Source of the DNA: Thauera humireducens
GTDB lineage: Bacteria; Pseudomonadota; Gammaproteobacteria; Burkholderiales; Rhodocyclaceae
Direction: 5' to 3'
Length of the DNA stretch: 64,000 nt
Assembly: GCF_001051995.2 (NCBI RefSeq)
Contig: NZ_CP014646.1
Coordinates: 620,001-684,000, forward strand
A program made the translations under genes and the position numbers. The number at the start of each line of letters is the position of its first letter. Positions within the stretch are counted from its first letter, which is position 1. The notes under the pieces were generated by a model, which was given only the letters and a program-made list of their open reading frames with translations, was not told where the DNA came from and searched no databases. Shown piece after piece: positions 1 to 64,000 of the stretch.

Positions 1-786
1 GTGCGCGGCGTGCGCAACCAGTTCGGTGCCCAGGTGGTGCACGACGGGCTGGACCTGGACGTGCGCCGTGGCGAGATCCTGAGCGTGGTGGGCGGGTCGG
101 GCACCGGCAAGTCGGTCCTGCTGCGCACCATCGTCGGCCTCAACCGGCCGGCGGCGGGCACGGTCAGCGTGTTCGGCGAGGACCTGCTGACGCTGCCACC
201 CGCGCGTCGCAGCGCGGTCGAGCGTCGCTTCGGCGTGCTGTTCCAGAAGGGGGCGCTGTTCTCGTCGCTGACAGTGGCCGAGAACGTGGCGCTGCCGCTG
301 ATCGAGCATGCCGGGCTGAAGGCGGCCGATGCCGCGCGGCTGGCGCGGCTCAAGATCGCGCTCGCCGGGCTGCCGGCCAATGCCGGCGACAAGTATCCGT
401 CGGACCTGTCGGGCGGCATGGTCAAGCGCGCGGCGCTGGCGCGCGCGCTGGCGCTCGACCCGGACATCCTGTTCCTCGACGAGCCCACCGCCGGCCTCGA
501 CCCGATCGGCGCGGCGGCCTTCGACCAGCTGATCCTCACTTTGCGCGACGCGCTCGGGCTGACGGTGTTCATCGTCACCCACGATCTCGACACCATCTAC
601 ACCATCACCGACCGCATCGCCGTGCTGGCGCAGAAGAAGGTGCTGATCAACGACACGCTCGCGGCGGTGGCCGCCACCGACGATGCGTGGATCCGCGAAT
701 ACTTTCACGGGCCGCGCGGCCGTGCCGCTGCGGACGCAGCACAGGCGAGCGGCTGCGAACCCGAATCCACACCGGAGCAAACCTGA
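1..786 (+). CDS. MCE/Mla-type ABC transporter ATP-binding protein (5' end probably outside window)
   Basis: This is an ATPase of the MlaF type, which powers lipid or organic-solvent transport across the inner membrane with an MlaE-type permease and an MCE protein. Visible motifs are Walker A GGSGTGKS (residues 31-38), signature LSGGM (136-140), Walker B ILFLDEPT (D160/E161) and the H-loop H194. The D-loop GLDPIGA is typical of the Mla/Ttg2A group. Reading starts at the first base with GTG. MlaF proteins have a few more N-terminal residues, so the true start is probably upstream and the feature is partial. It leads an operon with the MCE protein and the auxiliary lipoprotein that follow. An MlaE-type permease would be expected just upstream or elsewhere in the operon. 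Confidence 0.88.
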   Translation: MRGVRNQFGAQVVHDGLDLDVRRGEILSVVGGSGTGKSVLLRTIVGLNRPAAGTVSVFGEDLLTLPPARRSAVERRFGVLFQKGALFSSLTVAENVALPLIEHAGLKAADAARLARLKIALAGLPANAGDKYPSDLSGGMVKRAALARALALDPDILFLDEPTAGLDPIGAAAFDQLILTLRDALGLTVFIVTHDLDTIYTITDRIAVLAQKKVLINDTLAAVAATDDAWIREYFHGPRGRAAADAAQASGCEPESTPEQT

Positions 787-787
787 G

Positions 788-871
788 ATGAAACGATCCC
801 CACGCACATTGCGTTCGCTGTTCACCAAGGAGGCGCAGGCCGCCCTTGGGTCGACCCGGCGGGAGGCCTGA
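788..871 (+). CDS. possible 27-codon ORF between the ATPase and MCE genes
   Basis: An ATG lies one base after the ATPase stop codon and opens a 27-codon frame that ends one base before the MCE start. The peptide is basic (MKRSPRTLRSLFTKEAQ...), with no transmembrane segment. Its tight fit between two genes could mean translational coupling. It may equally be spacer that happens to be open, since high GC makes short open frames common. No family is recognised. Confidence 0.25.
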   Translation: MKRSPRTLRSLFTKEAQAALGSTRREA

Positions 872-872
872 C

Positions 873-1817
873 ATGGAAACGCGTGCCCATCACGTGCTGA
901 TCGGCTTCTTCACCGTGCTGGTGGTCGGCGCGGCGTTGCTGTTCGCGCTGTGGCTCGGCAAGGCCGACGCCGACAAGCAGTTCCAGAGCTACGACATCGT
1001 TTTCCAGGAGGCGGTGAGCGGCCTGTCCAAGGGCAGCACGGTCGAGTTCAACGGCATCAAGATCGGTGACGTCTCCAGCCTGCGGCTGGACCCGCAGGAC
1101 CCGCGCCGGGTCATCGCCCGCGTGCGCGTCGATAGCGCCGCGCCGGTGCGCACCGACACCCAGGCCCGGCTGGTGCCGGCGGGCATCACCGGGATGTCGA
1201 TCATCCGCCTGAGCAGCGGCGAGAACATGGCGAGCCCGCCGCTGACCGCCGCATCGGGAGACGAAGTGCCGGTCATCATCGCCACGCCGTCACCGCTGAC
1301 CAAGCTCCTGGCCGACGGCGAGGACGTGGTGCTGAACGTCAACGAACTGCTGATCCAGGCACGCGAGCTGTTCTCGGCCGACAACGTCGACAGCATCGGC
1401 CGCACCCTGCACAACCTGGAACAGGCGACCGGCACGATCGCAGCCGAGCGCGAGGAGATCTCGCTGGCGCTGCGCGAGCTGGCGCGCGCCAGCGGGCAGG
1501 CCAACGCCGCACTGGTCGAGGCGACGAAGCTCGTCGGCGCAGCCAACCGGCTGGTGGACGTGCATGGCGCGCAAACACTGAAGAGCGCGCAGCAGTCGAT
1601 GGCGGCGTTCGAGCGCGCCATGCTGACGGTGGATGCGCTGGTCAGCGACAACCGCGGCGCGCTCGACAGCGGCGTGCGCGGTGTGGCCGAACTCGGCCCG
1701 GCACTGGCCGAGCTGCGCGACACGCTGGCCTCGCTGCGCGCCATCACACGTCAGCTCGAGAACAGACCGACCGACTATCTGCTCGGCCTCGAGCCAGTGA
1801 AGGAGTTCACGCCATGA
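873..1817 (+). CDS. MCE (MlaD-like) family protein
   Basis: MCE proteins bind lipid in the periplasm and are anchored beside the permease of Mla-type ABC transporters. The 314-residue product has one N-terminal membrane anchor (about residues 6-28, HVLIGFFTVLVVGAALLFAL), then an MCE domain (about 38-115, containing FNGIKIGDV and GITGMSIIRL), then a long helical C-terminal tail rich in Ala/Glu. This matches PqiB/MlaD-type tails. Start ATG 873 is chosen over an in-frame ATG at 846 because it has the RBS GGGAGG at 861-866 and puts the anchor at the N-terminus. The stop overlaps the next start as ATGA, showing an operon. Confidence 0.88.
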   Translation: METRAHHVLIGFFTVLVVGAALLFALWLGKADADKQFQSYDIVFQEAVSGLSKGSTVEFNGIKIGDVSSLRLDPQDPRRVIARVRVDSAAPVRTDTQARLVPAGITGMSIIRLSSGENMASPPLTAASGDEVPVIIATPSPLTKLLADGEDVVLNVNELLIQARELFSADNVDSIGRTLHNLEQATGTIAAEREEISLALRELARASGQANAALVEATKLVGAANRLVDVHGAQTLKSAQQSMAAFERAMLTVDALVSDNRGALDSGVRGVAELGPALAELRDTLASLRAITRQLENRPTDYLLGLEPVKEFTP

Positions 1818-2488
1818 GCGTCCGCAAAGCCCATGTTTCGTCCCTGAACCGGATCGCGGCCCGTGCCGGCCTCGTTGCCGTGATCGTGCTGTCCTCGGCC
1901 TGCTCGGTGCTGCCACGGCCCGAGCCCGTCGACACCTATCTGCTGCCGGGCGCGCCGGCGAGTCGCATGGCTGCGCAAGGGCAGGGGGAGCAGGCCCTGC
2001 CCGTGTCGCTGCGGGTGTCCCGCCCGGTGGCGGGCACGCAGCTGTCCGGCCAGCGCATCCTCGTCGTGCCCGACGCGAACCGCGTCAGCGTGTACAAGGG
2101 CGCGAACTGGAGCGAACCCGTGCCGGTGCTGCTGCGCGATCGCATCGTCGAGGCCTTCCGCAGCGACGGCCGCATCGCGGCCCTGAGCAGCGATGAACAG
2201 CGGCTGCAGGCGGACTACGAGATCGCCAGCGAACTGCTGGCCTTCCACAGCGAGTACCGCGACGGTGCGCCCGAGGTGGTCGTGCGCCTGGACGCGCGCC
2301 TGGTCCAGCGCGACGGGCGCCGGATCGTCGCCTCGCGGCTGTTCGAGGCGCGCCAACGCCCGGCGGGCGTGGCGGTGCCGCAGGTGGTGGCGGGCTTCGG
2401 CGAGGCATCGACGGCGGTGACAGGCGCGTTGGTGGACTGGGCGGCTGGCGAGATCGCACGCTGCCTGCCGAAGGCCTGCGCCGACTGA
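1814..2488 (+). CDS. ABC-type transport auxiliary lipoprotein (PqiC/LptE-like)
   Basis: This is a predicted outer-membrane or periplasmic lipoprotein of the family that accompanies MCE transporters. A signal peptide ends in the lipobox LSSAC with the lipidated Cys at residue 30. The mature part (DTYLLPG near the start, repeated R-V-S-RPVAGTQLSG and a C-terminal GALVDWA) fits the auxiliary-component family (about 200 residues). Translation is probably coupled to the MCE gene through the 4-base ATGA overlap. Together with the two upstream genes it would form a trans-envelope lipid pathway. The substrate cannot be read from sequence. Confidence 0.82.
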   Translation: MSVRKAHVSSLNRIAARAGLVAVIVLSSACSVLPRPEPVDTYLLPGAPASRMAAQGQGEQALPVSLRVSRPVAGTQLSGQRILVVPDANRVSVYKGANWSEPVPVLLRDRIVEAFRSDGRIAALSSDEQRLQADYEIASELLAFHSEYRDGAPEVVVRLDARLVQRDGRRIVASRLFEARQRPAGVAVPQVVAGFGEASTAVTGALVDWAAGEIARCLPKACAD

Positions 2489-2507
2489 AATCGCGCGTGG
2501 GGCGCGC

Positions 2508-5714
<3,207 letters not shown>

Positions 5715-5721
5715 GTGTTGA

Positions 5722-5737
5722 CTGTAAAAAAATACAG
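5722..5737 (-). promoter_or_regulatory. LexA (SOS) operator of dnaE2
   Basis: The sequence CTGT-N8-ACAG with an all A/T core (reads CTGTATTTTTTTACAG toward dnaE2) matches the LexA consensus of gammaproteobacteria and betaproteobacteria exactly in both half sites. It is extended by one base to a longer palindrome on each side. It sits 8 bases upstream of the chosen ATG, so bound LexA would cover the transcription start or ribosome-binding region. This predicts DNA-damage induction of dnaE2. Confidence 0.88.
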
Positions 5738-5849
5738 TCATCGAGGCAATGCCGGCTTCCGGATCTCGCCTCGTTCGCTGGCGCAGCGTTCAATTTCGGG
5801 TCCACCACAGTCGCCTAAATCATTGATGCCCGGTACACTTCGCAGCCTT

Positions 5850-5867
5850 GCTCCGCCCCGGCGGAGC
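5850..5867 (+). repeat. short perfect inverted repeat in the leader of the ABC importer operon
   Basis: GCTCCGCC and GGCGGAGC (8 bp each) are separated by only 2 bases, about 50 bases upstream of the binding-protein start. It could be an operator for a dimeric regulator or a leader hairpin. No regulator family is indicated and no T-run follows, so it is not a standard terminator. Confidence 0.4.
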
Positions 5868-5915
5868 GAAGCCTGTCCAACCTTCCTGGCCGAGATGGCC
5901 GCAGAGGAGTCCTGA

Positions 5916-6887
5916 ATGCCTTTCATCAAGTCCCGCAAGGTCCTGTTCGGTGCGATGGCGCTGGCTTTTGCGATGGCGGCACCGGTCCATGCTCAGCAGA
6001 AATCCGTCGCGATCACCGCCATCGTCGAGCATCCGGCGCTGGATTCCGTACGTGACGGCGTCAAGGAAGCGCTGACCGCCGCCGGCTACGAGGAAGGCAA
6101 GAACCTCAAGTGGCAGTACCAGAGCGCACAGGGCAACACCGGCACCGCGGCGCAGATCGCGCGCAAGTTCGTCGGCGACAAGTCGGACGTGATCGTCGCC
6201 ATCGCCACGCCCTCGGCCCAGGCCGTGGCTGCGGCGACCAAGGACATCCCGCTGGTGTTCTCGGCGGTGACCGACCCGGTGGCGGCCAAGCTGGTGCCCT
6301 CGATGGCCGCGTCGGGTACGAACATCACCGGCGTGTCCGATGCGCTCGAACTCGGCAAGCAGATCGAGCTGATCAAGCGCGTAGCGCCCAACGCCAAGCG
6401 CGTCGGCATGGTGTTCAACCCGGGTGAGGCCAACTCGGTGGTGGTGCTGGAGCAGCTGCGCAAGCTACTGCCCGAGCACGGCATGAGCCTGGTCGATGCG
6501 GCCGCGCCGCGTTCGGTCGACGTCGGCTCGGCCGCCCGCAGCCTGATCGGCAAGGTCGATGTGTTCTACACCAGCACCGACAACAACGTGGTGTCGGCCT
6601 ACGAGGCGCTGGTCAAGGTCGGCATGGATGCCAAGATCCCGCTGATTGCCGCCGATACCGACAGTGTCGGGCGCGGCGCGGTGGCCGCCTATGGCATGGA
6701 CTACAAGGCCCTCGGCGTGCAGACCGGCCAGATGGTGGTGCGCATCCTCAAGGGCGAGAAGCCGGGTGCCATCGCCCCCGAGACCAGCAACAAGCTCGAA
6801 CTGCACGTGAACCCCGGCGCAGCCCGGAAGCAGGGCGTCACGCTGTCCGAAGAACTCGTCAAGGACGCTTCCAAGGTCGTCCAGTAA
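5916..6887 (+). CDS. ABC transporter substrate-binding protein (TrpX type)
   Basis: This is a periplasmic binding protein of the ABC_sub_bind family (the TrpX type). It has a Sec signal peptide with likely cleavage after VHA (residue 26). Family features are the VAITAIVEHPALDSVRDG start of the mature protein, the IARKFVGDKSDVIVAIATPSAQA segment and the late PLIAADTDSVGRGAVAAYG motif. Length 323 is usual. RBS GAGGAG lies at 5904-5909. In Gram-positives the TrpXYZ system is linked to tryptophan; in proteobacteria the ligand of this family is mostly unknown, and no T-box or trp operator is visible here. The permease and ATPase follow. Confidence 0.85.
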   Translation: MPFIKSRKVLFGAMALAFAMAAPVHAQQKSVAITAIVEHPALDSVRDGVKEALTAAGYEEGKNLKWQYQSAQGNTGTAAQIARKFVGDKSDVIVAIATPSAQAVAAATKDIPLVFSAVTDPVAAKLVPSMAASGTNITGVSDALELGKQIELIKRVAPNAKRVGMVFNPGEANSVVVLEQLRKLLPEHGMSLVDAAAPRSVDVGSAARSLIGKVDVFYTSTDNNVVSAYEALVKVGMDAKIPLIAADTDSVGRGAVAAYGMDYKALGVQTGQMVVRILKGEKPGAIAPETSNKLELHVNPGAARKQGVTLSEELVKDASKVVQ

Positions 6888-6902
6888 CAACGACCCGCAC
6901 GC

Positions 6903-6920
6903 GGCCGGCTGGTGCCGGCC
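6903..6920 (+). repeat. hairpin between binding-protein and permease genes
   Basis: GGCCGGC and GCCGGCC (7 bp) flank a 4-base loop (TGGT), 16 bases after the binding-protein stop. There is no U-run. Such intercistronic hairpins commonly protect the upstream mRNA and allow more binding protein than membrane parts; that role is inferred. Confidence 0.5.
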
Positions 6921-6978
6921 ACGGCGGGTGCTTCCCTTCTGAACGCCCGCCAGGTTTCCTCCCCCAACGGTATCCCCC

Positions 6979-7869
6979 ATGTCCCTCTACACCCTGCTCG
7001 GGGCGCTGGAGATCGGCCTGATCTTCAGCCTCGTCGCCCTCGGCGTGTACATCTCCTTCCGCCTGCTGCGCTTCCCCGACCTCACCGTCGACGGCAGCTT
7101 CCCGCTCGGCGGCGCCGTGGCCGCCACCATGATCGCGGCCGGCTACGATCCCTTCGTCTCGACCATCGTGGCGACCATCGCCGGCGCGGTCGCGGGGCTG
7201 ATCACCGGCTGGCTCAACGTGCGCCTCAAGATCATGGACCTGCTCGCCAGCATCCTGATGATGATCGCGCTGTACTCGATCAACCTGCGCATCATGGGCA
7301 AGCCCAACGTGCCGTTGATCATGGAGCCCACCGTCTTCAACCTGCTGCAACCCGAGGCGCTGGCGGACTACGTGTTCCGTCCGCTGCTGCTGGTGTTCGT
7401 GGTGCTGGCGGTGAAGCTGATGCTCGATGCCTACTTCGCCACCCAGAGCGGTCTGGCGATCCGTGCGACCGGCTCCAACGCGCGCATGGCGCGGGCGCAG
7501 GGCGTCAATACGGGGCTGGCGGTGCTGGCCGGCATGGCGCTGTCGAACGCGCTGGTGAGCCTGGCCGGCGCACTGTTCGCGCAGACCCAGGGCGGTGCGG
7601 ACATCTCGATGGGGGTGGGCACCATCGTCATCGGCCTCGCGGCGGTGATCGTCGGCGAGAGCCTGCTGCCCTCGCGCAAGCTCTACCTGGCGACGATCGC
7701 GGTGATCGTCGGCGCCATCGTCTATCGCTTCTTCATCGCACTGGCGCTCAACTCGGACTTCATCGGCCTGCAGGCGCAGGATCTCAACCTCGTCACCGCG
7801 GTGCTGGTGACGGTCGCGCTGGTGGTGCCCAAGCTGCGCGCCCACTGGTCCGGAAAGAAGGGGAACTGA
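6979..7869 (+). CDS. ABC transporter permease (TrpY type, branched-chain-like fold)
   Basis: This 296-residue integral membrane protein has about eight to nine hydrophobic segments and belongs to the branched-chain-type permease superfamily. The region LLRFPDLTVDGSFPLGGAVAA and the GLAIRATGSNARMARAQGV cytoplasmic loop (coupling helix) are characteristic of partners of ABC_sub_bind proteins. It probably forms a homodimer that carries the substrate delivered by the upstream binding protein. The stop is one base before the ATPase start, so the two are co-translated. Confidence 0.85.
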   Translation: MSLYTLLGALEIGLIFSLVALGVYISFRLLRFPDLTVDGSFPLGGAVAATMIAAGYDPFVSTIVATIAGAVAGLITGWLNVRLKIMDLLASILMMIALYSINLRIMGKPNVPLIMEPTVFNLLQPEALADYVFRPLLLVFVVLAVKLMLDAYFATQSGLAIRATGSNARMARAQGVNTGLAVLAGMALSNALVSLAGALFAQTQGGADISMGVGTIVIGLAAVIVGESLLPSRKLYLATIAVIVGAIVYRFFIALALNSDFIGLQAQDLNLVTAVLVTVALVVPKLRAHWSGKKGN

Positions 7870-7870
7870 G

Positions 7871-8665
7871 ATGTTGAAAGCAACCGACCTGCGCCTGACC
7901 TTCAACCCCGGCACGCCGATCGAAACCCAGGCCCTGCGCGGCATGACCCTCGAGATCCCGACCGGACAGTTCGTCACCGTGATCGGCTCCAACGGCGCCG
8001 GCAAGTCGACCTTCCTCAACGCCGTCTCGGGCGAGCAGCGTGTCGACAGCGGCAGTATCGAGATCGACGGCATCGACATGACCCGCCAGCCGGTGTGGGG
8101 GCGCGCGCGCCATGTGGCGCGGGTGTTCCAGGACCCGCTCGCCGGCACCTGCGAGGACCTGACGATCGAGGAGAACATGGCGCTCGCCAAGATGCGCGGC
8201 CAGCGCCGCGGTTTCTCCTTCGCGGTCAAGCCGGCGCTGCGCGAGGAGTTCCGCGCCCAGCTTGCCACGCTCGGCCTCGGCCTGGAGAACCGCCTGTCCG
8301 ACCGCATCGGCCTGCTCTCCGGTGGCCAGCGCCAGGCGGTGAGCCTGCTGATGGCGGCGCTGCAGCCTTCGCGCCTGTTGCTGCTCGACGAGCACACCGC
8401 GGCGCTCGATCCGCGCACCGCCGCCTTCGTGCTGGAGCTGACCGTGCGCATCGTCGCCGAGCACAAGCTCACGACGATGATGGTCACGCATTCGATGCGC
8501 CAGGCGCTCGACGTTGGCCAGCGCACCGTGATGCTGCACCAGGGCCGCGTGGTGCTGGATGTCTCCGGCCCCGATCGCGAAGGGCTCGACGTGCATCACC
8601 TGCTCGACATGTTCGAGAAGGTGCGCGGCGAGGAGGTCGACGACGATGCGCTGCTGCTGAGCTGA
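7871..8665 (+). CDS. ABC transporter ATP-binding protein (TrpZ type)
   Basis: This is the ATPase subunit of the importer encoded just upstream. Walker A is GSNGAGKST (residues 39-47), the signature is LSGGQRQA and Walker B is LLLLDEHTAALD; His in place of the usual Pro in DEP is normal in this subfamily. The H-loop is in MMVTHSM. The insert with AKMRGQRRGFSFAVK between the Q-loop and signature is also seen in family members. Third and last gene of the operon. A -10-like TAGAAT at 8700-8705 follows and probably belongs to gltX. Confidence 0.87.
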   Translation: MLKATDLRLTFNPGTPIETQALRGMTLEIPTGQFVTVIGSNGAGKSTFLNAVSGEQRVDSGSIEIDGIDMTRQPVWGRARHVARVFQDPLAGTCEDLTIEENMALAKMRGQRRGFSFAVKPALREEFRAQLATLGLGLENRLSDRIGLLSGGQRQAVSLLMAALQPSRLLLLDEHTAALDPRTAAFVLELTVRIVAEHKLTTMMVTHSMRQALDVGQRTVMLHQGRVVLDVSGPDREGLDVHHLLDMFEKVRGEEVDDDALLLS

Positions 8666-8741
8666 GCGCCGGTCCCCCGTCAGCTCCTTTTCAATCCCTT
8701 AGAATCCGCGCTTCGCCCGAGCGTCACCAACGAATTCAACC

Positions 8742-10154
8742 ATGTCCCAGTCTCCTGCTTCCCGTCCCGTCCGTACCCGCTTCGCCCCCAGTCCCACCGG
8801 CTACCTGCACATCGGCGGCGCGCGCACCGCGTTGTTCTCGTGGGCGTTTGCCCGTCGCCATGGCGGCACCTTCATCCTGCGCATCGAGGACACCGACGTC
8901 GCCCGCTCCACCCCCGAAGCGGTGCAGGCCATCCTCGACGGCATGCACTGGCTGGGCCTGGAGCACGACGAGGGCCCGTTCTACCAGATGCAGCGCATGG
9001 ACCGGTACAAGGACGTCATCCAGCAGATGCTGGCCGCCGGCACCGCCTACCACTGCTACATGTCCTCGGAAGAACTCGACCGCATCCGCGAGGAGCAGCG
9101 CGCCCGCGGCGAGAAGCCGCGCTATGACGGCCGCTGGCGTCCCGAGGCGGGCAAGACCCTGCCGCAGCTGCCGGAAGGCGTGCAGCCGGTGGTGCGCTTC
9201 CGCAACCCGACCGACGGTGTCGTGGCCTGGGACGACCTTGTGAAGGGGCGCATCGAGATCGGCAACGCCGAACTGGACGACTTCATCATCGCTCGCGCCG
9301 ACGGCACGCCGACCTACAACTTCTGCGTGGTGGTGGACGACTGGGACATGGGCATCACCCACGTCATCCGTGGCGACGACCATGTGAACAACACCCCGCG
9401 CCAGATCAACGTGCTGCGCGCGCTCGGCGCCGAGGTGCCGCTGTACGCCCACCTGTCGATGATCCTCGGCGATGACGGCACCAAGCTCTCCAAGCGCCAC
9501 GGCGCGGTGAGCGTGATGCAGTACGACGACGACGGCTACCTGCCGGACGCGGTCATCAACTACCTGGCGCGCCTGGGCTGGAGCCACGGCGACGATGAAG
9601 TCTTCAGTCGTCAGCAGTTCGTCGAGTGGTTCGACCTCGACCACATCACGCCTTCGGCCGCGCAGTTCAACACCGAGAAGCTCAACTGGCTGAACGCCCA
9701 GTACATCAAGAAGGCGGACGACGCTTTCCTGGCCGCGCAGGTGGCGAATCGTCTTGCCCGTCGCGGCGTTAACCCCGAGACCGGCGTGACGCTGGAGGCG
9801 GTGGTGGCGCTGTACAAGGATCGTGTCGCGAACCTGAACGAACTGGCCGATTCGGTCGAGTTGTTTGTCGCGGACGTGCATCCGGCGCCCGAGCTCATCG
9901 GCCAGCACCTCACCGATGCGGCGAAGGCGGCGCTTGCCAGCCTGCGCGGACGCCTGGCGGGCGCCGACTGGAACAAGGCGGCGCTGTCGCAGGCGATCAA
10001 GGACACCATGGCCGAGCACGGCCTGAAGATGCCGCAGGTCGCCATTCCGCTGCGGGTGGCGGTGCTGGGTGTGCCGCAGACACCGTCGATCGATGCCGTG
10101 CTCGAGGTGCTCGGGCGCGAACGGGTACTGGCACGTCTGGACCGCCATGCCTGA
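8742..10154 (+). CDS. gltX: glutamyl-tRNA synthetase
   Basis: This class I aminoacyl-tRNA synthetase charges tRNA-Glu (and, where GatCAB is used, tRNA-Gln). The HIGH-like motif is HIGG (residues 23-26) and the KMSKS-like motif is KLSKRHG (248-254). [19 protein letters not shown] and LRIEDTD are diagnostic. Length 470 is standard for the discriminating or non-discriminating bacterial enzyme. It is transcribed alone and ends at the strong palindrome at 10176-10213. The antisense strand is open through almost the same interval, an artefact of codon bias. Confidence 0.96.
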
Positions 10155-10175
10155 GCTGGACTGCCTCGCCGCGTA

Positions 10176-10213
10176 AACGACGAAGGCCCCGGAATTCCGG
10201 GGCCTTCGTCGTT
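10176..10213. terminator. bidirectional terminator (38-bp perfect palindrome)
   Basis: A perfect inverted repeat centred at the GGAATTCC core (10194/10195) spans 19 bp per arm. It lies 22 bases after the gltX stop and 22 bases before the stop of the convergent phasin gene. T-runs are short on both sides, but the stem alone is very stable. Position and symmetry suit termination of both transcripts. Confidence 0.88.
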
Positions 10214-10234
10214 CTACCGCGCGCGTTTCGGCGA

Positions 10235-10672
10235 TCAGGCCGCCTTGCGCGTCGTCCGCGTGCTCGCCGGGGTGGCGATCATTTCCAGGCCGGCAGCCGG
10301 CGTCAGCTTGGCGACTTCGCCGAACAGCGTCTGCATCGAGCTGCTCATTTCGTTGATGTGACGGGTGCCGATCTCGGCGACTTCCGACTGCGTGCGCAGG
10401 CAGATCTCATTCACGTTGCGCAGGTATTCCGCAGCCTGCTCCAGACCCTGGTGTTGCGCGGCGATGCGGTCGGCCAACTGGTTGGGCAGGGCTTCGCCAC
10501 TGACCGGCAGGCTCTGGGCCGAGGCGAAGGCGCACAGCGAGCGGGCGGCACCGACGTTCAGCGCAATCAGTTGCTCGGTGGCATCGAGCACGATGTCGGT
10601 GAGCGACTGGAAAGTCTGCAGGCTGGATTCGGTGGTGGTGGAAAAACGCTGCATGGACGGATGGATGTTCAT
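10235..10672 (-). CDS. phasin family protein
   Basis: Phasins coat polyhydroxyalkanoate granules and control their number and size. The 145-residue product is alpha-helical with the phasin pattern (MQRFSTTTESSLQTFQSLTDIVLDATEQLIALN near the N-terminus, a central AAEYLRNVNEICLRTQSEVAEI helix) and a basic tail ending TRTTRKAA. ATG 10672 is chosen because a purine-rich RBS (GAGGAAGA) lies just before it; an upstream in-frame ATG would add an unrelated 41-residue extension. Transcribed alone; suggests the host makes PHA. Confidence 0.85.
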   Translation of the reverse strand: MNIHPSMQRFSTTTESSLQTFQSLTDIVLDATEQLIALNVGAARSLCAFASAQSLPVSGEALPNQLADRIAAQHQGLEQAAEYLRNVNEICLRTQSEVAEIGTRHINEMSSSMQTLFGEVAKLTPAAGLEMIATPASTRTTRKAA

Positions 10673-10825
10673 CTGGTCTTCCTCTCGATTGACTCGGAGC
10701 GTGTGTGGAGCCCAGATGCTAATGCCTTGGGCATGAGCCGGATATACCTCGTTCTTGGTGTTTATACGTACCGGAAAACCGGTAGATCGTGTCACGTGGT
10801 GGAAAGGTGGCCGAACTTGGAACGC

Positions 10826-11473
10826 TCAGTCAGCCGCCCGGCATATGCCGTTGACGATGGCGTAGCGGGTGAGATCGGCGACGTTGTGCAGATCGAGCTT
10901 GCGCATGATGTTGCGGCGATGGACCTCGACCGTCGACGCCGCAATGTGCAGCCGATCGGCGATGCGCGCCGAGGTATGGCCTTCTGCGATCAGCTGCAGG
11001 ACCTGACGCTCGCGGGCGGTGAGTTGCCGCGCACTGGCCTGCGCATCGGTGCCGAAGCGCAGGGCGCTGGCAATGGCGCCCGCCACATCCGGGCACAGGT
11101 AGGTGCGTCCCTGCCTTACGTTGTGGATGGCGCGCAGCAGTTCGTCGCCCGCGTCGGCCTTGGTCACGTAACCGTGTGCGCCGGCGTTGAGCAGGTCGAT
11201 GACGAACTGGCGGTCGGCGTAGGCGGACAGGCCGATCACACGGATGTCCGGGCGCACTGCATGCAGGCGCCGCGTGGCTTCGATGCCGTTCATGCCCGGC
11301 ATGCCGATGTCGATGCAGACGATGTCCACAGGCGCTTGCTCGACGAGCCGCAGCAATGCCTCGCCGTCGGCGGCCTCACCGACCACTTCGATCCCGGGAT
11401 CGTTCTCCAGCAGCGCGCGCAGGGCGTGACGGAACATCTGATGGTCGTCGGCGAGCACGATGCGTAGCTTCAT
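10826..11473 (-). CDS. LuxR/NarL-family two-component response regulator
   Basis: This 215-residue regulator has a receiver domain (acidic pair D9/D10, phospho-acceptor D55 in VCIDIGMPGMNG, conserved K in VTKADAG) and a C-terminal LuxR-type helix-turn-helix (LTARERQVLQLIAEGHTSARIADRLHIAASTVEVHRRNI). It follows a histidine kinase with an 11-base gap and should be its partner. Start ATG 11473 gives the normal family N-terminus; a longer frame to 11686 overlaps the kinase and is not supported. The regulated genes are not evident from the context. Confidence 0.9.
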   Translation of the reverse strand: MKLRIVLADDHQMFRHALRALLENDPGIEVVGEAADGEALLRLVEQAPVDIVCIDIGMPGMNGIEATRRLHAVRPDIRVIGLSAYADRQFVIDLLNAGAHGYVTKADAGDELLRAIHNVRQGRTYLCPDVAGAIASALRFGTDAQASARQLTARERQVLQLIAEGHTSARIADRLHIAASTVEVHRRNIMRKLDLHNVADLTRYAIVNGICRAAD

Positions 11474-11484
11474 GGCGGACTCCT

Positions 11485-12609
11485 TCATGCGGTGCACGGC
11501 GGTACCGCAAGTTCCACTTCGATGTCGCATCCCTGATCCGCAGCCGAGCGTAGCTGGAAACGCCCGCCGGCCAGTTCGGCGCGTTCGCGCATGGTGATCA
11601 GGCCGAGCCCCGGCCTTGTGCCGGGCTGCCCCAGTTCCGCGGGCTCGAAGCCGCAGCCATCGTCGCTGATCCGCAAGCGGATGCATCCGTCCTCACTGTG
11701 CAGGCTGACGCGCACGAGGCTGGCGGACGCATGCTTGGCACAGTTGGTGAGTGCTTCCTGTGCGATGCGGAACAGCAGTGTCTGGAGGTCGGGCGGCAAG
11801 CGAATGTCGTCGTCGGCCAGATCGAGCAATACCGCGCTGCCGCTATGACGTGCGACCTGATTGGCGTATTCGCGGATGGCCGGCGCGAGGCCGGCGTAGT
11901 CGAGCGTGGCCGGGCGCAGTGTCGTGCAGATCTCGCGGATGCCCGCATCGGTGTCGGCCAGCAGCGCGATGGCATCGTCGAGCAAGGGTTCGAGTTCCGC
12001 GCGTACCGGGGCGGGCAGGGCGCCGACCAGATTGGTGAAGGTTAGCTTCAGCGCGGCCAGGTTCGGGCTCGCGTGGTCGTGCAGGGCCGCAGCAAGTTGT
12101 CGTCGCTCGCGTTCGCCCACGTCCAGCAGCCGGCGCGACAGTTCGGCCACGCGCGCCACATGGCTCAGGCGTTCCGCCTCGAGGGCCTTGCGTTCGGTGA
12201 TGTCCTGCACCGTTCCATATAGCATGAACACCCTGCCGCGTTCATCGGCTACCGGAACGATCACGGTGACATGATGCCGCCTTGCGCCTGACGGCAGGAT
12301 GACTTCCTGTTCAAGCGTGCAGCGTTCGCCGCTGTCGATGGCGTGCCAGAAGGCCGTGCGCGTGAGCTCGAGCGACTCGGCGCCGAAATAGGACAGGGCT
12401 TCATTTACGTCCGGCACGCCGTATTCGAGGGGTCGCTCGAACAGCCGGAACAGTTCGGGCGACCAGGTCATGCGCGCGGTGTCGCGCTCCAGGGTCCAGT
12501 CGCCGACGCGGGCGAGCGCCTGCGTCGCCGCCAGCCGCCGCTCCACCGCCTCGAGCGCGGATGCGATGTCGGCATCTCGGATGGCGTGGCCCAGGGTGCG
12601 GACGGACAT
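11485..12609 (-). CDS. PAS-domain sensor histidine kinase (NarX/UhpB type)
   Basis: This is a 374-residue soluble sensor kinase without membrane segments, so it senses a cytoplasmic cue. A PAS/PAC domain occupies about residues 30-150 (WTLERDTARMTWSPELFRLF ... GTVQDITERKALE), followed by a HisKA_3 dimerisation domain with the phospho-acceptor H177 (RRQLAAALHDH) and a HATPase_c domain (EALTNCAKHA N-box, SDDGCGF G1 box, GLGLITMRERA G2 box). Start ATG 12609 has the RBS GAGGTGAGC just upstream. It pairs with the LuxR-type regulator downstream. The PAS fold could bind a ligand or a cofactor; no haem or flavin signature stands out. Confidence 0.88.
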   Translation of the reverse strand: MSVRTLGHAIRDADIASALEAVERRLAATQALARVGDWTLERDTARMTWSPELFRLFERPLEYGVPDVNEALSYFGAESLELTRTAFWHAIDSGERCTLEQEVILPSGARRHHVTVIVPVADERGRVFMLYGTVQDITERKALEAERLSHVARVAELSRRLLDVGERERRQLAAALHDHASPNLAALKLTFTNLVGALPAPVRAELEPLLDDAIALLADTDAGIREICTTLRPATLDYAGLAPAIREYANQVARHSGSAVLLDLADDDIRLPPDLQTLLFRIAQEALTNCAKHASASLVRVSLHSEDGCIRLRISDDGCGFEPAELGQPGTRPGLGLITMRERAELAGGRFQLRSAADQGCDIEVELAVPPCTA

Positions 12610-12787
12610 GCTCACCTCGTTCGACAAGAAACCTGTCTCTGCCTCGAGCGAAGAGGCCCGTGGCGTCATTCGGCGTTGCGGACGCCAAGCTCCGGCGCAC
12701 TCGAGGCATGCATGTTACGTACTCGCCCCAATTCTAGGTCATGGCGCCACGGTGTGCCGAGTCAGGCACCTGCAGTGCCGGATTGGA

Positions 12788-14707
12788 TCAGTCCTCCAGG
12801 CGGACTGCGCGCGGCGGGCGCAGCAGGAAGCGTGCAGGATCGACGGCATCGCACAGATCGCGTTCAAGGGGCAGGGGGTCTCCCTCGATCTGGCTCGCCA
12901 GCAGCTCGGCTGCGATCGCCGACCACACCAGGCCGCGTGCGCCGTAGCCCGACAGCACGTATGCCCCCGGCTGGCGCGGAATGTCGCTCAAGACCGTTCC
13001 GCGGTCGATGCCGTGCGCCGCCGGCAGGGCGCCGACCATCGGCAGGCGGTCGGGTGAGGCCGGGCGGAAGCCGACGCGCCCGGCCAGCTGGTCGGCGTCG
13101 AACCCGGTCGCTGCGCCGGGCAGCATGTTCTCGAGCTTGGCCAGGTTCTCAGCATGATCGGCGGCGCGCAGTGCGGGCTCGGCATCGTCGACCGCGAACG
13201 TCGCGCCGGCGCAACGCACACCATCGACCTCGGGGCTGACGTAGCCGCCGCAGCAGACCACGACGCGTGGCGGGCTGCCGGCGCCGGCGGGCAGGAGGGA
13301 AACCTGGCCACGGGCGCTGACGACGGGCAGGCCGTGCGCCACCGGGAAGCGCATGACGCCGGTTCCCGCCGCCAGGATCAGCGTCGGCGCCTCGGCAATG
13401 ACGCTGCCGTCTGCGGCGAGCGCTTGCCACCGCCCATCCACGCGGGCGAGACCTTCCACCTGGCGACCGAAGTGGGTGCGCAGCGGGGCACTGGCTTCGG
13501 CGCGCTGCAGCAGCGCACGGCACAGGCTGGGCGGTTGCACCCAGCCGCTGTCGCTGAAGAACCAGCCGCCGTACTGGACGGCACAGCCTGCGATCGCCGC
13601 TGCTTCGGCGCTGTCGACGAAGCGCAGGTGGGCCCGAGGCAGGTCCAGCGCATCGACGACCTTGCGCATCTTGCCCTCCTGCACGCCGTCGCGCGCGAGA
13701 TGAAGCACGCCGCACGCGTCGGCCTTTGGTGCCAGGCCCTCGCGGTGCAGCCTGGCGATCGTCTGCCAGCCGTACAGGCTGCCGGCGCGGGTCAGCCGGC
13801 TCATGCGGTTGTCGTCGAGGCTGGGCAGCGGGCGCAGCACGCCGGCGTGGTTGCCGGAGGCGCCCTGGCCAGGGCCGTCGGCGGCATCGATCAGGTCGAT
13901 GCGCCAGCCACGCGCAGCCAGCCGCTCGGCAATGCTGCAACCGGCGATGCCGGCGCCGAGGATCAGGGCGTGACGGTCTGGAGTGGACTCGCGCTGTGCG
14001 GGCCAGGTGCGGTGGCCGCGCAGCATCTGGCGCTTGCCGCCGAAGCCGGGCGACTTCTCGAGTTCGAAGCCGGCGCGGCGCAGCCCTTCGCGGACCGGGC
14101 CGGCGACCGACCAGGTGGCGAGCGTGGCGTCCGGTGCAGCCAGGCGGGCCAGCAGGTGGAAGATGCGCTCGGACCACAGTTCGGGGTTGCGCGCGGGCGA
14201 GAAGCCATCCAGATAGAAGGCGTCGGCGCAGAGCGTCAGGCGGTCGAGTCCGTCGCGTGCATCGCCGAGATAGAGCGTCAGGCTGACGCGTCCGCCGTCG
14301 AGGTGCAGCCGGTGCAGGCCGGGCGCAAGGACCGGCCAGCGGTCCTGGAGTTCGGCCGCGAGCGGCGCCAGTTCCGGCCAGCGGGCGTGCAGGGTGGCGA
14401 GATCCTCGCGGCTGAACGGGTGCAGCTCGCAGGAGATGAAGTGCAGCCGGGCGCAACGTTGCGGGTCGGCTCGCCAGGTCGCCCAGGTGGCGAGGAAGTT
14501 GAGCCCGAGGCCGAAGCCGGTTTCGAGGATGACAAAGCGTTCGCGCCCCTGCCAGCGCCGTGGCAGGTCGTTGCCCGCGAGAAAGACATGGCGGGCCTGT
14601 CCGAGACCGCCGTCGGCCGAGTGGTAGACGTCGTCGAAAGTAGCGGAGTAGGGCGTGCCATCTGCGGCGAAGGCCAGCCGAGCGGGGATGAGGGGTTTTG
14701 CTGCCAT
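12788..14707 (-). CDS. mnmC: bifunctional tRNA mnm5s2U methyltransferase/FAD-dependent oxidoreductase MnmC
   Basis: MnmC finishes wobble-uridine modification: its FAD domain turns cmnm5(s2)U34 into nm5(s2)U34, and its methyltransferase domain makes mnm5(s2)U34. The N-terminal half (about 1-235) is the MnmD methyltransferase with the SAM motif ETGFGLGLNFLATW and the DAFYLDGFSPARNPELW signature. The C-terminal half is a DAO-type oxidoreductase with the Rossmann motif LILGAGIAGCS (about 248-258) and SGNHAGVLRP. Length 639 fits the fused enzyme. It lies 37 bases after the DUF808 gene on the same strand and may share its transcript. Confidence 0.93.
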   Translation of the reverse strand: MAAKPLIPARLAFAADGTPYSATFDDVYHSADGGLGQARHVFLAGNDLPRRWQGRERFVILETGFGLGLNFLATWATWRADPQRCARLHFISCELHPFSREDLATLHARWPELAPLAAELQDRWPVLAPGLHRLHLDGGRVSLTLYLGDARDGLDRLTLCADAFYLDGFSPARNPELWSERIFHLLARLAAPDATLATWSVAGPVREGLRRAGFELEKSPGFGGKRQMLRGHRTWPAQRESTPDRHALILGAGIAGCSIAERLAARGWRIDLIDAADGPGQGASGNHAGVLRPLPSLDDNRMSRLTRAGSLYGWQTIARLHREGLAPKADACGVLHLARDGVQEGKMRKVVDALDLPRAHLRFVDSAEAAAIAGCAVQYGGWFFSDSGWVQPPSLCRALLQRAEASAPLRTHFGRQVEGLARVDGRWQALAADGSVIAEAPTLILAAGTGVMRFPVAHGLPVVSARGQVSLLPAGAGSPPRVVVCCGGYVSPEVDGVRCAGATFAVDDAEPALRAADHAENLAKLENMLPGAATGFDADQLAGRVGFRPASPDRLPMVGALPAAHGIDRGTVLSDIPRQPGAYVLSGYGARGLVWSAIAAELLASQIEGDPLPLERDLCDAVDPARFLLRPPRAVRLED

Positions 14708-14744
14708 GCTGCGACCGGAAGGAAATCGCCTGGTGCGCCGCCGC

Positions 14745-15665
14745 TCAGTGCGTGGCGGCGCGGCGGGGCAGCAGACGCTTGCCGAGGCCGACGACCACCA
14801 GCACCAGGGCGCCGACGACCATCCCGACCACGCCGTCGAGCAGGGTGGGCAGCAGGGCGCCCGTCAGGCCCGTCATGCCGGCCGTGAGGGTTTCGATCAG
14901 GTGATGCACCGGCGGAAGACCGTGGCTGAGGATGCCGCCGCCGACCAGGAACATCGCCGCCGTGCCCAGCACCGACAGGGCCCGCAGCAGCCAGGGGGCG
15001 AGCCACAGGACGGCCGCACCGATGCCGCGCGCCACCGCATTGCCCATGCGGCTGAGCAAGAGCCCGGCGTCGTCGAGCTTGACGATGCCAGCGACAAGGC
15101 CATAGACCCCGATCGTCATCATCACCGCGATGCTGATCAGCACCGCGACCTGCGTGCCGAACGGCATGCCGCCCACCACGCCGAGCGCGATCACGATGAT
15201 CTCGGCCGACAGGATGAAGTCGGTGCGCACAGCGCCCTTGATCTTGTCCTTCTCCAGCGCGACCAGGTCGACCTCGGGGGCGGCCAGCGCCCTGACCACC
15301 TCGCTGCGGTGTCCGGCTTCTTCCTTGCCGTGAAGGAACTTGTGCGCCAGCTTCTCGAAGCCCTCGAAGCACAGGAAGGCGCCGCCCAGCATCAGCAGCG
15401 GGGCGATCAGCCAGGGCGCGAACACGCTGATTGCCAGCGCTGCCGGCACCAGGATGGCCTTGTTGAGCAGCGAGCCCTTCGCCACGGCCCACACCACCGC
15501 GATTTCGCGGTCGGCGCGCACGCCCGTTACCTGCTGGGCGTTGAGGGCAAGGTCATCGCCCAGTACGCCTGCGGTCTTCTTGGTCGCCACCTTGGTCATC
15601 GTGGCGACGTCGTCGAGCACGCTCGCGATGTCGTCGAGAAGCAGGAACAGGCTGCCGCCGGCCAT
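14745..15665 (-). CDS. DUF808 (YedI-like) inner membrane protein
   Basis: This 306-residue multi-spanning membrane protein of unknown function begins [21 protein letters not shown] and contains [17 protein letters not shown], both hallmarks of DUF808/YedI. Several hydrophobic segments run from about residue 75 to the end; a charged [12 protein letters not shown] loop separates them. It starts 8 bases after the lysS stop, and its likely Shine-Dalgarno sequence (GGAG) lies inside the end of lysS, so translation may be coupled. A longer open frame to 16139 overlaps lysS and is rejected. Confidence 0.85.
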
Positions 15666-15673
15666 GGTGGGGA

Positions 15674-17173
<1,500 letters not shown>

Positions 17174-17373
17174 GGTGTCGATTCGGATCGGATGGAAATT
17201 CGTCGGCGCCGGCGCGATGCCGGCGGCAAAGGCGTGATTGTCGCAGGCGGAGGGGGGGCAGGGCAATTGCGGCGGCGGGCCGGGGGGCTCGCGGACGGGC
17301 GGGCGAAGCGCGGCGGTGCAGTGCGAGGGTCGCAACCGTGCATTGTTTCGCGGAAATATTTCATCTTCAGCTC

Positions 17374-17400
17374 TAAAGTGCGCGTTTTGCACACCGATAG
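17374..17400 (+). promoter_or_regulatory. sigma-28 (FliA) promoter of chemoreceptor gene
   Basis: TAAA (17374-17377), a 15-base spacer and ACCGATAG (17393-17400) match the FliA consensus TAAA-N15-GCCGATAA with two mismatches in the -10 box. It lies 37 bases upstream of the chemoreceptor ATG, the expected distance for a class III flagellar/chemotaxis gene. Confidence 0.78.
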
Positions 17401-17437
17401 TGCATTTACCGATCCATCTCGTCTCAGGAACCCGGCG

Positions 17438-19225
17438 ATGAGCAGTTTCCGCGAGCTTTACGAATCAGTCGAAAAGACTTTCTGGAACTCACTGACCAAG
17501 AAGCTCAGCAGTCTGCTGCTGCTGTTCGTGATCAACATCCTGTACCTGGCCGTTTACTGGTGGCATGCCTCCGAGATCGAGACGATGCTCGGACGTGGTC
17601 CCGAGGCCGCCGCGGGCATCATGGCGATGCTCGACAAGGGGTTCGTCATGATGGTCTCGCTCAGCGTGTTTGCACTGCTGCTGACGGTGGGACAGATCCT
17701 CTACCTGCGCCACCTGATCGTGAGGCCGGTACGCGCGATCCGCGAAGTCTTCGACGATGTCAGCCATGGCGAGGGCGATTTCTCGCGCAACCTGCCGCTG
17801 TGCAGCCACGACGAGTTCCGCGATCTCGCGATCAGCTTCAACCGCTTCGCCGACCGCATGCGCGAGATCATTGGCGAGGTGCGCAACATGAGCGTGAACA
17901 TCGCCCGTGAGGCCGTGCAGGTGAAGCTGCGCATCGAGAACTCGGCGGCCGGCGCCCGCGAGCAGGAGCGCATGACGGCCGAGGTCTTCGAGACCAGCAC
18001 CGCCTCGACCGCGGCGATCGAGGAGGTGTCGCACGGCGCCCGCCAGATCACCGAATCGACCAGCGCGAACCTCGTCATCGCGCGTGATTCGCTCGCGGAG
18101 ATGCAGGAGATCGCCGGCAAGATCAACACGGTCAGCGAGAAGGTGCTGAAGTTCAACACCACGGTGGATGACCTGTCGACGCGGTCCGAGAGCGTGAAGC
18201 ACATCGCGGTGCTGATCCGTGAGATCGCCGACCAGACCAACCTGCTGGCCCTGAACGCCGCCATCGAGGCGGCGCGGGCGGGCGAGGCCGGTCGCGGTTT
18301 CGCCGTCGTCGCGGACGAAGTGCGCAAGCTGGCCGAGCGGGTGAACAAGGCCACCGAGGAGATCGTCGGCAACATCAACGGCATGCTGGGCCTGGTGGCC
18401 AACACCCGTAGCGAGAACGAGGTCATCAACGTCGATGTGCAGGACACGCGCGCCGTGGTCGAGCGCTCGGCGAGGCAGTTCGAGCACATGGTCGGCGAGT
18501 TCGAGACCTCCGGCCGGCAACTGAGCCAGATCGCCGTCGCGATGGAGTCGCTGAGCGAGACCAACGCGCGTGTCCATGAGAACGTCACCGCCATCAACCA
18601 GCTCTCTGCCAAGGTCGGCGAGCAGATGCAGGACAGCGAACGACGCACGCTTGATCTCACGGAGGCGACCGAAGCGGTGCAGGAGCTGGTGTCCCGCTTC
18701 AAGATCGGCCGGGGCGCGTTCGACCTCGCGGTGGACCAGACCCGCATCTTCCGCGACCGCATCCAGGCGCAGCTCGAAGAGATGGCCGCCAGCCGCATCG
18801 ACGTGTTCGACCGCCGCTACCAGCCGATACCCGGCACCAATCCGCAGAAGTTCAAGGTTACATGGGGTGAGGAATTCACCCGACGCTGCCAGGCCCTGCT
18901 GGATGGCACCCTGGGCGCGACCCAGGGCGCGGCCTTCGCGGTGGCGGTCAATACCGATGGCTACCTGTCGGCGCACAACGGCAAGTTCTCGAAGCCGCTC
19001 ACCGGCAACTACGAGGCCGATCTGGTGGGCAACCGCACCTGCCGCAAGTTCGAGCGTCCGCCCGAGCTGCGTGCCGCACGCAACACCGAGTCGATGCTGC
19101 TGCAGACCTACCTGCGCGACACCGGCGAGATCCTGTGCGACATCGCCATGCCGATCATGATCGGCGGGCGGCATTGGGGCAACGTCCGGGTCGGCATGCC
19201 GGCCGAGGCGCTGCTGGGACGCTGA
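17438..19225 (+). CDS. methyl-accepting chemotaxis protein with C-terminal cytoplasmic sensor domain
   Basis: This chemoreceptor is 595 residues long. Two membrane helices (about 23-43 and 69-92) are separated by only about 25 residues, so it has almost no periplasmic domain. A HAMP segment (about 93-146) and the signalling domain follow, with the conserved tip at about residues 259-300 ([20 protein letters not shown]). After it comes a further domain (about 435-595) with [36 protein letters not shown] and [11 protein letters not shown], a Cache-like sensor often attached to receptors lacking a periplasmic sensor. The cue is therefore likely cytoplasmic. ATG 17438 has AGGAA at 17426-17430; the open frame upstream overlaps lysS and is ignored. 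Confidence 0.88.
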
Positions 19226-19235
19226 CGGTCGCCGA

Positions 19236-20075
19236 TCACACGCCCAGCCAGCCCAGCAGCTTGCGCAGGCGGTCTTCCTCGCTGGCGGAGAAGCCGGTGA
19301 TGCCGAGCTGGCGCAGGAAGGCCTGGCCGGCCTCGTCGCTCGACAGGCCGACGAGCACCTGGCGTGCCTTGGCGATGTCTCCGGGCGACAGGCCGGGGTG
19401 GCCAACCACCGGCATGTAGGGCTGGCCGACCGATTCGTGCAGGATGCGCTGCCCGCTCTCGCGCCACTTGCGTACGGCGCCCGAGTACGACGCCAGGCCG
19501 CCGACATCGGCAATGCCTTTCTCGAGCCCGAAGGGAATCGCACCCTGTTCGCGCACGTAGAAGACGCTTTCCTTGCTGAGGTCGATGCCCTTGTCGCGCA
19601 GTTCGGCGCGGCAGAAGCGCGTCATGTAGGCAACCTCTTCCGGCAGCACGAAGGTCTTGCCGCGCAGGTCGGCGACCGCCTTGACCGGCGAGTCGGCGCG
19701 GACCACCAGCATGCAGTGGCCTTCGGGTTCGGCGTTGGCGACATACTGGTAGCGGTAGTCGCGCAGACCGCGTGCCGGGTAGTCCGACGGGCGGGCGATC
19801 ACGAAGTCGAACTTGCCGTCGCGCATGCCTTCTTCGAGCGCGGCAAATTCGCGCACGAAGGCGACTTCGACCTTGCGCCCGAGCGCGGCGGACAGACGGT
19901 CGGCCATCGGCGCGTACTTCTTGCGCGCGGTGGCGGCGTCGATGCCGCCCGAAGTGCCTTCGCTGACCGCGAGGCTGAGGGGCCTCGCATCCTGAGCCAC
20001 GGCAGGCAGCCCCTGGCCGAGGGCGAGGGCTGAGATCAGGGCGAGCAGCGAACGTTGGGGCAGGGATGTCGTCAT
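19236..20075 (-). CDS. PhnD-type phosphate/phosphite/phosphonate periplasmic binding protein
   Basis: This 279-residue protein has a signal peptide (cleavage near AVA-QD) and the PhnD-like fold: LSLAVSEGTSGG at the mature start, KYAPMADRLSAALGRKVEV, FDFVIARPSDYPA and KTFVLPEEVAYMTRF. No permease or ATPase gene is next to it, so it may serve a distant transporter or act as a sensory binding protein. It converges on the chemoreceptor gene with a 10-base gap. ATG 20075 is preferred because it places the signal peptide at the N-terminus; longer in-frame starts (20108, 20138) are possible but have no clear RBS. Confidence 0.75.
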   Translation of the reverse strand: MTTSLPQRSLLALISALALGQGLPAVAQDARPLSLAVSEGTSGGIDAATARKKYAPMADRLSAALGRKVEVAFVREFAALEEGMRDGKFDFVIARPSDYPARGLRDYRYQYVANAEPEGHCMLVVRADSPVKAVADLRGKTFVLPEEVAYMTRFCRAELRDKGIDLSKESVFYVREQGAIPFGLEKGIADVGGLASYSGAVRKWRESGQRILHESVGQPYMPVVGHPGLSPGDIAKARQVLVGLSSDEAGQAFLRQLGITGFSASEEDRLRKLLGWLGV

Positions 20076-20179
20076 GTCTTTACCGGCGGCAGGAAAGTTG
20101 GAATGCATGAATTGAGAATGCAGCCGGGATGGTCTCAATTTTGATGCAGGTCAAGGTGTGGAATCGGTCACGGCAGGCA

Positions 20180-22972
20180 TTAGTCCAAGGCCCTCTGCAA
20201 CACGCCGACCGGCGGGGCCCAGTCGTTGCCCGGCTGTTTCTTGCGCGTCACGAGCGTGAGCTGCGCCGGCGCGAACACGTTGGCGTTGTGGGTGACCGGC
20301 GTGGTGATCAGGTACTGCGCGCGGGTGGCGCGCAGGAAGGTGCCGACGCGGTCGATGTTGGCGACGTCGAGGTGAGCGAAGGGCTCGTCGATGAAGACGA
20401 AACCGCCGGGGCGGGCTTCGTCCATCAGCAGGCCGATCAGCAGGATCAGCGACTTCATGACCTGCTGGCCGCCCGAGGCTTCGCCGTCGTTCAGGCCCAC
20501 CGCACCCTTGCGGTCGAAATCGAAGCGGACCTCCAGCCCGGCCTGCGATAGCGAGACGTCGTCGTTCTCGAGGTGCGGCGTGGGGCAGTCCACGCTGACG
20601 TTGGCGAGGTCGCCCAGGGCCTTGAGGTTCTTCGCGTACTGGCGCACGGTGGCGCGCAGCTTGGCGATGTAGGCGGCGCGTGCGTTGTCGCTGTGGTTGC
20701 GCGCGGTGGCGCAGTAGCCCTGGCGGTCGAGGTAGTCGCGCTCGCGGCGGCCAACGTCGGCGGCGAGGCGGTCGCGCACGACCAGTACGGCCGGGTCGGT
20801 GATCCAGTCGCCCTCGTCGATGTGGCGGCGCAGGCGCTCGAGCTGGAGCCGGGCACCCCGGGCGTCGCCGTACTTTTCGGCGAGCAGGGCGAGTTCCCCG
20901 GCGTCCAGCCAGTGCGCCGGCATCCCCCGGCGGCGACGGCGCAGCGTCACGATGCGTTCGGCCTGCGTGCGGCGGCGCGGGCCGTGCTCGCGGGCGATGT
21001 CGGCCAGACGCAGCTCGATGGCCTTGAGCTCGCGCTGGCGGCGGTCGACCTCGATCTGGATGCCGCTGAGCTTCTCGTTGAGCGCGTCGAGCGTGCCGCG
21101 CATGTCGGTGCGCTCGGCGATCGCGGCCGTCAGCGCCTTGCGCGCCTGGGGCAGCTCCGAGTCGGCGGTGGCGTAGCGTTCGGCATTGGCCGCCAGCAGT
21201 TGCGCCGACTGCAGGCCGAGCATGCGCTGACGGATCGTGGTGACGCGCGCAGTGGCTTCGTCCAGCTTCGGGCGCAGGGCCTGGAGCTGCTTGTCGAGCG
21301 CGATGATTTCCTCTTGCAGCGCGGCGATGCGCGACTGGCGGGCGAGCTCGCCGAAGTGGAACTCCTGCGGCCGGCCGAGGTGGCGGGCGCCGCGGCGCTC
21401 GCGGTGGTAGCCGTCGCGGGTGATCCATTCCTGCTCGCGCGGCAGGTCGCGGGCGGCCTGGGCATCCTCGACGCGGCGGATGCGGTTGAGCAGGTCGGCC
21501 AGCCAGCGCGGCACCGGGCCGTTGAATTCGACGACTTCGGCCAGGCTCATCGGGCGCGGCGGCGGGGCGGGCTCGCGCTCGGGCACGATGAAGTGGCGGA
21601 AGCGCTCGCGCTCGCCCAACGCCCAGGCGGCGTGGCGGTCGGCCTCGCGCTCGAGCAGGATCAGGTGACGGTAGGGGCGCAGGATGGCCTCGAGCGCCGC
21701 CTGCCAGGCCGGATCGGTGATCTCGACGACCTCGGCCAGGCTCTGGTGGGCGATGCCCTCGGCGCTGAGCTTGACGCGGAAGCGCGACACCTCGGCGTCG
21801 CCCGGCGGGCCGCTGCGGTTGCGTTCGCTGCGCAGGGTCTCGGTGCGGTCCTCGAAGGCGGCGACGAGCTCGCGTTCCCGGGCGCGCAGGCGGGCGCGCT
21901 CGGCGTCGGCCTCCTCGTGTTCCTTCTCCAGCGCCACCGCGTCGGCACCGTGCTCGGTGGCGAGCTGGGCGCGCAGGGCGTCGCGCTCGGCCAGCAGCTT
22001 CTCGAGGTCGCGCACGCGGTCGTGGGCAGCCAGATAGCGCTGCTCGGTGGCGGTGTCGCCCTCCTTCAGGCGCTTGCGTTCGGCGCTGGCGGCGTCCTGT
22101 TCGGCGCGCACGGCGTCGAGCCGCAGACGGGCCTCGCGCTGCTCCGCGATCCTGTCGATGCGTTCGCGGCTGACGCGGCGCAATGCGTCGCGCTCGTCGG
22201 CGATCTCGCGCGCCAGCTCGGCGATCTCGAGCCGCGGCACGATCTCCGCCTGCAGGGCCTGGGCTTCGTCGGCGAGCTGCTTCCATTCGAGGAAGCGGTT
22301 GGCCTCGGCCTTCTTTTCCTCGGCCTGGGTCTTCAGGCGGTCGAGATCGATGCCGAGTTCGCCCAGCTCGCGCTCGGCGTTCTTCTGCTCCTCCCGCGCG
22401 GCCTGGTAGTTGTCCAGCACCTCCTTGTCGCCGAAGACATCGAACACCAGCTCGAGCAGGGCCTTGGGCGAGTACTCGCACAGCTTGTCGGTGTCGCCCT
22501 GTTCCAGCGCCAGCACCTTGGTGATGGCCGGGGTCAGGCCGCCCCAGGCGAGGCGGTTCTGGTAGTCGCGCAGGCCGATCCAGTCGTTGTTGGCCTCGAG
22601 CGCCTCGATGTCCTGGTTGCCGTCGACGATGGCGTAATCGCGGATCCAGTCGCCGCCGGCCTTGCGGATGCGGCAGGCGAGCGTCACTTCGTCCGACAGG
22701 CAGGGGAAGAACGGGCGCTTGCCGGTGCTGCCGGGCACGTTGGCCACGATGGCGCGGATCCACGCGAAGCTGCGGTCGGCGCGGCGCACGTAGCGGCGGA
22801 AGTCGCGCTTGCCCGAGCAGCGCAGCGCGAACAGCGTGCGCAGGGCGTCGAGCAGGGTGGTCTTGCCCGAGCCGTTGGGGCCGACGATGGTGATGATCTG
22901 GGCGTCCAGCGGCAGCGAGAAGCGGCGCCAGAAGTCCCAGTGCACGAGTTCGAGCGTCTTGATATGGAACAT
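20180..22972 (-). CDS. SMC/condensin-like ATPase (MksB/JetC-like)
   Basis: This 930-residue protein has SMC architecture. The head has Walker A GPNGSGKTT (residues 31-39) at the N-terminus; the signature EASGGQQ (S833) and Walker B FVFIDEPFAHLD (D862/E863) are at the C-terminus. Between them two charged coiled-coil arms (about 170-380 and 500-800) flank a central globular segment starting near residue 385 (RFRVKLSAEGIAHQSLAEVV) that resembles a hinge. The size is between RecF-like and full SMC proteins and matches MksB/JetC. It is the third gene of an operon, its ATG overlapping the preceding stop (TGATG). Likely role: DNA loop extrusion in chromosome organisation or in Wadjet-like plasmid defence. 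MksB assignment is by architecture, not by search. Confidence 0.72.
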   Translation of the reverse strand: MFHIKTLELVHWDFWRRFSLPLDAQIITIVGPNGSGKTTLLDALRTLFALRCSGKRDFRRYVRRADRSFAWIRAIVANVPGSTGKRPFFPCLSDEVTLACRIRKAGGDWIRDYAIVDGNQDIEALEANNDWIGLRDYQNRLAWGGLTPAITKVLALEQGDTDKLCEYSPKALLELVFDVFGDKEVLDNYQAAREEQKNAERELGELGIDLDRLKTQAEEKKAEANRFLEWKQLADEAQALQAEIVPRLEIAELAREIADERDALRRVSRERIDRIAEQREARLRLDAVRAEQDAASAERKRLKEGDTATEQRYLAAHDRVRDLEKLLAERDALRAQLATEHGADAVALEKEHEEADAERARLRARERELVAAFEDRTETLRSERNRSGPPGDAEVSRFRVKLSAEGIAHQSLAEVVEITDPAWQAALEAILRPYRHLILLEREADRHAAWALGERERFRHFIVPEREPAPPPRPMSLAEVVEFNGPVPRWLADLLNRIRRVEDAQAARDLPREQEWITRDGYHRERRGARHLGRPQEFHFGELARQSRIAALQEEIIALDKQLQALRPKLDEATARVTTIRQRMLGLQSAQLLAANAERYATADSELPQARKALTAAIAERTDMRGTLDALNEKLSGIQIEVDRRQRELKAIELRLADIAREHGPRRRTQAERIVTLRRRRRGMPAHWLDAGELALLAEKYGDARGARLQLERLRRHIDEGDWITDPAVLVVRDRLAADVGRRERDYLDRQGYCATARNHSDNARAAYIAKLRATVRQYAKNLKALGDLANVSVDCPTPHLENDDVSLSQAGLEVRFDFDRKGAVGLNDGEASGGQQVMKSLILLIGLLMDEARPGGFVFIDEPFAHLDVANIDRVGTFLRATRAQYLITTPVTHNANVFAPAQLTLVTRKKQPGNDWAPPVGVLQRALD

Positions 22973-23688
22973 CAGCGGTTGTCTCCGGCGTCGTCGTTAG
23001 TCCCGTCCTCGTCGGGCAGAATGTCCGCCACCTCGAAGGCATTGGTTTCGGGCATGGCATGGCCGGCGGCGGCGAGCACTTCGCCCAGCGTGCCGTGGAT
23101 GATGCGGTCGGCCATCACGCGGTAGTCGAGCGCCACGTCGAGCAGCGGCCCTTCGCTGATGACACCGTTGCGGCGCTCGATGAAGCCCAGCCTCGCGAGC
23201 TTGCCGAGCGCGATGGTCATCTTGGTCTTGCCGCCCAGGCGCGGACCGAAGTCGGCTACCAGCGAGCTCTCGGCCAGGCTGCCGGAGACGCTGTCGCCGT
23301 GGGCGACGGGCTTGTCGCCGCCGAACATGTCGGTCTGGCCGTCGTCGATCAGTTCGCGCCGCGTGACCTGGCGCTCGCGCTTGGGTAGCACGACCAGCGA
23401 CCAGATCACCACCAGCAGCGCGATCTCGTCGCGCGCCAGGCCGAGGTTGCTGGCGGCGTACTCGCGGCCGGCACCGAACACGGGTTCGGCCATCTCGGCC
23501 TGCAGTGCGACACCGACGTGGGCGGCGTAGGGGTTGTCGAGCAGTTGCAGGCCGACGTCGGCCAGCCGGCGGTCGAGCTCGAGGCGGAAGGTCTCGTCGA
23601 CCAGTGCGCGCCGCACCATGCGGTCGCTGCGCGGCAGCCAGCGCTGCGCGAGCAGGCGCGCGGTGAGCGTCTTCAGTTCATGTTCCAT
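22972..23688 (-). CDS. SMC-complex accessory subunit (MksE/JetB-like)
   Basis: This 238-residue protein lies between a kleisin-like gene and an SMC-like ATPase gene and is translationally coupled to the latter. It is rich in winged-helix-like segments (DEIALLVVIWSLVVLPKRERQVTRREL; TKMTIALGKLARLGFIERRNGVISEGPLLDVALDYR). MukE/MksE/JetB subunits are tandem winged-helix proteins of about this size that bind the kleisin. Assignment rests on size, fold pattern and operon position. The C-terminal tail is acidic (DILPDEDGTNDDAGDN). Confidence 0.6.
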   Translation of the reverse strand: MEHELKTLTARLLAQRWLPRSDRMVRRALVDETFRLELDRRLADVGLQLLDNPYAAHVGVALQAEMAEPVFGAGREYAASNLGLARDEIALLVVIWSLVVLPKRERQVTRRELIDDGQTDMFGGDKPVAHGDSVSGSLAESSLVADFGPRLGGKTKMTIALGKLARLGFIERRNGVISEGPLLDVALDYRVMADRIIHGTLGEVLAAAGHAMPETNAFEVADILPDEDGTNDDAGDNR

Positions 23689-23699
23689 GGGCGCACCGT

Positions 23700-24980
23700 T
23701 CAGGATTGGGCGGGCAGGGCGGTCGCACGCGGGACCACCTCGCCGGCGTTGATGGCAGCGATCTCGTCTTCGCCGACCGGCACCAGCTCGTCGCCGAAGC
23801 GCACGTCGAGCGGCAGACGCATGAAGGCGCCGATCGGGCCGTCGACCGGACTGGCGTCCTCGCCGTCGGCCAGCAGCGCGAGCAGCGACAGGCGGTAGCT
23901 GGCCAGCGCAAAGCCGCCGCCCGCGATGACGTGGTGCAGGGGGCGCGGTTCCGGCAGGGACTCGAGACGATGGGTGAAGTGCTCGAGCATCGCCAGGTCT
24001 TCGGCGTCGGGTGCGGTGCCGACGGGCGAGCTGTCCGGTGGCGGCAGCGTGGCGTCGACCTCGCCGCGCACCTTGTCGTCGCCGAGCGCGGTCTCGGCGC
24101 GGTCCAGCAGTTCGTGGCCGCCGGCCAGCAGCGGCAGGTCCGGCACCGCCGCCAGCCCGCCTTCGGCAAAGCTTGCCAGCATGGCGATGTCGAGCCGGCG
24201 CAGCCAGGCGGCAACGTCCGACGACGAGATGCCCGAGCCGCCCAGCGTCACGCGCTGCGCTTCGATCTTGTTCAGTGCGCGCTGGAAGGCGGCATCCACG
24301 CGCGCCAGCCGCGACTGCGCGAGGCCGATGCGCTGTGCGATGCGGGCGATGTCGAAGTCGACCTCGGGATCGGCGAGCAGCTTGTTGAGGATGTCGGTGC
24401 CGCGCTCGAGCCAGCGCCCGTTGGCCGACAGGCGGCGACGGGCGTCGAGGATGCGGAATTCGGAACCGGAGGCGATGGCTTCCTCGAAGTGCCAGGTGAG
24501 GTCGTTGAGCTTGGACAGCAGGTGGCCGAGCGATTCGGCGGTGACGCCGCCCACGGCCTGCAGGCCGGCGAGCTGGGCGGTGAGGAAGCCGAGCTCGGCA
24601 TCCTCTTCCTCGCCGAAGCGCAGCAGCATGGCGATGGCGGCCACCGCGTTGCGGCCGATGTCGGAGAGGTGGTACTGCCCGTCTTCGCCGATGGCGAGCA
24701 GGGCGTTGTCGCGCAGGCGCTTGAGTACGGTTTCGAGCTTGACCGGATCGAGATAGGTGAAGCGCGCGCGCAGGGCGTCCGGCGACCAGCGTGGGGCCTC
24801 GGCTTCACGGCCGATCTCGCGCAGCACGAGCAGGCGCATGAGGACTTCGGCCTCGGTGCCGCGGAAGAGCGTGATGAAGGCGTCGAGCAGCGGCCGTGCA
24901 CTGTTCAGCGCCGCGAGTTCCGGCACTTCGTCGGCATCGACGCCGGGTGCGAGAAAGTCCGACAGGAACGGTTCAGTCAT
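23700..24980 (-). CDS. kleisin-like subunit of SMC complex (MksF/JetA-like)
   Basis: The first gene of the SMC-like operon encodes a 426-residue soluble, mostly helical protein. The N-terminal part (about 35-115) looks like a winged-helix domain (LMRLLVLREIGREAEAPRWSPDALRARFTYLDPVKLETVLKRLRDNALLA); a helical middle (about 150-290) contains LDARRRLSANGRWLERGTDILNKLL. Position upstream of MksE-like and SMC-like genes and the winged-helix start are as expected for MukF/MksF/JetA kleisins. No clear RBS is visible before ATG 24980. The gene after the ATPase is a PhnD-type binding protein, not a TOPRIM nuclease, so a JetD/MksG partner is absent here. Confidence 0.6.
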   Translation of the reverse strand: MTEPFLSDFLAPGVDADEVPELAALNSARPLLDAFITLFRGTEAEVLMRLLVLREIGREAEAPRWSPDALRARFTYLDPVKLETVLKRLRDNALLAIGEDGQYHLSDIGRNAVAAIAMLLRFGEEEDAELGFLTAQLAGLQAVGGVTAESLGHLLSKLNDLTWHFEEAIASGSEFRILDARRRLSANGRWLERGTDILNKLLADPEVDFDIARIAQRIGLAQSRLARVDAAFQRALNKIEAQRVTLGGSGISSSDVAAWLRRLDIAMLASFAEGGLAAVPDLPLLAGGHELLDRAETALGDDKVRGEVDATLPPPDSSPVGTAPDAEDLAMLEHFTHRLESLPEPRPLHHVIAGGGFALASYRLSLLALLADGEDASPVDGPIGAFMRLPLDVRFGDELVPVGEDEIAAINAGEVVPRATALPAQS

Positions 24981-25122
24981 CGATTCTGGGAGCGCTGCAA
25001 AGTCGGGTTGAGTCGGTTCGGTGGAGCTTGCCGGTGGTCGGAATCAAACCAGGCGGCGACGGCGGCTGGTTCGACCTCGTCGTTGTTCTTCAGCCTATTC
25101 AGCCTCGGTTGCCGGAGGACGT

Positions 25123-25196
25123 ACGGGGTGTTTGTGGAGCCGGCGAGGACTGTCCGACCGAAGCGAGTTCCGCAGCCGGCGGAACAAATACCCCGT
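25123..25196 (+). repeat. structured intergenic repeat, copy 1
   Basis: This 74-base element folds into one long imperfect hairpin. P1 is a 13-bp outer helix (25123-25135 with 25184-25196, one G-T wobble). A symmetric GGA/GGA internal loop follows (25136-25138, 25181-25183), then P2 GCCGGC/GCCGGC (39-44 with 75-80 in the last two digits), then a 30-base apical part beginning GAGGACTGTC and ending CGAGTTCCGCA. A second copy in opposite orientation keeps the loops but changes both sides of the helices. Confidence 0.8.
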
Positions 25197-25269
25197 GCGT
25201 CCGACCGGGGCGGCGCGGCCGATGCAGTTCGAAAGAACAGTGGGGCCGAAGCCGTGGTGCAAGAACCGG

Positions 25270-25364
25270 CTTGACTGGGGCACTTGTTCCGAAGGCTGCG
25301 GAACTCGCCTGCGCTGCGCTTGGCTCAGACAGTCCTCGCCTTCTCCACAAGTGCCCCAGCCAAG
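25270..25364 (-). repeat. structured intergenic repeat, copy 2 (inverted)
   Basis: Read on the minus strand, this 95-base element has the same plan as copy 1: P1 of 18 positions with one mismatch (25270-25287 with 25347-25364), the same GGA/GGA internal loop, and P2 GAAGGC/GCCTTC (25338-25343 with 25291-25296). The apical part begins GAGGACTGTC and ends CGAGTTCCGCA, with an 11-base insert in the middle. P1 and P2 differ from copy 1 by paired changes, so the helices rather than the sequence are conserved. Confidence 0.8.
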
Positions 25365-25389
25365 CCTCAGGTTGTTCCTGGCTCAACGG

Positions 25390-25406
25390 CCGACGCAAGG
25401 CGTCGG
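25390..25406 (-). terminator. possible terminator hairpin after prfB
   Basis: CCGACGC and GCGTCGG (7 bp) flank a 3-base loop, 22 bases after the prfB stop in the direction of transcription. No T-run follows, so function as an intrinsic terminator is uncertain. Confidence 0.35.
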
Positions 25407-25428
25407 TCGCGAAACGAGGGCGGGCGTC

Positions 25429-26533
25429 TTAAACGCCCTGTTTCAGACTCGCCGCAATGAAGTCATCCAGGTCGCCATCCAGCACCGCCTGCGTGTTGCC
25501 CACTTCGTAGTTTGTGCGCAGATCCTTGATGCGGGACTGGTCCAGCACGTAGCTGCGGATCTGGTGGCCCCAGCCGATGTCGCTCTTGCTGTCTTCAAGC
25601 TTCTGCTGCTCGGACTGGCGCTTGCGCAGTTCCAGCTCGTACAGCCGCGCCTTCAGCATCGACATGGCCTCGGCCTTGTTCTTGTGCTGCGAACGGTCGT
25701 TCTGGCATTGCACGACGATGCCGGTCGGCTCGTGCGTGATCCGCACCGCCGAGTCGGTCTTGTTGATGTGCTGGCCGCCCGCGCCGGAGGCACGGTAGGT
25801 GTCGATGCGCAGGTCGGCCGGGTTGATCTCGATCTCGATCGAGTCGTCCACTTCCGGATACACGAACACCGAGGTGAAGCTGGTGTGGCGGCGGGCGTTG
25901 GAGTCGAACGGCGACTTGCGCACCAGACGGTGAATGCCGGTCTCGGTGCGCAGATAGCCGTAGGCGTACTCGCCGCTGACCTTGATCGTGCAGTTCTTGA
26001 TGCCTGCGACTTCGCCCTCGGTCTCTTCCATCAGCTCGACACCGAAGCCCTTCTTCTCGCTGTAGCGCAGGTACATGCGTTCGAGCATGCCCGCCCAGTC
26101 CTGCGCTTCGGTGCCGCCGGCGCCGGCCTGGATTTCGATGAAGCAGTTGTTCGGGTCCATGGGATTGCTGAACATGCGGCGGAACTCGAGCCTCTCGACT
26201 TCCGCTTCCAGTCCTTCGAGGTCGGACTCGACGGCTTCGAAGGTATCGTCGTCGTCCTCGGCTTCGGCCAGCTCGTACAGATCCTTGAGGTCACGCGATT
26301 GCGCGTCGATCGTCTGCAGCGTCAGCACAACGTCCTCGAGCTGGCGCTTCTCCTTGCCGAGTTCCTGCGCGCGCTCGGCGTTGTTCCAGACGGCCGGGTC
26401 TTCCAGTGCGCGATTGACCTCTTCGAGCTTCGATGCTTTCACATCGTAGTCAAAGATACCTCCGGAGTTCCCGACCGCGGGCGGCGAGGTCGGCGAGTTT
26501 TTCGGCGATGGCGTTCTGGCGTTCGGCTTCCAT
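25429..26533 (-). CDS. prfB: peptide chain release factor 2 (programmed +1 frameshift)
   Basis: RF2 ends translation at UGA and UAA. Translation starts at ATG 26533 ([16 protein letters not shown]), runs 27 codons to an in-frame TGA at 26450-26452, and continues in the +1 frame as [11 protein letters not shown] to 25429, giving about 367 residues, the normal length. The peptide-anticodon motif SPF ([11 protein letters not shown]) and the catalytic GGQ (residues 252-254) are present. The shift makes RF2 autoregulatory: when RF2 is scarce the ribosome pauses at UGA and shifts. An automatic caller would lose the first exon-like part and start at 26442. Confidence 0.95.
26450..26463 (-). promoter_or_regulatory. 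RF2 programmed frameshift signal
   Basis: Reading toward lower coordinates, an internal Shine-Dalgarno GGAGGT (26458-26463) is followed after two bases by the slippery CTT-TGA-C (26449-26455). Spacing and sequence match the conserved RF2 frameshift site. The following codons GACTAC restore the RF2 frame. Confidence 0.94.
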
Positions 26534-26682
26534 GGGCAAGGCTCCGGCGGAATCTGGAAAACCGCGCATTATACCGGTAGCGAGGTCGGGGCAGGCGGCG
26601 ATGCGAGGGAGGGCGCTGCGGGGTCCGACCTGCGCGGCCTGATCGGGGAGTAGCCCTCGCCGCACAACTGAGCCGCGCGCGT

Positions 26683-28386
26683 TCAGGCGGCTTCGAAGTG
26701 CTCCAGCATCAACTGCACGCTCGACACGCCGTTGTACTCGTTGATGCTCAGGCGGTAGGCGGCATGGATCTGCGCTGCTGCGCCTTCGGCGTGGTTGAAC
26801 TGGATCGCCTCGTACCGGGTGTTGCCGCGCGTCAGTTCGAGCTTGAGATGCTTGTCCTTCAGCACCCGCTGGCGTTCGACGCGAAACACGTCGTCGAACA
26901 CCGGTGCCGGAAAGCCCTGGCCCCAGATTTCGTTGTCGAGCATGCGCACGGCGTCGAGCGCGAAGTAGCCGGGCTCCAGGTTGCCGTCGGTCTCGATGCG
27001 GCGCTCGAGTTGGGCAGGTTCGAGCAGTTCGCTGACGACGTCCTCGAAGGCAGCGTCGAAGCGGGCGAGTTCGGATTCGCGGATGGTGAGTCCGGCTGCC
27101 ATCGCGTGGCCGCCGAAACGCACGATCAGGTCGGGATGGCGCTTGGTCACGAGATCGAGCGCGTCGCGCAGGTGCAGGCCCGGAATCGAGCGACCCGAGC
27201 CCTTGAGCTCGCCATCGTTCGCGCGTGCGAAGGCAATGGTGGGCCGGTGCAGCTTTTCCTTGATCCGGCCGGCGACGATGCCGATCACGCCCTGGTGCCA
27301 GTCGGGCTCGAACAGGGCGATGGTCGCGCGGTTGCCGGCGCTCACTTCCCCATTGAACCCGGACAGGCGCGCCAGCGCTTCTTCCTGCATGCCGGCCTCG
27401 ATGCTGCGGCGCTCGCGGTTGAGCTTGTCGAGCTCCTGGGCGATGTTCATGGCGCGCCCGGCGTCGTCGGTGATCAGGCATTCGATGCCCAGGCTCATGT
27501 CCGACAGACGGCCAGCCGCGTTGAGGCGCGGACCGATCATGAAGCCGAGGTCCGTGGTGCTGGCGCGTGCCGGATCGCGCCCGGCCAGTGCGAACAGGGC
27601 GCGGATGCCCGGCTGCAGGCGGCCGGCGCGCATGCGCGCGAGTCCTTGCGCGACCAGGATGCGGTTGTTGCGGTCGAGCTTGACCACATCGGCCACGGTG
27701 CCCAGCGCCACCAGATCGAGCAGGTCGGCCAGGTTCGGTTCCTTGCCCCCGGTAAAGGCGCCGCGTTCGCGCAACTCGGCGCGCAGCGCGAGCATGGTGT
27801 AGAACATCGCGCCCACGCCAGCCAGCGCCTTGCTCGGGAAGTCGCAGCCGGGCTGGTTCGGATTCACGATCACATCGGCCTCGGGCAGCACGTCGCCGGG
27901 CAGGTGGTGGTCGGTGATGACGGTGGCCATGCCGTGCGCGCGCGCAGCGGCGATGCCTTCGACGCTGGCGATGCCGTTGTCGACGGTGATCAGCACGTCA
28001 GGCTCGAGCCGCGCGGCGATCTCGACCATCGCCGGCGTGAGGCCGTAACCGAGCGTGACGCGATCCGGAACCAGGTAATGCACGTCGGCGCCGAAGGCGC
28101 GCAGTGCACGCATGCCCACCGCGCAGGCGGTGGCGCCGTCACAGTCGTAGTCGGCGACGATCACCATGCGCGCGCCGGCCTCGATGGCGTCAGCGAGCAG
28201 CACGGCGGCCTCCTGGGTGCCGGTCAGCGCTTCGGGCGGAAGCAGGTTCTTGAGGCTGGTGTCGAGCTCGTCGGCGCGGGCAATGCCGCGTGCGGCATAC
28301 AGGCGGGCGAGCAGCGGGTGCAGGCCGGCATCGGCGAGGCGGGCGAGGGCTTGCTGCGAGACAGGGCGGGACTGGATGCGGGTCAT
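26683..28386 (-). CDS. recJ: single-stranded-DNA-specific exonuclease RecJ
   Basis: RecJ degrades single-stranded DNA 5' to 3' in recombination and mismatch/base-excision repair. DHH-family metal motifs are clear: VADYDCDGATA (D79, D81, D83), DHH at residues 159-161 (ITDHHLPGD) and the VNPNQPGC motif. The DHHA1 domain carries RFGGHAMAAGLTI. Length 567 is usual. Its ATG overlaps the stop of the upstream RpfE-type gene (ATGA), so they are co-translated. A 149-base gap separates it from prfB downstream; recJ-prfB linkage is common in proteobacteria. Confidence 0.95.
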   Translation of the reverse strand: MTRIQSRPVSQQALARLADAGLHPLLARLYAARGIARADELDTSLKNLLPPEALTGTQEAAVLLADAIEAGARMVIVADYDCDGATACAVGMRALRAFGADVHYLVPDRVTLGYGLTPAMVEIAARLEPDVLITVDNGIASVEGIAAARAHGMATVITDHHLPGDVLPEADVIVNPNQPGCDFPSKALAGVGAMFYTMLALRAELRERGAFTGGKEPNLADLLDLVALGTVADVVKLDRNNRILVAQGLARMRAGRLQPGIRALFALAGRDPARASTTDLGFMIGPRLNAAGRLSDMSLGIECLITDDAGRAMNIAQELDKLNRERRSIEAGMQEEALARLSGFNGEVSAGNRATIALFEPDWHQGVIGIVAGRIKEKLHRPTIAFARANDGELKGSGRSIPGLHLRDALDLVTKRHPDLIVRFGGHAMAAGLTIRESELARFDAAFEDVVSELLEPAQLERRIETDGNLEPGYFALDAVRMLDNEIWGQGFPAPVFDDVFRVERQRVLKDKHLKLELTRGNTRYEAIQFNHAEGAAAQIHAAYRLSINEYNGVSSVQLMLEHFEAA

Positions 28387-29459
28387 CGGTCGGTATGCGG
28401 GGCGGTGGGCGGGGGGGCGTCCGGCAGGGTGATCGGCGCGGGGGCGGTCGACTTCAGCAGTGCATCGAAGGCGTAGGGCTTGCGCCAGAACTTCCAGTGA
28501 TCGCTGCGGCGGTTGGCGACGACCAGCGTGCCGCGATCACCCGGCGCGGTGAGGCGCAGGGTATCGATGCGACCGCGTCGCAGTGCCTCGGCAAGGGGGG
28601 CGAACCAGTCGCGTTCCAGCGCTTCGAGCCCGCGGCGCCAGGCGTCGAGATCGAGGCGTTGCGCCGGCTTGTGCAAGCTGTCGATGACGACGAGCGTGTC
28701 CTGCCTCAGCGCCGAAGCGAGATCGGGCGTGGCGACCGGGCACTGGCTTGCACGTGCCAGGCCGATGCTGAGCGGATCGGTGGCCTGCACCAGGGCTGCG
28801 GGCGCCTGCGGCATCCGCTCGAACTCGCCTGCGCCCCACAGCCACACGCTGTTGACGGCACGCAGGCCGGACGCTTCCCGGGCCCGGCTGAGCGCATGGT
28901 TGTGCAGCACGATCTGCGCTTCGTTCATGGTGCGCTGCCACAGCCGTGCGTCCTCGCCTTCTGGCAGGAAGTGCTTCACCGGCCGGCCGACGACGTCATC
29001 CAGGGGGTACAGCGTGACCCGGCTGGCCTGCGGCAGGCGCAGATACCAGCGCGTCGGTGTGCACGCCTCGAAGCGGCCGAGATCGGCGAAGACCTCATTG
29101 AGTGCCGCGACGAGCTGGGCGGACTCCTCTGCGGGCAGCTGGTCGTCGTCGAACGCTTGCAGCAGCATGTGCTCGCGCGCGAACGACAGGTTGACCGGGT
29201 CGGCGCACAGCCAGTGGTTGCCGTCCGTCGGGGGCGGGGCGTCGGTTTCGCCGAGACGCCTCAGCGCGGCCAGCGGCAGGGCGTCGCCTTCCAGGCCGAA
29301 CAGGCGCGCCAGTTGCCGGTCGTACGGCTCGAAGCCGAGCATCGAGTGCGTGCCGCGGCCGAGCAAGGCCGCCAGCCCGTCGAGCGCAAGCCCGGCAGCA
29401 GGGCCGAGCAGGGTTGCGGTGGGCCACAGCAGGCCGGGGATCAGGAGCTGAATCTGCAT
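28383..29459 (-). CDS. RpfE-type regulatory / phosphoglycerate-mutase-like protein
   Basis: This 358-residue soluble protein starts MQIQLLIPGLLWPTATLLG and contains HWLCADPVNLSFAREHMLL, RWYLRLPQASRVTLYPLDDVVGRPV and VNSVWLWGAGEFERMP. These features match the RpfE-type proteins encoded next to recJ in Xanthomonas, sometimes annotated as phosphoglycerate mutase-like (BPG-independent fold). The biochemical role is unsettled. The overlap with recJ supports a conserved operon. The family call comes from recollection of these motifs and the recJ linkage. Confidence 0.62.
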   Translation of the reverse strand: MQIQLLIPGLLWPTATLLGPAAGLALDGLAALLGRGTHSMLGFEPYDRQLARLFGLEGDALPLAALRRLGETDAPPPTDGNHWLCADPVNLSFAREHMLLQAFDDDQLPAEESAQLVAALNEVFADLGRFEACTPTRWYLRLPQASRVTLYPLDDVVGRPVKHFLPEGEDARLWQRTMNEAQIVLHNHALSRAREASGLRAVNSVWLWGAGEFERMPQAPAALVQATDPLSIGLARASQCPVATPDLASALRQDTLVVIDSLHKPAQRLDLDAWRRGLEALERDWFAPLAEALRRGRIDTLRLTAPGDRGTLVVANRRSDHWKFWRKPYAFDALLKSTAPAPITLPDAPPPTAPHTDR

Positions 29460-29562
29460 CGGAAGCGCATCATTGGGAGCGGCGCGAGTCTAGCACGCGT
29501 GACCGTGCCGCCTCTTTGCATCACCCTTTCCCGCCGCCGCAGGCAGGTGCAATGGACGCCGG

Positions 29563-29591
29563 TTGACAGATGGGGCTGATAAGTCTTCAAT
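29563..29591 (+). promoter_or_regulatory. predicted promoter and operator of the toxin-antitoxin operon
   Basis: A perfect -35 TTGACA (29563-29568) is followed after 17 bases by TTCAAT (29586-29591), 40 bases before the antitoxin ATG. Just downstream, ATGTG and CACAT form an inverted repeat spaced by 11 bases, a plausible operator for autoregulation by the Xre-type antitoxin. Confidence 0.5.
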
Positions 29592-29631
29592 TGATGTGTA
29601 TGAGTGAATCACATGATTGCATGGATGAAGC

Positions 29632-30102
29632 ATGAAGACGACAAGAGCCCTTGTCCGCGAGCCTGAAGCGGCGTATGCCGCGCGCGGTAGTGTGGGCGGC
29701 GCAAGCATCGAACATTACCTGCATGCCGCGTCGGCACTCGAGCGCGACCACATGGTGCGTGAAGGCTTCGAGACCGGCTCGCTGGATGTGTTCGCCCACC
29801 GTTTCGGCCGCAGCGGGCGGAGTCTCGCGCAACTGCTGGGTGTGGCGCCGGCCACCTACGACCGCCGTGTGCGCGAGGGCAAGCCCTTGTCGCAGGACGA
29901 TTCCGATCGCGTCGCCCGGTTGATCGATGTGGAGCGCGCGGCCGCGCGCGTGTTCGGCGACGAAAGCGCCGCCCGCGAATGGCTGGCCGCGCCCATTCCC
30001 GTACTGGGTGGCGCGATCCCCATCGAGTTGGTGGCCACCACGCCTGGCCACCAGGCAGTGATGAATGCCCTGCGCCGCATCATGGCCGGCACTGCCGCCT
30101 GA
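29632..30102 (+). CDS. Xre/MbcA/ParS-type antitoxin (DUF2384)
   Basis: This 156-residue antitoxin pairs with the RES toxin encoded immediately after it. The middle resembles a helix-turn-helix (FAHRFGRSGRSLAQLLGVAPATYDRRVREGKPLSQDDSDRVARL), the DNA-binding and toxin-covering fold of Xre/MbcA antitoxins. The C-terminal part (VFGDESAAREWLAAPIPVLGGAIPIELVATTPGHQAVMNALRRI) is the DUF2384 domain with the usual 'G..P..L..T..G...V...L' ending. The stop overlaps the toxin start by one base. Confidence 0.88.
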   Translation: MKTTRALVREPEAAYAARGSVGGASIEHYLHAASALERDHMVREGFETGSLDVFAHRFGRSGRSLAQLLGVAPATYDRRVREGKPLSQDDSDRVARLIDVERAAARVFGDESAAREWLAAPIPVLGGAIPIELVATTPGHQAVMNALRRIMAGTAA

Positions 30103-30614
30103 TGGCGGCGAGAACGGCTACGCTGTGGCGGCTGGCGCAGGACTGGATCGACCTTGAAACCGGCGCGCTGCTATGTGCGGCCGAGGATTTCACGTGCGCG
30201 GGCAATGGCGCGGTGGCCGTAGGGGGGCGCTGGAACAGCGTTGGCAAGCCGGTCATCTACCTGGCCGACAGCCTTGCGCTGGCCCAGCTCGAGAAGCGGG
30301 TGCATACGCCGCTGCGGCCGCCGCGGGATCTGGTCGCAGTCGAGGTGACCCTGCCCGCTGCGCTGGTCGCCGCGGCCGAGACCGTCGAGCCGCCCGAGGG
30401 CTGGGATGCGCCCAACGTGGATTGGTCGGTGGGCAGCACGGTGTCGCAGCGCACAGGCGATGAATGGTTGGCGCGCGGCACGTCGCTGCTGCTGCGCGTC
30501 CCTTCGGTCGTGGTGCCCGTTGGATGGAACTACCTTCTGAACCCGGCTCACGCCGGTGCGCGGCGCCTGTTGACGCGGCGTATCGGCTACCGGCCCGATC
30601 AGTGTTTGTGGTGA
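30102..30614 (+). CDS. RES-domain toxin (NAD+-degrading type)
   Basis: RES toxins deplete NAD+ by phosphorolysis or hydrolysis and stop growth. The 170-residue product begins MAARTATLWRLAQ and carries the family core GGRWNSVGKPVIYLADSLALAQLEKRVH with the Arg and Glu expected in the pocket, followed by a terminal NPAHAGARRLL motif close to the end. The ATG at 30102 shares its A with the antitoxin TGA, so translation is coupled. An upstream in-frame start at 29979 would overlap the antitoxin and is rejected. The gene looks intact. Confidence 0.88.
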   Translation: MAARTATLWRLAQDWIDLETGALLCAAEDFTCAGNGAVAVGGRWNSVGKPVIYLADSLALAQLEKRVHTPLRPPRDLVAVEVTLPAALVAAAETVEPPEGWDAPNVDWSVGSTVSQRTGDEWLARGTSLLLRVPSVVVPVGWNYLLNPAHAGARRLLTRRIGYRPDQCLW

Positions 30615-30687
30615 GTGGGTAGGGCTGCGGCGCGGCGCTTGCGTACCGGAGCGCGCCAGTGCTCAGCGCCCCCGGTCTGCGGGCGCC

Positions 30688-31050
30688 TTACTCGATCGGG
30701 GCAAAACCGTAGTAGGAGCCGTATGCGGACGGCGCCGGCGCGTAGGCAGCCACCTTGATCGCATCGGCCAGGCTCACCTTGTCCGTGAGCCCGTCAATGC
30801 CCCGTCCGTCCGCGAGCCACCGGGCTTCGATATCCTGTTCCGACATCCCGCTGAGGCGGAGATTCTGGTCGAGACGCTCCGAACGGTATTCGAAAGCCGT
30901 GTCGTGCGCGATGAACAGCGTGTGCGGGCAGGCGGTGATGCGCGTCTCGTCGTCGGGATCGGCCCCCATGACACGCACGCCACAGAACGGACAATGGACT
31001 GGCGTGTAGTAGAAGGTCTTGAGTTCGGTTCTCTGGATCAGATGGGACAT
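30688..31050 (-). CDS. small hypothetical protein with CPFC zinc-ribbon-like motif
   Basis: This 120-residue protein has CPFCGVRV near residue 20 and a further Cys in ITACPHTLFIAHDTAFEYRS, so it may bind one metal with His ligands. The remainder is helical with a Tyr/Ala-rich end (YAPAPSAYGSYYGF). A good RBS (AAGGAAAG) precedes ATG 31050. No family is recognised and it is monocistronic. Codon use is like its neighbours. Confidence 0.65.
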   Translation of the reverse strand: MSHLIQRTELKTFYYTPVHCPFCGVRVMGADPDDETRITACPHTLFIAHDTAFEYRSERLDQNLRLSGMSEQDIEARWLADGRGIDGLTDKVSLADAIKVAAYAPAPSAYGSYYGFAPIE

Positions 31051-31221
31051 GGGACTTTCCTTGTTCGATGGAGATGAGCGTAGGGCGCGGCGCTGCTGGA
31101 GGGCGCATGCCGGGCCGACGTCGCGGGGCTACCTCGTCGTGGGTGTCGTTGCGGAGGCAAGGCTCAATCCGGCTGCCCGGTAAGCGGGCACGGTCCGGTA
31201 TTTACGGAGGGCAAAATGCAA

Positions 31222-31245
31222 AAGGCCCGACGCACGTCGGGCCTT
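31222..31245 (-). terminator. intrinsic terminator of the cold shock gene
   Basis: AAGGCCCGACG and CGTCGGGCCTT (11 bp) flank a 2-base spacer. On the minus strand the stem is followed by TTTTGCATTTTG, a good U-rich tail. It lies 39 bases after the cold shock gene stop. Confidence 0.88.
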
Positions 31246-31284
31246 CGGGTGACCTGCGCCGAAGGCGCGAGGTCGCAGCGCTGC

Positions 31285-31491
31285 TTAGTTGGCCGCGCGG
31301 ATGTTGGACGCTTGTAGACCCTTGGGGCCGGTGGTCACGTCGAAGGTGACGCGCTGGCCTTCTGCGAGGGTCTTGAAACCCTGGCCTTCAATGGCGGAAA
31401 AGTGGGCGAAAAGGTCGTCACCGCCGGCTTCCGGCGTGATGAAACCAAAGCCCTTCGAATCGTTGAACCACTTGACGGTACCTGTTGCCAT
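31285..31491 (-). CDS. cold shock protein (CspA family)
   Basis: This 68-residue OB-fold RNA chaperone has both nucleic-acid-binding motifs: KGFGFI (RNP1, residues 13-18) and DLFAHF (RNP2, about 26-31). It begins [26 protein letters not shown] lies about 10 bases before the ATG. The upstream 270 bases are gene-free and could form the long structured leader typical of cold-inducible csp mRNAs. Cold control itself is not shown. Confidence 0.95.
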
Positions 31492-31761
31492 GTCTTGAAT
31501 CTCCTGAAAATGGGGAAAGCCCCCTGAATGGGGCGAGTATCAAGACAGCGAGGTATGACTTGGAGGTACGACCGAAGAATCGGATATGCCGACAAACAAA
31601 CTACACGACTTGAAGTTCGCTGCGGCGCAGTATGAGTGAAGTGCCGCAATAAAGATAGCTATATTTACAGCAGCAAGGCATGCCGGGCAGGGCAATGGCG
31701 CGCAAGCGAGATTGCAAGGATGCCGCCCGCGCCTGTCACGACCGATACAATGGCGTCCATC

Positions 31762-33969
31762 ATGCGTTCACTCACTACTTCCTCTGCCGTAGAACTTGCG
31801 GCCCCCAGCCTGTTGTCCGGTGCCGTTCCCGGCTACGCCGCCGCGCCCTTCCTGCCCATGTCGCGCAAGGAGATGGAGGCGCTCGGCTGGGACCAATGCG
31901 ACGTCATCCTGGTGACCGGCGACGCCTACATCGACCACCCCAGCTTCGGCATGGCCCTGGTCGGACGCTTGCTCGAGGCGTACGGATTCCGTGTGGGCAT
32001 CATCAGCCAGCCTGACTGGCACTCCGCCGAGAGCTTCCGTGTGCTCGGCAAGCCGCGTCTGTATTTCGGCATCACTGCCGGCAACATGGATTCGCTGGTC
32101 AACCGCTACACCTCGGACCGCAAGATCCGCTCCGAGGACGCCTACACGCCGAACGCCGAGGCGGGCAAGCGGCCAGACCGTGCCGTGACGGTCTATGCGC
32201 AGCGTGCGCGCGAGGCATTTCCGGGGACACCCGTCGTTGTCGGCAGCATCGAGGCCTCGCTGCGCCGCATCGCGCACTACGACTACTGGTCCGACAAGGT
32301 AAGGCGTTCGGTGCTGCCGGACTCGAAGGCCGACATCCTGCTGTTCGGCAATGCCGAGCGCGCGCTGGTGGCGCTGACCCACCGCCTGGCGGCGGGCGAG
32401 CCGATCGAGTCGATTCGCGACCTGCGCGGCACGGCCTTCATGGTCAGGCCGGGCTGGCGGCCTTCGGAGCAATGGCACGAGATCGATTCACTCGCGCTCG
32501 ACAAGCCCGGCCGCATCGACACGCATCCCGACCCCTATGCCATGGAGCCGGCTGCCGCCGTTCCCAAGCCTGCGGCAGATGGCGCGCAGCCGGTGCGTAT
32601 CGTGCCGGCTGCCGAACGTGTCGCCGCCCGTCGTGCCGATCGTGCGCAGACAGTGATTCGCCTTCCGTCTTACGAACAGGTGAAGGACGATGCGGTGATG
32701 TATGCCCACGCCTCGCGGGTTTTCCATCTCGAGTCCAATCCGGGCAACGCGCGCGCGATGGTGCAGTGCCATGGCGAGGGGCCGGGCGCGCGGGACGTGT
32801 GGATCAATCCGCCGCCGGTGCCGCTGACCACGCCGGAGATGGACTTCGTCTATGACCGTCCGTATGCCCGTGCCCCGCATCCGGGCTATGGCGATGCGCG
32901 CATCCCGGCCTGGGACATGATCAGGTTCTCGATCAACATCATGCGTGGCTGTTTCGGTGGCTGTACCTTCTGCTCCATCACCGAGCACGAAGGCCGCATC
33001 ATCCAGAGCCGGTCGCACGAGTCGATCATCCACGAGATCGAGGAGATCCGCGACAAGTCGCCCGACTTCAAGGGCCACATCACCGACCTCGGGGGGCCGA
33101 CCGCCAACATGTACCGCATGGCGTGCAAGAGCAAGGCGATCGAGGAGAACTGTCGCCGACTGTCCTGCGTGTATCCGGGCATCTGCGAGAACCTGAACAC
33201 CGATCACTCCTCGCTGGTCGAGCTCTACCGCAAGGCGCGGGCGGTGCCCGGGGTCAAGCGCATCACCATCGGTTCGGGCCTGCGCTACGACCTTGCGGTG
33301 CGTTCGCCCGAGTACGTGAAGGAGCTCGTCACGCACCACGTCAGCGGCCTGCTCAAGATCGCGCCCGAGCACACGGAGGAGAACACCCTCTCCAAGATGA
33401 TGAAGCCCGGCATCGGCGCGTACGAAGAGTTCGAGCGCATGTTTGAGAAGTACTCGAAGCTCGCAGGCAAGAAGCAGCATCTGGTGCCGTACTTCATCGC
33501 CGCGCATCCTGGGACGACCGACGAGGACATGCTGAACCTCGCGCTCTGGCTCAAGGCACACAATTTCCGCCTCGACCAGGTGCAGACCTTCCTGCCCACG
33601 CCGATGGCGCTGGCGACCACGATGTACCACTCGCGCAAGAATCCGCTGAAGAAGGTGTCGGGGGATTCGGAAACGGTCGAGACCGCGCGTGCCGGCAAGG
33701 TCCGCAAGCTGCACAAGGCCTTCCTGCGCTGGCACGACCCGGAGAACTGGCCGGTCCTGCGCGAGGGGCTGATGCGGATGGGGCGCGCGGACCTGATCGG
33801 CAACGGGCCCAATTGCCTGGTGCCGCGCCAGCAGCCGGTAGCCGCCGCGCCCGCCGCCGGTCGTGAAGGCTGTGCCAAGCGCAAGCCGGCGGGTCCGGCG
33901 GCGCACAAGGGCCGGCGCGACAAGCCTGTGGCTGCAGCCACGCCGCGACCTGCACGTCGCCCGCGCTGA
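31762..33969 (+). CDS. YgiQ family radical SAM protein
   Basis: This 735-residue UPF0313/YgiQ protein contains the radical-SAM cluster motif CX3CX2C (C397, C401, C404 in [18 protein letters not shown]) and a cobalamin-binding-like N-terminal domain ([17 protein letters not shown]). [19 protein letters not shown] is the usual YgiQ N-terminus. The reaction is unknown. ATG 31762 ([13 protein letters not shown]) or 31750 (MASIM...) are both possible; the frame is open far upstream. The C-terminal tail is basic and low in complexity (RPARRPR). Confidence 0.9.
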
Positions 33970-33991
33970 ACCCGGCGCGCCGCCGCCGCAC

Positions 33992-35989
33992 TCAGAAGGC
34001 GAGATGGTGTTCGATACGGTTGCGGCCTGCGGCCTTGGCGCGGTACATCGCGCGATCGGCGCGCTGGATGAGTTCGTCGGCGCCCGGGTCCTGTCCGCAG
34101 AAGATTGAAATGCCGATGCTCGGTGTCGCGGTGACGGCATGTCCGCCGACCGTGAGCGGCTCGCCGAGTTCGGCGAGGATCTTGCCGGCAATGGCCTCGG
34201 CCTTCTCGACCGCGTCCTCCGCCTTGTCGCCCAGGTTCTCGAGCATGACGATGAACTCGTCGCCGCCGAGACGCGCGACCGTGTCGCCTTCGCGCACGCC
34301 GTGCTTGAGCCGCTGCGAGATCTCGGTCAACACGCTGTCGCCTGCTTCGTGCCCAAGGGTGTCGTTGACGTCCTTGAAGTGATCGAGGTCGATGAAGAGC
34401 AGGGCGCCAAAGAGGCGGGTGCGGTCGCTGTTGGCGAGCGCCTGACGCAGGCGGTCGAGCAGGAAGCGTCGGTTCGGCAACTGCGTCAGCGGGTCGATGA
34501 AGGCGAGCTGGCGGATGGCGGCCTCGGCCGCCCGGCGCTCGGTGATGTCCAGCATCACGCCGTCCATCCAGCGCGCGCTGCCGTTGCGGTCGAACACGCC
34601 CTGCCCACGTGCGCTGACCCAATGTATCCGACCAAAGCGGCTGCGGACGCGGAACTCGGCCTCGTAAGGCGTCCGCCCGAGGATCGAGGACATCATCGTC
34701 TCTTCGAACCGCGGCCGGTCGTCCGGATGGATGACTTCGGCAAGCGAGTGCGCTTGCCCCATGAAGTGCTCCGGCGGTTCGCCGGTCAGATCGAGGATGC
34801 CCTTGTTGATGTGCAGGATGCGCCAGGGCGGCTGGGGGGCACAACGGAAGACCACTCCGGGGACGTTTTCGACCAGCGTGCGAAATTCGTCCCGGCTTTC
34901 GGCCAGGCGGGCCGCGGAACGGCGCATCTTGCGACGATGGCGGATGCTGCCGTAGATCACCGCGAAGATGAGGATGTCGACGACGATGCCGGCCAGAAGC
35001 ACGAGGTAGGGTTCGGAGTGGCGAACGTCCTGTTCGAACTGCGCGCTGCTGCCGATGCGCAGGACCCAAACCCGTCCGCCGAATTCGACCATGCGGTCGG
35101 TTGTGAAGCGGGGCGTGTGATCGGGGGTACGGGACGAATAGAGCAGGTTTCGTGGATCGGCTTCAAGGTCGTAGACCTCGATCTCCACGTCATGTGTCGT
35201 CGTGCCGCTGGTGTTGCGGCTGGTGTCGCCGCTGGAGTTGCCAAATACGCCTTGCATCAGGTCGTGGGCACGGAAGGGGCTGTAGACGAATCCGTGCAGC
35301 AGCGCACGGCGGCTCAGCACGTCATCGACGTCGTTGTCGCGGTATACCGGCAGATAGATCAGGAAGCCGGCCTGCAGGTCGTCCTCGGTTTCCTGCACCA
35401 GCACGACCTTGCCCGACACGGCGGCACGCCCGGTGTCCCGCGCGCGGTTCATCGCCTCCCTGCGGATCGGTTCGGAATACATGTCGTAGCCGAACGCACG
35501 CAGGTTCCGCCCTTCGAAAGGCTCGAGGTACAGGATGGTGCTGTAGGTGTCGCGCTCGCCTTCCGGATGGATGCGGTAATCGGGGAAGCCCTCGGCACGT
35601 ACGGCGGCCACGTGGGCAGGGCGCTGGGTGCCCGGGACCATCAGGGTGAAGCCGGTTCCCTGGATGCCGGGCAGCGCCTCATCCAGTTCGAGGGACTCGA
35701 CGTAGCGGCGGAACTCGGCGCGACTGACCTCGGTGCTCGCCGCGAAAAGGCCCGCGGTCCCATTCAGCACCTGTTCGTAGGCCTGCATGCGGTTCTTGAG
35801 CGCACTGCGGGCGTTGTCGACCTGGTGCTGGAAGCGGTCGTGCGAGCGGTCTTCGAGCTGGGCGTCGAAGAAGCGCCACATCGAGAACGTGAACAGCAGC
35901 AGCACGCCAAGCACGATCCAGGCCGCGGCGCTCTGGTCGAGCAACCCTTGAGGCCGGATCGCTGGTGCGTCGTCTGGCTGCGCCATCAT
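33992..35989 (-). CDS. CHASE-PAS-GGDEF diguanylate cyclase
   Basis: This is a 665-residue membrane-bound signalling protein. A first helix (about 18-38) leads to a periplasmic CHASE domain (about 70-270; GTGFTLMVPG, DTYSTILYLEP, AFGYDMYSEP), then a second helix (about 340-360). A PAS domain with PAC motif (LVENVPGVVFRCAPQPP... DGVMLDITERRAAE) precedes a C-terminal GGDEF domain with LGGDEFI (active site) and FIDLDHFKDVNDT. It should make cyclic di-GMP when the CHASE domain binds a small ligand. ATG 35989/35986 are tandem; RBS GGGAGAG precedes them. A longer open frame to 36127 overlaps lolC's promoter and is rejected. Confidence 0.9.
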   Translation of the reverse strand: MMAQPDDAPAIRPQGLLDQSAAAWIVLGVLLLFTFSMWRFFDAQLEDRSHDRFQHQVDNARSALKNRMQAYEQVLNGTAGLFAASTEVSRAEFRRYVESLELDEALPGIQGTGFTLMVPGTQRPAHVAAVRAEGFPDYRIHPEGERDTYSTILYLEPFEGRNLRAFGYDMYSEPIRREAMNRARDTGRAAVSGKVVLVQETEDDLQAGFLIYLPVYRDNDVDDVLSRRALLHGFVYSPFRAHDLMQGVFGNSSGDTSRNTSGTTTHDVEIEVYDLEADPRNLLYSSRTPDHTPRFTTDRMVEFGGRVWVLRIGSSAQFEQDVRHSEPYLVLLAGIVVDILIFAVIYGSIRHRRKMRRSAARLAESRDEFRTLVENVPGVVFRCAPQPPWRILHINKGILDLTGEPPEHFMGQAHSLAEVIHPDDRPRFEETMMSSILGRTPYEAEFRVRSRFGRIHWVSARGQGVFDRNGSARWMDGVMLDITERRAAEAAIRQLAFIDPLTQLPNRRFLLDRLRQALANSDRTRLFGALLFIDLDHFKDVNDTLGHEAGDSVLTEISQRLKHGVREGDTVARLGGDEFIVMLENLGDKAEDAVEKAEAIAGKILAELGEPLTVGGHAVTATPSIGISIFCGQDPGADELIQRADRAMYRAKAAGRNRIEHHLAF

Positions 35990-36165
35990 GGCTCTCCCGC
36001 GTTCTGCGTGTCGTGAGTGTTCCACGAAATGCCGTGCCGAACCAGTGCGCCGGCGCTTCCCGGCCCGGCCAGCGCTTACAGTCCGATGCCATTCACGCTG
36101 GCCACGTGGCGCGGTCCACGGGCACAATGCCGGGCTTGTCGCATTCCCAACACACCGTCCACTCG

Positions 36166-37414
36166 ATGCGCTACGAATTCCTTGTCGGCCTGCGCTACAC
36201 CCGCTCGCGCAAGCGTGCCCAGGGCCGCAACCGCTTCATCTCCTTCATCTCCTTCGTTTCCATGCTGGGCATCGCGCTCGGTGTCGCGGCGCTGATCGTC
36301 GTGCTTTCGGTGATGAACGGTTTCCAGGAGGAACTGCGCTCGCGCATCCTCGGCGTCGCCTCGCACGTGCAGGTGCAGAGCATGGACGGCGGGCTCTACA
36401 ACTGGCAGCAGGTCGCCGAGGATGCACGGCGCCATCCCTCTGTGCTCGCGACCGCGCCCTATGTGCAGGAGCAGGGCATGCTGTCCTTCGATGAGGGCGT
36501 GCGCGGCACCATCGTGCGCGGCGTGATCCCGAGCGAGGAGGACAAGGTCGCCGACTTTGGCGCCTACATGAAGGCGGGCAGCTTCGATGCGCTGCAGCCC
36601 GGTCGTTTCGGCATCGTGCTGGGGCGCGACCTGGCGCTGGCACTGCGCGTCCAGCTCGGCGACAAGGTGACGCTGATCGCGCCGCAGGGGCTGGTGACGC
36701 CGGCGGCCGTGCTGCCGCGGGTGAAGCAGTTCGAGGTGGTCGGCGTGTTCGAGGCCGGCATGTACGAATACGATTCGGGCCTGGCACTGGTGCATGTCGA
36801 GGATGCGCAGGCCCTGTACCGACTCGGCGACGCGGTGAGCGGCGTGCGCCTCAAACTGGCCGACCTGTTCGCGGCGCCGCGTGTGGCGCGCGAGCTGGCC
36901 GGACTGATCACCGAACCGGGGCTGATGGTCAACGACTGGACGCGCAGCCACGCCAATTTCTTCCGCGCGGTCGCGCTCGAGAAAACCATGATGACCCTGA
37001 TCCTGTTCCTGATCGTCGCCGTTGCCGCATTCAACATCGTGTCGACGCTGGTGATGGCGGTGCAGGAAAAGTACGCCGACATCGCGATCCTGCGTACGCT
37101 GGGTGCGAGCCCCGCGTCGATCATGACGATCTTCGTGCTGCAGGGCTCGATCATCGGCCTGGTCGGGCTGCTGGCGGGTGTCGTCGGCGGGCTGGCGATC
37201 GCCAACAACCTCGACGTCGTGATCCCGGCGCTCGAGACCGTTACCGGCGCGACCTTGTGGAACAAGGAGATCTACTACATCAACGAACTGCCGTCCAAGG
37301 TGCTGCCGGCCGACGTCATCAGCATCGTGTCGGTGTCCTTCGTGCTGACGCTGCTCGCGGCGCTGTATCCGAGCTGGCGCGCGTCGCGCGTGAATCCGGC
37401 GGAGGCCCTGCGCT

Positions 37415-37422
<8 letters not shown>
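36166..37422 (+). CDS. lolC: lipoprotein-releasing ABC transporter permease LolC/LolE family
   Basis: LolCDE extracts outer-membrane lipoproteins from the inner membrane and hands them to LolA. This 418-residue permease begins [29 protein letters not shown], with a first membrane helix about residues 24-46, a large periplasmic domain, and three helices in the C-terminal FtsX-like part ([57 protein letters not shown]). Only one permease gene is present, so the complex is probably LolF-like with a homodimer, as in many betaproteobacteria. It overlaps lolD by 8 bases. Confidence 0.92.
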
Positions 37423-38110
<688 letters not shown>

Positions 38111-38178
38111 GAACGGGGCTGCGCCCACCGGCCTCATCCCCAGTCGCGACGCGAACCCGGTCTGTGGCCTGTCATGGC

Positions 38179-38190
38179 CGGGCACTGCTG
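38179..38190 (+). repeat. left arm of the hairpin interrupted by IS630
   Basis: CGGGCACTGCTG is the exact reverse complement of CAGCAGTGCCCG at 39315-39326, on the other side of the IS element. Removing the element and one TA brings the arms together around a 22-base loop. The element sits inside that loop. Confidence 0.7.
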
Positions 38191-38196
38191 CACACT

Positions 38197-38223
38197 TACT
38201 AACGTTCCCGTAAGTAGTGTCAT
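38197..38223 (+). repeat. IS630 left terminal inverted repeat (with TA)
   Basis: TACTAAC...TAAGTAG.GTCAT at the left end matches the right end (39274-39300) in inverted orientation at 22 of 27 positions. The outermost TA (38197-38198) is one copy of the TA target duplication. Confidence 0.9.
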
Positions 38224-39298
38224 GTGAGCGATAATATGCCCCATGAAATGCAAACGACCTTCCGACGGCCGTGCCCTCGATCATCACACCTTGCAGGTGA
38301 TGCGGCAGCAGGCTGTCAAAGCAGTGCGTGAGGGGCAGACAGTGCAAAGCGTCGCGGCGGCGTATGGCGTGAATGAGCGCAGCGTTTTCCGGTGGCTCGC
38401 CGACTTTGCCAATGGCGGGCAGAACGCATTGCTGGCCAAGCCGATTCCGGGGCGCCCCAGCAAACTCAGCGCCGAGGAGTTGTCGTGGATCGCCAATGCC
38501 GTTCGTGACCATAACCCGCAGCAGTTCAAGTTCGAGTTCGGCTTGTGGACGCTGTCGCTGATCCGTCACCTGATCAAGCGCCAGTTCAAGAAGGAGTTGT
38601 CGGTCTCCTCGGTCCACCGTCTCATGAAGATCCTGGGCTTCAGCGCCCAGAAGCCGCTCTACCAGGCGTGGCAGCAAGACCCGGTGCTGGTGCGCACGTG
38701 GGAGACGGAGACCTACCCCACGATCCGCGCCGAAGCCAAGCGGGTCGGCGCAACGATCTACTTTGGCGACGAGTCGGGTATCCGCTCGGATTACCACACC
38801 GGCACGACCTGGGCGCCGCAGGGCCAGACGCCGGTGGTGCAGGCGACGGGCCGGCGCTTCTCGCTGAACATGATCTCGGCGGTTAGCACGCAGGGCGAGT
38901 TTCGATTCATGTTGCATGAAGGCTCGGTTGGCGCGAAGGTGTTCGTCGAGTTCCTCAAGCGCTTGATGGTCAATGCCGAGAAGCCGGTGTTTCTGATCGT
39001 CGATGGTCATCCGATCCACAAGGCAAAGATGGTCAAGAGCTACGTCGAGGGCTTGGACGGCAAGCTCAAACTCTTCTACCTGCCGCCGTACTCGCCGCAT
39101 CTGAACCCCGATGAAACGGTCTGGGCTCATGTGAAGCGCAAGGTTTCGCGCCAGTTGGTCGAGAGTGCCGAGGAGATGAAGCGACTCGCACTCGGTGCAT
39201 TGCGCAGCATCCAGAAGCTCCCTGAACTCGTGAAGTCATTTTTCAGGCAGCCAGAGTGCCGCTATATCCTGGAATGACTCTACTTATTGAAAAGTTAG
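38199..39298 (+). mobile_element. IS630-family insertion sequence (about 1.1 kb, intact)
   Basis: The element runs between inverted terminal repeats and is flanked by TA on both sides (38197-38198, 39299-39300), the target duplication of IS630/Tc1 elements. It holds one full-length transposase gene. It lies between lolD and a chemoreceptor gene and leaves the chemoreceptor FliA promoter (39345-39371) intact, 47 bases to the right. Confidence 0.93.
38243..39277 (+). CDS. IS630 family transposase
   Basis: This 344-residue DDE transposase has an N-terminal helix-turn-helix pair (QQAVKAVREGQTVQSVAAAYGVNERSVFRWL), a second winged-helix segment (TLSLIRHLIKRQFKKELSVSSVHRLMKILGF) and the catalytic acids D176 (IYFGDESG), D254 (FLIVDGH) and E291 (SPHLNPDETVW). 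The reading frame is complete and ends 21 bases inside the right end, so the element may still be active. Confidence 0.95.
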   Translation: MKCKRPSDGRALDHHTLQVMRQQAVKAVREGQTVQSVAAAYGVNERSVFRWLADFANGGQNALLAKPIPGRPSKLSAEELSWIANAVRDHNPQQFKFEFGLWTLSLIRHLIKRQFKKELSVSSVHRLMKILGFSAQKPLYQAWQQDPVLVRTWETETYPTIRAEAKRVGATIYFGDESGIRSDYHTGTTWAPQGQTPVVQATGRRFSLNMISAVSTQGEFRFMLHEGSVGAKVFVEFLKRLMVNAEKPVFLIVDGHPIHKAKMVKSYVEGLDGKLKLFYLPPYSPHLNPDETVWAHVKRKVSRQLVESAEEMKRLALGALRSIQKLPELVKSFFRQPECRYILE

Positions 39299-39300
39299 TA
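39274..39300 (+). repeat. IS630 right terminal inverted repeat (with TA)
   Basis: The right end, reverse-complemented, reads TACTAACTTTTC... and pairs with the left end at 22 of 27 positions. The terminal TA (39299-39300) is the second copy of the target duplication. The transposase stop codon falls just inside this repeat. Confidence 0.9.
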
Positions 39301-39314
39301 TCCGTAGAAAAGGA

Positions 39315-39326
39315 CAGCAGTGCCCG
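39315..39326 (+). repeat. right arm of the hairpin interrupted by IS630
   Basis: CAGCAGTGCCCG pairs perfectly with 38179-38190. It begins 15 bases after the right end of the element. Confidence 0.7.
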
Positions 39327-39344
39327 CCATATTGATGCGGGTCA

Positions 39345-39371
39345 TTAAGTTACGACGGGGCATGCCGATAA
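39345..39371 (+). promoter_or_regulatory. sigma-28 (FliA) promoter of second chemoreceptor gene
   Basis: TTAA (39345-39348), a 15-base spacer and a perfect GCCGATAA (39364-39371) match the FliA consensus with one mismatch. The chemoreceptor ATG follows 46 bases later. It is the better of the two FliA sites in the window. Confidence 0.86.
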
Positions 39372-39416
39372 TTCGTAACATCAAGAACGGCAGCCGGCTC
39401 CCGCCGGTACATCGAA

Positions 39417-41441
39417 ATGAAAGCCCTATTCCTGCCGGCCATCCGGCTTCTGGATCGCCTCAATTACCCGCTCAAGTTCAGCCTGATCCTGCTCGTCTGC
39501 GGTCTGTCGGCCGCGGCCTTGCTGGCGCAGATCTTCGTCAGCCTGCGCGAGGACATGACGGTGGCCGAACGCGAGATCGCCGGCCTGACGCTGTTCGACG
39601 CCGGCTTCGGTGTGGTGCTGCTGGCCCAGCAGCATCGTGGCCTGAACGCTGGCGTGCTGGGTGGCAGCACCGAGCTGATTCCCCGACGCGAGGCGAAGGC
39701 GGCCGAAATCGAAGGCGCCATCTCCAAGCTGGACGCCGCGATCGCGGCCGAGCCGATGTGGCAGCCGCTGCAGCCCGACTGGCTGGCGGCGCGTGGCGAG
39801 CTGCAGCGCATCCTGGCGGGCGCGAGCCAGATGTCTGCGCCGCAGAGCTTCAAGGCGCACACCGAGGCGATTGCACGCCTGCTGCGCTGGATCGGGGATC
39901 TGGGCGGCGTGTCGGGCTTGTCGCGGGATCCGGATCCGGCGACCTCCAACCTCATCGGCCCGCTGCTGACCTCGCTGCCCGAGTTGAGCGAGCGTCTGGG
40001 ACAGCTTCGTGCGCGTGGCACCAACATCATTGCGCGCCGCGAGGTGCTGCGCGCTGACGAACACGGCGTGGTGGCCCTGCTGGCCGAGATCGCCCGCACC
40101 GAGGCCACCCTGCTCGAAAGCCTGGAGCGCGCGGGCAAGGCGAATGCCGGGATGGCCGCGGCGCTCGAACGCTCGCGTACCGAGATCGCGGCGGCGATCG
40201 CGAACGTCCGCCAGGCGGTGACCCGCGACATCCTCGAACAGCAGTTCACGCTCGCTGCGCCGGCCTACTTCGATCTCACGACCCAGGCAATCACCACGGC
40301 GGTGCGCAATTTCGACGAAGTGCTGCGTCCTCAGACCGGGCAGTTGCTGCAGCAGCGGCTCGACCTGCTGTCGGATCGGCTGCAGTTCCAGATTGCGCTT
40401 TCGGTGGTGGCGATGCTTGTGGCGGGCTATCTCTTCACCGCGGTGTATCTGGCGATCGTGCGCTCGGTGCGCGAGCTGTCGGCCGGTGCCAAGCGCTACG
40501 CGGCGGGCGACTACCGCACGCGCGTCGAGTTTTCGGCGCGCGACGAACTGTCGGAAGTCGCAGCGCAGTTCAACGTGATGGCCGACGAGGTCGCCGCATT
40601 GATCCGCGAGATCCAGCAAGGGGCGAGCCAGGTGGGGCGCTCTGCAACCGAACTGTCGGCCTCGGCGCGGCGGGTGTCGGACGGTTCGGACGCGCAGAGC
40701 CAGTCGGCGTCCGACGTGGCGGTCGCGGTCGAGGAGATGACCGTGGGCGTGGAGGAGATCTCGCGCCACGCCGGCACGGCGCAGCAGCTGGCAGAAGCCT
40801 CGGGGCGGCTGTCGACCGAAGGTGGCGTGGTGATGCGCAGGTCGGTCGAGGAGATGGAGCGCATCGCGCAGGCGGTGGATCAGTCCAGTGACGCCATCCG
40901 CGAACTGGGCGAGAAGTCGCGCGAGATCACGGCGATCGTCGGCTCGATCCGCGAGATTGCCGACCAGACGAACCTGCTGGCGCTGAACGCGGCGATCGAG
41001 GCGGCGCGCGCCGGGGAATCGGGCCGCGGTTTCGCGGTGGTGGCCGACGAGGTCAGGAAGCTTGCCGAGCGTACGACATTGGCGACGCAGGAGATCGCCA
41101 GCATGGTGCAGGCGATCCAGGACGGCACGGGCCGGGCGGTCGACACGATGCAACAGGGTGTGCAGCGGGTGCGCGAAGGGGTGGCGTTGAGCAACCAGGC
41201 GGGCGCCTCGATGGCGCAGATCAACGACGGGGCGCAGCAGGTGCTGGCCGCGGTCCGGGAGATTTCGCTGGCGCTCAGCGAGCAGAGCACGGCGAGCAAC
41301 GAGATTGCGCAGAACGTGGAGCGCATCGCAACGATGGCGAGCGAGAACAGCGTGGCGGTGCACCAGACGACGGCGACGGCCGACCTGCTGGAGAGCCTGG
41401 CGGCAAACCTGCGCAAGCAGGTGGAGCGCTTCCAGTTGTGA
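39417..41441 (+). CDS. methyl-accepting chemotaxis protein (periplasmic sensor type)
   Basis: This 674-residue chemoreceptor has a first membrane helix about 19-41, a large helical periplasmic sensor domain (about 42-320; [19 protein letters not shown] near its start resembles the nitrate-sensor-like or 4-helix-bundle type), a second helix about 325-350, HAMP (about 350-402), and the signalling domain with tip [20 protein letters not shown] near residue 511. No C-terminal pentapeptide for CheR is seen (ends VERFQL). No strong RBS precedes ATG 39417. FliA control is predicted from the promoter just upstream. Confidence 0.9.
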
Positions 41442-41475
41442 CGCAGTCGCGTCCGGAACGGGCGCGCAACGTTAA

Positions 41476-41501
41476 CGGCACGGGCCTGCGGGCCCGTGCC
41501 G
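41476..41501. terminator. terminator between convergent chemoreceptor and DUF2062 genes
   Basis: An 11-bp GC-rich stem (41476-41486 with 41491-41501) has a 4-base TGCG loop. It lies in the 63-base gap between the two convergent stops. T-runs are weak on both sides, but the position suits a bidirectional terminator. Confidence 0.7.
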
Positions 41502-41504
41502 CGT

Positions 41505-42050
41505 TTACGGCTGCGGACTCTTTGCCTGCCGCTTGCGCCACTGGCGGATCAGCCAGGCACGCCAGGTCCATTTGACCGCGACATAGCCGGTCACCGACAG
41601 CAGGGCGGCCAGCAGCACCAGGCCGAGGGCGAGCGGTCTCCCAAGGCTCGCCATCCAGTCGATGAGCATCGGGATCCAGTTGGCGATGGCGAGGCCATCC
41701 AGGTCGGGCGGTGCCGTGAACTCGGCCTCGCCATCGCCGAGCGCCAGCTTGCCGAGCCCGAAGGCGAGCACATACAGCGGGACGATGGTGAGCGGGTTGC
41801 TGTAGAGCGTGGTGATCAGCGCCAGCGGCAGATTCACGCGGAACAGCACACAGAAGATTGCTGCGCCGAGCATTTGCAGCGGCCCCGGGATCAGGCCGCA
41901 GAAGAGTCCGACAGCGACGGCGCCCGCAGCGGAATGGCGGTTGAGGTGCCACAGGCGCGGATGCAGCAGCGTCGATGCGAACGGCCGCAGCCAGCGATTG
42001 TCGTGAATCGCGGCATGATCGGGCAGGAGGTTCTTGAGCCGTTTGCGCAT
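41505..42050 (-). CDS. DUF2062 membrane protein
   Basis: This 181-residue DUF2062 protein starts MRKRLKNLLPDHAAIHDNRWLRPF and has two to three hydrophobic segments (AVAVGLFCGLIPGPLQMLGAAIFCVL; NPLTIVPLYVLAFGLG; LGLVLLAALLSVTGYV). The motif TTLYSNPLTIVPLY is diagnostic. Function unknown; some relatives are fused to glycosyltransferases. It is divergent from comEC with a 136-base gap. The open frame extending to 42386 or beyond lacks family features and is ignored. Confidence 0.86.
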   Translation of the reverse strand: MRKRLKNLLPDHAAIHDNRWLRPFASTLLHPRLWHLNRHSAAGAVAVGLFCGLIPGPLQMLGAAIFCVLFRVNLPLALITTLYSNPLTIVPLYVLAFGLGKLALGDGEAEFTAPPDLDGLAIANWIPMLIDWMASLGRPLALGLVLLAALLSVTGYVAVKWTWRAWLIRQWRKRQAKSPQP

Positions 42051-42186
42051 GATGTCTGGTGCGCGGGAGTTTAGCAGCGGGCCGCCGGGACAAGGTACGG
42101 CCGAAGGCGGCGAATGTGTCGCAGAACGTGAATTTGCGAGGACAGCGTGTGGGCCGGATTGTCCGTGTGTGTATGCCAACGGCAAC

Positions 42187-44619
42187 ATGACGGACATGAG
42201 ATTCTTCGCTGCAAGTTTCGCCCTGGGGGTCGTCGTGCTCCAGATGCAGCCGGACCTGCCGGTGACCGAGGGTGCGCTGGGAGCGGTGCTGGGAGTGGTG
42301 CTGGCATTGGCGCTGGTATTGGCGCAGGGGCCGGCCGCGGCGGCGATGCTGCTGTCCCTCGGCAGCAGGGGCACAGGCACTCGCACTGCGGGTCGGTCGT
42401 GGTCTTTCGGGCAACGCTGTGTCGTGCTGGCATGCGCCGCCGTGCTCGGATTCTCCTGGGCTGCGGTGCGCGCCGACTGGCGCCTGGCGGATGCGCTGCG
42501 GAACGACCTGGAAGGCCGCGATGTGATGGTCGCCGGCCGCGTGAGCGCGCTGCCGCAACTGCTGGACGAGGGCGTGCGCTTTCACTTCGAGCTCGCGTCG
42601 CCGCCCGAGGGGGTGCCGCGGCACCTGCTCCTGTCGTGGTACCGCCCACGGGACGGGATGGCAGCGCTCCCGGTCGTGCGCGCTGGCGAGGCGTGGCGCT
42701 TCTCCGTGCGCCTGAAACGCCCCCATGGCCAGGCTAATCCGGGTGGGTTCGATTACGAGGCCTGGCTCCTCGAGCAGGGCGTCCGCGCCACCGGGCATGT
42801 GCGCGGATCGGCCGAGCGGCTGGCTGCGGAGCCCGGATCGGCCATGCAGTGGATTCATCGGCTAAGAGGCGACATCCGTGAGCGCTTCATCGTCGCGCTC
42901 GGCGACAGGCCCTATTCCGGCATGCTGGTCGCGCTGGCGATCGGTGAGCAGCGCGGCATCTCGCCGGCGCAGTGGGAGGTGTTCCGGCGCACCGGCATTG
43001 CCCATCTGGTGGCCATCTCCGGGCTTCACATCACGCTGGTGGCGACCGTTGCAGGTGCCGTCGCCGGCTGGGTGTGGCGCCGCCGGACGGCACTGGTGTT
43101 GCGCTGGCCGGTACGCAAGGCACAGGCGATCGCTGCCCTGGGGGCGGCGGCTGCGTATGGGTTGCTGGCCGGTCTGGGTATTCCGGTGCAACGTGCCTTG
43201 ATCATGCTTGCGGTCGTCGTGGCGGCGCTGCTGTCTGATCGCCGTGCGGCACCGTCCCGCGTGCTGGCGGTGGCCCTGCTGTGCGTGCTGATCGCCGACC
43301 CGTGGGCATGCCTGTCGGCGGGTTTCTGGCTGTCCTTTGGCGCGGTGGGGGTGATCCTGCTGTTGATCACGGGTCGGCCCGCGCGCGAGTCGCAATGGCG
43401 GGCTGCGCTGCGCATCCAGATGGGGATCAGCGTTGCGCTGCTGCCTCTGCTGGTGCTGATGTTCAATGCCTTTCCGGTGCTGTCGCCGCTTGCCAACGCG
43501 CTCGCCATTCCGGTCGTCAGCTTCGTCGTGACGCCGCTGGTGCTGGTCGCTGCGTTGCTGCCGTTCGAGTTTCCATTGCATCTGGCGCATGCGGTGACCG
43601 CCGTCACGATGCGCTGGGTGGAGTGGCTGTCGGGCTTGGACATGGCGCTGTGGCGCCAGCCTTCGCCACCATTGTGGCTGGCGCTGGCTGCGGTGGTCGG
43701 GATGATGATCCTGCTGCTGCCGCGGGGCACGCCGGGTCGGCTGGCCGCTGCGGTGCTCGTTGCCGCTCTGGTGGCCTGGCAGGGCGCTCGTCCGGAAGAG
43801 GGCGCATTCAGGGTGACGGTGCTGGATGTCGGTCAGGGGCTCGCCGTGCATGTGCAGACCGCCAGACATGACCTGCTGTTCGATGCGGGGCCGCCCTATG
43901 GCACGAGTGCGGATGCCGGCGACCGGGTGGTGCTGCCCTATCTGGCTGCCGCGGGGGTGAGCCGGTTGAACGCCGTGGTGCTTTCGCACGGTGACAAGGA
44001 TCACGTCGGCGGGGCGGAGAGTGTCGCCCGTGGCATCGCGGTGGAGCGCTGGCTGATGGGGGGCGCGTTTCCCGATGCGCCGCATCGGGCAGGCCTGGAC
44101 AGCGTCCGCGTGACACCCTGTCTTGCAGGCGCGGGCTGGTCGTGGGATGGCGTCGGTTTCGAGTTCCTGCATCCGACACCGCCGATGCAACACCGCGCGT
44201 CGACCGAAGACAACGACGGTTCCTGCGTGCTCCGGGTGAGCAACGCCGCAGGGCGCCTGCTGATCATGGGCGACGTCGGTGCCGCGGCCGAGCGTGACAT
44301 CGTCGAGCGTGAGCACGGTGGCGGTGGTGAGCTGGCGGCCGAGGTCGTGGTGAGCGGCCATCACGGCAGTCGTTCGTCGTCATCGGACGCGCTCGTGGTG
44401 GCGACCCTGCCCGAGGCGGTGATCCATTCCGCCGGTCACCGCAATCCCTTCGGCCATCCGCATCCCGAGGTGTGGGCGCGCTGGGCGCAGGCCGGTGCGC
44501 GCAACTGGCGGACTGACAGCCAGGGTGCGGTCCACGCGCTGTTTCCGCCCGGGGAGGGCGACGGCGTCGAACTGAGCGCGCAGCGGCAGGTCGAGCCCCG
44601 CTACTGGCATGGCCGCTGA
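42187..44619 (+). CDS. DNA internalization-related competence protein ComEC/Rec2
   Basis: ComEC forms the inner-membrane channel for DNA uptake in natural transformation. The 810-residue product has an N-terminal hydrophobic segment, an OB-like DUF4131 domain (about 100-210), the multi-helix Competence domain (about 220-500; AIGEQRGISPAQWEVFRRTGIAHLVAISGLHIT) and a C-terminal metallo-beta-lactamase-like domain (VLDVGQGLAVHV, LSHGDKDHVGG, VVSGHHGS). The MBL metal motif appears as SHGDKDH, as in other ComEC proteins. ATG 42187 or 42196 may be the start; the longer open frame overlaps the divergent gene. Confidence 0.92.
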   Translation: MTDMRFFAASFALGVVVLQMQPDLPVTEGALGAVLGVVLALALVLAQGPAAAAMLLSLGSRGTGTRTAGRSWSFGQRCVVLACAAVLGFSWAAVRADWRLADALRNDLEGRDVMVAGRVSALPQLLDEGVRFHFELASPPEGVPRHLLLSWYRPRDGMAALPVVRAGEAWRFSVRLKRPHGQANPGGFDYEAWLLEQGVRATGHVRGSAERLAAEPGSAMQWIHRLRGDIRERFIVALGDRPYSGMLVALAIGEQRGISPAQWEVFRRTGIAHLVAISGLHITLVATVAGAVAGWVWRRRTALVLRWPVRKAQAIAALGAAAAYGLLAGLGIPVQRALIMLAVVVAALLSDRRAAPSRVLAVALLCVLIADPWACLSAGFWLSFGAVGVILLLITGRPARESQWRAALRIQMGISVALLPLLVLMFNAFPVLSPLANALAIPVVSFVVTPLVLVAALLPFEFPLHLAHAVTAVTMRWVEWLSGLDMALWRQPSPPLWLALAAVVGMMILLLPRGTPGRLAAAVLVAALVAWQGARPEEGAFRVTVLDVGQGLAVHVQTARHDLLFDAGPPYGTSADAGDRVVLPYLAAAGVSRLNAVVLSHGDKDHVGGAESVARGIAVERWLMGGAFPDAPHRAGLDSVRVTPCLAGAGWSWDGVGFEFLHPTPPMQHRASTEDNDGSCVLRVSNAAGRLLIMGDVGAAAERDIVEREHGGGGELAAEVVVSGHHGSRSSSSDALVVATLPEAVIHSAGHRNPFGHPHPEVWARWAQAGARNWRTDSQGAVHALFPPGEGDGVELSAQRQVEPRYWHGR

Positions 44620-44689
44620 ATGCGTGGCACGGGGCCTGTCCGCAGCGGTGCTAGACTCGGGCTCGTCGCGTCAACCACAGCTCCCTGCC

Positions 44690-45613
44690 ATGTCCCTGTC
44701 TTTCGAACCGAATGCTGCCGTTCCGTCGTCTCATCGAGTGTCCCGCCCGCTGGAGGGGGTGCGGGAACGGCACGTCCAGTGCATCGGACCTCATGGCTTG
44801 CATCGCATGGCCTACACGGAATGGGGGGCGCCGGACAATCCGCGTGTCGTTGTCTGTGTTCATGGGCTGACACGCAACGGACGCGATTTCGACGATCTCG
44901 CCCGGGCGCTGGCCGACGATTTCCGCGTCGTGTGTCCGGACGTGGTGGGGCGCGGGCGCAGCGACTGGCTGGCGGTGAAGGCCGACTACGGCTTCCCGCT
45001 TTACGTGGCGGACATGATCACGCTCATCGCGCGGCTCGACGTCGAGCAGGTGAACTGGGTCGGCACATCGATGGGCGGCATCATCGGCATGCTCGTCGCC
45101 AGTCAGCCACATACCCCGATCGCGCGGCTGGTGCTCAACGATGTCGGTCCGGTGATCACTGCGGTGTCGTTGCAGCGCATCGCACAGTACGTGGGTACGG
45201 CGCCGAAGTTCCCGACGATGGAGGCCGCCGAGGCCTATATCCGCATGGTGAGCGCGCCCTTCGGTCCGCTGAGCGATGCCCAGTGGCGGCACCTCACCAA
45301 CTTTTCGGTGCGTCCGGTGGGTGGTCCCGGCGGCGGCTTTGCGATGGTGTACGACCCGGGCCTGGGCGATGTCTTCCGCGCGGCGCCCGTCAGCGAGGAC
45401 ATCGACCTGTGGCCGGTGTACGAGCGCGTCGCCTGTCCGACCCTGGCCCTGCGCGGTGCCGAGTCCGACCTGCTGGAGCGCTCGACCTTCCTTGCCATGG
45501 CCGAGCAGGGCCCGCGGGCGCGGACGGTCGAGTTTGATGGCGTCGGTCACGCGCCGATGCTGATGGATCCCGCGCAGATCGCCGTCGTACGCGACTTCCT
45601 GCTGGCAGCTTGA
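44690..45613 (+). CDS. alpha/beta hydrolase
   Basis: This 307-residue alpha/beta-fold hydrolase has an oxyanion loop after VCVHGLTRNGRDFD, nucleophile S127 in GTSMGG, likely acid Asp in LRGAESDLL and catalytic His in DGVGHAPML. The substrate is unknown; sequences of this kind occur as esterases or haloalkane-dehalogenase-like enzymes. ATG 44690 is preferred, since residues before it overlap the end of comEC and lack homology. No close operon partner. Confidence 0.82.
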   Translation: MSLSFEPNAAVPSSHRVSRPLEGVRERHVQCIGPHGLHRMAYTEWGAPDNPRVVVCVHGLTRNGRDFDDLARALADDFRVVCPDVVGRGRSDWLAVKADYGFPLYVADMITLIARLDVEQVNWVGTSMGGIIGMLVASQPHTPIARLVLNDVGPVITAVSLQRIAQYVGTAPKFPTMEAAEAYIRMVSAPFGPLSDAQWRHLTNFSVRPVGGPGGGFAMVYDPGLGDVFRAAPVSEDIDLWPVYERVACPTLALRGAESDLLERSTFLAMAEQGPRARTVEFDGVGHAPMLMDPAQIAVVRDFLLAA

Positions 45614-45622
45614 GTCCCGGCC

Positions 45623-46567
45623 TTACCAGCCGGGGTTGAGTCGTTTCGCTTCGGCGATCTCGGCGCGAATGGTGCGGTAGTGCTCGAAGCGCCGAGGATG
45701 GATGCGACCGTCGGCCAGCGCCGCCAGCAGTGCGCAACCGGGTTCGGCTTCGTGCCGGCAATCGCGGAAGCGGCATTGGCCCAGCAGCGGGCGAAACTCG
45801 ATGAAGGATTCGGCGAGGTCGTCCGCTGCGAGGTGGGCGAGGCCGAAGACCTGCAGGCCCGGGCTGTCGATCAGCCAGCCGTGGGCGTTGTCGGGCGCAG
45901 TGCCGTCCAGCGCGTAGAGGCGGGCGAAGGTCGTGGTGTGCTTGCCCGAATCCAGGGCTTCGGAAATCTCGCGGGTGGCGGCATTCGCCTCCGGGATCAG
46001 GGCGTTGGTCAGCGTCGACTTGCCCATGCCGGACTGCCCCACGAGGATGGCGTGGAGACCCGCCAGGCGCTTCATCAGCCCTTCGGCCCCGTTCAGGGCC
46101 GACACCTCGATGACCTCATAGCCGAGTGCGCGGAAGGGGGCGAGTTGCGCACGCGCCGCCTCGAGTCGTTCCCCCAGGTCGGCCTTGTTCAGCACGATCA
46201 GGGGCGTGATGTCCTGGCTTTCGGCGGCGACGATGCAGCGTGACACCAGCAGATCGGAAAAGCCCGGCTCGGTCGCGACGACGATCAGGATATGGCTGAG
46301 GTTCGCGGCGATCAGCTTTTCGCGGAAGGCATCCGAACGCCACAGCAGGTTGCGGCGCGGGTGCAGGGTTTCGATCACGCCCTGGCCGTCGCCGCCGGGA
46401 ACGACCGCGACCCGGTCGCCGCAGGCGAAGCTGCTTTTCTTGCCACGCGGGTAGCACTGCAGGCGGCCCGCAGGCGTTGCGACTTCGTAATGGCGGCCGA
46501 AGGCGGCAACGATCACGCCCTCGATCGCGGAGGCGCCCTTGTTACTGCGCTGGTGTCGTTGGGTCAC
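45623..46567 (-). CDS. rsgA: ribosome small subunit-dependent GTPase RsgA
   Basis: RsgA checks late maturation of the 30S subunit. It has the circularly permuted GTPase order: an N-terminal OB domain, G4 LNKADLG, then G1 GQSGMGKST (residues 177-185) and G3 DSPG, and finally the zinc knuckle (CRFRDCRHEAEPGCA). Length 314 is normal. The ATG overlaps the stop of the cytochrome gene (ATGA). RsgA is often next to orn; here the M48 and cytochrome genes lie between them on the opposite strand. Confidence 0.95.
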   Translation of the reverse strand: MTQRHQRSNKGASAIEGVIVAAFGRHYEVATPAGRLQCYPRGKKSSFACGDRVAVVPGGDGQGVIETLHPRRNLLWRSDAFREKLIAANLSHILIVVATEPGFSDLLVSRCIVAAESQDITPLIVLNKADLGERLEAARAQLAPFRALGYEVIEVSALNGAEGLMKRLAGLHAILVGQSGMGKSTLTNALIPEANAATREISEALDSGKHTTTFARLYALDGTAPDNAHGWLIDSPGLQVFGLAHLAADDLAESFIEFRPLLGQCRFRDCRHEAEPGCALLAALADGRIHPRRFEHYRTIRAEIAEAKRLNPGW

Positions 46568-46905
46568 TGAAACTTGTAGTAGTGCGTGTTGAGATAGCCC
46601 GCGAGGTGATGCTCGTCTTCGGGAAAAAGATCGAGGTTGAGCATCGTGGTACAGGCGGTGAGTTGCTGCGCGAGTCCGCTGGGGGTGGTCACGCGGCGGT
46701 CGAAGCGAGTGTAGATCTCCGAGCCGTCCTCACCGCCGAAGCGCTTGGCATGGCATTCGACGCATTGCGCGGCATGCATCTGCTTGGCGACGGCGAGGTC
46801 AGCGCCGGGGAAGGGATCGGCCACGGCCGGCGCGGCGAGGCTGGCGAGGGCGATGCTCGCAGCGATACGAAATGCATTCCGGGTGTGGGGGCGCGGGGTC
46901 GTCAT
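46564..46905 (-). CDS. small periplasmic cytochrome c
   Basis: This 113-residue c-type cytochrome has a Sec signal peptide (cleavage near AVA-DP, residue 29) and one haem motif CVECH (C48, C51, H52). A Met in the segment TACTTMLNLDLFPEDEHH could be the sixth ligand. A pattern of this kind is found in small electron carriers of betaproteobacteria. RBS GAGGAGA precedes ATG 46905. It sits between the protease and rsgA and overlaps rsgA by 4 bases. Confidence 0.87.
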   Translation of the reverse strand: MTTPRPHTRNAFRIAASIALASLAAPAVADPFPGADLAVAKQMHAAQCVECHAKRFGGEDGSEIYTRFDRRVTTPSGLAQQLTACTTMLNLDLFPEDEHHLAGYLNTHYYKFQ

Positions 46906-46928
46906 GTTCTCGTCTCCTCTGGTGGGGG

Positions 46929-48203
46929 TCAGGACTGCAGGGACTGCAGGCGGGCGACACGCAGGGCGGCCGGCGGGTGGGAATCGAAGAAACGCGAATA
47001 GAGCGGGTCGGGTGTCAGTGTCGAGGCATTGTCGCGGTACAGCTTGACCAGCGCGGCGACCAGATCGGCCGCGCGCGTCTGCTGTGCGGCATACGCGTCG
47101 GCTTCGAACTCGTGCACCCGTGACCAGTAGCTCAGGATCGGGGCGAGCGGAAAGGTGAAGGCCGGCAACACCAGGAAGAACAGCGCCAGCGCGGTCGCGG
47201 TGTCGGTGGCCGTGCTGCCCAGGCCGGTGAAGAACCAGGGCTGCTCGATCAGCCAGCCCAGCAGTGCGAGCAGGGCCAGGCTGGCGGGAGCGAGGACGGC
47301 CAGGCGCTTGATGATGTGGCGGTGGCGGAAGTGGCCCAGTTCGTGCGCCAGCACCGCCTCGACTTCGTCCGGGTTGAGCTTGTCGAGCAGGGTGTCGAAG
47401 AACACGATGCGCTTGGAGGCGCCGAAGCCGGTGAAGTAGGCGTTGCCGTGGGCCGAGCGTCGCGAGCCGTCCATGACGAACAGACCCTTGGACTGGAAGC
47501 CGCAGCGCGCCAGCAGGCCTTCGACGCGGGTCTTGAGCGCCTCGTCGGCGAGCGGGGTGAAGCGGTTGAACAGCGGCGCGATGAAGGTCGGCCAGATCAG
47601 CATCACCAGCAGATTGAACGACAGCCAGAAAGCCCATACCCACAGCCACCACAGGCTGCCCATCGCGGCGGTGAGCCACAGCAGCACGGCCAGCAGCGGC
47701 AGGCCGATCGCCGCGGCCAGTGCAGCCTCGCGTGCGGTGTCGGCCGCGAACAGGCCCGGCGTCATGCGGTTGAAGCCGAAGCGTTTTTCGATGACGAAGG
47801 TCTTGACCAGCACGAACGGCAGGTCGATCAGCCAGCCGAGCACGCCGAGCGTGGCCAGCAGGGCCACGCCATGGGCGATGCCGCCCGGCGGGAACATGGC
47901 GGACCAGGCGTCATGGATCGCCTGCAGTCTGCCGCCCAGGGTGAGCAGCAGCACGAACAGCGCACTTACCGCGATCTCGGACATCGCCAGGCGCATGCGC
48001 GCGGCGGTGTAGTCGGCTGCGCGCTGATGCGAGGCGAGGGTGATCGATTCGGCAAAGGCCTGCGGAACTTGCTCGCGGCGCGCCAGCACATGGCGGATCT
48101 GGCGTCGCATCAGCCCGGTCTTGACGACCAGGCTCAGCAGCAGCAGCGTGACGAAGAGGGCGGCGAAACCGCTGGCAGCGGAGGAAACAGGGTCGGCGGA
48201 CAT
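46929..48203 (-). CDS. M48 family metallopeptidase (Ste24-like)
   Basis: This 424-residue membrane zinc protease has the HEXXH motif (H287-E288-xx-H291 in LAHELGHFRHRH) and a downstream Glu in the EADAYAAQQ motif as third ligand. Several membrane helices precede and follow. DGSRRSAHGNAYFTGFG is the usual Ste24/CAAX-protease segment. Probably a membrane quality-control protease; the substrate is not known. Divergent from orn with a 158-base gap. Confidence 0.9.
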   Translation of the reverse strand: MSADPVSSAASGFAALFVTLLLLSLVVKTGLMRRQIRHVLARREQVPQAFAESITLASHQRAADYTAARMRLAMSEIAVSALFVLLLTLGGRLQAIHDAWSAMFPPGGIAHGVALLATLGVLGWLIDLPFVLVKTFVIEKRFGFNRMTPGLFAADTAREAALAAAIGLPLLAVLLWLTAAMGSLWWLWVWAFWLSFNLLVMLIWPTFIAPLFNRFTPLADEALKTRVEGLLARCGFQSKGLFVMDGSRRSAHGNAYFTGFGASKRIVFFDTLLDKLNPDEVEAVLAHELGHFRHRHIIKRLAVLAPASLALLALLGWLIEQPWFFTGLGSTATDTATALALFFLVLPAFTFPLAPILSYWSRVHEFEADAYAAQQTRAADLVAALVKLYRDNASTLTPDPLYSRFFDSHPPAALRVARLQSLQS

Positions 48204-48361
48204 GGTGCGGTCGTGGGGTCGAGCGTTTCAGGCAGGCCCGGGCCGACAGGCGACGGGCGGTTCGGGCGTCGGCTCCGGTCTGCGCCGAATGCCAACACGT
48301 TCTGTGACACAATCGCGCCCTCGAATGTTTCGCATGAATACGTCAGAAAGGCGCACGGATT

Positions 48362-48910
48362 ATGGCACAGGACCCGAACACCCTGATATGGCTGGACATG
48401 GAGATGACCGGCCTCGAACCCGATCGCGATCGCATCATCGAGATCGCCATCGTGCTGACCAATGAGAAGCTGGAGACCATCGCCGAGGCGCCGGTGATCA
48501 CCGTGCATCAGCCCGATGAGGTGCTCGATGCGATGGACGACTGGAACAAGAACACCCACGGCAAGTCCGGTCTCATCGATCGCGTGCGCGCGTCGACGGT
48601 GTCGGAGGCCGAGGCCGAGGCGCAGATGATCGAGTTCCTGAAGGAGTGGGTGCCCGCGCGCACCTCGCCGATGTGCGGCAACTCGGTGTGCCAGGACCGC
48701 CGTTTCCTCGCGCGCTGGATGCCGCAGTTCGAGGCCTGGTTCCACTACCGCAACCTGGACGTCTCCACGCTGAAGGAACTCGCCAAGCGCTGGCGGCCCG
48801 AGGTGTACGCCGGCGTGAAGAAGTCGGGCGCGCACACGGCGCTGGCCGACATCCAGGAGTCCATCTCCGAACTGCGGCACTACCGCGACAATTTCCTGCG
48901 CCTGGAATGA
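48362..48910 (+). CDS. orn: oligoribonuclease
   Basis: Orn degrades 2-5-mers of RNA, including pGpG from c-di-GMP breakdown. DEDDh residues are visible: D12 and E14 (WLDMEMTGL), a central Asp (CQDRRFL), and the terminal [10 protein letters not shown]. Length 182 is standard. Orn here complements the two diguanylate cyclases in the window, since pGpG is removed by Orn. Confidence 0.95.
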
Positions 48911-48914
48911 GGTA

Positions 48915-50570
48915 TCAGGACCCTTCGCGTCGCAGCAGCGTGAAGGTTTCGGCGCGGCGGCCGGCCCCGCGGCGGAATTCCCACACGGGTTTCCATTCGG
49001 GTGCGAGCTGCATGACTGGCTTGCGGTCGTTCATGACCAGCAGCAGCGGGCAGGGCGTGCTGTCGCCTACGATCGGTACGGTCCGGATGTCGGCAAAGTA
49101 ATCCAGCGAGCTCTTCACGTGGTCCGGCAGGCCGGTGCTGGCGATGCACGCGCCGGGCGTGCTGCTGCGCTCGCCCGCCACGGCGATCTCGAGCGAGCGA
49201 ACGGTCTCGCGGTAGCTGCGGCCGTTGTCGAACCACGGCATCAGCAGCACGACCGCCAGACACCACAGCATCGTCAGGCCAATGGCCCAGTTTGCCGGCG
49301 CCCGCGAACTCGAGCGCGGCAGCCTGGAGACGAGCGCGATCCACAGCAGGGTGATGCCGGCGCCGAGCGCAAGCTGCAGGCCCGGCTGGTGCAGCACGAA
49401 GTCCGGCGCATTGCGCGCCACGTGCCGGGCCAGGCCTGGCGGCCAGCCCACGGCCTGCGCCGACCAGGCGAGCCAGACGAGGATGCCGAATACGGCCAGA
49501 CTCATGAGCGAGAACCAGTCGAAGGCGTTGGCGGCGCCGCGGCGCAGTGTGGGTACGCCGGCGGCGGCCAGCAGCGCCATCGCCGGAATCAGGGGCAGGG
49601 CGTTGGCTTGGGACAGGTCGCCCTGGATGACGAAATGAGTCAGCACGAGGACGGCGCTCAGCAGCGGCAGCAGCCAGCGCAACTGGCTGATGGTGCGGCG
49701 GGCGCGCCACAGGCTCCACAGCACGATGGGCCACAGCGGCCAGGTGAACCAGCCCAGCAGTTCGAGTCCGCGCACGATGTCGCCACCCGACAGCGCCGGG
49801 CCGCTCAAGCGTGCCCATTCGCCGCGCAGCCAGAGACCCAGCTGATCGGGCTGACTCAGGTGGATGGCCAGCGGCCACAGCGCCGCAAGCGCGAGGGCCA
49901 GGCAGAGTCCCAGCAGTAGCGCGCCACTGGCGCGCGGCGTGCGGCAGTCGGCGCTGAGCATCATCACCAGTGGCAACAGGGGAGCGGTGGCGATCAGGCC
50001 CCCGATGCCGCCGGCGAGAAACGCGAGCGCCGTGCCTGCGGCGGCCAGCAGGCTGCCGGCTACAGGCTGCTGCGGCACCAGTGCGAGGCCGCGCAGCGTC
50101 ATCGCCAGCATGGCCAGCACGGCGAGCAGGGGCTGGATCTCGTGGGCGTGCAGCACGAGGCCAAGCCCACCCATCGTCAGCAGCGCGGCGGGCGTCCGGG
50201 CCGGGCGGCCATACAGCGCCTCGGCGGTACGCGCGGAAAAATACACCCCAATGGCGACGAATACAGCACTGGCGAGCCGTGCGCCCTCGTGCAGTGCGAG
50301 GAACCCGCTCCCGGCCCAGGCCAGCAGGGCACCCACCCAGTAGTAGAGCGGCGGGTAGTCGACGAGTGGCTCGCCCGCCAGCATCGGGAACAGCCAGCCC
50401 TCGCCGCGCAGCATGCTCAGGATCGGACCGAGGTAGCGCGCGTCATCGCCGCGCCAGGGGTCGTGGCCGACAAGACCGACGAGCAGGTAAAGGGCCACCA
50501 GCACCGCGATGCCGACGGTGCCGTAGATGCGGCGCTGCAGCAGGGAAGGTGTTTCGGGTTCTCGAGTCAT
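48915..50570 (-). CDS. ArnT/PMT-type glycosyltransferase-like membrane protein
   Basis: This 551-residue protein has about ten to twelve hydrophobic segments. The N-terminal DPWRGDDARYLGPILSM motif and the YPPLYYWVGALLA segment match the PMT_2/ArnT-type glycosyltransferases, with the acidic residues expected near the first periplasmic loop. It may add a sugar or aminoarabinose-like group to lipid A or a polysaccharide; no undecaprenyl-sugar synthesis genes are adjacent. ATG 50570 has no strong RBS. The C-terminal part is soluble. Confidence 0.72.
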   Translation of the reverse strand: MTREPETPSLLQRRIYGTVGIAVLVALYLLVGLVGHDPWRGDDARYLGPILSMLRGEGWLFPMLAGEPLVDYPPLYYWVGALLAWAGSGFLALHEGARLASAVFVAIGVYFSARTAEALYGRPARTPAALLTMGGLGLVLHAHEIQPLLAVLAMLAMTLRGLALVPQQPVAGSLLAAAGTALAFLAGGIGGLIATAPLLPLVMMLSADCRTPRASGALLLGLCLALALAALWPLAIHLSQPDQLGLWLRGEWARLSGPALSGGDIVRGLELLGWFTWPLWPIVLWSLWRARRTISQLRWLLPLLSAVLVLTHFVIQGDLSQANALPLIPAMALLAAAGVPTLRRGAANAFDWFSLMSLAVFGILVWLAWSAQAVGWPPGLARHVARNAPDFVLHQPGLQLALGAGITLLWIALVSRLPRSSSRAPANWAIGLTMLWCLAVVLLMPWFDNGRSYRETVRSLEIAVAGERSSTPGACIASTGLPDHVKSSLDYFADIRTVPIVGDSTPCPLLLVMNDRKPVMQLAPEWKPVWEFRRGAGRRAETFTLLRREGS

Positions 50571-50670
50571 TCGCGCATTGTGGGGCGGAGCGTTGATCGA
50601 GGCAAAGCCCCGGACGGCGGGATGCAATGCCGGCCAAAGGCCGGAGATGCATGGGGCATGCGGCCAGACG

Positions 50671-50696
50671 TGAAAAAAGGCAGCCGCAGCTGCCTT
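50671..50696 (-). terminator. intrinsic terminator of rpmE
   Basis: On the minus strand, AAGGCAGC and GCTGCCTT (8 bp) flank a 4-base loop and are followed by TTTTTT. It lies 50 bases after the rpmE stop. Confidence 0.9.
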
Positions 50697-50746
50697 TCTT
50701 GCGGTGCGCCCGCAGGCGGGCGCATGTTCCAGTGTCGCGGCCGGGA

Positions 50747-50965
50747 TCAGCTGGCGCGCTGGACGTTGCCGTACTTCTGGCGGAAGCGCTCGACGCGACC
50801 GGCGGTGTCGACGATCTTCTGCTTGCCGGTGTAGAACGGGTGGCATGCGGAGCAGACTTCGACGTGGTACTGGGGCTTGCCGAGGGTGGAGCGGGTGACG
50901 AAGGTGTTGCCGCAGGAGCAGGTCACATTCACGTCGTTGTACTTCGGATGGATGTCCGCTTTCAT
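50747..50965 (-). CDS. rpmE: 50S ribosomal protein L31 (zinc type)
   Basis: This 72-residue type A L31 has two cysteine pairs (CSCGN and CSACHPFY), so it is the zinc-containing form that is replaced by a Cys-less paralogue under zinc limitation. It starts [20 protein letters not shown]. It is transcribed alone and ends at the terminator just downstream. Confidence 0.96.
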
Positions 50966-51155
50966 GATCGATTCCTGATTCGAGCGGGCGGCGGTTGTGA
51001 CCGCCCTGATTGGTAAAGAGGCAAGATTATCCGCTGGCGCGCAAGGACTGGCAAGCGAAAAAAGGGGTTTCGCGCAGGACTGCATTAGAATTGCGGTCCT
51101 TTGCGCGGCCCGCTTCGGCACGCGTCCGTCCGATTGTCTGATAGGAATTCCCGGC

Positions 51156-52175
51156 TTGCGTCTTCTGCTCGCCCCCATGGAAGGTCTGCTCGATGACGTC
51201 TTGCGCGCGGTGCTCACCGCGTCAGGCGGATACGACTATGCAGTGACCGAGTTCGCGCGCGTGTCCGGCACGCTGCTGCCCGAACGCTTCTTCCGCCGTC
51301 TTTCTTCGGAGCTTCAGCAGGGCAGCCGAACCGTGGGAGGGACTCCGGTGCGGGTGCAACTGCTCGGCTCGGACCCGGCCTGCATGGGGGAGAATGCCGC
51401 GCGGCTCGCGGCGCTGGCGCCGGCGGGCATCGACCTCAACTTCGGCTGTCCGGCACCGACGGTGAATCGCCATCGTGGCGGCGCGGCCCTGCTCGATGAG
51501 CCGGAACTGCTCGGCCGCATCGCGGCAGCGGTGCGCCGCGCCGTTCCGCGACGGATTCCGCTGACGGCGAAGATGCGGCTTGGCATCAACGATCCGGGAC
51601 GTGCCGTCGAATGCGCCCAGGCGCTGGTCGATGGTGGTGCCGGGGGGCTGGTGGTGCATGCGCGCACCAAGGCCGACGGTTACCGGCCGCCGGCGCACTG
51701 GGAATGGGTGGCGCGCATCGCCGAAGCGGTCGCGGTGCCGGTGGTGGCCAACGGCGAAGTGTGGTCTGCGGCGGACTGGCAGCGTTGTCGGGCGGTGTCG
51801 GGCGCCGCCGACGTGATGCTGGGCCGTGGCGCGGTCGCCGATCCCTTTCTGGCCGCGCGTATCCGTGCCGGCCGGCTCGATGTGCCCGATGCCGACGAAC
51901 GTGCCCGCGAGTGGGCTGCCCTCCTGCCGCTGCTGGGCGATTTCCGCGACCGGGTGCTGCGCAAGGTCGAGCCACGGCATGCACCCGGCCGCATCAAGCA
52001 GTGGCTGCACCTGCTGGCGCGCAACTACCTGCAGGCTCAGCATCTGTTCGCGGCGATCCGCCCCCTGCGCACCTTGCCCGAGATCGAGTGCATGCTCGTG
52101 CTGCATGGCGTGCCGGCCGCCGCGGTCCGCCCAATGGCGCCGGCCAGGGCGCTGCGGTTGCTCGAAGCCGCCTGA
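51156..52175 (+). CDS. dusC: tRNA-dihydrouridine(16) synthase DusC
   Basis: DusC reduces U16 of tRNA with FMN and NADPH. This 339-residue protein begins [17 protein letters not shown] and has the catalytic C98 in [12 protein letters not shown], the FMN motif VVANGEVWS and LGRGAV. TTG 51156 is chosen because the usual N-terminus is present, the spacing from AGGAA (51143-51147) is correct, and it puts the active Cys at residue 98 as in E. coli DusC. An in-frame ATG at 51178 would remove part of the conserved loop. Confidence 0.9.
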
Positions 52176-52205
52176 GCCCGCACGCCGCAACAGACTGGAT
52201 TCATC

Positions 52206-52907
52206 ATGAGCTACGCCAATTCCCGCATCCCGCAAAGCGCCCAGTCCGGCGTGCATGAGCGCCTCGAGGCGGTGGTGCGCAAACACCTTGCCGAGCCTTT
52301 CCGCAAACCGATCGCGCCCTATAACCGGGAAGCCTTCGATGCGGCCCTCGCAGACTGGAACCGCGCTGCGCCGCTGATCCTCGATGCCGGCTGCGGTGTC
52401 GGACACAGCACGATCCAGATCGCACGCGCCCATCCCGAGCACTGGGTGATCGGCGTCGATCAGTCACAGGACCGCCTCGAACGCAAGAAGCCCTATCCGG
52501 ATGCGCTGATGCCGCGCAACCTGGTGTTCGTGCGTGCGGATCTGGTCGATTTCTGGCGCCTGCTCGACGAGGCCGACCTGCGGCTCGCCCGGCACTACAT
52601 CCTGTATCCCAATCCCTGGCCCAAGATCGGCCATCTCGCCCGGCGCTGGCATGCCCACCCCGTGTTCCCCTTCATTCCGCGGCTGGGCGGCGTGCTGGAA
52701 TGCCGCAGCAACTGGGATGTCTATATGCACGAGATGGCCACCGCGCTGTCGATCGCGCTCGGGCACGACGTGCCCTGGGGCGCGTTCGAGGCCGAGGTGC
52801 CGCTGACACCGTTCGAGCGCAAGTACCGCGACTCGGGGCAGACCCTTTACCGGCTCACGCTCGACCTCGACGCTGCGCGCCCTGTGGCGCACCCGCGCGA
52901 GATTTGA
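52206..52907 (+). CDS. TrmB-like SAM-dependent methyltransferase
   Basis: This 233-residue Rossmann methyltransferase has motif I LDAGCGVGHST and the family segment YPNPWPKIGHLARRW, which resembles the PDPWPK(K/R)RH motif of TrmB, the tRNA G46 N7-methyltransferase. It starts 30 bases after dusC, so the pair looks like a small tRNA-modification cluster. Whether it is the main TrmB or a paralogue cannot be said from this window. Confidence 0.72.
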   Translation: MSYANSRIPQSAQSGVHERLEAVVRKHLAEPFRKPIAPYNREAFDAALADWNRAAPLILDAGCGVGHSTIQIARAHPEHWVIGVDQSQDRLERKKPYPDALMPRNLVFVRADLVDFWRLLDEADLRLARHYILYPNPWPKIGHLARRWHAHPVFPFIPRLGGVLECRSNWDVYMHEMATALSIALGHDVPWGAFEAEVPLTPFERKYRDSGQTLYRLTLDLDAARPVAHPREI

Positions 52908-52961
52908 CTTGCCGATCACCGTGGCTTGGGCCACCCTTCGTCCCATTTCCGGAGAACTGCC

Positions 52962-53690
<729 letters not shown>

Positions 53691-53703
53691 GGCCGGGCCA
53701 CGG

Positions 53704-53783
53704 CTTCCCTTGAGCGGATTGCGGCGCCCTCCGTGCCGCAGTCTCGCGCCCGTGCGTGACGAGGGGCGCGCGCTCAAGGGGAG
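53704..53783 (+). repeat. three-way-junction-like inverted repeat after the SEC-C gene
   Basis: A 10-bp outer stem (53707-53716 with 53771-53780, extendable to 13 pairs with one wobble) encloses two hairpins: TGCGGC/GCCGCA (53720-53725 with 53735-53740) and CGCGCCC/GGGCGCG (53745-53751 with 53764-53770). The second hairpin abuts the outer stem with no spacer, so the two could stack. It lies 13 bases after the SEC-C gene stop and may be a terminator or a mobile palindromic element. No strong T-run follows. Confidence 0.6.
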
Positions 53784-53857
53784 GACTGTCGTGCAATGAC
53801 AGTTCTATTGCTGAAATATTGTCCGCAAACGATTGATCGAAAAGCGCTTTCCGTCTC

Positions 53858-53885
53858 TTGCAGGCGCCGTGCGAGCCGCTAGAAT
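53858..53885 (+). promoter_or_regulatory. sigma-70-type promoter of the YkgJ gene
   Basis: TTGCAG (53858-53863), a 16-base spacer and TAGAAT (53880-53885), 42 bases before the ATG. Both hexamers are one or two bases from the consensus. Confidence 0.55.
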
Positions 53886-53927
53886 GCGCGCCGAACCCGG
53901 TCCTGCAACCTGCTCCAGAAAGCGCTC

Positions 53928-54302
53928 ATGGAAGACCCGAATCCCTGCATCAGTTGTGGCATCTGCTGCACCCACTTCCGTATCTCCTTCTACTGGGCCG
54001 AGGCAGACGACGCACCCGGGGGATTCGTGCCCGCAGGCATGACCGAGAAGCTCAACCACACGATGCGCTGCATGAAGGGAAGCAACGAGGTGCCGCGCCG
54101 CTGTTCGGCGCTGTCGGGCAAGGTGGGCGAGCAGGTTGCGTGCACCATCTACGAGAACCGTCCCACGCCCTGTCGCGAGTTCCCGGTGTATTTCGAGGAT
54201 GGCTCGCCCAATCCGAAATGTGACGAACTGCGCGCGACGATCGGCTTGCCGCCGCTGCCCCGTTCTCCGCTGCCCAACGCGCCGCTGCCGCAGGCCGCCT
54301 GA
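53928..54302 (+). CDS. YkgJ family cysteine-cluster protein
   Basis: This 124-residue protein has the CxxCGxCC cluster (CISCGICC near residues 7-14) and further cysteines (MRCMKG, RRCSALSG, ACTIYENRPTPCREFP) of the YkgJ/zinc- or iron-binding family (PF03692). Function unknown. It starts at ATG 53928 and is transcribed alone. The end is Pro-rich. Confidence 0.87.
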   Translation: MEDPNPCISCGICCTHFRISFYWAEADDAPGGFVPAGMTEKLNHTMRCMKGSNEVPRRCSALSGKVGEQVACTIYENRPTPCREFPVYFEDGSPNPKCDELRATIGLPPLPRSPLPNAPLPQAA

Positions 54303-54323
54303 GCGTCGCCCGTCTGCCCACCT

Positions 54324-55232
54324 TCAGCGCGGATAGCCGACCGCACGCAACACCGCCAGCGGACCCTCGGCGCGCAATCTCTCGATCTGCGCCGGGCTGC
54401 GCACGAACAGCGATCCGGCGTAGCCCAGCGCGTTCACCGAGACGTCCTGCCATTTCTCGAACTGGCGGGGCACGACCAGAAGCCACTGGCGGCTTGCCAG
54501 CAGGTTGTAGGGTGGCATCGGGTTGGCGTTCGATGGCAGCGAGAGGGCGCGGCAGGCGCTTTCGAAGGTCAGCTGCAGCTGCCTGCCCGCCTGCGGCGCG
54601 TCGCACCAGTCGATGTCGGCCAGGCTCATGAAGGCGTGCTGCCAAGGCAGTTCTGCCCTGGTCTGCGCCTCGGCGGTCTGCTGGCTGTCCAGTCCGCTGC
54701 TGAAGGTCGCAAAACCATCGTCAGCGCGCAGGGCTGCTTCGGGTACCCACTGCAGATGCTTGTGCGGCTGGCTTGCGCCGGCGACGCTGCCGCCGTTGTA
54801 GAAACCGAGCCCCCCTTGTGCGGCGAGCACGGTCGCCAGGGCGCGAAAATCATCCTTCGTCAGCGGCGCCGTCTGCGCCTCGAACGCCCGTGTCACGATC
54901 AGCAGGTGATGGTCGATCACCGGAAACTTGTTGAGCACGACGAAGTGCTGCGCGCCCAGTCGGCTGACCGTCAGTGCGGGCTCGGGGGGCAGGAAGGGAT
55001 TGAAGTCCGGCCGCCGGCGGGTGACCGTGTCCACGCGGGCGCGATCCTTGAGGGCAAGCGAGGACACCCAGCGAACCGAGAAACTGAAGCCACGATCGGT
55101 GAGTGTCGTGCTTTCGGTTTCGATCGGCTGCAGTGCGCCGGTGGCCAGCGCATTGCGGATCGTCTTCTCGGAGAGGTCGAGCAGCGCGTTGCTGCGGCAG
55201 TCGAGCGGGGCGGTAGCGGAGAAGCTGTTCAT
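54324..55232 (-). CDS. ATP adenylyltransferase / Ap4A phosphorylase-like protein
   Basis: This 302-residue protein has a HIT-like HxHxQ motif (H157 and H159 in SQPHKHLQW) preceded by NGGSVAGA and FVVLNKFPVIDHHLLIVTR, the layout of Apa1/2-type Ap4A phosphorylases that split Ap4A into ATP and ADP using phosphate. The active His is conserved. ATG 55232 is preferred over a longer open frame (to 55640) that overlaps the divergent gene. The C-terminus (FVRSPAQIERLRAEGPLAVLRAVGYPR) is typical. Confidence 0.85.
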   Translation of the reverse strand: MNSFSATAPLDCRSNALLDLSEKTIRNALATGALQPIETESTTLTDRGFSFSVRWVSSLALKDRARVDTVTRRRPDFNPFLPPEPALTVSRLGAQHFVVLNKFPVIDHHLLIVTRAFEAQTAPLTKDDFRALATVLAAQGGLGFYNGGSVAGASQPHKHLQWVPEAALRADDGFATFSSGLDSQQTAEAQTRAELPWQHAFMSLADIDWCDAPQAGRQLQLTFESACRALSLPSNANPMPPYNLLASRQWLLVVPRQFEKWQDVSVNALGYAGSLFVRSPAQIERLRAEGPLAVLRAVGYPR

Positions 55233-55328
55233 GGGCAGGCGGAACGGGCGACAATTCCCGGATTCTGACATGGCCACGCCCGTACGCATCGCATGCGGGT
55301 GGTGGCCGAACCCTTTGCGGAGCGCTTC

Positions 55329-55553
55329 ATGAGCATTTCCTTTGCCGTTCGCGGCGATCACATCCAGCTCGATCAACTGCTCAAGGCCGTCGGCCTGGTG
55401 GGCTCGGGCGGTGCCGCACATGCGATGGTCGAGGCGGGCGAGGTGCGGGTCGATGGGCAGGTCGAAAGCCGCAAGCGCGCCAAGCTGCGTCCGGGTCAGC
55501 GTGTCCAGTTCGGCGGCGAGGAGATCGTGCTCGTCGCCGGCGACGGCGCCTGA
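55329..55553 (+). CDS. RNA-binding S4-domain protein (YbcJ-like)
   Basis: This 74-residue protein consists of an S4 fold (IQLDQLLKAVGLVGSGGAAHAMVEAGEVRVDG) and KRAKLRPGQRVQF. Small S4 proteins of this kind (YbcJ/RqcP-like) bind structured RNA or the ribosome. ATG 55329 has a GGAGC RBS; an in-frame ATG at 55293 is further upstream and less likely. Divergent from the Apa gene with a 96-base gap. Confidence 0.83.
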   Translation: MSISFAVRGDHIQLDQLLKAVGLVGSGGAAHAMVEAGEVRVDGQVESRKRAKLRPGQRVQFGGEEIVLVAGDGA

Positions 55554-55579
55554 GGGAAAACGGCGCGAGATCGACGCCG

Positions 55580-57316
55580 TCAGGGCAGGAGCGGTTTCAT
55601 GGGGCGGCGGCTGTCGCGTGACAGCCGTTCCCAGATCCATCCGCCGGGCAGCTCCTTGCCGGTGACGAGATACTCGAGGGTGTGCTCGTTGGCGAGGTTG
55701 AGCGCCAGATCGTTCCGCGCGTGCCGGGTGCCGGCGAGCAGCAGCTCGTCGCCCGCTCGCAGCACCGTGCTGCCCGCGGGCATCAGGAGGTGATCGTCGT
55801 CATCGCGGTCCAGGTAGAGGACCTCGCAATCGAGCGCGCTGCTGCGGTCGGTGGGCGAACGCAGCAAGGTGTCGAGCGTCAGGTGCTCGCCCTGCATCAG
55901 GCGCCTGTGCAGGGCGGGTGACCGGGCCAGATTCACGCGCTCGCTCCACACCTCGGGCACGGTCCAGCCCAGGCGGCCGGCCAGGCGTTCGAGCTGGGCC
56001 GCGCACCAGGTTTCGTCGCGCAGGCGCACTTCGCGCAGGAAGGGGGCGAGCAAGGGCGTGCCGAGGATCGCGAGGCATTCGTGGGCGATGATCTCGCTCG
56101 GCAGCACGGTGATGTCGGACTCGAAGGCGTCGAACAGCGCCTGGTTGGCGGACTGGTTCTGGCGCAGGATCACGAACAGGCCGGGGTTCAGTTCGCGCGC
56201 GGTCACCGCGATCGACAGGTTGTCGACGTCGGAGCTTGTCCCGGCGACGATGCCGGTTGCCTGCAGCACGCCGGCTTCGCGGAGGGCGTCGGCGCCCGTG
56301 CCGTCGCCATGTATCCAGCGATGGGTGCCGTCGGGCAGCGGGTTGCGGTCGATGATCGTCACCGGCAGGTCCTCGGCGTCCATCGCGTCGACCATCGAGC
56401 GGCCGAAACGCCCATGGCCGCAGACGATCCAGTGGCCGCGGGGCGGATCGCGCCGGCGCTCTACGGTGCTGCCGGGCAGGCCGGCGAGCCAGCGGAGCAT
56501 TTGCGAGGCGGCCGGGGCATGCAGGGCGAGGGCGAGCGTTTCACCGAAGCGCTCGAAGGGGTTGATGATGTGGCGGGTGCCGAAGGACGCCATGTTGGCG
56601 GCGGTTTCCCGGTGCTCCGCGCGGCACAGTGCCGGCAGCTTCGGCGCCAGCAGGCGGGCGGCGATCGCGATGGCGAGGTTGGTGGCGTCCTGGTTTGTCA
56701 GGGCGATCACGCCTGCGCAGTGCGGGTGCGTCAGGCCAGCGTACTTCAGTGTCTCCGGGCTGGATGCGTCGGCGCACAGCGCCGGCACGTCGGCGGAGAA
56801 GCTGTGCAACTCGATCTCGCCAACCCTGGCTTCGTCGATCTCGATCACCACCGAGCGCAGCCCCATGCGCTCGAGCGCGCTGCAGATCAGGCGGCCGGTC
56901 TCGCCGTAGCCGCACACTAGGTAGAAGGGTTCCCGCAGCCGGCGCACGGCGCGCACGAAGCGCTGTGTGGCGATGGCCTGCTGCAGGCTGCGGTCGGAGA
57001 GCAGGCTGAACACCGAGCCGAGGGTATAGGCCCAGCCCACGACCGACAGGTAGATGCTGACGACGACCCAGAGGCGCTGCTCGTCGGAGAAGCTGTAGGG
57101 GATCTCGCCGAAGCCGATCGTGGTGGCGGTGTAGCTGATGAAGTAGAAGGCGTGGAAGAAGCTGAGGTACTGCACGTTGCCATGCTCGTCCTGGCCGGGC
57201 GCGAGCGTCAGCCCGAGCACGGATACCGACATCAGCACGATCAGCAGGATCAGCGGCGCGCGCAGGCGGCGCAGGATCATGAGGAAGATGCTGTGGTGGC
57301 GGGGCAGGGCTTGCAC
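55580..57316 (-). CDS. potassium channel with two TrkA-N/RCK-type NAD-binding domains
   Basis: This 578-residue protein has two membrane helices (about 20-38 and 86-106) around a pore loop with the filter TIGFGE (residues 66-71, compared with TVGYGD), followed by two TrkA-N Rossmann domains (FYLVCGYGETGRLI near 130, HWIVCGHGRFGRSM near 330) and TrkA-C-like tails. It should conduct K+ or Na+ under NAD(H)/ligand control. Start GTG 57316 is chosen to include PRHHSIFLMILRRLR; ATG 57280 is an alternative. The DUF6394 gene ends 26 bases upstream and is probably in the same operon. Confidence 0.82.
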   Translation of the reverse strand: MQALPRHHSIFLMILRRLRAPLILLIVLMSVSVLGLTLAPGQDEHGNVQYLSFFHAFYFISYTATTIGFGEIPYSFSDEQRLWVVVSIYLSVVGWAYTLGSVFSLLSDRSLQQAIATQRFVRAVRRLREPFYLVCGYGETGRLICSALERMGLRSVVIEIDEARVGEIELHSFSADVPALCADASSPETLKYAGLTHPHCAGVIALTNQDATNLAIAIAARLLAPKLPALCRAEHRETAANMASFGTRHIINPFERFGETLALALHAPAASQMLRWLAGLPGSTVERRRDPPRGHWIVCGHGRFGRSMVDAMDAEDLPVTIIDRNPLPDGTHRWIHGDGTGADALREAGVLQATGIVAGTSSDVDNLSIAVTARELNPGLFVILRQNQSANQALFDAFESDITVLPSEIIAHECLAILGTPLLAPFLREVRLRDETWCAAQLERLAGRLGWTVPEVWSERVNLARSPALHRRLMQGEHLTLDTLLRSPTDRSSALDCEVLYLDRDDDDHLLMPAGSTVLRAGDELLLAGTRHARNDLALNLANEHTLEYLVTGKELPGGWIWERLSRDSRRPMKPLLP

Positions 57317-57342
57317 GTCGGGGCCTTGTCGCGCGGCGGGGC

Positions 57343-57726
57343 TCAGCGGCGCTGCATGATCGTCTCGGCGATAAGGATGATCACCGAGACGATGTTGGCG
57401 AACAGCGCACCGCCTGAGAGCGAGACGATCCTGGACACCATCTCGGGACTCAGCCCCGCAGCCGAGACGTGTGCGGCATAACCCCACACCATGGCGGCTG
57501 CGATCAACTGCAGGTCGGCCACCAGGCTCGTCGAGAGGTGCACTGCGCCGATCTGCGTGCGGTCGCCGAACTTGAGCACGGTTGCGATCAGGCTGACGAC
57601 CAGGGCGGCGAACAGCTCATACACATCGTGGTGTGCCGGGTTGTCGATGTCGCCGACGAAGAAGCCGAAGTTCAGCGTGGCGGCAAGGACGATGAAGAAA
57701 CCGAAGATGACTTTTTCGAGGTTCAT
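57343..57726 (-). CDS. DUF6394 small membrane protein
   Basis: This 127-residue protein has about four hydrophobic helices (VIFGFFIVLAATLNFGFFVG; YELFAALVVSLIATVLKFG; VADLQLIAAAMVWGYAAHV; ALFANIVSVIILIAETIM). It resembles DUF6394 proteins that accompany NAD-binding K+ channels. The operon position, 26 bases before the channel, suggests a regulatory or accessory subunit. No catalytic motif is visible. Confidence 0.68.
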   Translation of the reverse strand: MNLEKVIFGFFIVLAATLNFGFFVGDIDNPAHHDVYELFAALVVSLIATVLKFGDRTQIGAVHLSTSLVADLQLIAAAMVWGYAAHVSAAGLSPEMVSRIVSLSGGALFANIVSVIILIAETIMQRR

Positions 57727-57801
57727 GGCCTGGGTGTCCTCGGCGTGCAGCGCAGATGGGCGGTCGATGATCGGATTATGCGCGTGCCCACAGCGCTTGC
57801 G

Positions 57802-58200
57802 TCAGTCGTGGATGATGCCGTCGACGTAGTACCAGCGGCCGTCCTGCCGCAGGAAGCGGCTGGTCTCGTGGAGGCGGTGGGCGCGGCCGCCGACACGGTA
57901 GCGCGCGACGAACTCGACCTCCGCGGCGGGCGGTTCGCGACCGGCGATGGTGGCCGTTCGGCGGACCTCGAGCCCGATCCATTTCGGACGGGGCTCCTCG
58001 TCGAGCTCGAGGTTCGCCGGGCGCGTGTCCGGGTGCCAGGTGGCGAGCAGGTAGTCGCCGCGCTGCAGCACGAACGCCGTGTAGCGCGAGCGCATCAGTG
58101 TTCTTGCGTCGCCGGCGGGCGTCTGGCCAGCGATGATCGGTCCGCAACAGGCTTCGAGGGGGTGGCCGGAGCCGCAGGGGCAGGATGAGGCTGGTTTCAT
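57802..58200 (-). CDS. YchJ/UPF0225 family protein with SEC-C motif
   Basis: This 132-residue protein has the N-terminal [15 protein letters not shown] cysteine motif and the YchJ core ([42 protein letters not shown]). Family function is unknown. ATG 58200 starts [10 protein letters not shown]; a longer frame from 58245 adds a short extension. Divergent from acnB. Confidence 0.86.
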
Positions 58201-58404
58201 GAGATTAGGGTGGGGTGAGATGGGGTACGGGCACGTTGCCCGCACAAGGTGCGATGGTTCGTGCGCAGTATGCTTCCGGTCACATCCCGAAACGATACGC
58301 GCGTGTGACGAACCTGCACGCTGCAGGAGTAGAATTCAAAAGATTTTTTGCGCCCGCTTCCTTCGCGCGGGTGTTGCACTGCACCGCAAGTCTTATAAAA
58401 GACA

Positions 58405-58410
58405 TATAAT
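58405..58410 (+). promoter_or_regulatory. predicted -10 element of the acnB promoter
   Basis: A perfect TATAAT in a strikingly A/T-rich patch (58390-58412) lies 70 bases before the acnB start. A convincing -35 at 16-18 bases is not visible; TTGCAC at 58374-58379 is 25 bases upstream, too far. A transcription activator could compensate. Confidence 0.45.
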
Positions 58411-58480
58411 TCTTTCCGATTCGCGCGGGCGATCCCCGTGCGGAGCCCTGAACACCGCCACGAAAAGTGAGGAAGTCGCC

Positions 58481-61078
58481 GTGCTTGAAGCCTACCGTGC
58501 CCATGTCGCCGAACGTGCCGCCCTCGGCATCCCGCCGCTGCCGCTGAGCAAGCAGCAGGTCACCGAGCTGGTCGCTCTGCTGAAGAACCCCCCCGCTGGC
58601 GAGGAGGCTTTCCTCGTCGAGTTGCTGACCTATCGCGTGCCCGCCGGCGTGGACGACGCCGCCAAGGTCAAGGCCGAGTTCCTGGCCAAGGTCGCCAAGG
58701 GCGAAGAAGCCTGTGCCCTGGTGTCGCGCGCCAAGGCCACCGAGCTGCTCGGCACCATGCTGGGCGGCTTCAACATCAAGCCGATGATCGACCTGCTCGC
58801 CGACGCCGAAGTCGGTGCGGTCGCGGCTGAGGGCCTGAAGAAGACCCTGCTGATGTTCGACTACTTCCACGATGTCAAGGAACTGGCCGCTGCCGGCAAC
58901 GCCAACGCCAAGGCCGTCATGCAGTCGTGGGCCGACGCCGAGTGGTTCACCAGCCGCCCGGAAGTCCCGGCTTCGCAGAAGCTGACCGTGTTCAAGGTCA
59001 CCGGCGAGACCAACACCGACGACCTGTCGCCCGCGCCGGACGCCTGGTCGCGCCCCGACATCCCGCTGCACGCGCTGGCCATGCTCAAGAACCCGCGCCC
59101 GGGCATCGAGCCGGAAGAAGCCGGCGTGCGCGGCCCGGTCAAGTTCCTCGAAGACCTGCGTGCCAAGGGCAACCTGGTCGCCTACGTCGGTGACGTGGTC
59201 GGTACCGGTTCGTCGCGCAAGTCCGCCACCAACTCGGTGCTGTGGTTCACCGGCGAGGACATCCCCTTCGTCCCGAACAAGCGCTTCGGCGGCGTGTGCC
59301 TGGGCTCCAAGATCGCCCCGATCTTCTTCAACACCATGGAAGACGCCGGCGCGCTGCCGATCGAGATCGACGCCGGTCAGATGGACATGGGCGACGAGAT
59401 CGAGCTCAAGGTCGATCACGCCTCCGGCAAGGTCACCGCGCTCAAGAACGGCGCCGTGATCGCCGAATCGCAGCTCAAGACCCTGGTGATCCTCGACGAA
59501 GTGCGCGCCGGTGGCCGCATCCCGCTGATCATTGGCCGTGGCCTCACCACCAAGGCGCGCGAAGCGCTGGGCCTGCCGCCCTCGACCCTGTTCCGCCTGC
59601 CGCAGGCGCCCGCCGACTCCGGCAAGGGCTTCTCGCTGGCGCAGAAGATGGTCGGCCGCGCCTGCGGCATGCCGGAAGGCCAGGGCATCCGTCCGGGCAC
59701 CTACTGCGAGCCCAAGATGACCACCGTCGGCTCGCAGGACACCACCGGCCCGATGACCCGTGACGAACTGAAAGACCTCGCCTGCCTCGGCTTCTCCGCC
59801 GATCTGGTGATGCAGTCCTTCTGCCACACCGCCGCCTACCCGAAGCTGGTCGACGTCAAGATGCACCGCGAGCTGCCGAGCTTCATCAGCACCCGCGGCG
59901 GCGTGTCCCTGCGTCCGGGCGACGGCGTCATCCACTCCTGGCTCAACCGCCTGCTGCTGCCCGATACCGTCGGCACCGGCGGCGACAGCCATACCCGCTT
60001 CCCGATCGGCATCTCCTTCCCGGCCGGCTCCGGCCTGGTGGCCTTTGCCGCCGCGACCGGCGTCATGCCGCTCGACATGCCGGAATCGGTGCTGGTGCGC
60101 TTCAAGGGCACGATGCAGCCGGGCGTCACCCTGCGCGATCTGGTCAACGCCATTCCGCTGTATGCGATCAAGGCCGGCCTGCTGACCGTCGAGAAGAAGG
60201 GCAAGAAGAACGTCTTCTCCGGCCGCATCCTCGAGATCGAAGGCTTGCCGGACCTGAAGGTCGAACAGGCTTTCGAGCTCACCGACGCCTCGGCCGAGCG
60301 CTCCGCCGCCGGCTGCACGGTCCACCTCAACAAGGCGCCGATCGTCGAGTACATGAACTCGAACATCACGCTGATGAAGTGGATGATCGCCAACGGCTAC
60401 GAAGACAAGCGCACCCTGGGCCGCCGCATCAAGGCCATGGAAGAGTGGATCGCCAACGGCGAACTGCTGAAGGGCGATGCCGACGCCGAGTACGCTGCGG
60501 TGATCGAGATCGACCTCGCCGACATCAAGGAGCCGATCGTTGCCTGCCCGAACGATCCGGACGACGTGAAGCTGCTGTCCGAAGTCGCCGGCGACAAGAT
60601 CGATGAAGTCTTCATCGGCTCGTGCATGACCAACATCGGTCACTTCCGCGCCGCGGGCAAGGTGCTGGACGGCAAGTCCGACATCCCGACCCGCCTGTGG
60701 ATCGCCCCGCCCACCAAGATGGACGCGATGATCCTCAACGAGGAAGGCTACTACGGCGTGCTTGGCAAGTCCGGCGCCCGCATGGAGATGCCGGGCTGCT
60801 CGCTGTGCATGGGCAACCAGGCGCAGATCCGCAAGGGCAGTACCGCGATGTCGACCTCGACGCGCAACTTCCCGAACCGCCTCGGCATCGACACCCGCGT
60901 CTATCTGGGTTCCGCCGAGCTGGCTGCGGTGTGCGCGCTGATGGGCAAGATCCCGACCGTGGCCGAGTACATGGCGCAGGTGGAAGTGGTGAACAAGAAG
61001 GCCGCCGACATCTACCGCTACATGAACTTCGACCAGATCGAGGAGTTCCGCAGTGTGGCGGACACCGTGACGGTCTGA
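58481..61078 (+). CDS. acnB: bifunctional aconitate hydratase 2 / 2-methylisocitrate dehydratase
   Basis: AcnB isomerises citrate and isocitrate in the TCA cycle, and in propionate metabolism acts on 2-methylisocitrate. The 865-residue enzyme has the N-terminal HEAT-like AcnB domain ([26 protein letters not shown]), the swivel domain and the [4Fe-4S] Cys motifs [10 protein letters not shown] and CSLCMGNQ. The start is GTG 58481 with GAGGAAG at 58469-58475; the open frame further upstream belongs to other sequence. It ends at a strong terminator. Confidence 0.95.
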
Positions 61079-61116
61079 TCCCAGCCTGACCGGTCCGGCT
61101 CGACCGGACCCCGACG

Positions 61117-61157
61117 ACGCCCCCGGTGCGCATCGTGCGCCCGGGGGCGTTGTCTTT
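61117..61157 (+). terminator. intrinsic terminator of acnB
   Basis: ACGCCCCCGG and CCGGGGGCGT (10 bp) extend into an inner GCGCA/TGCGC stem with a T bulge, and are followed by TGTCTTTT. A further 7-bp hairpin (GGTCCGG/CCGGACC, 61092-61110) precedes it. Confidence 0.9.
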
Positions 61158-61257
61158 TCTGCATCCACCGAACCCGATTGAGCGGTGTCACGGGCGCCGG
61201 TAACGGCTGGACGTGAGGCCATCGTTTATCATTCGGAAAAAATGACGACGCCCCTCC

Positions 61258-63573
61258 GTGGGCGCCCACGATCCCTTGCTCTCCAAGCTCCTGCTCTACC
61301 ACCGTCGCACCGATGTGGTGCTTCCTCTCCCGCGTAGTGCCCTGTGGCGCGCCCTTGCCGGCTGGATGGCCATCCTGCTCTGCCTGGGCGTGTATTGGTT
61401 CGAGTTGAGCCAGACGCACCAGTCTCAGCTCGACGAGGTCGAGGCCAATGTCAGGTTGCGTGCGGAGCAGACGGTGCACGCGCTGGCGCTGCAGGTCAGC
61501 ACCATGATCGAGAAGCTGGATTACCTGACGCTGCAGCTCGGGGAAAGCTGGCTGGCGGAGGACGAGCGGACGTTCCGCCGCACCGTCGCCGTCGCGCAGG
61601 GGGCCTTGCCCGAGGGCGCCGTGGTGCAGGTCGCAATCGCCGACGAACGCGGAGAGATCCTCTTTTCCAGCCTCGTGCCCGCGGGCGCCACCGCCGCGGC
61701 GACGAAAGTCTCGATCGCGGACCGGCCGCATTTCGCGGTACACCTCAAGCGCGTCGAGCCGGCCTTGCACATCAGTCATCCGGTCCTCGGACGCATATCG
61801 GGCCAATGGACCGTGCAGCTGTCGCGGCCCGTGCTCCGCGATGGGCAGATCAGGGGGGTGATCGTCGTCTCGGTGTCGGCGGAACACCTGTCGCAGGCCC
61901 TGCGCGAGATCTTCCCCGACCCGGCGGATGTCGCCTTGCTGTTGCGTGAGGACGGCGCCTACATCGCGCGTTCGCATCTGCTCGAGGGCGTGCTGGGAAA
62001 GAAGGTGCCGGACGACCGTAGCTTCCTGCAGGACCGCGCGATACGGCATGGCTTCTACGACGTCGTCGCACCCGTCGACGGCGTGGAGCGCTATTACGCA
62101 TGGCGCCGGGTGCCGGACCGGCCGCTCGTCGTCAGCCTCGGTCTCAGCAAGTCGGTGGCGATGGCGACGGTGCGCGATTCGGTGCGGAGCAGCGGACTGT
62201 ACAACCTCCTCACCACTGTGGCGCTGCTGCTCGCGGCGCAGTGGATCACGCGGTTGTTCCTGCTGAAGAGCCGTCAGACCGCAGCCTTGGCGGAAGCCCG
62301 GGAGCGACTCGACTTCGCCCTCCAGGGGGGCGGACTCGGTGCCTGGGACTGGAACTGCGTGACCGGCGAGAACCGCTGTAACGCACAGTGGGCGAGGATA
62401 CTCGGCTATGCGCCCGGCGAGGCCGCGCCCAATTTCGCGACCTGGTACACCAACATCCACCCCGGCGACCGCGATCGGGTGCATGCGGCGCTCGATGCTC
62501 ACCTGCGAGGCGAGACCCGTCAGTACCACGCTACCTACCGCATGCTGCGCCGCGACGGCGAGACGATCTGGGTGCTCGACCGCGGGCGGGTGGTGGCAAG
62601 GGATGAGAGCGGGATGCCCTTGCGCGCCGCCGGTACTCTGGCGGACATCACCGAGCGCCACGCCGTCGAGCTTGCGCTGGATGCCGAACGGCTGCGGCTG
62701 ACCACGCTGCTGCAACGCTTCCCCGGGGGCGTGCTGATGGAAGACGCGACGGGAAGGGTGACGATCGTCAATCGCGGCATGTGCGAACTGCTGGGCCTCG
62801 GCGACGATCCGGATGCGCTGCAGGGCCTGACGCACGAGGCGCTGTGTGCCCGGATCGGACCGCAGCGGGCCGCCTGGCTGCACGTTCCCGATGCCCGCCG
62901 CGACGGCGAGCGCCGGCGCTCGGTCGAGCTCACTGATGGCGACGGTCGTACGTTCGAGATCGACTGGGTGCCGATCATGCGCGACGACGCCCAACTCGGG
63001 CGAGTCTGGCTGGTGCGCGACGTATCCGACCGCAAGCAACGGGAGACGATGCTGGCGACGCTGGCCTCGACCGATGCGCTGACCGCGTTGCCCAACCGGC
63101 GCAGCTTCATGAGCAGCCTGGAGGCGGCGACCGCGGCGCTGCGCAGCAACCCCGGGCGCCAGGGGGTGCTACTGATGATCGACATCGACTATTTCAAGCG
63201 CGTCAACGACACCTACGGCCATGCTGCGGGGGACCGGGTGCTGTGCCATGTCGCCAGCCTCATCCGCAATGGGCTGCGCCAGCAGGACGTGGCCGCCCGG
63301 CTGGGCGGGGAGGAGTTCTCGGCGCTGCTTCTCGCCGTGGGACTGGAGGATGCCCGCCTGCTCGCCGATCGGTTGCGTGCGCGCATCGCAGAATCGTCGG
63401 CGGAGATTGGCGAGGGGGGCGAGGACGGCGTGACGGTCACCGTCAGCATCGGTCTCGCTGCGCTCAGTTCGGCCGGCGCCGAAGCGGTGCTGAAACAGGC
63501 CGATCACGCCCTCTACGCGGCCAAGGCCGGCGGCCGCAACCAGGTCCGGGTGTATGCCGGCGAACAGACTTGA
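61258..63573 (+). CDS. dCache-PAS-PAS-GGEEF diguanylate cyclase
   Basis: This 771-residue signalling protein has two membrane helices (about 31-50 and 312-332) around a periplasmic dCache-like domain (SIADRPHFAVHLKRVEPALHISHPVLGRISG), then two PAS domains (about 345-470 and 490-590) and a GGDEF domain with LGGEEFSALL (active GGEEF) and LMIDIDYFKRVNDTYGHAAGD. It should make c-di-GMP in response to an external ligand. GTG 61258 starts the only frame with the helix; no ATG is better placed. Ends 18 bases before the next gene. Confidence 0.88.
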   Translation: MGAHDPLLSKLLLYHRRTDVVLPLPRSALWRALAGWMAILLCLGVYWFELSQTHQSQLDEVEANVRLRAEQTVHALALQVSTMIEKLDYLTLQLGESWLAEDERTFRRTVAVAQGALPEGAVVQVAIADERGEILFSSLVPAGATAAATKVSIADRPHFAVHLKRVEPALHISHPVLGRISGQWTVQLSRPVLRDGQIRGVIVVSVSAEHLSQALREIFPDPADVALLLREDGAYIARSHLLEGVLGKKVPDDRSFLQDRAIRHGFYDVVAPVDGVERYYAWRRVPDRPLVVSLGLSKSVAMATVRDSVRSSGLYNLLTTVALLLAAQWITRLFLLKSRQTAALAEARERLDFALQGGGLGAWDWNCVTGENRCNAQWARILGYAPGEAAPNFATWYTNIHPGDRDRVHAALDAHLRGETRQYHATYRMLRRDGETIWVLDRGRVVARDESGMPLRAAGTLADITERHAVELALDAERLRLTTLLQRFPGGVLMEDATGRVTIVNRGMCELLGLGDDPDALQGLTHEALCARIGPQRAAWLHVPDARRDGERRRSVELTDGDGRTFEIDWVPIMRDDAQLGRVWLVRDVSDRKQRETMLATLASTDALTALPNRRSFMSSLEAATAALRSNPGRQGVLLMIDIDYFKRVNDTYGHAAGDRVLCHVASLIRNGLRQQDVAARLGGEEFSALLLAVGLEDARLLADRLRARIAESSAEIGEGGEDGVTVTVSIGLAALSSAGAEAVLKQADHALYAAKAGGRNQVRVYAGEQT

Positions 63574-63591
63574 CACACAGAAACTCAGCAC

Positions 63592-64000
63592 ATGACTACC
63601 GCTCGCCTTCCTTCACGCATCGTCTGCCTGACCACCGAGACCGTCGAGGTTCTCTACGCCCTCGGCGAGGAGGATCGAATTGCCGGCATCAGCGGCTACA
63701 CCGTGATTCCGCCCCGCGCGCGCAAGGAGAAGCCGAAGGTGTTCGCGTTCTCCAGTGGTGACCTGGAGAAGATCCTCGCGGTCGAACCGGATCTGGTGCT
63801 GGGCTTTTCGGACATGCAGGCCGACGTCGCGCGTGACCTCATCAAGGCCGGCGTGACGGTGCATGTGTTCAACCAGCGCAGCATCGAGAGCATCCTGGCC
63901 ATGATCGAGACGATCGGCCGCCTGGTCGGCGCGGCGCAGCGTGCGCTGGACCTGGTGGCGGAGTTGGAGGCGACGATGGATGCGGCGCGCGCGCGGGCCG
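63592..64000 (+). CDS. BtuF-like (cobalamin/iron siderophore) binding protein, 3' end outside window
   Basis: The window ends within this gene; 136 codons are visible. The start MTTARLPSRIVCLTTETVEVLYALGEEDRI and the GVTVHVFNQRSIESILAMIETIGRLVGA helix fit the periplasmic-binding fold PF01497 (BtuF/FhuD type). No signal peptide is visible, unlike normal BtuF proteins: it begins directly at the fold. It may be a cytoplasmic variant or the signal may be lost; the rest of the gene is needed to tell. Confidence 0.78.
   Translation, partial: MTTARLPSRIVCLTTETVEVLYALGEEDRIAGISGYTVIPPRARKEKPKVFAFSSGDLEKILAVEPDLVLGFSDMQADVARDLIKAGVTVHVFNQRSIESILAMIETIGRLVGAAQRALDLVAELEATMDAARARA

Follow-up and report, generated by a model that had tools for sequence, protein, structure and literature searches.

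The gap between prfB and the next open reading frame (ORF) of Thauera humireducens holds two long hairpins in opposite orientation, and the question is what kind of element they represent, on which strand they are kept and what might recognise them. They lie within 64,000 nucleotides of contig NZ_CP014646.1 (hereafter the window), and sequence, alignment and folds confirm that the structured inverted repeat, first noticed in a sequence-only reading, is real (Table 1). The architecture described there is borne out, namely an outer helix, a symmetric 3x3 GGA/GGA internal loop and a second helix that differs between the copies by paired changes (GCCGGC/GCCGGC against GAAGGC/GCCTTC), and the apical segment from GAGGACTGTC through CGAGTTCCGCA is present in both. 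The interval proposed, 25123-25364, located the pair properly but was too short, the folded helices running further (84 nt paired in copy 1 and 99 nt in copy 2). Similarly, the 11-base insert is there, but the unpaired parts are not otherwise identical, as the aligned apical parts carry a few substitutions. Folded as RNA on their own strands, copies 1 and 2 gave z-scores of -6.1 and -7.1, with 0 of 200 shuffles as stable, against -2.7 and -7.1 for the reverse complements. Since the value for copy 2 is equal on both strands, folding energy alone gives no strand for it.

Table 1. Features of the hairpin pair and its surroundings (window coordinates unless the contig is named).
Feature	Position	Strand	Basis
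Copy 1, hairpin element (outer helix, 3x3 loop, inner helix, core)	25118..25201	+	fold
Copy 1, match to covariance model R1	G000:C1:645110-645208 = window 25110-25208	+	
Copy 1, apical core GAGGACTGTCCGACCGAAGCGAGTTCCGCA	25145..25174	+	sequence and exact core pattern
Copy 1, symmetric internal loop, 5' side (GGA)	25136..25138	+	sequence, fold, arm pairing
Copy 1, symmetric internal loop, 3' side (GGA)	25181..25183	+	sequence, fold, arm pairing
Spacer separating the inverted copies	25202..25267	.	low conservation among species; orthologous G002 region strongly different (by eye)
Copy 2, hairpin element, inverted	25268..25366	-	fold
Copy 2, match to covariance model R1	G000:C1:645263-645372 = window 25263-25372	-	
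Copy 2, apical core, apical hairpin 11 bases longer	25297..25337	-	sequence, alignment, core pattern
prfB (PCRF and RF-1 domains)	25429-26442	minus	
ORF on the other side of the hairpin pair	starting at 24980	minus, same strand as prfB	

Domain matches also agree with the neighbours named at the outset, prfB (PCRF, RF-1) and an operon with an SMC_N protein. The latter has three genes (20180-24980, minus strand) and is probably a condensin or Wadjet-like set. Two of its products, of 426 and 238 aa, match nothing in Pfam or PADLOC, and the third is an SMC_N protein of 930 aa with matches to JetC models (E 3.7e-27). Directly after the prfB stop there is a small hairpin, CCGACGC-AAG-GCGTCGG (25389-25408), with a weak CRISPR-DR20 match (E 3.5), which is perhaps a terminator-like hairpin of prfB.

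The pair belongs to a repeat family with many copies, as had been anticipated. The exact core pattern occurs 21 times in the 4.17 Mb genome and the reversed pattern not once, and the covariance model built on these 21 exact-core copies (R1) finds 25 copies at 62-108 bits, with 150 of 4028 candidates scored. Among 28 congeneric genomes, the model has at least one match in 25, from 1 to at least 64 each, and none in three; these high counts are lower bounds, with up to 65 candidates scored per genome, and match counts can slightly exceed copy counts, a few matches being the same palindrome read from the other strand. The family is intergenic and mostly arranged in inverted pairs. Eight such pairs account for 16 of the 25 copies of this genome, direct pairs being absent, and 44 of 46 neighbouring pairs no more than 600 bp apart were inverted in the loci compared. 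Copies at different sites diverge widely, with a median edit distance of 26 over about 97 letters.

Despite this divergence the arms remain paired. In the 21 copies of the genome, 24 of 33 pairs show two-sided change against a shuffled mean of 13.8, which bears out the predicted preference for paired changes, and the covariation score is 0.496, compared to 0.173 when shuffled and at most 0.101 for slid structures; none of 500 shuffles reached any of the five covariation measures. The five pairs of the core helix are invariant in these copies and hence uninformative, but in G050 and G059 some cores, with GAGCACTG...GAGTTGCGC, have a G-C pair of this helix replaced by C-G. In 134 distinct copies from the genus the arms pair step for step over about 31 steps, with steps 7-9 unpaired, and all four Watson-Crick pairs are found at 18 of 28 stem positions and at least three at 23 of 28. 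These 134 copies, and the set of 133 used below, are only the core-expression matches from several hundred genus hits, and most sets were gathered with that expression, so the constancy of the core is partly built in; altered cores were also recovered by the covariance model.

The mismatches left in the arms indicate which strand is constrained. In the 134 genus copies there were 3185 Watson-Crick, 219 G.T, 29 A.C and 185 other cells, counted over the 27 steps at which Watson-Crick pairs exceed 60%; these are cell counts, with many cells inherited together. Step 23 fell below this limit and was excluded (53 G.T and 0 A.C of 134), steps 20-24 being rich in wobbles. The excess is similar in both orientations (111 G.T against 12 A.C, and 108 against 17), and it is seen in a thinned set of 53 well-separated copies of the 134 (71 against 14), without the wobble-rich columns (28 against 11, p 0.009), outside the genus (25 against 6 in 35 elements; 61 against 31 in 91 elements from 80 of at least 120 loci) and in 13 elements with a shorter tip (7 against 0). 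As G.T on one strand is A.C on the other, the two should be equally frequent if the constraint acted on double-stranded DNA or a cruciform, or if mutational repair of palindromes were at work. We read these counts as selection acting on the GAGGACTG strand as a single strand, either RNA or DNA.

Template switching is a known process in palindromes, and working inside these hairpins without any selection it could have produced the paired changes by mutation only. This would suit sites where matched change is plentiful, an example being copy 2 when this genome is compared with G002 (judged by eye). However, it predicts as many A.C as G.T cells, against the 219 and 29 observed, and leaves unexplained both the common core and the conservation of the elements above their flanks, and we consider it highly improbable. 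That conservation was measured on copies of this genome matched to orthologs in G002, G006 and G009. From the 31 rows obtained 28 were used, leaving out one whose ortholog has no core and two whose own copies misfit the core expression. Element identity is 0.925, 0.919 and 0.911 in the three genomes respectively, against 0.779, 0.658 and 0.689 in the 60-bp flanks, while DNA 250-1200 bp away, mostly coding, has 0.924, 0.884 and 0.883. Change is absent from 662 of the 784 orthologous stem positions and two-sided at 37 (26 from one Watson-Crick pair to another), and the 85 positions with one-sided change comprise 45 WC/GT, 3 WC/AC, 30 WC/other and 7 remaining cases, where template switching again predicts equal numbers for the first two. 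Core letters changed at 8 of 672 positions, a number biased low because copies were chosen by the core expression. Identity above that of the flanks indicates that the copies are inherited and constrained.

Where genes were called by codon composition around the 25 loci of this genome, 18 copies lie in tandem, 7 in convergent and none in divergent contexts, and 14 are no more than 60 bp from the stop of a called gene, while several others come second in a pair. The copies in tandem contexts divide into nine sense and nine antisense, which gives no hint of where the single strand would arise. No functional theme was found in the neighbours, 20 flanking ORFs of which 19 have Pfam matches of metabolic and housekeeping types. 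Nor does Rfam have anything at gathering score over the element of the window (searched up to E 10; best overlapping E 0.85, far below gathering), or at the elements of 19 distant and 14 viral loci. MIR1858 and CRISPR-DR20, both matched in the window, were rejected as far below gathering score. These data bear on a possible though doubtful alternative, that the hairpin is an RNA element acting at transcript level and protecting or ending mRNAs, either through its structure in the 3' UTR or as a site of RNA-protein contact. The one-strand G.T excess with its wobble-rich steps, the absence of copies from divergent spaces, the closeness to stops and the strong RNA fold would all agree with it, and Di Nocera et al., where they discuss REPs, see in GT pairing and a 3' location an indication that these act as RNA (PMC3733652). 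The equal split between sense and antisense, the arrangement in inverted pairs, the neighbours without common theme and the lack of an Rfam match speak against it.

The suggestion that the motif might be a REP-like mobile element holds in part, as it is indeed an intergenic inverted-pair repeat family with paired changes, but neither a link to RAYT transposases nor current mobility is borne out. At the prfB site, 26 loci including that of the window display empty, single, paired and eroded states. The gap is only 14-29 bases as cut in L139, L140, L142, L145, L152, L156 and L157; G005 and G003 have single copies in opposite orientations, G002 has a pair as here, G023 has one, and G012 has by eye an apparent outer stem without core. 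In other loci gene order or length is different, and no target duplication was seen. Among 133 sampled genus copies, the closest from the same genome differ at 6 of about 97 letters, save for identical copies in G006 that lie within a local duplication; orthologous copies are common to several species. Some nearly identical copies from different species in the same sample have flanks at or near background similarity, and they may be orthologs with worn flanks or copies that moved, a choice decided for the 31 matched rows above. As separate observations, a Barnesiella MAG carries near-identical copies on two contigs (L188 and L217) that remain similar past the hairpin, and two copies in a Nitrospira MAG (L182 and L225) differ in their arms and have a stretch in common downstream of the hairpin. 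These near-copies are the best hint of fairly recent copying.

A search for RAYT genes, which the sequence-only reading had proposed, found no Y1_Tnp (PF01797) match in this genome (G000), in G001 (at least 64 element hits) or in G003 (at least 46). Genus genomes without such a gene have on average no fewer copies, the mean being 12 hits in the 17 genomes with Y1_Tnp and 19 in the 12 without, and with no positive association over these 29 genomes RAYT was rejected as the mobiliser. In 44 hosts reached through other loci, of unstated genome completeness, Y1_Tnp was found in 25 and not in 19. That these are ordinary REPs or REPINs mobilised by a RAYT since lost from the present genome appears unlikely. 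The inverted pairs and intergenic positions would fit this, as would the 25 other hosts that do have the gene, a GTAG near the foot in 32 of 133 genus copies (1 of 133 in the control, marking a subtype only) and the presence of elements at E<1e-15 in 4 of 30 Y1_Tnp loci of the genus (6 hits). The missing genes and the hit counts tell against it, and in L113, L121 and L123 RAYT-type genes carry their own GGGGTCAGGTCTTTCATT repeats, with the element among these repeats in a TIRtron-like arrangement. In 11 of 31 genus pairs one member is GTAG-footed, its mate always having the other label; pairs with two GTAG members never occur.

Retroelement-like spread, in which an RNA would be copied by a host reverse transcriptase, seems extremely improbable. 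A constraint on one strand, independent of orientation, would fit an RNA intermediate as it would one of single-stranded DNA, but RVT_1 was absent from 19 of 40 genomes and present in 21, and none was found in G001, with its 64 or more hits, or in G013, G015 and G025; it was accordingly rejected as a general factor. The 23S rRNA IVS protein (PF05635) had no match in this genome or in the control genomes. When ORFs lying up to 3 kb from the elements were clustered over 80 loci, no general cis-linked partner emerged, the clusters being ABC-transporter-like in 7 of the 80 loci, kinase in 5 and regulator types in 3, with 2-3 loci for a few further families. Other clusters sat at distance 0, the one with most members listed spanning 21 loci, and were taken by their place and look as translations across the repeat. 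The ORFs between widely spaced inverted copies appear mutually unrelated by eye, and no recognising factor was found among the candidates searched.

The part of the element that recurs is its tip. It is composed of a GA/GCA loop, a GGACT/AGTTCC stem, a GTYYGA loop and a small apical hairpin often capped by C(GNA)G, and its sequence is nearly fixed, whereas that of the outer stem is free yet paired. Exact matches to the apical core GAGGACTGTYYGAG...GAGTTCCGCAG come from many phyla, their paired outer stems being unrelated, and at least 120 stretches in GTDB species genomes match the core pattern. Cross-phylum statistics refer to 80 of these 120 or more loci, and hosts among the 80 matches listed include Beta- and Gammaproteobacteria, Nitrospira, Myxococcota, Spirochaetes, Lachnospiraceae, Coriobacteriia, Barnesiella, Gastranaerophilales and several candidate phyla, where individual records may be mis-binned MAG contigs. 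By our own estimate, the number of such matches expected by chance is well below one. The exact core is patchy: among 398 genomes sampled across the phylum it occurs in 2, the present genome included, and the reversed pattern in none. Outer stems are lineage-specific, AT-rich in several loci of Lachnospiraceae and candidate phyla. Genomes of the Dechloromonas type have units of about 420 bp in which a hairpin is turned towards a second, different one, accompanied by additional inverted parts. A tip so invariant across phyla suggests, by comparison of sequences, that it may be recognised by some factor.

The C(GNA)G cap is found in 57 of 100 cross-phylum cores, 25 of 34 from the genus and 13 of 22 from this genome, but it is not universal (12 of 34 cores from other families of the order). 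GNA loops form exceptionally stable DNA mini-hairpins according to the account of them in PMC4686876, on which the argument from stability rests, since the folding parameter sets as run do not separate triloops. Such caps would lean towards DNA, and the wobble-rich steps towards RNA.

In viral contigs the exact core occurs in one stretch and the shorter tip CTGTYYGAGCGNAGCGAGTT in 14, mostly with paired arms. Neither phage records nor E. coli matched a 36-base query, and the 99-base element had no match in plasmids, where the 36-base query gave two partial matches, to Ilyobacter and Aureibacter replicons bearing a shorter form of the tip with related letters; the Ilyobacter copy, folded as DNA, gave no significant score (z -1.0). 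We also observed partner hairpins at L172, L230, L233, L237, L239, L434 and L448. One of the kind CTTTTCTTTGGNTACTTTCTTTTGGCGAAGCAAAAGAAAGT adjoins the element in Betaproteobacteria, and hairpins like it stand next to the short tip of Ilyobacter and of a viral contig. By a loose motif, such a partner follows 21 of 97 cores, and three plasmid records match it. In L448 there is, besides, a match to sRNA-Xcc1 (RF02221, positions 555-640) about 3.4 kb from the short-tip element of the same viral contig.

It was stated from the start that no named family could be recognised, and this agrees with the empty Rfam result and with open PMC full text, where letter or topic searches found no report of the repeat, the letter searches returning short-word matches such as one 12-base word in wheat papers. 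Among known families the element most resembles GTAG-class REPs, BIMEs and REPINs, which in the sections describing them are also intergenic palindromes in tandem and convergent spaces and inverted doublets (PMC2817692, PMC3116915, PMC3733652, PMC8266576), with G.T pairing, several copies per genome and the GTAG foot that a subset has here. Unlike the REPs characterised in PMC3733652, palindromes of 20-40 bp with stems of 6-13 bp, it has about 85-110 nt, a stem of about 31 steps and three internal loops. It also differs from the REPs and REPINs of these sections in a tip that is exact across phyla, in copies that are fewer and more diverged and in the absence of a Y1/RAYT match in the genome. 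The GT(A/G)G head at the 5' foot is absent from the window copies. The element thus works like a REP/REPIN palindrome yet fails the defining tests, RAYT and, in the window copies, the GTAG head.

CGTC REPs, as that source presents them, likewise occur in several phyla, mostly as head-to-head dimers with no transposase known, but they have stems of 8-9 bp, loops of 4-5 bases and a CGTC end motif (PMC3733652), with no sequence resemblance to the element by eye. In TIRtrons, as described there, a Y1 gene lies between terminal inverted repeats that contain GGGGWSAS (PMC3733652). TIRtron-like genes occur in the same genus, sometimes within about 1 kb of the element, and their GGGGTCAGGTCTTTCATT repeat is like the TIR motif given by Di Nocera et al. 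(PMC3733652) and unlike the element hairpin. The MITE-like repeats RU-1 to RU-3, of about 100-170 bp in their description (PMC2759123), are comparable in size and also intergenic; the element differs from them in that its outer ends are free in sequence and no parent transposon was found.

The explanation that we favour, with about even confidence, is a large, old and vertically kept REP-like superfamily whose hairpin is recognised as a single strand by a putative factor. On this view the palindromes are non-autonomous and REP/REPIN-like, the window carries one of the sites of their family, and each arm folds, as the single GAGGACTG strand, into the long hairpin. Its tip would be read by a trans-acting single-strand-binding factor, probably other than a Y1/RAYT transposase or an RVT_1 reverse transcriptase, as neither was detectable in several hosts. 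An ancient spread through a single-stranded intermediate may have inserted the palindromes in spaces downstream of genes, and vertical inheritance would have followed, with the fold of every copy under purifying selection. We infer recognition by a factor, past single-strand mobility and DNA rather than RNA, and provisionally place recognition of single-stranded DNA first and a role in RNA second.

Bacterial interspersed palindromes are mostly known as lineage-specific, with the GTAG class tied to RAYT, whereas the present tip, near-fixed and borne on free, covarying stems, is found across phyla, without detectable RAYT in several hosts. Single copies are better conserved than their flanks. 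Together these findings make REP-like persistence without a transposase directly testable, and the tip provides a defined bait for finding the recognising protein. More tentatively, the tip GAGGACTGTYYGAG...GAGTTCCGCAG, or more broadly CTGTYYGAGC-GNA-GCGAGTT, might be a bacteria-wide single-strand module read by one conserved protein family, with the stems supplied by each lineage. If true, interspersed palindromes would include a new class that does not depend on RAYT and has a host role under selection.
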